Below are positions 1 through 33,163 of a stretch of 33,163 bases of DNA, piece by piece (position 1 is the first letter of the stretch; each line of letters starts with the position of its first letter). Below the pieces are notes generated by a model that was not told the origin of the DNA, ran no database searches, and was given only the letters and a program-made list of their open reading frames with translations. Both the position numbers and the translations under genes were made by a program. The stretch is from assembly GCF_030145145.1 (NCBI RefSeq), contig NZ_JAQYWD010000051.1, positions 1 through 33,163 on the forward strand, given 5' to 3'. Origin of the DNA: Desulfobacula sp. Its GTDB lineage: Bacteria > Desulfobacterota > Desulfobacteria > Desulfobacterales > Desulfobacteraceae.

Positions 1-1012
1 AATTTCTTGATAACAGTCTTTTTCCATAACGGACTCCTTATGTTAGGGTTCCATTATCCCCTACCATAAGAAAATGAGGATGTCTACAAATATTAACAAT
101 TACTACAACACCTTTGATTTACACCCTCCAGAAATCCTTGTAGCTCTCTGATTCAAGCGGGTTTGTCCTGAGATTTTTCATGTGGAAACTGCCCCGGGGA
201 AAGCCTGGATATTTGCTGAACAAAAAGTCATAAATCGGTTGATACATTTGCCACGGGCCACCGGAAACATAGTGGAAGGCCGTGTCTTTTCCAAAGGTGT
301 TATACATGTGGGCCATACAGGGGGCGGCAACAAAGTGACGAAAAAAAGTATTTTTTAATACCATACTTTCACCATCGGGAATCTGGGTGATTTTGACGGT
401 GTCATCTATGTCGGAAATCACGGACAGACCTTTAGGCGGAATAATGGTTACATATCCAACGCCCATGTGATTTTTAGATACGGCCTGGAACCGAAGCAGC
501 TGTCCCGTATTCTGTGATGAAATCAGCCGATCAACGATGTCCTGGCTGAGTCTTATATCACCCTCAATCAAGCCGTTGTGGTCTGTTTTAGATGGTTTGG
601 TTTTACTGGTTATCTGATATTTTTTTTGTCCGGATCATTGTCGAATTTAAATATAACAACTTCATTGGATTCACTGTCCGCAATAAAATCCTTTATCCGT
701 GACATAAACAGGTCTTTTTCCAATTGGTTCAGTTCAGCCATGCCTGTCTTTTCTTCCATGGCTTCCATGGCTAGTTTGGCGGATATACGTCTCACCATGC
801 CAGCCTTTTCATGTACCCAGGCGTGCATGGGGACGATCCAGGTTTTTTTCCTTGTATCCGTACGTATGGTAAAAAGTGACCTGTTTTTTTGCATGAATTT
901 GATCCATTTGAGTGTCACTGGTGCCGGCGCGTGATTCGCTGACCCAGGCAACTACCCAAAAAAACAGGAGAAAAAATGCCCCTGCCGTTACTGCGATCCT
1001 TCTGTGATTCAT
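1..1012 (-). pseudogene. Broken App1/DUF2183-type phosphatase-like gene, runs off left edge
   Basis: Three reading-frame pieces on the minus strand join into one protein. The first starts at 1012 with a signal-anchor-like N-terminus (LLFFWVVAW). The second contains WIVPMHAWVHEKAG. The third (571-119) has the catalytic ISDIDDTVK motif, then NTFFRHF and FHYVSGGPWQMYQP, all typical of the DUF2183/App1 phosphatidate phosphatase domain. The first frame change falls in an A7 tract near 848. The second falls in an A8 tract near 612, where one extra A would restore DKKKYQITSKTKPS and continue into the third piece. An in-frame TAA at 119-121 then interrupts the domain. Beyond it the same frame still reads FLMVGDNG, which resembles the family's GDSGE motif, so homology continues toward position 1. 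The HAD-like DxDxT nucleophile region is intact, but the gene as given cannot make a full protein. The breaks are either real decay or homopolymer sequencing errors. Confidence 0.7.
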
Positions 1013-1178
1013 TAAATTTTTTCCTTTTGGTTCATCGGGTAATTCCCCTTATATAAACGATTGATATCTGGTAAAAACAGAATATGACTCCATTATTCAA
1101 TAATATTGCAAGTTGATTTTATCACAAGGTTGGATCCGTTGAAAATGAATGAATAAGCGTGTTCATATAATATCAAAA

Positions 1179-1431
1179 TCAATGGTTCTTCCGGTTCATT
1201 TTCAGGAAAAAGAAAGCCTGATTGGTCATCCCGATAACGGCTAAAATAATGAATGCAATCTTGCCGTCTGCATTGTCCAGTCCCATTGAATCCAACCAGG
1301 ATAACCGCAAGTTTTTGGTAAACAGGGGCCACTATGGCACCGACCAAACCTATTCCCAGCGGAACCGCCCATACGATCCAGGCAGACCCGGGAACCCTGG
1401 CCTCCGCAGTGATATACTCTGGCAGTTTCAT
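1179..1431 (-). pseudogene. Small two-helix membrane protein of the fdh operon, frameshifted
   Basis: It starts at 1431 after a good ribosome binding site (AAAAGGAG) and lies 83 bases downstream of fdhC. The N-terminal half (MKLPEYITAEARVPGSAWIV) leads into a hydrophobic helix, WAVPLGIGLVGAIVAPVY. The continuous frame then turns polar and implausible. The neighbouring frame instead gives WLDSMGLDNADGKIAF, then IILAVIGMTNQAFFFLKMN and a stop at 1179-1181. That second half looks like a genuine second transmembrane helix with a basic tail. A single frame change between about 1255 and 1345, for example loss of one C in the CCCC tract, would give a protein of roughly 83 residues. I do not recognise a named family. 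Its position suggests an accessory membrane subunit or assembly factor for the formate dehydrogenase. Confidence 0.55.
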
Positions 1432-1514
1432 TTTTTTCTCCTTTTATGATGGATCTAATGTCCGGGTTAACTGCGGCACAGCCGCCGAGATTACATTACC
1501 GATGCGACGTCATT

Positions 1515-2552
1515 TTATCCGGCTGGTTCGCTTTGTGCCGGTTTTGCCTTCATCGATTCTGCATACCATAAATCATTGTGCTGTTCGGCCCACTGAGCGC
1601 TCACTTTGCCGCTCCACATGCTTTCAAAGGTGCCCTCTGCACCGATGCTCCCCAGGTAAATGTGTCCCAGAGATCCTGTCATAAAAATAACGGCAATGAC
1701 GGCATGAATGATGTGGACGACCTGGAACATCCCGCGCGATAGTCCGAACTCGGGAAAATCCATAAGCAATCCGGTGGTGCCAACAATCAGACCGGCTAGA
1801 ACCGTGAACCAGAACCAGGCTTTGGATCCGCCGTTGATTCTTCCGGCATGGGGCCGCGGTCCTTTGCCGATCATACCGCCCAGAGATTTAAACCAATCGA
1901 AATCGATTTTTTCAGGAATATTGGGTTTGAACCAGGCAAGGATTTCAATCAGCAGCCCTGCCACAAAAAATGGACCGCCATAGTTGTGAATTTTAATGGC
2001 CATGCCCAGGTATCCTGAAAACCCATGGTGACCGAGAACAGGGATGAGAACGGCCCGACCGAAGAGCATGCTCAACCCGGTCAGGGCCATGAGGATAAAC
2101 AACAGTGCCGTATACCAGTGAAGGAGACGATGGGGCAATGACCAGCGATTAAGCGTTTCACCTGAGGGCGCGTCTTTCAGTTTGTCAGGGCCATGAACAA
2201 AGAAAAAAAACAGGATGACAAAAAACACCCCGCCCAGAAGCCAGGGTGAGATCCGGGCCAGAAAGAGGTTACGGACACGCCGCCAGTTTTCTCCCCCGCT
2301 CTGGATCAATACGGTGCGTTCCCTGCCTTGAACGGTTGTAACGCCGGCCTGTCCTTCTCGAACTGTCCGCCAGAAGCTGGCGCGGGGATTGGTTGTCTTG
2401 ATTTGTGGTGTATCCGAAGCAAACACCCCTTCATGAAGTATCCATCCTGAAATCATAAGGGTGGCCATGGCGATCATAAGCATCAAAAGTATTGCCCTGG
2501 GCCGCCAATCCTCTGATACTTTAAAACTTCCTTTAATTGCTGGTGCTGTCAT
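1515..2552 (-). CDS. fdhC: Formate dehydrogenase cytochrome b556 subunit (gamma)
   Basis: This membrane-embedded di-heme cytochrome b passes electrons from the iron-sulfur subunit FdhB to the quinone pool. The 345-residue protein has an N-terminal helix (ILLMLMIAMATLMISGWIL), a second helix near residue 100 (FFVILFFFFVHG), then the four-helix core. The core holds the expected heme histidines in HRLLHWYTALLFI, KIHNYGGPFF, HIIHAVIAVIF and GHIYLG. The protein is longer than E. coli FdnI (about 217 residues) because of the extra N-terminal part, as in FdhC of epsilon- and betaproteobacterial fdh operons. I chose the start at 2552 because GGAGGA lies about 8 bases upstream; an earlier GTG at 2570 would put that site inside the coding region. 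It follows fdhB by 27 bases in the same operon. Confidence 0.9.
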   Translation of the reverse strand: MTAPAIKGSFKVSEDWRPRAILLMLMIAMATLMISGWILHEGVFASDTPQIKTTNPRASFWRTVREGQAGVTTVQGRERTVLIQSGGENWRRVRNLFLARISPWLLGGVFFVILFFFFVHGPDKLKDAPSGETLNRWSLPHRLLHWYTALLFILMALTGLSMLFGRAVLIPVLGHHGFSGYLGMAIKIHNYGGPFFVAGLLIEILAWFKPNIPEKIDFDWFKSLGGMIGKGPRPHAGRINGGSKAWFWFTVLAGLIVGTTGLLMDFPEFGLSRGMFQVVHIIHAVIAVIFMTGSLGHIYLGSIGAEGTFESMWSGKVSAQWAEQHNDLWYAESMKAKPAQSEPAG

Positions 2553-2579
2553 TTTTATTCTTCCTCCCACAGGTGAAAT

Positions 2580-3170
2580 TTAAGATTTGAAATTGTAAGC
2601 CTTTTGCCAGCCCCAGGTATCCGGCCTGCTGTCGCGCTTCATCACCCGTTCCCGGTAAATGCCGGATATCAACTCTCCGTCACCGGCCAGCAGGGCTTTG
2701 GTGGCACACATTTCAGCGCACAGCGGCAATTTTCCTTCGGCAATGCGGTTACGCCCATATTGTTCAAATTCAGCCTGGGAATTGTCTTGTGGCGGTCCTC
2801 CTGCACAGAAAGTGCATTTATCCATCTTGCCGCGCATCCCGAATGCCGATTCCTGGGGATATTGGGGGGCACCAAAGGGACAGGCATAAAAGCAGTATCC
2901 GCAACCAATACAAAGATCTTTGTCGTGGAGTACAATGCCGTCATCCGTGGTGTAAAAACAGTCCACCGGACAGACTGCGGCACAAGGGGCATCGGTGCAG
3001 TGCATGCAGGCCACTGAAATGGATTTTTCTCCTGCTTCACCGTCATTAAAGGTTACCACCCGGCGCCGGTTGATTCCCCAGGGAACATCATGCTCGCTGT
3101 TGCATGCGGTGACACAGCCATTACATTCAATGCATCGTTCCACATCACATAAAAATTTCATTCTTGCCAT
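2580..3170 (-). CDS. fdhB: Formate dehydrogenase iron-sulfur subunit (beta)
   Basis: This electron-transfer subunit with four [4Fe-4S] clusters links FdhA to cytochrome b. The 196-residue product has the classical cysteine groups in order: CIECNGCVTAC, CMHCTDAPCAAVCP, CIGCGYCFYACP, and a split CTFC...CAEMC set. It has no C-terminal membrane helix, unlike E. coli FdnH, so it should sit on FdhA and FdhC as a soluble module. AGGAG lies about 9 bases before the ATG at 3170. An upstream in-frame ATG at 3206 would overlap the end of fdhA and lacks such a site. The ATG at 3170 is 14 bases after the fdhA stop, indicating tight co-expression. Confidence 0.92.
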   Translation of the reverse strand: MARMKFLCDVERCIECNGCVTACNSEHDVPWGINRRRVVTFNDGEAGEKSISVACMHCTDAPCAAVCPVDCFYTTDDGIVLHDKDLCIGCGYCFYACPFGAPQYPQESAFGMRGKMDKCTFCAGGPPQDNSQAEFEQYGRNRIAEGKLPLCAEMCATKALLAGDGELISGIYRERVMKRDSRPDTWGWQKAYNFKS

Positions 3171-3184
3171 ATCTGTTACTCCTT

Positions 3185-6070
3185 TCAGGCCCGCTGGATG
3201 CGGCATAAAGTGGCTTTGGTCTCCTGCATCTGGGTGACCGGGTCATATCCGTATGTGGTGGCGGTGTTGCAGGCTTCACCCCGGACGTAAGGTGCGGTTC
3301 CTTCGGGATATCGGTCCACAAGATCCTTGCCCTGGAACCAGCCGCCGAAATGAAACGGTGTCCAGGTCACGCCGGGCATCACGCGCCGGGTCACCATGGC
3401 CCGCACTTTGATGCGCCCGCCTTCCGGGCCCTCCAGCCACACCCAGTCTTTGTCCTTGATTCCGGCTGTGTTGGCATCCTTGGGGTTGATCTCGGCAAAC
3501 ATGTCCGGCTGCAGCTTGGCCAGCCATCGGTTGGAGCGCGTTTCTTCGCCCCCACCCTCGTATTCCACCAGGCGGCCACTGATGAATACGATCGGAAACT
3601 CCCTGGAATAATCCGTGGCCTGGATCGACTGGTAACGGTTGGGCAGCCGCCATAAGGATTTGCGGTCAGCATAGGTGGGATAGCGTGAAACCAGGTCGTA
3701 ACGCGGCGTATACAACGGTTCCCGGTGCAGGGGTACCGGGTCGGGAAAGGTCCAGACCACGCAACGGGCCTTGGCGTTTCCGAAAGGGGCGCAGCCATGT
3801 TCAATGGCCACCCGCTGGATACCACCCGAAAGATCGGTCTTCCAGTTTTTCCCTTCAGCTTCTATTTTCTCATCTGCCGTCAGATCGTCCCACCAGCCCA
3901 GCTGCTTGAGCATGTCGGCACTGAACTCCGGGTATCCGTCCTTTATATCCGATCCCCTGCTGTATGAATTGTCTGCCAGAAGGCTGACCCCGTCGCGTTC
4001 CACACCGAAGCGGGCACGGAACGTCAGCCCGCCTTGTGCCACGGGCAGGCTGGGGTCGTACAACAGGGGTGTTCCCGGATGCTTCATTTCCGGCGGTCCC
4101 CAGCACGGCCAGGGCAGACCATAATACTCCCCGTCCAAAGGTCCGCCTTCAGCCTTTAAAGTGGTGGTGTTGAAGGTGCCCCGGTGTTGGGTATGCAATT
4201 TGATCCTTTCCGGGCTTTGCCCGGTGTAGCCGATGGTCCAGGTGCCCCGGTTGACCTCCCGGAGCACGTCCTCGATCAGCGGTTCTTCCCCGTTGATCTT
4301 AATATGTTTGAACATCTGGTCGGCAAATCCGAATTTTTTGGCCAGTTTATACAGGATGACATGATCCGGCAGGGATTCAAACAGCGGCTCGATAACCTTT
4401 TCCCGCCATTGAATGGAGCGATTGGAGGCGGTCACAGATCCATAGGTTTCAAACTGGGTGCTGGTGGGCAAAAGATAGGTGTCATTTTTACGGTCACTCA
4501 TCACTGCCATGTGTGTTGGATACGGATCTGAAATAACCACAAGCTCAAGCTTTTCCAGTGCCTGTTTCATCTCCGGACCCCGGGTCTGGCTGTTGCAGGC
4601 ATGTCCCTGAAAGAAAACCGCACGGAAATTATCTTTTTGGGACAGATTGGTTTTGTTCTCCAGAACCCCATCAATCCAACGGGATACCGGAATGCCGGGT
4701 ATGTTCATGGTGTAGGCGGGTTTGCCGTCACCGGAATCGTACTGCTGGCTCAGGTCAAATCTCGATTTAAGCCATTCATACGCCACATCCCACACCCGGG
4801 CCCAGTGTTTCCAGGCACCTTCTGTAAGCCCGTAATATCCCGGCAGGGTGTGGCTGTTGGGACCGATGTCCGTGGCCCCCTGGACATTATCATGGCCACG
4901 GAAGATATTGGCACCGCCCCCGGACACCCCGATATTGCCCAGGGCCAGTTGAAAAATGCAATAGGCCCGTGTGTTGTTGTTTCCGGTATGGTGCTGGGTG
5001 CCACCCATACACCAGACAATGGTTCCGGGACGATTGTCAGCCATGGTCTTGGCCACCTGGAACACCTGTTCTTCAGGCACCCCGGTAACATCGGTAACCA
5101 CATCCGGTGACCATTTTTCTATTTCCGGGCGAACCTCATCCATCCCGTATACCCGCTGGCGGATGTATTCTTTGTCCTCCCAACCGTTTTTAAATATGTG
5201 CCAGAGAAGCCCCCAGATAAAGGCCACATCTGTTCCGGGCCGGAGCCGGACGTATTGATCCGCATGGGCAGCGGTCCGGGTAAAGCGCGGATCAACAACA
5301 ATCATGACGGCTCCGTTTTCCTTACCTCTCAGAACATGCTGCATGGCAACCGGATGGGCCTCGGCTGCATTACTGCCGATAAAGAGCATGGCTTTACTAT
5401 TGTGCATGTCGTTATAGGAGTTGGTCATGGCCCCATAGCCCCAGGTGTTGGCCACGCCGGCCACAGTTGTGGAATGACAGATACGGGCCTGATGATCGCA
5501 GTTGTTGGTCCCCCAGAATGCGGCAAATTTCCGCTGCAAATAGGCGCCTTCATTACTTGCCTTGGAAGACCCGCACCAGAAGACAGCGTCTGGTCCTGAT
5601 GTGTCGCGAATCTTCAGCAGCTTGTCCCCGATTTCGCTGATGGCCTGGTCCCAGGACATCCGTTTCCATTTTCCATCAACAAGTTTCATCGGATATTTCA
5701 CCCGCCGATCTCCCAAACCGTGGTCACGGACGGAAGCCCCCTTGGCACAGTGGGATCCGAGATTAAAGGGCGAGTCAAAATCCGGCTCCTGGCCGATCCA
5801 GACACCATTTTGGACTTCAGCCAGCACCCCGCAGCCCACTGAGCAGTGGGTGCAGATCGTGTGGCGGATTTCAATATCGGTTTGGCCAGTGAATTTTTCT
5901 TTTTCCCGGGCACTTGCCTTCTGCATGTAAGAAAAAGGCAGCATGCCGGCTACCGCTGCTCCGCCAAGGCTTAAACCGCTGCGGCGCAGAAAAGTCCGCC
6001 GGTCCATGTTGCCCGCACCGCGTCCTTTTGAAACCCCTGTCTTTCGGTTTGCTCGATTTTTTTTACCCAT
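3185..6070 (-). CDS. fdhA: Formate dehydrogenase catalytic subunit, molybdopterin type with Cys ligand, Tat-exported
   Basis: This subunit oxidises formate to CO2 at a Mo- or W-bis(pyranopterin) centre. The start at 6070 gives 961 residues and has AAAGGAG upstream. Residues 23-50 are a twin-arginine signal (DRRTFLRRSGLSLGG), so the enzyme acts outside the cytoplasmic membrane. The N-terminal [4Fe-4S] site uses Cys73, Cys76, Cys80 and Cys108 (CTHCSVGC and SHCAKG). The active-site segment reads NCDHQARICHSTTVAG, placing Cys198 where E. coli FdnG and many anaerobes use selenocysteine, with the partner His199 conserved. Downstream are the usual domains II-III and the C-terminal pterin-binding domain (VWTFPDPVPLHREPLYTPRY, then WVWLEGPEGGRIKVRAMVTR). 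Length and motifs match the FdhA of periplasmic Fdh-N-like three-subunit enzymes. The metal and the direction of catalysis cannot be read from the sequence. Confidence 0.95.
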   Translation of the reverse strand: MGKKNRANRKTGVSKGRGAGNMDRRTFLRRSGLSLGGAAVAGMLPFSYMQKASAREKEKFTGQTDIEIRHTICTHCSVGCGVLAEVQNGVWIGQEPDFDSPFNLGSHCAKGASVRDHGLGDRRVKYPMKLVDGKWKRMSWDQAISEIGDKLLKIRDTSGPDAVFWCGSSKASNEGAYLQRKFAAFWGTNNCDHQARICHSTTVAGVANTWGYGAMTNSYNDMHNSKAMLFIGSNAAEAHPVAMQHVLRGKENGAVMIVVDPRFTRTAAHADQYVRLRPGTDVAFIWGLLWHIFKNGWEDKEYIRQRVYGMDEVRPEIEKWSPDVVTDVTGVPEEQVFQVAKTMADNRPGTIVWCMGGTQHHTGNNNTRAYCIFQLALGNIGVSGGGANIFRGHDNVQGATDIGPNSHTLPGYYGLTEGAWKHWARVWDVAYEWLKSRFDLSQQYDSGDGKPAYTMNIPGIPVSRWIDGVLENKTNLSQKDNFRAVFFQGHACNSQTRGPEMKQALEKLELVVISDPYPTHMAVMSDRKNDTYLLPTSTQFETYGSVTASNRSIQWREKVIEPLFESLPDHVILYKLAKKFGFADQMFKHIKINGEEPLIEDVLREVNRGTWTIGYTGQSPERIKLHTQHRGTFNTTTLKAEGGPLDGEYYGLPWPCWGPPEMKHPGTPLLYDPSLPVAQGGLTFRARFGVERDGVSLLADNSYSRGSDIKDGYPEFSADMLKQLGWWDDLTADEKIEAEGKNWKTDLSGGIQRVAIEHGCAPFGNAKARCVVWTFPDPVPLHREPLYTPRYDLVSRYPTYADRKSLWRLPNRYQSIQATDYSREFPIVFISGRLVEYEGGGEETRSNRWLAKLQPDMFAEINPKDANTAGIKDKDWVWLEGPEGGRIKVRAMVTRRVMPGVTWTPFHFGGWFQGKDLVDRYPEGTAPYVRGEACNTATTYGYDPVTQMQETKATLCRIQRA

Positions 6071-6112
6071 GGCAATTTCTCCTTTAAAAATGTTCAGTGG
6101 CAGCAATTCTAT

Positions 6113-6322
6113 CTAAGACGCCAATTTTTTATAATACTGACGAATGTGGGGTGTTTCCCGGTAGCCCTGGGAAGGGTAAGGATCAGGTCTTCCTTCTGAT
6201 TTTTTTTTCAGTCCAGGGCCAGCAGCCCTGGCAACGCCCGCCAGCAGGGGGGCTGCCCCGCCCATCAGCAATACGTTTCTGATAAAACTGCGACGGCTGT
6301 TTTGCCCGGTTTTCCGGTTCAT
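6113..6322 (-). CDS. Small Tat-signal protein of formate dehydrogenase loci
   Basis: This 69-residue protein has a twin-arginine motif near its start (NSRRSFIRNVLLMGGAAPLL) and a short hydrophobic stretch ending in ARAAG. The remainder is a charged tail of about 35 residues. It matches the pattern of the 'formate dehydrogenase region TAT target' family (FdhX-like), which lies directly before fdhA in many three-subunit fdh operons. Its role is not known with certainty; it may help maturation or Tat passage of FdhA. AGGAGG lies about 8 bases before the ATG. It is 42 bases upstream of fdhA and 12 bases downstream of the chaperone gene. Confidence 0.8.
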   Translation of the reverse strand: MNRKTGQNSRRSFIRNVLLMGGAAPLLAGVARAAGPGLKKKSEGRPDPYPSQGYRETPHIRQYYKKLAS

Positions 6323-6334
6323 GATCCGTTCCTC

Positions 6335-6910
6335 CTAAAATGGGTTTAAATAGGCATTTTCTATGGCTAAAAAAGTGTGTCCCAGCCTGCCGACAGCCCG
6401 GTAAAATTGAATTGTCGAAGCCTGTTGCATGTCCGTGAAAAAACGATCCATCCAGCTCTTGAGATGGTCGCTGAAAAAGGCCTTCTGGGTTTCCAATCCG
6501 ATTCCTTCCGGATCGCTGCAAAGGATGGCCATGGTTTCACACAATGCGGCTGCATGGTCTTCGGTTTCAGGCATGTCAGAACGGCGTTGAATTCCCAGGA
6601 CCGCCAAATCGTTTCGAAGTCGGGCAAGGGGCTGGTTCATCATCGACCCGGTTTGATACCAGGAGCCGTAGGGAACCAGTTGTCCGCGGCCCAGACCGAT
6701 AAACAACCGGTGATACTCATCATTCAGCCGGGCAACATTGGTTTGTTCCCCGGCTTTTTTCATCCCCTGCCAGGCCTGGGCCATTTCAGTATCCAGCACG
6801 GGTTGATCTTCAATTTTTCCCAAAAGCCCCAGGAGCTCCGAACACGGAGGACCGGCCAGCAATGCTGCCAGCAGACTGTAAACATGGGCGCGCAACATAT
6901 CGTCAACCAT
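6335..6910 (-). CDS. TorD/DmsD-family redox enzyme maturation chaperone
   Basis: This cytoplasmic all-helical chaperone would bind the Tat signal of FdhA and hold it until the molybdopterin cofactor is inserted. The 191 residues contain the family's two marks: LNDEYHRLFIGLGRGQLVPY followed by GSWYQ, and an E-x-x-D-H motif in MPETEDHAAALCE. The start codon shares one base with the stop of the upstream polyferredoxin gene (TAATG), which points to translational coupling because no strong ribosome binding site is visible. The assignment to FdhA as client is inferred from operon position; the sequence alone only shows the family. Confidence 0.85.
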   Translation of the reverse strand: MVDDMLRAHVYSLLAALLAGPPCSELLGLLGKIEDQPVLDTEMAQAWQGMKKAGEQTNVARLNDEYHRLFIGLGRGQLVPYGSWYQTGSMMNQPLARLRNDLAVLGIQRRSDMPETEDHAAALCETMAILCSDPEGIGLETQKAFFSDHLKSWMDRFFTDMQQASTIQFYRAVGRLGHTFLAIENAYLNPF

Positions 6911-8580
6911 TACCGGTCTGCTCCAGTTTCAAAGAAATTTTTTGCACGACAGTCCCCGCACATGCAAAGGCGCTTTTTTTCCGCGTCATCCTGATACATC
7001 CAATGCCCGGAAAGTTTTTCAACGATTTTGTCCACCATGGCCTTGGTGGCAAAGGGCCTGCCGCAGACCACACAGCAGAAGGGTTCTGTTTCATGTAAAA
7101 TTCGCAGGGAACTGCGTGCCCTAATTTCAAAGACCATCCGGGGCGACAGGCGTATGGCATTTTCCGGGCAGGCGCTGCTGCATAAGCCGCACTGTAAGCA
7201 CTGCCCTTCAAGAAATCGAATTTGCGGTATCTCGCCGCCGTCACAGAGGGCTTTGGCAGGGCATACCGCCACACAGGCCATGCAAAGCGTGCAGGTATTC
7301 GGGTCGATAATAATTTCGCCAAAAGGGGCGCCTTTGGCCAGGGCCGTCAAGGATCGATCGCCGGGAGCCTGTTCGTAAAGATAATCGATGGATTGAAATA
7401 TCAAGGTGCGTTTGGTGTCACCCGGTGCAAAGCGTGCGGGTCGGGTGGGATGTACTGGCGCTAAAGAGACGAGGTCAGTGAACGGCGCTTCCGGATGACG
7501 ATGATCTGTCCGGATCATTTGAAGGCGTTCTTTCTCCAGTTGCAGTCCTTCAAGAATTTTCGTTGCATAAGACATCTGGGTTTGAAGAATGTCAAAAGCA
7601 GCAGGCAGTATGTCGTCTCCCAAAAGGACAACAACATGGGACGCGCCATACGCCAGGGCGGCCAACCAGAACTCCATCCCAATCGCTGCGATGGAATTGA
7701 CGGGAAAACAAAGTGTCCCCTCAGGGACAGTTTGAAGCCTTGCAGAATCAAGATTCGCGTCATAAAAAATTACAGCAGGATTTGAATCAGGATTGTCGGC
7801 CAGTGACAAGCGGACAGCTGTCAACAAATCGATATCCTTGTGCATCAAGGGGGTTAGGGCATCTGTCGGGCAAACCGCGGCACACAACCCTTTTTGGTGG
7901 CAGATCTTTGGATCGATTTGGATGACAGAACCAGCGGAGCTGATCGCTCCCGCCGGACAGACGTCCAGGCATCGGGTGCATCCGGTTAAACCCCTGGCCC
8001 CATGGGCGCAGAGGTCAGGTTGGAGAAAAAGATCACCCACCTTTTCCATGTCTTGGATGGGTTCCGTAATTTTGGGGTGTGAAATATGGCCTGATTTCGA
8101 GTCAGGCGTTCCGGCACTTTTCTCGATGGCCTCTGACTGACGGTTCGCAAGGGGGTCTCTGTCTATACGGGAGCCGGTCTTCTGCTCGGCCAGACGCGCC
8201 AGATGATAGTGCATGTCAGATGTCAGGATATTGCCAAGGTCCTGAAATGATTGAAAGTCCTCATCGTAGTCATCCAACCCGTCTCGTCGGTTGAATTTCG
8301 GCAAATGAAAAAATTTGCGCAAGGCAGATCTTCTCAGATTTTCGCTGATATTCGGGGACATAAATCCCTTCATGTCGCTGTCTTCAGCCAGGCTGTCGAT
8401 GGGCGACACCGGCGTGGGGGGAATTGTATCTATATCATGGCAGCGGGCATCCGCGAGGGGATCGTCTGATTGAGGCTGATCCCGCTCCGGTTGATCCGCC
8501 TTTGAAGGCTTCAGATGGAGATCTTGATCTTGCCTGTCGGTCTTCACAGGGGATTTGAAATTTTCAGAGGTCTGTGTCAA
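6910..8580 (-). CDS. Polyferredoxin of the formate dehydrogenase operon (four 4Fe-4S motifs)
   Basis: The protein has 556 residues and begins at a TTG codon (8580) with GAGG 7 bases upstream; no in-frame ATG is close. Residues 1 to about 185 are polar, proline- and aspartate-rich and probably disordered, with a conserved-looking patch (RKFFHLPKFNRRDGLDDYDE). Then come ferredoxin motifs CTRCLDVCPAGAI, CHQKGLCAAVCPTDAL, CTLCMACVAVCPAKAL and CLQCGLCSSACPENAI. The first two are separated from the last two by a roughly 200-residue domain. A C-terminal CVVCG...CMCGDC group could bind zinc or another cluster. Similar long 4Fe-4S proteins head fdh operons with a TorD chaperone and the small Tat peptide in beta- and epsilonproteobacteria. 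It could act in maturation or as an alternative electron partner. It has no signal peptide, so it should be cytoplasmic, on the opposite side from the active site. It is the first gene of the operon. Confidence 0.8.
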   Translation of the reverse strand: MTQTSENFKSPVKTDRQDQDLHLKPSKADQPERDQPQSDDPLADARCHDIDTIPPTPVSPIDSLAEDSDMKGFMSPNISENLRRSALRKFFHLPKFNRRDGLDDYDEDFQSFQDLGNILTSDMHYHLARLAEQKTGSRIDRDPLANRQSEAIEKSAGTPDSKSGHISHPKITEPIQDMEKVGDLFLQPDLCAHGARGLTGCTRCLDVCPAGAISSAGSVIQIDPKICHQKGLCAAVCPTDALTPLMHKDIDLLTAVRLSLADNPDSNPAVIFYDANLDSARLQTVPEGTLCFPVNSIAAIGMEFWLAALAYGASHVVVLLGDDILPAAFDILQTQMSYATKILEGLQLEKERLQMIRTDHRHPEAPFTDLVSLAPVHPTRPARFAPGDTKRTLIFQSIDYLYEQAPGDRSLTALAKGAPFGEIIIDPNTCTLCMACVAVCPAKALCDGGEIPQIRFLEGQCLQCGLCSSACPENAIRLSPRMVFEIRARSSLRILHETEPFCCVVCGRPFATKAMVDKIVEKLSGHWMYQDDAEKKRLCMCGDCRAKNFFETGADR

Positions 8581-8908
8581 CTGGAAACCTCATAAAGGAT
8601 TGGTATAAAAACCGTGATTCAATTAATTTTTATCATTCATGTGATTCATTTTCAATCATTATTTAATTTAGCGTTGCCGCCGGGAGCTCAATTGCTCCTG
8701 TTTGAACTTTCCAAATTTCAATGGGTGTCATGTCAAATTTTTGTTATCCCGGGTGTTTTGGGTAATAATCTAAATGGTGAACTGATTATCAGCCAGTCCC
8801 AGAAGCAAGTTTGTCCAGATCGGTTGCAGTCCTGAGCTTTTACTCAACAACCGTTGATATGAGAATTTTATCCATCAGCTCTTGCTGAATAACGGAAGCC
8901 ATGATTAG
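8581..8908. other. Intergenic region upstream of the fdh operon
   Basis: This 328-base AT-rich stretch lies between the divergent fdh operon and the plus-strand genes. A weak minus-strand -35-like TTGAAA with a TAAAAA box 17 bases on lies around 8625-8655, but I would not call it a promoter on this evidence. A 73-codon plus-strand open frame (8614-8835) shows no recognisable protein. No terminator or RNA gene was seen. Confidence 0.4.
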
Positions 8909-9070
8909 ATGAAATGCACAGAACTGGTTTTCGTGGTTGAGGATGTCTGTTTAAATGAAGTTTCAATCGGCGCCATGCGTTTGCTTGAAAAAGAAAAAAT
9001 GGATGCCGCAGACCTTTCAAAACTCATGAAAAAAATATGGAATAATATTTTTTGCCGCTCTTATCTTTAA
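8909..9070 (+). CDS. Small hypothetical protein, faint HicB-antitoxin-like N-terminus
   Basis: This 53-codon frame reads MKCTELVFVVEDVCLNE and ends with MKKIWNNIFCRSYL. The first twelve residues resemble small HicB-like proteins that begin MK-x-x-E-L-V-F-V-V-E-E, and the C-terminal half could be a decayed match to the same fold. The middle glycine-rich part of that family is missing. GGAAG lies about 13 bases before the ATG, which is a poor distance. No partner toxin gene is adjacent. It may be a remnant or a chance frame. Confidence 0.3.
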   Translation: MKCTELVFVVEDVCLNEVSIGAMRLLEKEKMDAADLSKLMKKIWNNIFCRSYL

Positions 9071-9152
9071 ATTTTTTCAATAACAGGAAGTGTTATAAAA
9101 CCCATTTTAAAATTTAGACCTCAACAGGGGGCATCTGAAAAAGGAGATTGCA

Positions 9153-11540
9153 ATGCATAGAAAATACAGGGTGAAGACACGGGACTTAACCAGACGATGC
9201 GACGATGATCCGTTCCATTTCAAGACCACGGATGAACTGGAACCGATGGATGGCATCATCGGTCAGCGGCGGGCAATTGAAGCCATTGATTTTGGCCTGA
9301 AAATGAAAAGCTCCGGCTATCATATCTTTATTACAGGTCCAGAAGGAACCGGCAAGTCCACCATTACCAGAAATTTAATTTCGGCCCATGCCAAGCAGCG
9401 GGAGACGCCTTCTGACCTCTGTCTGGTCAATAATTTTGATGATGAATACTGCCCCAGGACCATGGAACTGCCCACAGGATCTGCCGTGTTCTTTTCACGG
9501 CGGATGGCCCAGTTTGTTGAAACGTTGAAGGTCAAGTTTCCCAACGCCCTGGACGACAAATCCTTTCAGGAAAAACAAAACAAGATCAAAAAAGAGTATG
9601 CAGAAAAGCACCAGTCAATTCTTGCTCAGATTGAAGCCGAAGCTGCAAAACTGGACATCGGCATAGTACAAACGGAAAAGGGATACCAGCCCGTGCCGAT
9701 GAAAAAAGGTCATCCGGTTTCTCCCGAGGATTTTCAGGGGTATGCCGCGGCCCGGAAAAAAACCATTGAAACCGATTTGGCACAGGTGCAGCAGCAGATG
9801 AACGACGCGTTTAAAAAGGTCCGCACCCAGGCCAAGGAAATGCAGGGAAAACTTGAGGATATGGCAGCGATAATGGCCGATGACCTTTTTTCGGAAGAAA
9901 TAGATGTGCAATTTGCTGATTTCAAAAATTGGCCCCAGGCCCATCAATTTCTTGATGATACAAAAAAAGACATGGTTGAAAATATCGCCCTGCTGTTAAG
10001 GGCCGCTTTACCCGGGGAGAAGCAGGTTGGAGAAACAGCCGATGTGGCCGGTTTCCTGAAAAAAAGATACCAGGTCAATGTGCTGGTGGACCAACGGGGA
10101 GAAAAAGGGGCGCCAGTAATTTTTGAATACAACCCCACATTTCAAAATCTTTTCGGCAAAATAGAAAAAATCCCGACCCAAGGTTCTGGGGCAACGGATT
10201 TCACAATGGTGCAGGCCGGTTCCCTTTTGCGGGCAAACAAAGGATACCTGATCCTGGAGATTGAACCGCTTTTGAGGAATCAGCTGATTTGGGAAACCCT
10301 GAAAAACACTTTGCAGAACCGGAAATTGTATATCCAGGATGCGCCGGATCAAGCTGGAATCTTTATCGCATCCTTAAAGCCCAAACCCATTCCTCTAGAT
10401 GTAAAGGTCATACTGCTGGGCGGTTATGAAACCTTTCGGAGGCTTCAGGGCGCAGACCTGAAATTCAACAAGATTTTCAAGGTACGGGCTGATTTTGATC
10501 ATGAAGTCGAACAGAACCCTGAAAACCTGCTTAATTACGCACGGCTCATTGCAAGGGCCTGCAAAACGGAAAATTTACTGCCGTTTACCCCTTGCGGCGT
10601 GACTGCCGTCGTCGAATACGGCAACCGCATCGCAGGGGACCAAAAAAAATTGTCCCTGAAGTTCGGCCAGGTACTGGATGTTTTAAAAGAAGCTGACTAC
10701 TGGGCCGGCAGTGAAAAGGCAACAGCGGTTGACAACAAGCATGTGGTACGGGCGCTAAGCGAGTACCGCTTCCGCCATAATCTTTACGAGGAAAAGGTTC
10801 AGGAGCAGTATGACGACCAATCTATACTCCTTGACGTAACAGGAGATGTGGTGGGCCAGGTCAATGCACTAGCGGTATACCAGATCGGCGAGATCGCATT
10901 TGGCAGGCCGTCCAGGATCACGGCAGAATCCTATATGGGCAAACCCGGCATTGTCAACGTGGAACATGAAGTCAAGCTTTCTGGCCAAACCCATGACAAA
11001 GGGGTGATGATCATAGCCGGTTACCTGGGCAGAGTGTTTGCCCAGAATTATCCCCTGAGCGTCTCCGTGAGTATCACTTTTGAGCAGAGCTACAGTGGCA
11101 TCGACGGTGACAGTGCATCCTCTACCGAATTATATGCGGTGTTGTCCAGCCTTTCCGGCTATCCCATCCGCCAGGGAATCGCCGTCACCGGTTCTGTAAA
11201 CCAGAAGGGTGAAATCCAGGCTATCGGCGGAGTGAATGAAAAGATAGAAGGTTTTTTTGATGTGTGTGCCAAAAAAGGACTGACAGGAGAACAGGGTGTG
11301 ATGATCCCGTCATCTAACGTCAAGAACCTTTTGCTGAGAAAGGACGTGGTCGAGTGTATTGACCGCGGCATGTTCCATATTTACAAGGTGACTGGGATCG
11401 AGCAGGGGATCGAAATTCTGACCGGTGCTTCGGTCGGCACACCTGACGAAAACAACTATTTTCCCGAAAACAGCCTGTTTGGAGCGATACAAACCAAGCT
11501 TAAAAAATTCCACGAACGGTCGGTCCGCTACAGCAAGTAA
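9153..11540 (+). CDS. ATP-dependent protease, LonB-like (AAA_32 / Lon protease family)
   Basis: This predicted cytoplasmic AAA+ serine protease has 795 residues. A Walker A motif (GPEGTGKST, residues 62-70) lies in an N-terminal ATPase segment. A long charged helical insert, probably coiled coil, occupies about residues 140-260, and the rest of the ATPase region carries GYLILEIEPLLRN. The C-terminal Lon protease domain has the catalytic serine in GDSASS (Ser654) and lysine in NEKIEGF (Lys697). Their 43-residue spacing equals that of E. coli Lon Ser679-Lys722. The insert and the absence of the LAN substrate domain separate it from LonA. No membrane helices are evident, unlike archaeal LonB. 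AAGGAG precedes the ATG, and a strong terminator follows 33 bases after the stop, so it is probably transcribed alone. Substrates are unknown. Confidence 0.9.
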   Translation: MHRKYRVKTRDLTRRCDDDPFHFKTTDELEPMDGIIGQRRAIEAIDFGLKMKSSGYHIFITGPEGTGKSTITRNLISAHAKQRETPSDLCLVNNFDDEYCPRTMELPTGSAVFFSRRMAQFVETLKVKFPNALDDKSFQEKQNKIKKEYAEKHQSILAQIEAEAAKLDIGIVQTEKGYQPVPMKKGHPVSPEDFQGYAAARKKTIETDLAQVQQQMNDAFKKVRTQAKEMQGKLEDMAAIMADDLFSEEIDVQFADFKNWPQAHQFLDDTKKDMVENIALLLRAALPGEKQVGETADVAGFLKKRYQVNVLVDQRGEKGAPVIFEYNPTFQNLFGKIEKIPTQGSGATDFTMVQAGSLLRANKGYLILEIEPLLRNQLIWETLKNTLQNRKLYIQDAPDQAGIFIASLKPKPIPLDVKVILLGGYETFRRLQGADLKFNKIFKVRADFDHEVEQNPENLLNYARLIARACKTENLLPFTPCGVTAVVEYGNRIAGDQKKLSLKFGQVLDVLKEADYWAGSEKATAVDNKHVVRALSEYRFRHNLYEEKVQEQYDDQSILLDVTGDVVGQVNALAVYQIGEIAFGRPSRITAESYMGKPGIVNVEHEVKLSGQTHDKGVMIIAGYLGRVFAQNYPLSVSVSITFEQSYSGIDGDSASSTELYAVLSSLSGYPIRQGIAVTGSVNQKGEIQAIGGVNEKIEGFFDVCAKKGLTGEQGVMIPSSNVKNLLLRKDVVECIDRGMFHIYKVTGIEQGIEILTGASVGTPDENNYFPENSLFGAIQTKLKKFHERSVRYSK

Positions 11541-11573
11541 AATAGATTCCAAAAGTTTCAAAATGCACCCAGT

Positions 11574-11609
11574 CGGGATCGGGCACAATGTTGTGCCCGA
11601 TCCCGTTTT
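11574..11609 (+). terminator. Intrinsic terminator after the LonB-like gene
   Basis: A perfect inverted repeat, CGGGATCGGGCACAA and TTGTGCCCGATCCCG, is separated by only two bases and followed by TTTT. This gives about 14 pairs with a four-base loop. It begins 33 bases after the stop codon at 11540. Confidence 0.85.
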
Positions 11610-11746
11610 GATCTGCCATGCAAATGCTTCATGCGGTTTGTGGGCAATTAAAAGGCCAGTTGTGCCAAAGGGGGATAAAAATTCCAATTGTTCCAGATGG
11701 TGGAATGTGGTAGGGTTCACAATGATCAACTATGAAAGAGACGATA

Positions 11747-12766
11747 ATGACAGCGACTATCTATTCCTTTGAAACAGGCGTGTACCGTCCCCCAAGTGAA
11801 GGGGGAAGCGCCTCCCTGCTTGTACGGTTCTCCCGGAACTGCCCGTGGAATCGCTGTACTTTTTGCGCCATGTACAAGACCAAGAAATTTGAACCAAGAC
11901 CTTTGCATGAAATCAAGGCCGATATCAATGCCATGGCTGCCTTGGCCAATGATCTGAAATCCGAATCCTTCCGTCTGAACCACGGTGGCAGGATTACCCG
12001 GGAAGCCATCCTTTCCTTGCTTGAGCGTGCACCCGGCCTGGAATATCATCAGGGCATGGACATGCTCATTCAATGGCTGGCCGCAGGCGGGAAAACCGCC
12101 TTTATTCAGGACGGAAATTCAATGATCATGAAACCGCAGGACCTGATCGAGGCCCTGATTCATTTGAAAAACACCTTTCCCTCCATTTGCCGGATCACAA
12201 CCTATGCCCGGGTGCGGACGATTGCCCAGCGTTCCCTGGAAAACCTCAAGGCCATCAGGGCCGCTGGTCTGGACCGGGTCCACCTTGGCCTGGAAACCGG
12301 GGATAGCAACCTGCTCAAACAAATAAAAAAGGGAGTCGATGCACAGGACCAGATCCAGGGAGGGCAAAAAGCCATGGCAGCCGGATTCCAAGTGTCTGAA
12401 TACTGGATGCCCGGCCTTGGAGGCAAAAAAATGTCGAACCAGCATGCCGATGGCACAGCCCGGGTTCTTAACGCCGTCAATCCCCACTACATCCGGTCCA
12501 GACCCTTCAGGCTCATCCCCGGCACCCCGATCCAGAATCAGGTTCAGAAGGGGGAAATTGTCCTGTCAACATCAAGGGAAATGCTTCTGGAACTCAAGCG
12601 GATGATATCAGCTCTGGAGGTCACCTCAAAGGTCTGTTTTGACCACATGGGCAACCATTGGCGCACCCCAAAGGGAGATCTGGTGTTTACCCATGACTAT
12701 GAGGGGTATCAATTCCCGGATGAAAAGCAAACGGTCCTGGAACGAATTGACATGGGGCTGTCTTGA
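11747..12766 (+). CDS. Radical SAM protein
   Basis: The cluster motif is C-x4-C-x2-C (CPWNRCTFCAMY) near residue 32, with an aromatic residue after the last cysteine-bearing motif as usual. Further radical SAM core features are RITTYARVRTIA, GLDRVHLGLETGD (a beta-strand with the ribose-contacting region) and YWMPGLGG. The product is about 339 residues with no extra Cys-rich auxiliary domain. It resembles the HemN/Elp3-type oxygen-independent fold seen in many anaerobe proteins of unknown substrate. An upstream ATG at 11732 is possible, but AAAGAG sits about 8 bases before 11747, so I prefer the latter. It follows the terminator at 11574-11609 and is convergent with the methyltransferase gene, only 31 bases away. 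The reaction cannot be deduced. Confidence 0.8.
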   Translation: MTATIYSFETGVYRPPSEGGSASLLVRFSRNCPWNRCTFCAMYKTKKFEPRPLHEIKADINAMAALANDLKSESFRLNHGGRITREAILSLLERAPGLEYHQGMDMLIQWLAAGGKTAFIQDGNSMIMKPQDLIEALIHLKNTFPSICRITTYARVRTIAQRSLENLKAIRAAGLDRVHLGLETGDSNLLKQIKKGVDAQDQIQGGQKAMAAGFQVSEYWMPGLGGKKMSNQHADGTARVLNAVNPHYIRSRPFRLIPGTPIQNQVQKGEIVLSTSREMLLELKRMISALEVTSKVCFDHMGNHWRTPKGDLVFTHDYEGYQFPDEKQTVLERIDMGLS

Positions 12767-12797
12767 TTTTCAATTTCATATAAAAAAATTACGCATC

Positions 12798-14261
12798 CTA
12801 TTTGATTAAATTGCTGACCACATCGTTGAGTTGCGGATAATAAAGTTTCTTTTTAGCAGCCTGGCTGATCATGTTCTCCCACTGGCGAAATGAATCCACG
12901 TTCTTAAGTGTGTGATCAGCATTTTTAGGGTCGCCTTTTTGAGCAATTTTTCGGATTCCCTCAAGAGCCTGGTCGTCAGCGGGAAAGTACATTGGTATCA
13001 CGCCGATATCCTTTGGCATCGCATCGAATATCATCCTGGAACGTCTTTCACGCTGGCAGTCTTCTAAAAATTTTTCCAGGCTGAAAAAGTTGAGGCTGCC
13101 TAAAGCACCCATGGCGTGTCGTACAATATGCACCCCGTATTTGCGCATCGTGTTGCGGCTCAATTCTGAATCCAAAAGCGCCTGGAAAGTTACTTCGGGT
13201 AGACTTGTGCTACCGCCGGTCTGGGCTGAAGGGAAACCTGTAATCCACATGTTGACCCTCGCCAAAGCTGCGTTGATGAAGGTTTGGTGGGGAGAACTGT
13301 AAGAAATATGGCCGCCTGCCTCGATAACACTGGGAATGCCACAGTGAATGCAAGAGATACCCGGGTTGACTGTCTGGGCGATGATCATCATGAAAATCAC
13401 CTGGGCATGGATCTGTGTCAGGAGAGACTCCGGGCTGCCGGGAGCAGAGATGCCGGCAATGCTTTGGTCGATCAGTAAAAGGTTGTTGCCTATGCCGGCA
13501 CTGCGCAAAAAAGGATCAACCATGTTATTCATAGGCGCTAAGGCGGTCATCAGGCTAGTGCCGTCGACCCAGTAATCTTTGTCTTTGAAAAATGTCACCT
13601 CGTCATCGCTCATTGTATGGGTTGTTATCATCTTGAGCCCTTGATAATTTTTCTCCATCAGTTGGGCGATCTCGAAGAGAGAAGTGCTCTTGCTGCAGGC
13701 AACCGGCAGACTAAAAATTCCCACAATATCTTGTTGTTCGCTCACCGTGAGAACTATGTTTTCATATTCCTCACGGCTAGCCGGACGCAGATCTTCGTCG
13801 TTAGTCCGTTTTAGAAAAGGGGAAGTTGCACCCGTGCCAAAAGTGTTCATGCCCGGGTCTCCAGACATTTCACGGGGTACTTTCTCCAGGCAGTGATTGA
13901 TATAATCCCGTTTCAAGGGGAGTAACAGAGCTGTTTCGTTGTCGAAATCTATGGCATCGGCTTCAATAAGAAGATCCATAAGGGTTTGGTTCGCAATGAT
14001 ATTTACACCGATTTCCGTAAGTACCCGTTTTGCGTTTTCGTCAATGCGCTGGTAAATAGCCTTCTCTGCGATCAGATCGTCGATGTCCGCCATCCGACAT
14101 CGAACTTTTTTCAGAAGCGTTTCATCGGTGACATGACTGAAAATGTCCTCATAAATCACCTTGGCCTTGCCGAATTGCGCCTCCTTTTCCAAGGTAATTC
14201 CCTTGTCAAAAGTCTCTTGTGCCATTGTCGATACCCACTGCTCTAAGTTTGATTTTGACAT
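12798..14261 (-). CDS. Trimethylamine methyltransferase (MttB) superfamily protein, non-pyrrolysine
   Basis: The protein has 487 residues and no in-frame amber codon, so it belongs to the pyrrolysine-free MttB branch that includes the glycine betaine methyltransferase MtgB. These enzymes move a methyl group from a quaternary amine to a corrinoid protein. Matching parts include a helical N-terminus, RVLTEIGVNIIANQTLMDLL, a TIM-barrel body with PVACSKSTSLFEIAQL, AGISAPGSPESLLTQIHAQV, EAGGHISYSSPHQTFINAAL and GFPSAQTGGSTSLPEVT. I placed the start at 14261 (MSKSNLEQW) with GGGAGG about 12 bases upstream; an earlier start at 14306 is possible. It lies at the end of a choline/betaine locus, which suggests betaine or a choline-derived amine as substrate. 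No corrinoid protein or second methyltransferase is in the window, so the partners must lie elsewhere. Confidence 0.75.
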   Translation of the reverse strand: MSKSNLEQWVSTMAQETFDKGITLEKEAQFGKAKVIYEDIFSHVTDETLLKKVRCRMADIDDLIAEKAIYQRIDENAKRVLTEIGVNIIANQTLMDLLIEADAIDFDNETALLLPLKRDYINHCLEKVPREMSGDPGMNTFGTGATSPFLKRTNDEDLRPASREEYENIVLTVSEQQDIVGIFSLPVACSKSTSLFEIAQLMEKNYQGLKMITTHTMSDDEVTFFKDKDYWVDGTSLMTALAPMNNMVDPFLRSAGIGNNLLLIDQSIAGISAPGSPESLLTQIHAQVIFMMIIAQTVNPGISCIHCGIPSVIEAGGHISYSSPHQTFINAALARVNMWITGFPSAQTGGSTSLPEVTFQALLDSELSRNTMRKYGVHIVRHAMGALGSLNFFSLEKFLEDCQRERRSRMIFDAMPKDIGVIPMYFPADDQALEGIRKIAQKGDPKNADHTLKNVDSFRQWENMISQAAKKKLYYPQLNDVVSNLIK

Positions 14262-14555
14262 AGGTATTTGACTACCTCCCGGTTCAGGGGGAATTGACCA
14301 GGCCATTCTGCAGTGCCTGGCCGTACATCCAATAGTTCCTCGCGCGGTACGACGACCTTCAGACTGAAGGGCGTTCGCACCTCAACGGCTTCTTCAGTGG
14401 CCCCATCATGGGAGTCGTCCAGCCTTAAGGCGGCGGTGCCCGAATGGACTATCATCTTGCGGTTGGCAAGCCGCTCTTCCCGGCGGCCGACAAACCCTCA
14501 TAGCCGGTGCAACTAACGGGTGCAAATCCTGCTTGACCCCATTTTGTATATTTTG
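14262..14555. other. GC-rich intergenic segment without a clear gene
   Basis: This roughly 290-base segment separates the methyltransferase and crotonase genes and is richer in GC than the methyltransferase gene. Frames on both strands (for example minus 14455-14243) show no recognisable family. The part around 14500-14545 carries GGTGCAACTAACGGGTGCAA and then a GACCCCATTTTG stretch. This is faintly like pieces of group II introns or of REP-type transposon ends, so it may be the scar of a mobile element. There is not enough to name one. Confidence 0.3.
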
Positions 14556-15332
14556 TTATTGCCACTGGGGATCTTCTCCTGCCCGGTAGGCCCGCTTGGC
14601 CTCCTGGGCATCCAGGCTGAACTGGGCGCGTTCCTGCAGCTTAAAATAGTTTGAAAGAACCTGGTCGTAATCCATATCAAATGCCTGGTTGACCATGAGT
14701 TTGCTCATGCGGTTGCCGGTGGAACAGGCCGCCAGGTATTTTTTGGCCTCCCGGTCCAGATGGACAAAAAATTTTTCTTTTGGGACGAGGTGATCCACAA
14801 GCCCGATTCTCAAAGCTTCTTCGCCCTGAATATTCTGCCCGCCCAAAATCATTTTTTTGGCTCGTCCCCAGCCAACATAACGCGGCAGGCGCCACGTGCT
14901 AAGGCCCGGAATCAAAGATTCCTTGATGGCTGGCAGACCGATCCAGCAGTCAGTTGTGCAGACCCGGATATCGGCTGCAAGAGAGAGCTGAAGTGCGCCG
15001 CCCAGACAATAGCCGTGCATGCCTACGATCACCAGTTTTTCCATGGTTTCAAACAGGCGCAGTGCTGCTTCAAACTGGCGGTGATAGGCCATTTCAATCT
15101 GATCGTCTGCCAGTTCAGACAGATCAATACCCGTGCAGAATGCCCGGCCTTCACCCCGGATGATAATGACCCTGACATCCGGGTCTTCCCGCAATGCCCG
15201 GGCAATGGTCAACAATTGACTGGTGCCGGCGGTGTTCACGGCATTGAGTTTGTGTTCCCGGGTAAAGGTAATCCAGGCCAGCTTTCCTTTTTTTTCAAGA
15301 CGCATAAATTCATGCTGCTGCAATTGTTCCAT
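14556..15332 (-). CDS. Crotonase (enoyl-CoA hydratase/isomerase) family protein lacking both usual catalytic glutamates
   Basis: This is a 258-residue crotonase fold protein. The CoA-binding and oxyanion-hole segments are present: RAFCTGIDLSEL (residues 63-74) and HGYCLGGALQLSLAADIRV (residues 106-124). Aligned with rat enoyl-CoA hydratase, Glu144 is replaced by Gln115 and Glu164 by Ala135 (GLPAIKESLIPG), so ordinary hydratase chemistry is unlikely. Glu138 could supply a different base. The end, GEDPQWQ, is normal for the family. A good ribosome binding site (AAGGAG) precedes the start at 15332. It sits between the ChoX-like and MttB-like genes, which suggests a role in the choline/carnitine-like pathway (compare CaiD), but no CoA ligase or CoA transferase is nearby. 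The reaction is unassigned. Confidence 0.8.
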   Translation of the reverse strand: MEQLQQHEFMRLEKKGKLAWITFTREHKLNAVNTAGTSQLLTIARALREDPDVRVIIIRGEGRAFCTGIDLSELADDQIEMAYHRQFEAALRLFETMEKLVIVGMHGYCLGGALQLSLAADIRVCTTDCWIGLPAIKESLIPGLSTWRLPRYVGWGRAKKMILGGQNIQGEEALRIGLVDHLVPKEKFFVHLDREAKKYLAACSTGNRMSKLMVNQAFDMDYDQVLSNYFKLQERAQFSLDAQEAKRAYRAGEDPQWQ

Positions 15333-15385
15333 GGTGTTTTTCTCCTTATCTGAACCAACCGGTAATCCGGAAGGAATGATCCTTT

Positions 15386-15460
15386 TTACCTTGAGATAAG
15401 CCGCTCCTCCTTTGGTGTCGGACGGAAGCCCTCAAGGTGGTTGATGCCCCTGTATGTCAT
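15386..15460 (-). CDS. Possible 24-residue peptide with a strong ribosome binding site
   Basis: The open frame MTYRGINHLEGFRPTPKEER plus four residues lies in the gap between choX and the crotonase gene. AAGGGAGA lies about 7 bases before the ATG, as strong as the sites of the neighbouring real genes. It may be a leader peptide, a tiny protein or the start of a truncated gene. I know no homologue. The spacing to the crotonase start (53 bases) would allow translational coupling or attenuation. Confidence 0.35.
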   Translation of the reverse strand: MTYRGINHLEGFRPTPKEERLISR

Positions 15461-15533
15461 AAAATATCTCCCTTCTTTTATCCACTTATGGTTGGAATTT
15501 TGGCGTTTATACCATTTCAACGGATGAAACCGA

Positions 15534-16490
15534 CTATGGATTAATGTTGGCAAGGGCAGCTTCAAAGGCGTTTACACCTGGTTTCCCATCCACTGTGATG
15601 ACATTTTCAAGCCAGCCGCGGTAGGTGTCCGGGTGCTGTTTAAGCCATGCCAGGCCGGCCTGCTTGGGGGATACCCCTTTTTGAGTGTGGAGAGTCGTCA
15701 TAATCTGGTTGACCATGGAAACAGGGAAGGTGTAGTTTTTCAGGAATACCGCCACATTGGGCATGTCCTTTTCAAATCCTTTCCGGGTGTTGGTCCAGAC
15801 CGTGGCAGTGCCGTTATCTCCGCCAAAGGTGTCTGAAGTACTGCCGGTCAGGTAGGACATGTCGATACGCTCGTTCATGCTGTGGGGGGCCCAGCCCAGG
15901 AATACAATGGGCTTGTTGCGTTTGCTATAGGACAAGACCTGCGCCAGCATTGCCATTTCGCTGGAGGCAACCAGCTTGAATCTGCCAAGGCCGAACATGT
16001 CTTTATCGATCATGTCCTGAATGATCATGTTGCCGTCGTTGCCGGCTTCAATCCCATAAATTTTCCACTCCAGTTCATCCCCGAATGTCACGATATCCTT
16101 GAAATCCTTCAGGCCCATTTCCAGACAATAACTGGGCACGGCCAGGGTATACTTGGCACCGGGCATGTTCTTGGCATATTGGATAACAGACCCTTCTTTG
16201 AAATACTTGTCTGCAATATTGGCCATGGACGGCATCCAGTTGCCCAGGAAGAAATCCACATCCCCTTTGGACAATGCCATATAGGTGATGGGGACAGACA
16301 TGGTGAGGTTTTTCGCCTCATACCCCAGGCTGTTGAGTATGGCCACGGCCAGTTCTGTTTTAATGGTGACGCCGGTCCAGCCGACATTGCCGATTCTGAT
16401 TTTAGGGGCATTGCCGCCAAGGGCCTGGCCTGCAGTCAAACAAATTGCCATGGCCAGAATGAGAATGATTCGCCTTGTTCTGTGTAACAT
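15534..16490 (-). CDS. Choline/betaine ABC transporter substrate-binding protein (ChoX/ProX-like)
   Basis: This 318-residue periplasmic solute-binding protein has an N-terminal signal peptide (IILILAMAICLTAGQALGG). Its body matches ChoX-type OpuAC proteins: IRIGNVGWTGVTIKTELAVA, SVPITYMALSKGDVDFFLGN, WMPSMA, MPGAKYTLAVP, FLGWAPHSMN and DNGTATVWTNTRKGF. The Trp and Tyr residues in these segments are those that form the aromatic box for quaternary ammonium groups in the family. Its neighbours betA and betB support choline or glycine betaine as ligand. No permease or ATPase gene adjoins it, so it must pair with transporter parts elsewhere or has lost them. AAGGAG lies 7 bases before the ATG, and an intrinsic terminator sits just upstream, between betA and this gene. 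Confidence 0.85.
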   Translation of the reverse strand: MLHRTRRIILILAMAICLTAGQALGGNAPKIRIGNVGWTGVTIKTELAVAILNSLGYEAKNLTMSVPITYMALSKGDVDFFLGNWMPSMANIADKYFKEGSVIQYAKNMPGAKYTLAVPSYCLEMGLKDFKDIVTFGDELEWKIYGIEAGNDGNMIIQDMIDKDMFGLGRFKLVASSEMAMLAQVLSYSKRNKPIVFLGWAPHSMNERIDMSYLTGSTSDTFGGDNGTATVWTNTRKGFEKDMPNVAVFLKNYTFPVSMVNQIMTTLHTQKGVSPKQAGLAWLKQHPDTYRGWLENVITVDGKPGVNAFEAALANINP

Positions 16491-16519
16491 AAAATCTCCT
16501 TGTGTTCAGATTTATAAAA

Positions 16520-16545
16520 GGCCCGGGAGTTTTCCCGCCCGGGCC
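16520..16545 (-). terminator. Intrinsic terminator between betA and choX-like gene
   Basis: On the minus strand an 8-pair stem, GGCCCGGG and CCCGGGCC, closes a 10-base loop and is followed by TTTTATAAAT. It starts 11 bases after the betA stop and ends 30 bases before the choX start. Transcription of choX therefore needs readthrough or its own promoter. Confidence 0.75.
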
Positions 16546-16555
16546 GGTGCTTCTG

Positions 16556-18208
16556 CTATTGTTGGTTCCTGTCGTGCCTATGGTACGGCACCGCTTCCGG
16601 GGCCAAGGGGGTGTTTCCCAGAATTAAGTCTGCTGCCTTTTCAGCAATCATCATCACCGGCGAGTAAATATTGCCGTTGGTGATATAGGGCATCACAGAT
16701 GCATCCACAGCATACAGCCCCTCTGTACCGTGTACCTTCATGGTCTTTGGGTCTACCACAGCGGTTTTATCTGTTCCCATTTTGCAGGTGCATGAGGGGT
16801 GAAGGGCGGTTTCCCCGTCCTTTGCCACCCAGTCAATGATCTCCTGGTCGGTTTCAACAGCCGGGCCCGGGGAGATTTCTCCTTTGTTGAACGCATTAAA
16901 GGCGGGTTGGTTCATGATATCCCGGGCCAGACGGATGGCTTCCACCCACTCTCGTTTGTCCTGGTCTGTTGACAGGTAGTTAAAGAGGAGGGCCGGATGC
17001 TGGAAGGGATCCCGGGACTTGATCTTTACCTGGCCCCTGGCATCGGAGTACATGGGGCCGATGTGGACCTGGTACCCGTGCTCGGTATTGGGGGAAGATC
17101 CGTCATAGCGGACAGCCAGAGGCAGAAAGTGGAACTGGATGTTAGGATAGGCCACATCTGGGTTGCTCCGGACAAATCCGCCGGCCTCAAAGTGGTTGGT
17201 GGCTGCGGCCCCGGTTTTATGGAAAAGCCACTGGTATCCGATATAGGGTTTGTTGTACCATTTTAAGGCCGGGGCCATGGATACCGGTTGTTTGCATCCG
17301 TATTGGACATAGACCTCCAGGTGGTCCTGTAAATTTTGCCCCACCCCTGGCAGGTCATGGACCACGGGGATGTCTAATGCTGACAGGAGGTCGGCATCCC
17401 CCACCCCGGACAGCTGCATCAGTTGGGGGGTGTTGACGGCACCGCCGCAGCAGATGATGTGCTTGCCGTGTACGGTGCGGCTGTCTTTTTTTCCCCGGGC
17501 ATAGGTAACGCCAATGGCCCGGCTGCCGTCAAAATGTATTTGGGTGGCCAGGGCCTTCATGATCAGGGTCAGGTTTTTGCGGTGCTTGACCGGGTGGTAA
17601 TAGGCCCTTGCCGCACTCCAGCGTTTTCCATTTTTTATGTTTCGGTCAAAAGGAGCAAATCCCTCCTGCTGAAACCCGTTTACATCATCAGTCCGGGGAT
17701 AGCCTGCTTCCTGTGTCGCTTTAAAAAATGCCTGGAACAGCGGGTTGGTGCAGGGACCGATTTCAAGATTCAGCGGCCCCTGTTTTCCGTGGTATTGATC
17801 CGGGGGGGCGATTCTGTTTTCGGCCTTTTTAAAGTAGGGAAGACAGTGGGCATAGTCCCAATGCTCCATTCCCTTGTCCTTTGACCATTTCTCATAATCC
17901 AGGGGGTTGCCCCGGATATAAATCATGCCGTTGATGCTGCTGGAGCCCCCAAGCACCTTTCCCCTTCCGTGGAAAATTCGCCGGTTTTTCATATGAGGTT
18001 CAGGTTCGGATTCATAACACCAGTCGTACCATTTATTGCCCAGAGGGACCGTAAGACCCGCAGGCATGTGAATAAACAAATCCCATATATAGTCGGGACG
18101 TCCGGCGTCCAGCATTAAAACCTTATTGTCTTTATCCGCACTCAGGCGGTTGGCCAGGGCACATCCGGCTGAGCCGCCGCCCACGATAATATAGTCATAC
18201 TGCTTCAT
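16556..18208 (-). CDS. betA: Choline dehydrogenase, GMC flavoprotein
   Basis: This enzyme oxidises choline to betaine aldehyde, and may continue to glycine betaine, using FAD. The 550-residue protein begins with the ADP-binding motif [20 protein letters not shown]. It carries both GMC signatures, [20 protein letters not shown] and the [16 protein letters not shown] segment. The catalytic His lies in [10 protein letters not shown] and the Asn in [20 protein letters not shown]. Length and the SCTCKMG motif fit BetA better than alcohol oxidases. No membrane anchor is visible. It lies 90 bases downstream of the GntR gene, with a perfect palindrome in the gap, and an intrinsic terminator follows. 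In an anaerobe the electron acceptor would be the quinone pool or another carrier, which the sequence does not show. Confidence 0.92.
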
Positions 18209-18241
18209 CGGTTCTGCACTCCTTATTGATAGTGTGGTTCA

Positions 18242-18260
18242 ATGGCCGGTTACCGGCCAT
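18242..18260. promoter_or_regulatory. Perfect palindrome upstream of betA
   Basis: ATGGCCGGT and ACCGGCCAT flank a single T, a 9-base inverted repeat centred 43 bases before the betA start. It could be a regulator binding site or a short hairpin closing the GntR transcript. There is no T tract, so an operator is somewhat more likely. Confidence 0.4.
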
Positions 18261-18298
18261 GGCATTAAATCTGTTTCAGATCAAGGCAAGGGTAGTGT

Positions 18299-19075
18299 CT
18301 AAAGGCCTGTCAGGCTCAGATGATCTGATTTCTCAACCAGGGTCTCTCCAAACCTCTCTTTGAGACATTGTTCCAGAAGAATGTACCAGTGACCGTAGAG
18401 CCTGTTGGCTTTCTGCAGATCCCGATCCCGGACCGCCTCTGCCGTGCTCTTCCAGTTTCGGGCAGTTTCAAGCCGGACCTCAGGGGTCTGGTAGATCACG
18501 AACTCGTAGGATCTGAACGCCAGCTGGACAGATCGCATCATCCACTCGAAAAACGGGTTGTCAGCCATTTCCACCATGAGCAGGTTCAACGCCTTGTCAA
18601 CGGCTGATATCTGCTGAAAATCCGGGTCCTTTACATTGCAAAGGTCAAGCAGCTGGTCTGCCAGCTGTGTCATGCGGCGGACCTGGGCCTTGGAGGCATT
18701 GGTCACGGCCGGTATCAGAATGGCCTGGTCCATGGCATATTGAAACTCCAGTAGTTTGTCCAGGGGCATTTCCTGTTGCTTGATCATCACGGCCAGATTG
18801 TCAACAGCCTCATTGATGTCAAGTTCCCGGACATAGTATCCGCCCTTGGCCCCTTTTTTGGCCTCAAGCATTCCTTTTTGCCTTAGGGTCCTTAAGGCTT
18901 CCCGCACAGAACCTCTGCTGGTTTTGAATGCTTCCTGAAGCTCCCTCTCACTGGGCAGTCTGTCTCCTGACGTATAGGTCCTGTCCGATATGGCCGCCTC
19001 GATTTGCAGGCCGATGGCTTCGGGTTTATTGGCACTGGTCACGGGATGAAATATGGGATGGTTGAGTTTTGCCAT
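18299..19075 (-). CDS. GntR-family transcriptional regulator, FadR subfamily
   Basis: This 258-residue protein has an N-terminal winged helix (residues about 17-85: SGDRLPSERELQEAFKTSRG, SVREALRTLRQKGMLEAKKG). An all-helical FCD-type effector domain follows (DKLLEFQYAMDQAILIPAV to the end). The start at 19075 has TAGGAC upstream; a longer frame back to 19231 is AT-rich, reads poorly and includes the promoter region. It lies between betB and betA, so it probably controls the choline locus. It differs from the usual BetI (TetR family). Its own promoter overlaps two adjacent palindromes at 19243-19276, which suggests autoregulation. The effector is unknown; choline, betaine aldehyde or an acyl-CoA are possible. 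Confidence 0.85.
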   Translation of the reverse strand: MAKLNHPIFHPVTSANKPEAIGLQIEAAISDRTYTSGDRLPSERELQEAFKTSRGSVREALRTLRQKGMLEAKKGAKGGYYVRELDINEAVDNLAVMIKQQEMPLDKLLEFQYAMDQAILIPAVTNASKAQVRRMTQLADQLLDLCNVKDPDFQQISAVDKALNLLMVEMADNPFFEWMMRSVQLAFRSYEFVIYQTPEVRLETARNWKSTAEAVRDRDLQKANRLYGHWYILLEQCLKERFGETLVEKSDHLSLTGL

Positions 19076-19242
19076 TAATGTCCTACCATTTATCGATATT
19101 CCTTTGGATTGGATTGCAGATTTATTGGTTTTCGTTTCTGTAAAATATGATATAAAAGACTTAAAATGTTCACTGTATTTGTTTATTGCGTCAATATTGT
19201 CCTGGTTTTTGTTTGTCCGAATTTGATACAATTGGTTTAGTT

Positions 19243-19289
19243 TGGTACTACCATTAAGAATATATACAGTTCTTAACCACTGAAGTCAA
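19243..19289 (-). promoter_or_regulatory. Sigma-70 promoter of the GntR gene with two overlapping operator-like palindromes
   Basis: On the minus strand, TTGACT (19284-19289) and TATATA (19261-19266) are separated by 17 bases. TTAAGAA-N9-TTCTTAA (19254-19276) spans the -10 box. TGGTACTACCA (19243-19253), a TGGT/ACCA palindrome like those bound by FadR-subfamily regulators, follows immediately. The geometry fits repression of the regulator's own gene. Confidence 0.6.
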
Positions 19290-19365
19290 GGGGTTTTCAC
19301 TGAGGTTTTATGGGAATGGGGGATGAATGGTCTGGGAGGAACAGGGTAGGGTGGTGTATACAGGA

Positions 19366-19404
19366 CCCATGCCGGGGGTATGGTCAGGCCGGCCCCGGCA
19401 TGGG
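19366..19404 (-). terminator. GC-rich hairpin after betB, possible terminator
   Basis: CCCATGCCGGGG and CCCCGGCATGGG form a 12-pair stem with a 15-base loop, starting 11 bases after the betB stop. The bases after it on the minus strand are not T-rich, so termination would be weak or depend on another factor. Confidence 0.5.
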
Positions 19405-19414
19405 CCCCGAGGGG

Positions 19415-20875
19415 TTAAAAAGGTGAATCCAAAGGTCCCATGCCCATATAAATTGATTTTACCTGGGTATAGTGCCGGATGGTTTCCCGTCCGTTTTCCC
19501 TGCCGATGCCGGATTGCTTATAGCCGCCCACGGGCATCTGGGCAGGTGAATTGCCATAGGCATTGATCCAGCAGATGCCTGCTTCAAGCTGGTGGATGAC
19601 CCGGTGGGCCCGCTGGATATCCGTTGTAAACACCCCGGCAGCAAGTCCGAAGTGGGTGGCGTTTGCCCTTTGGATCACCTCGGCTTCCCTGTCAAAATCC
19701 AGGACAGCCATGACCGGACCGAAGACCTCTTCTTTGACAAGGGTCATCTCGTCGGTGCAGTGGGTGAACACGGTGGGGGGAAGGAAAAAGCCTTCCTGGT
19801 TCTGATTTGGCAGGTCAGGCATGGTGTGGCCGCATAATTGTGTTGCCCCTTCTGCCTTGGCCGTCTGAATGTAGGACAACACCTTTTCCCTGTGTTCACT
19901 TGATATCAGGGCGCCGAAGTTGGTATCTGGATCCATGGGGTCGCCCATTTTGATATTTGCCCTGATCCGGTCCAGAAGTGTCTTTAGAAACTGTTCTTGA
20001 ATTGAGGTGTGGACAAAAACCCGGGTGCAGTTGGTACAGACTTCACCCTGGGTGTAAAAATTGCCCAGCATGGCCGCGCTGACAGCATTGTCCAAATCAG
20101 CGTCCTCAAAAATAATGAGCGCAGATTTTCCACCCAGTTCCATGGTGACATCTTTGAGGGTTGAAGCGGCACTGGTCATGACCTTTTTGCCGGTGCCGAC
20201 CTCCCCGGTGAATGAGATTTTTTCAATGCCGGGGCAGGCGGTGAGCCACTGGCCCACTGCGGCTGCACCCTGGACCACGTTGAAAACCCCGTCGGGCACG
20301 CCTGCTTGGGTGAATATCTCGGCAAGCTTTAATGCCCCCAATGGTGTTTCCTCCGAAGGCTTGAAAATCATGCTGTTGCCGCAGGCCAGGGCCGGACCCG
20401 CCTTCCAGCATGCGATCTGCAGCGGATAGTTCCAGGCCCCGATACCGGCGCATATGCCCAAGGGTTCCCGGCGGGTATAATAAAAGTCCTGACCCAGATC
20501 CTGCTGGCTGCCGGAGATGCCCGGTGCAGCCCAGGCAAAGAATTCGATCACGTCAGCCCCTGTGACCACATCCACAGCAACAGCTTCCTGGAATGGTTTT
20601 CCCGTGTCCATCACCTCGATTTGGGCCAGCTCATGGTTTTTTTTCCTCAAAAGGGACACCGCCGCCATGAGAATCCGGCTGCGCGTAACCGCATCCATGG
20701 CCGACCAAACCTTGAATCCTGCCGCAGCACTTTCCCGGGCAGCGTTCAGAACGGTTTTGTCTGCAATTTCTACCTCGTAGATCTGTTTTCCCGTGGCCGG
20801 GTTGACCACAGCAAAGTATTCTTTTGTATGGTTGTCTAAATATGTTCCGTTCACGAAATTTTTGTAGCGTTGCAT
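19415..20875 (-). CDS. betB: Betaine aldehyde dehydrogenase
   Basis: This NAD(P)-dependent enzyme oxidises betaine aldehyde to glycine betaine, the second step after BetA. The 486-residue protein has FVNGTYLDN at the N-terminus, the cofactor-binding [18 protein letters not shown] and [12 protein letters not shown], the general base Glu in [13 protein letters not shown], and the nucleophile in [15 protein letters not shown]. The last is a hallmark of BetB. The C-terminal [15 protein letters not shown] is also typical. A consensus promoter stands 38 bases before the start. In transcription order betB is the first gene of the locus, followed by a hairpin and then the GntR gene with its own promoter. 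Assignment to betaine aldehyde rather than another aldehyde is supported by the [10 protein letters not shown] motif and the neighbouring betA. Confidence 0.92.
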
Positions 20876-20912
20876 ATTTTGTTAATTCCTCAATGGATTA
20901 TCCTTGAGCATG

Positions 20913-20941
20913 ACTATACTATCTTTACCGGTGGTTGTCAA
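20913..20941 (-). promoter_or_regulatory. Sigma-70 promoter of betB
   Basis: On the minus strand the exact -35 consensus TTGACA (20936-20941) is followed after 17 bases by TATAGT (20913-20918). It lies 38 bases upstream of the betB start codon. The spacer contains ACCACCGGT, which could take part in regulation. Confidence 0.7.
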
Positions 20942-21105
20942 AATACAGGGTATCTCTACCCATGGCGGATCAGGTGGAGCGCAGCGAGATTCCCGTCCAA
21001 TTGGATGGCATGGTTAGCTGTGGGAAGGGACTTGTTTTCCTGCACAAGGGATTCGATTTAAAGCCGCACCTGAAATCAAAACAGATTTGTAATTCGCTAC
21101 AATCG

Positions 21106-22989
21106 TTAGTAATCAGCCAATGTCTCCTGAATACCTTTATGGATCTCGTACCAGAAATTTAATGCTGCTTCTCGTTTATTGGTTTCAAAAGCATCAATCC
21201 ACTTATCGAGTTCCTGATCTTCTATTTTATCGATCTCTTTTTTTCTCTTTAAAAATGTATATATAAAATCGAAATTTCTCTCACTCTCCCAGAAAACAGA
21301 TGAGTTTCTGCTGTTAATTCTTGCTGCAGCTCTTGAAATTTTATCCAGGTAAAGTTCCTGCATCCCGGGTCCAAGAAGAGATTCCATTACTTCGGGAATC
21401 ATCTCCTCAGCCCATTGACGGTGAAACCTGCACATCCCCATGTTGTCTAGTATGAGTTCTTTCTTTAATCGGATTCCGTCTTTGCGGCCCAGTTCCCTTG
21501 GCGATACAAACTCATCTGCGTAATGCATAAAATATTTACCCATAATAGCCATGGGTGAGAGTACGCCGGGTGTCCAGTACTGGTTCGGGATCATCCAGCC
21601 TGTGCGGGCAAAACCAATGCATACAAGCTTATCAAGAATCAACCTGTCCTTTTCCTTAGCCAGTTTACGGGAGAGCTTTCTTACTCCGGCTATAATATTA
21701 AGGATGCCCTTTTTCTCAATAATTGAATCAAGTATTTCCATTCCGATTTTGGCATTGTGCATGGAATCGTTGACTAAATCAAAATCTTCTATATCCCATT
21801 TAGGAATATTGTTTGAAATTCCCAGTTCTTCGGGTGTAAGCAGGCCGTCAACAAGACATTCCATAAGCCATGCAATTACCCCTCCCGCAGCGATGCCGTC
21901 AAATCCGTACGTGTCAGCATGGTGGTTCAGCATCTCGGCAGCTCTCTGATCAAAAATTCCTGAGAGCGGACCCATTGCCTGATAGGGCTCATAATCTTTT
22001 TTAAATTCATTATTCATTTTTTTACATACAGCAACGCAGGGTTCGCCGCAGGTAGCCTGTTTTTTGGGTATGATCGTCTCTTCATTGAATTGTTTAAGAT
22101 AATGATTTTTAACAAATCTTTCATGAATTTTAAGGCGTTGCTCCTCTGTCATGTAAATGCTTTTATAATTGAATGACAGCATTTTGCCACCGAGAGTCGC
22201 GTAATTTACGCCGAATGTACCCCCTGTATTGAAGTTCGGTTCAAACCTGTATTTTACAGTTGCTTCAATATTTTTTGCAGCAAGTTTTTTATTATACTTA
22301 TCAACAAACCACTGGTCGGCGACCTTTCTGTCCCTGAAGTCATCATCGATAAACGTACCACCGTATATTATCGCGGCAATTCCATGTTCCTGCATCATTT
22401 TTGAACCAAAACCGCCCCGTCCGGCCCATGTGTCAACAGAGGAGATCTTCCCTTTTCTTATCGGCATTGAAGCGACGGATCCATGTCCTGTAGCAAGAGC
22501 CGCCGGGCCTGTAACAAGAATTCTCGGGTCATTATAGTATTCCCTGGCGTACATTTGATAAACATGATCTGTCAATGAGTAGACACCCATTCTTCCCGAT
22601 TTCCATACATTGTGAATATCAACAGGTTCAATCTTCAGCTGGATCTCCTCACCATGAATCCTGTTTAGATAAAGAACAGATGGTGTTGGCGTGCGCCCTG
22701 TTATTGTAAGCATATCTATACCAAGATTATTGAATATAAGACCTGCTCCCCCCATTGTAGAGATATAAAAATTGCTCCAGCCTGGAGAGTATCCTGTGAA
22801 AATCAGTCTGTTGGATCCGGGGAAAATTGATCCTGCCAGCAGACCTGTTCCGATATTAAGACTGTCATATTTTTTTGCAAGGTGAAGTCCAAGATCTACA
22901 GGGCCGAAATAGTCACCTACTTTGTATCTGTTGATTTTGTAAAAACCTGTACTTGAATCAACAATCAGAGTTTTAAGGTAAATATTCAT
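21106..22989 (-). CDS. Aldehyde:ferredoxin oxidoreductase family protein (tungsten pterin enzyme)
   Basis: The 627-residue protein fits the AOR family, which oxidises aldehydes to acids with a tungsto-bispterin and one [4Fe-4S] cluster and reduces ferredoxin. Family features include LIFTGYSPGWSNFYISTMGG near residue 63, the pterin-contact segment RILVTGPAALATGHGSVASM, and GRGGFGSKMMQEHG. The cluster cysteines are C314, C318 and C322 (CGEPCVAVC) plus a later Cys in DNMGMCRFHRQW. The first spacing is C-x3-C rather than the usual C-x2-C of Pyrococcus AOR, so it belongs to a variant branch. The gene is much richer in AT than betB and its codon use differs, which suggests transfer. AGAGGA lies about 8 bases before the ATG. 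No ferredoxin gene adjoins it. It could dispose of aldehydes such as those from choline metabolism, but that link is only positional. Confidence 0.85.
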   Translation of the reverse strand: MNIYLKTLIVDSSTGFYKINRYKVGDYFGPVDLGLHLAKKYDSLNIGTGLLAGSIFPGSNRLIFTGYSPGWSNFYISTMGGAGLIFNNLGIDMLTITGRTPTPSVLYLNRIHGEEIQLKIEPVDIHNVWKSGRMGVYSLTDHVYQMYAREYYNDPRILVTGPAALATGHGSVASMPIRKGKISSVDTWAGRGGFGSKMMQEHGIAAIIYGGTFIDDDFRDRKVADQWFVDKYNKKLAAKNIEATVKYRFEPNFNTGGTFGVNYATLGGKMLSFNYKSIYMTEEQRLKIHERFVKNHYLKQFNEETIIPKKQATCGEPCVAVCKKMNNEFKKDYEPYQAMGPLSGIFDQRAAEMLNHHADTYGFDGIAAGGVIAWLMECLVDGLLTPEELGISNNIPKWDIEDFDLVNDSMHNAKIGMEILDSIIEKKGILNIIAGVRKLSRKLAKEKDRLILDKLVCIGFARTGWMIPNQYWTPGVLSPMAIMGKYFMHYADEFVSPRELGRKDGIRLKKELILDNMGMCRFHRQWAEEMIPEVMESLLGPGMQELYLDKISRAAARINSRNSSVFWESERNFDFIYTFLKRKKEIDKIEDQELDKWIDAFETNKREAALNFWYEIHKGIQETLADY

Positions 22990-23021
22990 ATTTGTTTCCT
23001 CTCTAAAATTTTCTTAATCCA

Positions 23022-23150
23022 TTATTTTAACTCGGCGCTAACATGAAAATATCCAGTGAACTCCGGTGCATTTTTAAGGAACGGCTTTAATCTTTTAACC
23101 AAAGGCATGCCAAGGGGCCATCCGAACTCCCGAATTGTCAATGATTTCAG
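23022..23150 (-). pseudogene. Possible C-terminal stub of a REP-type transposase (Y1_Tnp)
   Basis: A 42-codon open frame closed by stops on both sides reads REFGWPLGMPLVKRLKPF and continues to a TAA at 23022. The 'G-x-PLG...F/V..RL' pattern resembles the C-terminal tail of REP-associated tyrosine transposases. Nearby, on the same strand, is GGGGTGGGGTCGAAC, a sequence style often found beside such elements. The catalytic domain is absent. The call is tentative. Confidence 0.3.
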
Positions 23151-23226
23151 TCAAGACGAATTAATGCGAGGGACAGGCAAAAAGGTCATGGCCCAGGGTT
23201 CATTTGAAATGTTCGACCCCACCCCT

Positions 23227-23352
23227 CTAACGTTTTAAAGGATTTTTCCATATCCTGTATTTTGATTTCAACATTGTTTTACCCAGCATATGGGCGGCTG
23301 CGGGCGTTGTCAAGATAATAAACAGCATAATACCGATCACACGGGAGGTTAC
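23227..23352 (-). pseudogene. mnhG: C-terminal remnant of Na+/H+ antiporter subunit G
   Basis: The frame reads VTSRVIGIMLFIILTTPAAA then HMLGKTMLKS and ends at a TAG (23227). The hydrophobic helix followed by T-x-PAAAH is the characteristic end of MnhG/MrpG. The N-terminal two thirds of subunit G and all of subunit F are missing; the piece begins exactly where the MnhE remnant ends, with two bases of frame overlap. It has no start codon of its own at a sensible place and is surely non-functional alone. Confidence 0.65.
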
Positions 23353-23570
23353 CTGCACACAGATACCATCATTTCATAATGGAAATAAACCAGCAGAACC
23401 ACAGCGGCTTTCAACCGTCGAAAATATGCGGTATCCATGCCGAATGGCTGGATCAGCCATAAACAGGCCAGTCCCAGTAAAAACCCGACAGAAAAATCGA
23501 TGATACTGTATTCATTATTGACCAGTACCCAGGCGCCGGCAAAAATGAGATTTAGGATCAGATAGGTCAT
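23349..23570 (-). pseudogene. mnhE: N-terminal remnant of Na+/H+ antiporter subunit E
   Basis: The 73 codons match the start of MnhE/MrpE: LNLIFAGAWVLVNNEYSIID, FSVGFLLGLACLWLIQPFG, then AYFRRLKAAVVLLVYFHYEM. Family members are about 160 residues; here the protein stops after MMVSVCR. The start overlaps the stop of the upstream A-D fusion by four bases (ATGA), the arrangement normally seen between mrpD and mrpE. The missing C-terminal half, together with subunit F and most of G, was removed by one deletion with its junction near 23350-23365. Confidence 0.7.
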
Positions 23571-24577
23571 GGCCTTTCTCCTAAAACCGCTTGAATATAA
23601 AGAAACGGATCCAAAAGCTGCATCGCGGCCCTGTCCGCAAACAGGAAAAACGGTTCTGCTGCCAGTCCGATAATGATCGTTACCAGGAAAATAACGCTCA
23701 GGATTTCAACCAGCAGCTGTGTTATCAGCGTTACCGGCACCTCGAAACATTCGCTGCCTGACGGCAGCCATTGGGTGACAACATCAATTAAAGATTTGAC
23801 CCGGTTGTGATACCCAAAGATTGCAGCACCCAGCAGCAGTGACACGCCGCTCAGTAACAGCGGCAGATTCAGGCCCTGCCATAATTTGAGTGTTTCTATC
23901 TCAAGTCCTGGATTGACAACCAGACTTGCGAAAACAATCAGGGCAGTGTTGAGCCATTCAAGGCCGAAAATGGTTATCCCCAGTCCCAAAAAGGCCAGAC
24001 ATAACGGCGGCACCCACAAAAACAGGTGTTTTTCAACAGATTTAACCGGCACGCTGTTCTCATCCTGGGATGAAAAAAAGGGTTTGATGACAATGATAAA
24101 CGCAAGCGCCGCCATGATGGAATGAACAAGAACAAGTATGGCTGTCTGCGCATATGAAACACCGAGGGCCGCTTTATACATATATTCTTTGCTGAGGAAT
24201 CCGGGCAGCGGCGGAATGCCTGCCTTTGACAAAGCGGATAACCCCGCAGCAACAAAGCTCATTTTAAGGATACCCCCTAACCCGGCAAGGCGATGATACT
24301 CTTTGGTACCGGCTGCTTTGTCTACGGTGCCGACCACCATGAAAAGCGCTGCCTTGTAAAGGGCATGGGCAATGATAAACATCAGGGCCGCTGATATGGC
24401 ATAGCGATTGCCAAAGGCCAGCAGGTAGACACCCGCCTTGACCATGGTAGCGGAATGGAGATAGGCACTGACCGGTGCCGGCGCTGACATGGCACCGGTC
24501 ACCAGCATGGCTTGAAGCGCATTTTTCCTGGAAATCTGCTGATCATGATTGAATCCGAGATTTAACTGAGATCTTTT
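23567..24577 (-). pseudogene. mnhA: Collapsed Na+/H+ antiporter subunit A fused to the end of subunit D
   Basis: The open frame (Met at 24508, open back to 24577) is a mosaic. GFNHDQQISRKNALQAMLVT matches an internal part of MnhA. It then jumps at about 24494 to AMSAPAPVSAYLHSATMVKA, skipping some 60 residues. It jumps again at about 24415 to GNRYAISAALMFIIAHALYK, skipping another 60 or so. MnhA sequence then runs through LKLWQGLNLPLLL to LITQLL. At about 23710 it changes to VEILSVIFLVTIIIGLAAEP, LLDPFLYIQAVLGERP, the C-terminus of MnhD/MrpD, and overlaps mnhE as mrpD normally does. The start of MnhA, the end of A, all of B and C and most of D are gone. Missing lengths are estimated from remembered family patterns. 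A 313-residue membrane protein could still be translated, but an antiporter is very unlikely. Confidence 0.65.
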
Positions 24578-25074
24578 TTATGACGGGAGTCGGGCTCCCG
24601 GTTTTGATTACCGAAAAGAATCCGGTCAAAGTTCGAAACATCTGCTTTTGACGATTTCAGCACCAGAAAATAACCAATGCTCATGGAAAATACCACACCG
24701 GCTATAGCCCAGACATACTCTGAACCGATTGTACTGAAATCGAGAATAATAATCTTCCGGGCAATGGCCATGAGAGCCGTTGCCATGACAATCTGAACAT
24801 GGATGACATCCTCCCGGAGGTAGACACAGATATTCACAAATATTTCGATGGCGATGAGAACCGCCATGAATGCTCCGAACGTTGCAAGAATATCGCTGAT
24901 GGTCAACAGAAATCTGGGCGGCGACATCAGTTTTTCATACAGCACCCAGCACACATCAACCACGCCCCAGATAATAACAGCTGTCATAATGAGGGCCATA
25001 ACCCTGACGGCAAACCTTATCACTGAATGAAGTTTTAATATCAGCGGCTCATCGTTCCTGTCATGATCATTCAT
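24562..25074 (-). CDS. PsiE-family membrane protein
   Basis: This 170-residue protein has four predicted transmembrane helices (VMALIMTAVIIWGVVDVCWV, ATFGAFMAVLIAIEIFVNIC, VMATALMAIARKIIIL and AIAGVVFSMSIGYFLVL). The conserved-looking REDVIHVQIVMATALMAIAR segment is typical of the phosphate-starvation-inducible PsiE family. The biochemical role is unknown. AGGAG lies 7 bases before the ATG. It follows the universal stress protein gene by 26 bases, so the two are probably co-transcribed. Its last codons (RHKKDLS) overlap the open frame of the collapsed mnhA, meaning that a deletion junction lies right at its 3' end. Confidence 0.75.
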   Translation of the reverse strand: MNDHDRNDEPLILKLHSVIRFAVRVMALIMTAVIIWGVVDVCWVLYEKLMSPPRFLLTISDILATFGAFMAVLIAIEIFVNICVYLREDVIHVQIVMATALMAIARKIIILDFSTIGSEYVWAIAGVVFSMSIGYFLVLKSSKADVSNFDRILFGNQNREPDSRHKKDLS

Positions 25075-25100
25075 AATTATACTCCTGTTTCAATTCATTA

Positions 25101-26018
25101 TTACTCTGATGATATTGCATCCAAGATATTGAGCCCTTCTCCCTTATTTTTGACCGCCAGAATCGGTCTGTCAAGTTTTCTTATCAATCCTTCTGTAACA
25201 CTGCCCAGAAGAATTGCAGCAATATCACCGCTGCGGCCCCTGGCACCGACAACGATCAGGCCAGCTCCCATCTTCTTTGAAAACATGAGTATGCCGTCAA
25301 CAACGTCATTGCTTTTTTTAAAAAAAGGTTTGATAGCAATTGATTTTAGATCGACTTTTGGTAATAATGCCCTTAATTTCGATTTTGCATTATCCAGCAT
25401 AATGTCGGCGAATTCCTCATGGGATTTGCCTGTCTTATGGTATTCTGTCGGAACTTTGTAATTATTGAGGATATATATCTCTTCCAATCCGGCTGCCTTG
25501 GCAAAAGCACTGCCCACATCCAGGGCATTTAACGCGTGATCGGAAAAATCCACAGCTACCAGTATTTTTTCAAGCAGGGCTTTTGCTCCCTTGGGAACAA
25601 TCATGACCGAGCAGAACGCTTTTCTTGCCAGCTTTTCCGAAATGGCTTTTTGGGCCGCCATTTCAGTTGAATGATGGCCGACAATCAAAAGGTCAATATC
25701 ATATTTTTTTGTGTATGAGATCAACTGTCCCAAAAGTGGTCCTTCCAGGGGGCTATAGATTTTTTGTGTATTTTCGTGGCCGTTAAAGTGTTGTTCAACA
25801 ATCTGTTTCATCAAGTCTTCAACTGCTGTTTCGACCGGGGATGCAATTTGCGGATAGATCTTTTTGATTTCTTCAGGAATATCAAATGTGTCAGACACAT
25901 ATACAAAATGTAATTCATCTGATTTGGCCATCTTAGACAATATTCCCGCGTACTGAATCAGTTTTTCATCATGGTCATCCAGATTAAGACAAATCATTAT
26001 TTTTTTGTACCGATACAT
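25101..26018 (-). CDS. Tandem-domain universal stress protein (UspA family)
   Basis: The 305-residue protein contains two Usp domains. The first (KKIMICLNLDDHDEKLIQYA to VMIVPKG) has a degenerate nucleotide site around IVGHHSTE. The second (KILVAVDFSDHALNALDVGS to PILAVKNKG) keeps a recognisable ATP-binding pattern, VGARGRSGDIAAILLGSVTE, followed by LIRKLDRPILAV. Usp proteins help cells withstand starvation and other stress, usually as cytoplasmic dimers; the specific role here is not known. The start at 26018 is chosen because AAAGGAGG lies just upstream, against an earlier ATG at 26036 with none. It heads a short unit with the psiE-like gene. Confidence 0.88.
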   Translation of the reverse strand: MYRYKKIMICLNLDDHDEKLIQYAGILSKMAKSDELHFVYVSDTFDIPEEIKKIYPQIASPVETAVEDLMKQIVEQHFNGHENTQKIYSPLEGPLLGQLISYTKKYDIDLLIVGHHSTEMAAQKAISEKLARKAFCSVMIVPKGAKALLEKILVAVDFSDHALNALDVGSAFAKAAGLEEIYILNNYKVPTEYHKTGKSHEEFADIMLDNAKSKLRALLPKVDLKSIAIKPFFKKSNDVVDGILMFSKKMGAGLIVVGARGRSGDIAAILLGSVTEGLIRKLDRPILAVKNKGEGLNILDAISSE

Positions 26019-26047
26019 AGAGCCTCCTTTAATCATCTACCTGATGT

Positions 26048-26245
26048 TTATATTTCGCCGTTATTTTCAGCCTTCACTTTTTGATACCATTTCTTATGCC
26101 CATACAACTGATCTGCACAAGGCGTGCATAAGCTATGGCTGAAAGACGCTTCGGATCTTTTTTCAATAGTACTTGCAAGATCAATAATTTTTTGCCACTT
26201 GATCAATGTGTTCTCGGGAATTTCGGTACGATTGGTTTCTGTCAT
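26048..26245 (-). CDS. Small Cys-motif protein related to tails of sensor/response proteins
   Basis: This 65-residue hydrophilic protein has a central segment EASFSHSLCTPCADQLYG. It strongly resembles the 'FSHGICPDCAKKLYP' tail found after PAS or receiver domains in many deltaproteobacterial signalling proteins. Two cysteines in C-x2-C could bind metal. No sensory domain is present, so it is either a stand-alone adaptor or a derived fragment. AAGGGG is upstream of the ATG. It is 29 bases before the universal stress protein start and may be part of that operon. Confidence 0.6.
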   Translation of the reverse strand: MTETNRTEIPENTLIKWQKIIDLASTIEKRSEASFSHSLCTPCADQLYGHKKWYQKVKAENNGEI

Positions 26246-26332
26246 GAGAATTACCCCTTTATTTGACTATAATCAAAAATGAACATGCCTTATTAAACTT
26301 TTATAATGCAAAAATAAGGGTTTGACCACGCC

Positions 26333-27190
26333 CTAAAGGGTTAGCATCATCTCAAATTGTCCGTGGCCGGGGGGCAAATTAAGATTTTTTGTAAAAGCCT
26401 TAAAAGTGTCTAATGTTGAATCTATGTTGATTAATTTAAATGGGTCCTGATCCAATTGATCGATAAGGTGAAACAGCAGAGCAGTACCATATCCATTTCG
26501 TCTGCAGGATTTGCTTATGGCAAGGTGAGGAATATCACCTGTTGCGGGTTCAATAATACCATACCCGACAATGGTGTTACCATCACAGATGGTAAAGATC
26601 TTAAAACAGTCTTTTTTCCGTTCAACAGCATAGATGCTGTTCTGCCAGGAAGGAATCATATCCCAAAACGTTTTAAGAAATTGCCAGTCCGGTGTTTGGA
26701 TCTCTTTAATAGTAAGTCCTGGCCCCGGTTTTGATTTAAACTCAGGAAAATCTTTTTTACTCGCCACATAATAATCAAAGGTACGGGATATTTTGAATCC
26801 TAATTTTTTATATAAATCAACGGCTGAAGTGTTGATCTGAATGACTTCCAGCAAATATTGATCAATTTGTTTTTCTTTTAAAACAGGCAGGGAGGCCTCA
26901 AATATTTGAGTGGCAATCCCCTTGCTGCGATATTCTTTCTGGATACCCGTACCTGTGTCATAGGCGGTCAATCTTCCATTCCATTCTCCCAATCCGTTTA
27001 AAGTGAACCCCACCAGATTCTCATTCTCAAAAGCGCCATAAGATATATCGGGTTCATACCCTCGTCTTTCAATCATATGCTTTAATTGCTGGACACTGAA
27101 CATCACAGGTTCTTCATAGTCGGAAAAAGCAGCAAGAAAGGCCTCATGAATTTGTTCAATAGGTGTATTTGTTAATGGTTTTATAATCAT
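26333..27190 (-). CDS. GNAT-family N-acetyltransferase with two GNAT domains
   Basis: The 285-residue protein carries an N-terminal GNAT domain with the acetyl-CoA loop pattern in GIQKEYRSKGIATQIFEASL and the following LLEVIQINTSAVDLYKKLGF. A second, C-terminal GNAT-like domain has HLAISKSCRRNGYGTALLFH. Two-domain GNATs acetylate amines of small molecules or proteins; the substrate is not identifiable. It starts 14 bases after the SWIM gene stop, so the two are transcribed together. No strong ribosome binding site is visible and expression may rely on coupling. Confidence 0.8.
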   Translation of the reverse strand: MIIKPLTNTPIEQIHEAFLAAFSDYEEPVMFSVQQLKHMIERRGYEPDISYGAFENENLVGFTLNGLGEWNGRLTAYDTGTGIQKEYRSKGIATQIFEASLPVLKEKQIDQYLLEVIQINTSAVDLYKKLGFKISRTFDYYVASKKDFPEFKSKPGPGLTIKEIQTPDWQFLKTFWDMIPSWQNSIYAVERKKDCFKIFTICDGNTIVGYGIIEPATGDIPHLAISKSCRRNGYGTALLFHLIDQLDQDPFKLINIDSTLDTFKAFTKNLNLPPGHGQFEMMLTL

Positions 27191-27203
27191 AATGTGCTAA
27201 TTT

Positions 27204-27521
27204 TTACCACACAGGAACCGCTTGGTTCTTTTTTAAACACTCAAGATATTCAAGGACAACAGCAACGCCATGTTTGCAGTTGATGGCATAAGGACAGGTA
27301 CAATAAGAATCCAGATATTCTCCATCTGTCATCTCTATGGTCGTCGCATACCGTTTTGTTCCGGACACCCAGGCGATCAAATCACCATTATCCGTTAATG
27401 ATAAATCAGAAACACGGCCTTTCATCTGGTATTTGTGTCCTCTGTCGATGATCGCGTCTTCAAACCAGTCCTCAAGATCATCCCATCTGAGCCTGTGATA
27501 ACCATGGGGTATCTTTTTCAA
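27204..27521 (-). CDS. SWIM zinc-finger protein, probably truncated
   Basis: The 105 residues include an N-terminal RWDDLEDWFEDAIIDRGHKY, typical of SWIM-domain proteins, and the zinc ligands in YCTCPYAINCKHGVAVVLEY (C-x-C...C-x-H). Full-length relatives continue for several hundred residues after this motif; here a stop follows at LKKNQAVPVW. The start codon appears to be TTG at 27521, as a stop lies four codons upstream and no ATG is available. It may still fold as a small zinc finger that binds nucleic acid or protein, but it looks like a truncated gene cut just before the GNAT gene. Confidence 0.6.
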   Translation of the reverse strand: MKKIPHGYHRLRWDDLEDWFEDAIIDRGHKYQMKGRVSDLSLTDNGDLIAWVSGTKRYATTIEMTDGEYLDSYCTCPYAINCKHGVAVVLEYLECLKKNQAVPVW

Positions 27522-27701
27522 GACGGACTTCTATCTGAGTTTGCCCTTCGTCAGATTGATAAATTTCAATTTGGTTCTTTTCAGCCAATGCTATTTTCCC
27601 TAATTCAGAAGCCGTTATTATAAATTATTGTAATTGAATAGCATAAAAAAACAAAAATTTGCCACATATATTTCAATTTGGTTTACGCCGCCGTGAACTT
27701 T

Positions 27702-27732
27702 GAAAATAACCGGTATCATCCGGTTTATTTTC
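27702..27732. terminator. AT-rich hairpin in intergenic region
   Basis: GAAAATAACCGG and CCGGTTTATTTTC can pair with one bulged base around a short loop. Both flanks are T- and A-containing, so it could terminate transcripts in either direction. The rest of the 27522-27886 stretch is AT-rich with no gene that I can see. Confidence 0.4.
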
Positions 27733-27886
27733 CATTTTGGGCTATTTGATTAAAATCGGTCATCTCCACAAGATCATTTTTAATACAGGAATGATAAATT
27801 TTTTTTAAATGAATCATATCTTTCCTTATAATTCAGGCAAAAAAGTATGCATTGTAAAAAATTGCAGGATACTTTTTTATAAAATA

Positions 27887-28051
27887 TTATTTGTAGTCAA
27901 TGGGGGCGATGCCCACATATTGTCGAAAGGTTTTTACAAAATGGCTCTGATCATAAAAACCACAAGTGACTGCGGTCCTTGCTACTGTTTTATCTGGACA
28001 AGTTCTGTTTGCCTTTGGGCCGAAGATTTTTCTAAAGGGTGCATGTTCAAG
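27887..28051 (-). pseudogene. C-terminal stub of an AraC-family regulator
   Basis: The minus-strand frame ends at 27887 with CGFYDQSHFVKTFRQYVG and IAPIDYK. This is the second helix-turn-helix and end of the AraC/XylS DNA-binding domain (GF.DQSHF.R.FK...G..P..Y). Upstream the frame stays open for about 20 codons (HAPFRKIFGPKANRTC), part of which may come from the domain linker. A stop precedes it. The first helix-turn-helix and sensor domain are gone. The 28052-28240 stretch shows no gene. Confidence 0.65.
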
Positions 28052-28240
28052 GTTTAATTAAACCCTGTTATTAAAATTTGACCAGATTCAAAAAATTAGA
28101 GTTGGCTTAAACTATAGCTCAAGATCAAATTAACATGCATTTTCTCTCGGATTCTTTTTTGGCGAACCACACCTGGAAAAAAATGGGCGAGAAGATGGGG
28201 CAAAAGAACTGGAAAAAAAGTTTGGACAGCTCCAGGAGAT

Positions 28241-29329
<1,089 letters not shown>

Positions 29330-29339
29330 CATATCTTCC

Positions 29340-30182
29340 TTATTTTTCAGTCTCGGTCATTCCCTTGACAAATTGTTTCTGCATGAAGATCACAATCAAA
29401 ATCGGCGGGATCATGGCCAGGATGGTGGACGCCATGATAATCTGCCATTCGGCCTGGCCTTCGCCAACATCCAGCATGCGTTTGATCCCGATTAAAAGCG
29501 TATAATAACTTTCATCCGTTGTGATCAGCAACGGCCACAGGTACTGGTTCCATCCATAAATGAATAAAATGACAAACAGGGCCGCAATCGAGGTGCGGGA
29601 CATGGGCAGCAGGATATCAAAAAAGAAACGGATCGGGCCGCCGCCGTCGATTTTGACGGCCTCGCACAATTCATCCGGCACGGTCATGAAAAACTGACGA
29701 AACAAAAAGGTGGCCGTGGCCGAAGCAATCAGGGGCAGGATCAGGCCCGGATAGGAATCAAGGATTTTTAAATCCGCCGCCACCTTGTAGGTCGGTAAAA
29801 TCCTCACCTCCACCGGCAGCATCAATGTGATGAAAATCAGCCAGAAAAAGAACATGCGGAACCGGAATTTAAAATAGACAATGGCGTATGCTGCCAGCAA
29901 TGAAATAAAAATTTTGCCAAGGGTGATGCCAAGGGCCATGATCAGGCTGTTGAGCATCATGGTGCCCACAGTGGCCCCCACATCCCTTGGCCCGACACTC
30001 AGGGCGCTGGTGTAATTTTCCACCAGTTGGGTTCCGGGCAGCAGGGAAAAATGAGCAGTTATTTCATCAAGGCTGTGTGAGGAGGCCACAAAGGTCACAT
30101 AGATGGGAATGACCAGCAGCAGCATCCCGAAAATCAAAATCGCGTGGGTTAAAAAAGTCAGCCATGGCCGATGTTCAACCAT
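29340..30182 (-). CDS. ugpE: ABC transporter permease, UgpE-like
   Basis: This 280-residue inner-membrane permease has about six helices (starting HAILIFGMLLLVIPIYVTF). The EAA loop that contacts the ATPase is ELCEAVKIDGGGPIRFFFDI then LLPMS. The segment NQYLWPLLITTDESYYTLLI and the C-terminal FMQKQFVKGMTETEK match UgpE of the sugar/glycerol-3-phosphate family. AAGGAGG is placed best for the second ATG (30182). It lies 9 bases after ugpA. Confidence 0.9.
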   Translation of the reverse strand: MVEHRPWLTFLTHAILIFGMLLLVIPIYVTFVASSHSLDEITAHFSLLPGTQLVENYTSALSVGPRDVGATVGTMMLNSLIMALGITLGKIFISLLAAYAIVYFKFRFRMFFFWLIFITLMLPVEVRILPTYKVAADLKILDSYPGLILPLIASATATFLFRQFFMTVPDELCEAVKIDGGGPIRFFFDILLPMSRTSIAALFVILFIYGWNQYLWPLLITTDESYYTLLIGIKRMLDVGEGQAEWQIIMASTILAMIPPILIVIFMQKQFVKGMTETEK

Positions 30183-30191
30183 CATACCTCC

Positions 30192-31073
30192 TTAATAGTA
30201 AACCTTTCTCTCTATATAGCGAAATTGAACCACGGTAAGAGAGATGACAATGATCATCAATATGACGGACTGGGCTGCAGACCCGCCTAAATCAAGGCTG
30301 AGAAAGCCATCGTGATAGACTTTGAACACCATGATATTGGTCGCATAATTCGGACCGCCATCCGTGATCACGTGGATCACGCCAAAGGTGTCAAAAAAGG
30401 CATACACCACATTCATGACAATTAAAAAAAATGTTGTGGGCGACAGGAGTGGAAAGGTTATGGTCCAGAATCGCCGGAAAGGAGACGCCCCGTCAATGGA
30501 CGCCGCTTCCAGAAAAGGCTTGGGGATTGCCTGGAGCCCGGCCAAAAAAAACAGAAAATTATAGGAAATTTCCCGCCAGGCCGCTGTAATGACCACAAGG
30601 AACATGGCCTGGCCCCCGTTCAGGCTGTGGTTCCATTCATACCCATAGATTTTCAGGTAAAGCGCCACAATCCCTATGGTGGGGTTAAAAAGAAAATACC
30701 ACAATACGCCGGCCACGGCAGGGGCCACGGCATAGGGCCATATGATCAGGGTCTTATAGGTGGTGGCCCCCCTGATGGCCCTGTCGGCCATGCTGGCCAG
30801 GAGCAGGGAAACGGACATGGCAATGGCCGTGACAGAACAACTGAAAATGATGGTCACATAAATCGAGCGCAGATAGGTTTCGTCGGTAAAAATATAGGCA
30901 AAATTGGCCAGCCCGACAAAGGTTCTGGACAGCCCGAATGCGTCTTCCTGCAGGACAGATTGATATACGGCCTGGGATGCCGGCCAGATGAAAAAAAGAA
31001 GGGTGATGACGATTTGCGGGGCGACCAGAATATAGGGAAGCAATTTATGCTTGAAGATGACTCTCTTTTCCAT
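30192..31073 (-). CDS. ugpA: ABC transporter permease, UgpA-like
   Basis: This 293-residue permease has six predicted helices ([20 protein letters not shown] first). The EAA loop is [20 protein letters not shown], and [20 protein letters not shown] is characteristic of UgpA. The start at 31073 has AAAGGA 6 bases upstream; the longer open frame to 31145 reaches nearly to the ugpB stop and is unlikely. It pairs with UgpE to form the transmembrane channel. Confidence 0.9.
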
Positions 31074-31151
31074 GAAAAATCCTTTAGAAATATCGAGTGG
31101 CGGCTGAACGCCTCCTTGGGAAGGAAGGGGTTCAGCCTTGATCAATCCTCT

Positions 31152-32465
31152 TTATTTATTGGCTCTTTCAAATTTGCGCAATAACTTGTTACCTTCCTTG
31201 ACAGCCGAATCCAGACCGTTTTTGGCTGTTTTATCACCGTTGAAGATGGCTTCCAGCTCGCTGTACATGACACTGCGCATCTGAACAAAATTACCAAATC
31301 TCAATCCTTTGGAATTGCTGGTGGGCTTGTTCAGGGTCATCTGCTTCAAGGCTGTTTCCATTCCGGGTTTTTCATCATAAACCCCCTGTCCTTTGGTCAG
31401 GTAATAGGCATCGGTTGTGATGGGCAGATACCCGGTGAACTGGTGCCAGTCGGCCTGGACAGCCGGGGATGACAGGTAGTTGAAAAATGTGGCAACCCCC
31501 CGGTATGCGTCTTTTGAATGTCCGGCCATGACCCAGAGACTTGCCCCGCCGATAATGGTGTTCTGGGGCGCGCCGGACACCTCCGGCCAATAGGGAAGCA
31601 TGCTTGTTTTGAACTCAAACTGACAGGTTTTCGCGAACCCGGCATAGCCTGCCGAGGATTCCGTGTACATGGCCACTTCTCCGGAAGAAAACTTGGCATT
31701 GCCCAGGTTCCGCCGGCCCCCGTACACAAAGATTTTTTCTTTTTGCCAATCTGCCAATTGCTGGATGTGCTTTACATGCAGCGGGCTGTTAAAAATAAAT
31801 TCTGTGTCCAGCCCGGCAAACCCATTTTCTTTGGTCCCGATGGGGACATTGTGCCATGCGCTGAAATTTTCCATCTGGATCCAGGAGATCCAGGCGGTGG
31901 AAAAACCCGTGTAGCCGGCCTTGACCAGCTTTCTTGAATAGTCGGCCACCTCTGGCCAGGTTTTTGGCGGTTTGTCCGGATCAAGCCCTGCCTTTTTAAA
32001 GGCGTCCACATTATAGTAGAGGATGGGTGTCGAGCTGTTGAAGGGCATGGACAGCATTTTTCCCTCACTGGTGGTGTAGTAACCGGTCACCGTGGACAGA
32101 TACACCGTGGGATCAAACGGGAGTCCTGATTCGCCCATGACCTCGTAAACCGGCTTGATGGCACCCTTTGCCGCCATCATGCTGGCCGTTCCCACCTCAA
32201 ACACCTGGAGGATGTGGGGGGGATTTTTTGATCGGAAGGCCGCAATGCCGGCGGTCATGGTATCTGCATAGTTCCCCTTGTAGGTGGCCACCACTTTATA
32301 CGTATCCTGCAATTTGTTAAACCCGTCGGCTATGGCATTGACCTTTTCCCCAAGCCGTCCGCCATGGGCATGCCACCAGTTTATCTCGGTGACGGCCTGG
32401 GCAGACGCTACAGACAACCCCAGAATAAAAACAGCCATTATCAAAACGAATCGATACCTTTTCAT
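31152..32465 (-). CDS. ugpB: Glycerol-3-phosphate ABC transporter substrate-binding protein
   Basis: This 437-residue periplasmic binding protein has a signal peptide (VLIMAVFILGLSVASAQA). It is close to E. coli UgpB over its whole length: INWWHAHGGRLGEKVNAIAD, YKGNYADTMTAGIAAFRSKN, PHILQVFEVGTASMMAAKGA, MPFNSSTPILYYNVDAFKKA, NTIIGGASLWVMAGHSKDA, WHQFTGYLPITTDAYYLTKG and SAVKEGNKLLRKFERANK all have direct counterparts. The ligand is therefore probably sn-glycerol-3-phosphate or glycerophosphodiesters. It is the first gene of the operon and has AAGGAGG before the ATG. No glycerophosphodiesterase (ugpQ) or glpK/glpD is present in the window. Confidence 0.93.
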   Translation of the reverse strand: MKRYRFVLIMAVFILGLSVASAQAVTEINWWHAHGGRLGEKVNAIADGFNKLQDTYKVVATYKGNYADTMTAGIAAFRSKNPPHILQVFEVGTASMMAAKGAIKPVYEVMGESGLPFDPTVYLSTVTGYYTTSEGKMLSMPFNSSTPILYYNVDAFKKAGLDPDKPPKTWPEVADYSRKLVKAGYTGFSTAWISWIQMENFSAWHNVPIGTKENGFAGLDTEFIFNSPLHVKHIQQLADWQKEKIFVYGGRRNLGNAKFSSGEVAMYTESSAGYAGFAKTCQFEFKTSMLPYWPEVSGAPQNTIIGGASLWVMAGHSKDAYRGVATFFNYLSSPAVQADWHQFTGYLPITTDAYYLTKGQGVYDEKPGMETALKQMTLNKPTSNSKGLRFGNFVQMRSVMYSELEAIFNGDKTAKNGLDSAVKEGNKLLRKFERANK

Positions 32466-32650
32466 TTATACACCTCCTTGTTATTGAAGCTAAAAAAATG
32501 AAATCATATCCCTGGATATACGATACATATTCAGGATATTTGTTTGAGTAGGATTTTTTTCACCAGAACAGGCGGTTTTCAAGGGAACAGGAAATTACTT
32601 TCAATCGAACGAGAATTTTTTCCACGATAAATAGAACTTCCTACAATTAG

Positions 32651-32680
32651 GATATAGGGCAGGAGCTTGCGTTTTGTCAA
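32651..32680 (-). promoter_or_regulatory. Candidate sigma-70 promoter of the ugp operon
   Basis: On the minus strand TTGACA (32675-32680) is followed after 18 bases by TATATC (32651-32656). This leaves an AT-rich leader of about 185 bases before ugpB. The -35 box is exact and the -10 box is moderate. No Pho box could be identified with confidence. Confidence 0.45.
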
Positions 32681-32737
32681 TCAAAATAAATAATTTACAT
32701 TCAGTCCTAATAATTAGTGTTGAAATGTAACACACAT

Positions 32738-32953
32738 CTACGGCTTGACCGTAGAATGCTTTTGTTGTTTTAGCAGCCACTCGTATGCTGTCATAACCTC
32801 AACCCATTTTGGTAACATATCCAAAGGAATCCCCATGTTTCCGGTTATCAATAGGCTTTTGCTATTTTTGATCCTCTTTCTGGCTTTTTCCAATCCGTTT
32901 ATTTCCCGGCTGAAATTATCTTGATCTAAGGTTTCTGTGACCTGAATAATTAC
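32738..32953 (-). pseudogene. C-terminal stub of an AAA/DUF4143-type ATPase
   Basis: The minus-strand frame reads VIIQVTETLDQDNFSREING, LEKARKRIKNSKSLLIT, and ends with WVEVMTAYEWLLKQQ. The pattern 'REI.gLEkArk.lk.s..LLIT...ipl..kW..WLl' is the end of the common DUF4143/AAA_14 ATPase family. A TGA lies immediately before the first residue shown, and no ATPase domain precedes it. It is a leftover of a gene of about 400 codons. Confidence 0.55.
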
Positions 32954-33148
32954 TCATCTCTCTTTTCACTACTGCCGGGTCATATTTTTCCACATATGTT
33001 ACCATGTAAACAGAGAAAATTTGGTCAATAAGCCTGTAAATTCAGAGCTCCTGACATTAAGCTTCAAAAAGCCTTATTTTAAAGGGTTTTACTTGACTTT
33101 TGGGTAAAAATATCGTAGGTTAAGCTGCATCCAAAAAAGGAAAATATA

Positions 33149-33163
33149 ATGCTTCAAACCTAC
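33149..33163 (+). CDS. Start of a gene that runs off the right edge
   Basis: ATGCTTCAAACCTAC begins at 33149 with AAAGGA 7 bases upstream. A promoter-like pair, TTGACT (33093-33098) and TAGGTT (33116-33121) with 17-base spacing, lies ahead of it. Only five codons (MLQTY) are present, so no product can be named. Confidence 0.4.

Follow-up and report, generated by a model that had tools for sequence, protein, structure and literature searches.

Fragments of an Mrp (Mnh/Sha) antiporter operon follow each other in the standard order on a Desulfobacula contig, and several of the joins between them lie within a single open frame of 313 codons. This raises the question of what shortens an operon so severely while its gene order and much of its reading frame survive. 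The window we analysed is the whole of contig C75 (33,163 bases) from a draft assembly of 89 contigs and 5.66 Mb. An earlier note on this DNA had offered a choice between selected in-frame deletions that yield a mini membrane protein and an assembly artefact. That choice omits recent neutral decay, which is the best reading of the data, and nothing found here points to an artefact. Most probably the locus is a recently decayed, redundant mrp operon that was cut in place by at least six deletions, an outcome that is ordinary in kind. No title naming this locus appeared among the literature matches listed.

An mrp operon reduced in place

Collinear pieces of mrpA, mrpD, mrpE and mrpG lie directly downstream of uspA and psiE on the reverse strand, at 24571-23241 (Table 1). 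The remaining operon DNA amounts to 1331 bases, about a quarter of the original length, in agreement with the remnant of about 1.35 kb at 23227-24577 that had been described. mrpB, mrpC and mrpF are wholly absent. The collinearity is far above chance (blastn E 6e-145 for one piece), and comparison with five references bears out the view that an entire operon was compressed by successive deletions with its order kept. The MnhD C-terminus, MnhE N-terminus and MnhG C-terminus recognized earlier are all recovered in the alignments, and the frame at 23349-23570 (-) matches MNHE positions 1-60 of 145. The ATGA overlap of mrpD and mrpE is present, as had been noted. MnhA, read at first as three parts, is left as four pieces, the fourth being a stretch of about 41 nt. 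The 313-codon frame is real; a model search aligns its body to positions 313-535 of a 773-position MrpA model, and MrpD is recognized at its end (over 224-310, with 49% identity to the G034 protein). By reading of the sequence, the mrpG piece reaches its stop at the same distance as in the relative L033, so the 3' end of the operon looks native.

Table 1. Features of the mrp remnant and its flanks (window coordinates; residue and nucleotide positions of the comparison refer to locus L033).
Feature	Position	Strand	Basis
Mosaic of other-gene scraps	23046..23204		DNA matches
Scrap matching contig C43	23046-23077		DNA match
Scrap of Gp49-like gene	23077-23128		PF05973 in L096
Scrap found beside IS-like ORFs in G058 and C69	23132-23178		Reading; HTH Pfam match below cut-off
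Scrap of a glucose/sorbosone dehydrogenase gene that adjoins the C42 operon	23176-23204		DNA match
C-terminal part of mrpG, not in the mrpE frame	23241..23353	-	88% identity, L033 12571-12683
mrpE N-terminal 72 codons with ATG	23354..23570	-	PF01899 1-60/145
mrpD C-terminal end, about 38 codons and stop	23567..23682	-	Jump alignment; residue alignment
Open frame, 313 codons, from mrpA and mrpD pieces	23567..24508	-	ORF list
mrpA piece 4, about residues 627-639, ~41 nt	23683..23723	-	35/41 identical, L033 9011-9051
mrpA piece 3, about residues 295-525	23724..24415	-	521/692 identical, L033 8016-8707
mrpA piece 2, about residues 210-237	24416..24498	-	72/83 identical, L033 7762-7844
mrpA piece 1, about residues 123-145	24499..24571	-	61/70 identical, L033 7500-7569
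Junction 0, psiE 3' end to mrpA near codon 123-127	24559..24572	-	Jump-allowing alignment
psiE-like gene, intact, stop at junction 0	24562..25074	-	PF06146 E=1.2e-34; order as in relatives
uspA-like gene, intact	25101..26036	-	ORF; 78% nucleotide identity and same order in L033
GAF-domain gene remnant, 65 codons; 528 bp lost against L033, frame kept	26048..26245	-	Comparison

Relatives that carry the intact operon next to the same genes make it possible to locate the breakpoints. Five loci encode close relatives (best-segment identity 54-72%): L033 from a Desulfobacula sp. MAG (genome G058), L034 from a Desulfobacteraceae MAG, L035 from Desulfospira joergensenii, L036 and L037; G028 and G034 are taken to be the genomes of L034 and L035. 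The intact operons that the earlier note had suggested looking for are found as an unbroken stretch in the first four, each with uspA and psiE DNA upstream of mrpA, and in L033 genes A-G are visible as ORFs. L037, a short contig, starts within psiE and stops after mrpA. The name UspA rests on inspection of the sequence and not on a family search; in relatives, too, the gene is conserved upstream of the operon, and the uspA-psiE neighbourhood is common to the remnant, L033, L034 and L035. A protein search of 57 other genomes returned matches above 60% identity only in G028 and G034. The further suggestion, that related genomes might share the remnant itself, found no support: a DNA search gave a close match in none of the 25 other genomes of the genus. 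G008 gave one 75-base match, to a stretch of the query that also matches a second mrp operon of the host on contig C42.

Alignment of the window to the five references, with jumps allowed, places six junctions against L033 (near 24572, 24499, 24416, 23724, 23683 and 23354), one more than the five seen earlier; the A to D join, given at 23710, lies near 23683. The placement shifts somewhat with the reference, to 24560-24623 for junction 0, 24494-24504 for junction 1, 24416-24422 for junction 2 and 23353-23354 for junction 5. Junction 3 falls at 23724 with L033 and at 23741-23743 with the others; junction 4, which L037 falls short of, is at 23683, or 23660 with L036. Further jumps below 23248 were dropped, as they lie behind mrpG in poorly aligning DNA.

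Relative to L033, the losses at junctions 0 to 5 are 444, 192, 171, 303, 2463 and 727 bp, in sum about 4.3 kb (4300 by these figures). The other references repeat 192, 171 and 303 bp at junctions 1 to 3. They give 432 (L034), 433 (L035), 450 (L036) and 442 bp (L037) at junction 0, 2457 bp at junction 4 (L034, L035 and L036), and 727 (L034 and L036) or 726 bp (L035) at junction 5. The first of these losses (432-450 bp) takes the mrpA start and the first ~120 codons, that at junction 4 the end of mrpA, all of mrpB and mrpC and most of mrpD, and that at junction 5 the end of mrpE, all of mrpF and the start of mrpG.

On the best reading, the remnant is what is left of a complete mrpABCDEFG operon that still occupies its ancestral site downstream of uspA and psiE; comparison with relatives shows that six deletions took ~4.3 kb from it and that the 1.33 kb still present keep their order. 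As in a pseudogene remnant, collinear fragments occupy the syntenic place of unbroken orthologues and the missing parts are absent from the rest of the genome. Bacterial pseudogenes eroded through deletional bias likewise show loss in place, kept order and, as at junctions 1 and 2 here, short repeats at some junctions; this locus differs in that its deletions are large and numerous compared with point mutations, and in that the frame across the joins is still open. It is a clear example of how an operon is lost from a large bacterial genome.

Reading frame and short repeats at the joins

Each of junctions 1-4 has a loss divisible by three in all references that extend to it, the joined residues being MrpA 145/210, 237/295 and 525/627 and MrpA 639 to MrpD 464. 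Phase is meaningless for junction 0, because the loss there runs from the psiE 3' end into mrpA. The mrpE-mrpG loss is not in frame (727 bp in three references; 726 bp and a separate 1-base gap in L035). With the neighbouring GAF-domain gene and a dehydrogenase gene on C42 counted as well, five of seven losses with meaningful phase are in frame, the exceptions being mrpE-mrpG and the dehydrogenase gene. All four joins within the 313-codon frame keep phase, for which a one-in-three expectation gives (1/3)^4 = 0.012.

The earlier note had held that random decay rarely leaves so many joins in frame. The argument overlooks the repeats within mrpA, 52-91% of which are in phase, although a clear repeat is present at two junctions only. 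At junction 1, 8 bp (CCGGTGCC) are shared at the two ends in L034, and at junction 2, 6-9 bp around CTTCTGGC are shared in L034, L036 and L037. The shared run is only 0-3 bases at junctions 0, 4 and 5 in the references compared, and 0-2 bases at junction 3 (L036 and L037 only). Exact mrpA repeats 60-3000 bp apart, pooled over five related genes and so non-independent, are in phase in 2683 of 5162 cases for k=6 (52%), 263 of 444 for k=8 (59%), 82 of 120 for k=9 (68%) and 31 of 34 for k=10 (91%). Over the whole L033 operon, a share that spans genes of differing phase, the spacing is divisible by three for 180/425 (k=8), 53/131 (k=9) and 16/36 (k=10), or 40-44%. Between mrpA and mrpD of L033, 72 of 121 shared 8-mers and 4 of 9 shared 10-mers are in phase. 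If all four deletions began at repeats, the chance of four in-frame joins would be ~0.12 (0.59 cubed times 0.60).

Frame-keeping deletions are therefore less rare than had been assumed, because in-phase short repeats are over-represented inside mrpA. More generally, because most short repeats in coding DNA are in phase, a long open frame that spans several deletion joins gives little evidence of selection. Given the short repeats at their ends, deletions 1 and 2 probably arose by slippage or end-joining at microhomology. A neutral repeat account of the in-frame joins is supported at these two junctions and is only possible at the others. Counting against neutral decay are the four joins out of four in frame with clear repeats at junctions 1 and 2 only, and the in-phase share of merely 40-44% over the whole L033 operon. 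Repeats that drive RecA-independent deletion are described for vesicomyid clam symbionts (PMC5310779); the present host, with a genome of 5.66 Mb, is no reduced symbiont.

Most junctions could instead stem from one round of repeated forward template switching. The ordered pieces on one strand would suit such a single complex event, as would the little or no microhomology besides junctions 1 and 2 and the near absence of point decay between the deletions. We consider it unlikely, as losses in nearby genes and one on C42 suggest a continuing process.

Coding capacity and constraint of the pieces

A functional Mrp operon requires all seven subunit genes, A-G; the remnant is without B, C and F, and its A, D, E and G are truncated. 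MrpA also requires both of its half-channels, and the deletions removed L033 residues to ~122, 146-209 and 238-294. E116 and K199 are invariant in 13 sequences and both fall within the lost parts, so that the conserved residues of the first half-channel are missing; we take K199 to be LysTMH7. In the published structure, the proton half-channels of MrpA are assigned to TMH4-8 and TMH9-13, and LysTMH7 and LysTMH12 are described as likely key to proton translocation (PMC7419157). The remnant should thus be unable to assemble an Mrp complex.

A smaller role might be imagined for the 313-residue MrpA-MrpD fusion itself, as a selected mini membrane protein that is made and acts beside psiE. If true, this would be a rare instance of subtraction yielding a new protein, with a large antiporter subunit reduced to a short one. 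In its favour, each of junctions 1-4 keeps the frame, no stop interrupts it, its dN/dS to L033 is about 0.2, and the structure predicted for it consists largely of helices (mean pLDDT 73, with poor scores towards both termini), although that model is silent on function. Against this, mrpA has lost its start, and the first ATG in frame (24508) is poorly placed, 17 nt after the nearest AGGA; reading of the sequence found no well-spaced ribosome site for it. The junctions also cut predicted helices. A structure predicted for L033 MrpA (mean pLDDT 74, less reliable beyond about residue 520) places the joined MrpA residues in helices 133-164, 209-212, 228-243, 274-295, 514-536 and 622-643, so loops were not the cut points. 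With Glu116 and Lys199 gone, and no close DNA match to the remnant in 25 other genomes of the genus, we regard a selected mini-protein as highly improbable; the 313-codon frame probably makes no working protein.

The low dN/dS of the frame does not change this assessment. The mrpA pieces of the window and L033 differ by dN 0.156 and dS 0.712 (dN/dS 0.22, 288 codons), and dN/dS to L033 is 0.23 for mrpD (38 codons), 0.19 for mrpE (72) and 0.15 for mrpG (37). The mrpG piece, though out of frame, is no worse preserved than the part in frame. Because this unreadable scrap shows the same low value, that of the 313-codon frame is uninformative on a new protein and is inherited from the full-length gene; since mrpG is not in the frame of mrpE, its good state is a sign of recent loss, not of function. 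We lean only on dN for the separate branches, because branch dS is poorly determined (on the window branch its intervals extend to zero or nearly so). In the mrpA pieces, dN on the window branch (0.069, 0.064 and 0.073 with outgroups L035, L034 and L036) is not raised over that on the L033 branch (0.087, 0.093 and 0.084). This may mean either that the loss is too recent to register or that the pieces are still under constraint. Judged from the sequence comparison, the deletions are recent relative to the divergence from these relatives, since signs of constraint persist even in the piece that can no longer be read. We found no indication at the remnant that a new protein was selected. Under recent neutral decay, the 313-codon frame would be a by-product, which may persist because coding repeats favour in-phase joins and too few later mutations have followed.

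Missing DNA, the second operon and the surroundings

A DNA search of the host's own assembly with L033 4800-12700 returned the window pieces, a uspA-psiE copy on C69 and parts of the C42 operon, and no close copy of the missing mrp DNA elsewhere. The C42 operon matches this query at 63-77% identity in five stretches of 69 to 935 bases. Its ORFs (757, 132, 157, 498, 184, 113 and 155 aa) have the sizes and the order of genes A-G; A and D are supported by PF00361, and B, C, E, F and G are named by reading. As the cell keeps this second, diverged mrp operon, loss of the first would seem tolerable.

The same search bears on whether reads of an intact operon were wrongly collapsed in assembly. The window is an entire contig of an 89-contig draft, which leaves room for such an error. 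We judge it very unlikely, as the rest of the assembly, listed as 100% complete, does not contain the missing DNA, no long repeats able to cause collapse were found at the junctions compared, scraps of other genes adjoin the operon, and large losses also occur at the GAF-domain gene and the C42 dehydrogenase gene. The GAF remnant matches no Pfam family; its L033 relative does. The loss at the dehydrogenase gene is ~482 bp, out of frame by coordinates, with a 14-base overlap of the two blastn alignments.

Because scraps lie both upstream and downstream and the neighbours have lost DNA, the operon sits in a generally eroding stretch. The second uspA-psiE copy makes the pattern of decay at the remnant look unusual. 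It shows mostly substitutions (3.4% divergence), one 1-bp insertion, which shifts the uspA frame, and one truncation, which cuts psiE short; the remnant shows six large deletions and hardly any point decay, and this too counts against plain neutral decay.

Several other features were seen along the way. The second copy, at L076 6421-7699 (C69), pairs with window 24759-26036, comprises uspA and the first 106 psiE codons, and is 96.6% identical. The broken glucose/sorbosone dehydrogenase gene lies next to the C42 mrp operon, at L009 9625-10149. An aldehyde ferredoxin oxidoreductase family gene (window 21106-23031) adjoins the scraps behind mrpG. It has 95% DNA identity to G058 (C297), compared with 79-90% for the mrp pieces, and was therefore probably transferred recently. 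A scrap heap at window 27483-28179 matches short stretches of C69, C43 and G058. L110 8267-9652 (C42) contains ~1.4 kb of DNA, repeat-like in part, between aligned segments that adjoin each other in G008. Near the start of the window, an ORF at 119-571 carries part of an APP1 catalytic domain (2-91 of 154) and is probably truncated.
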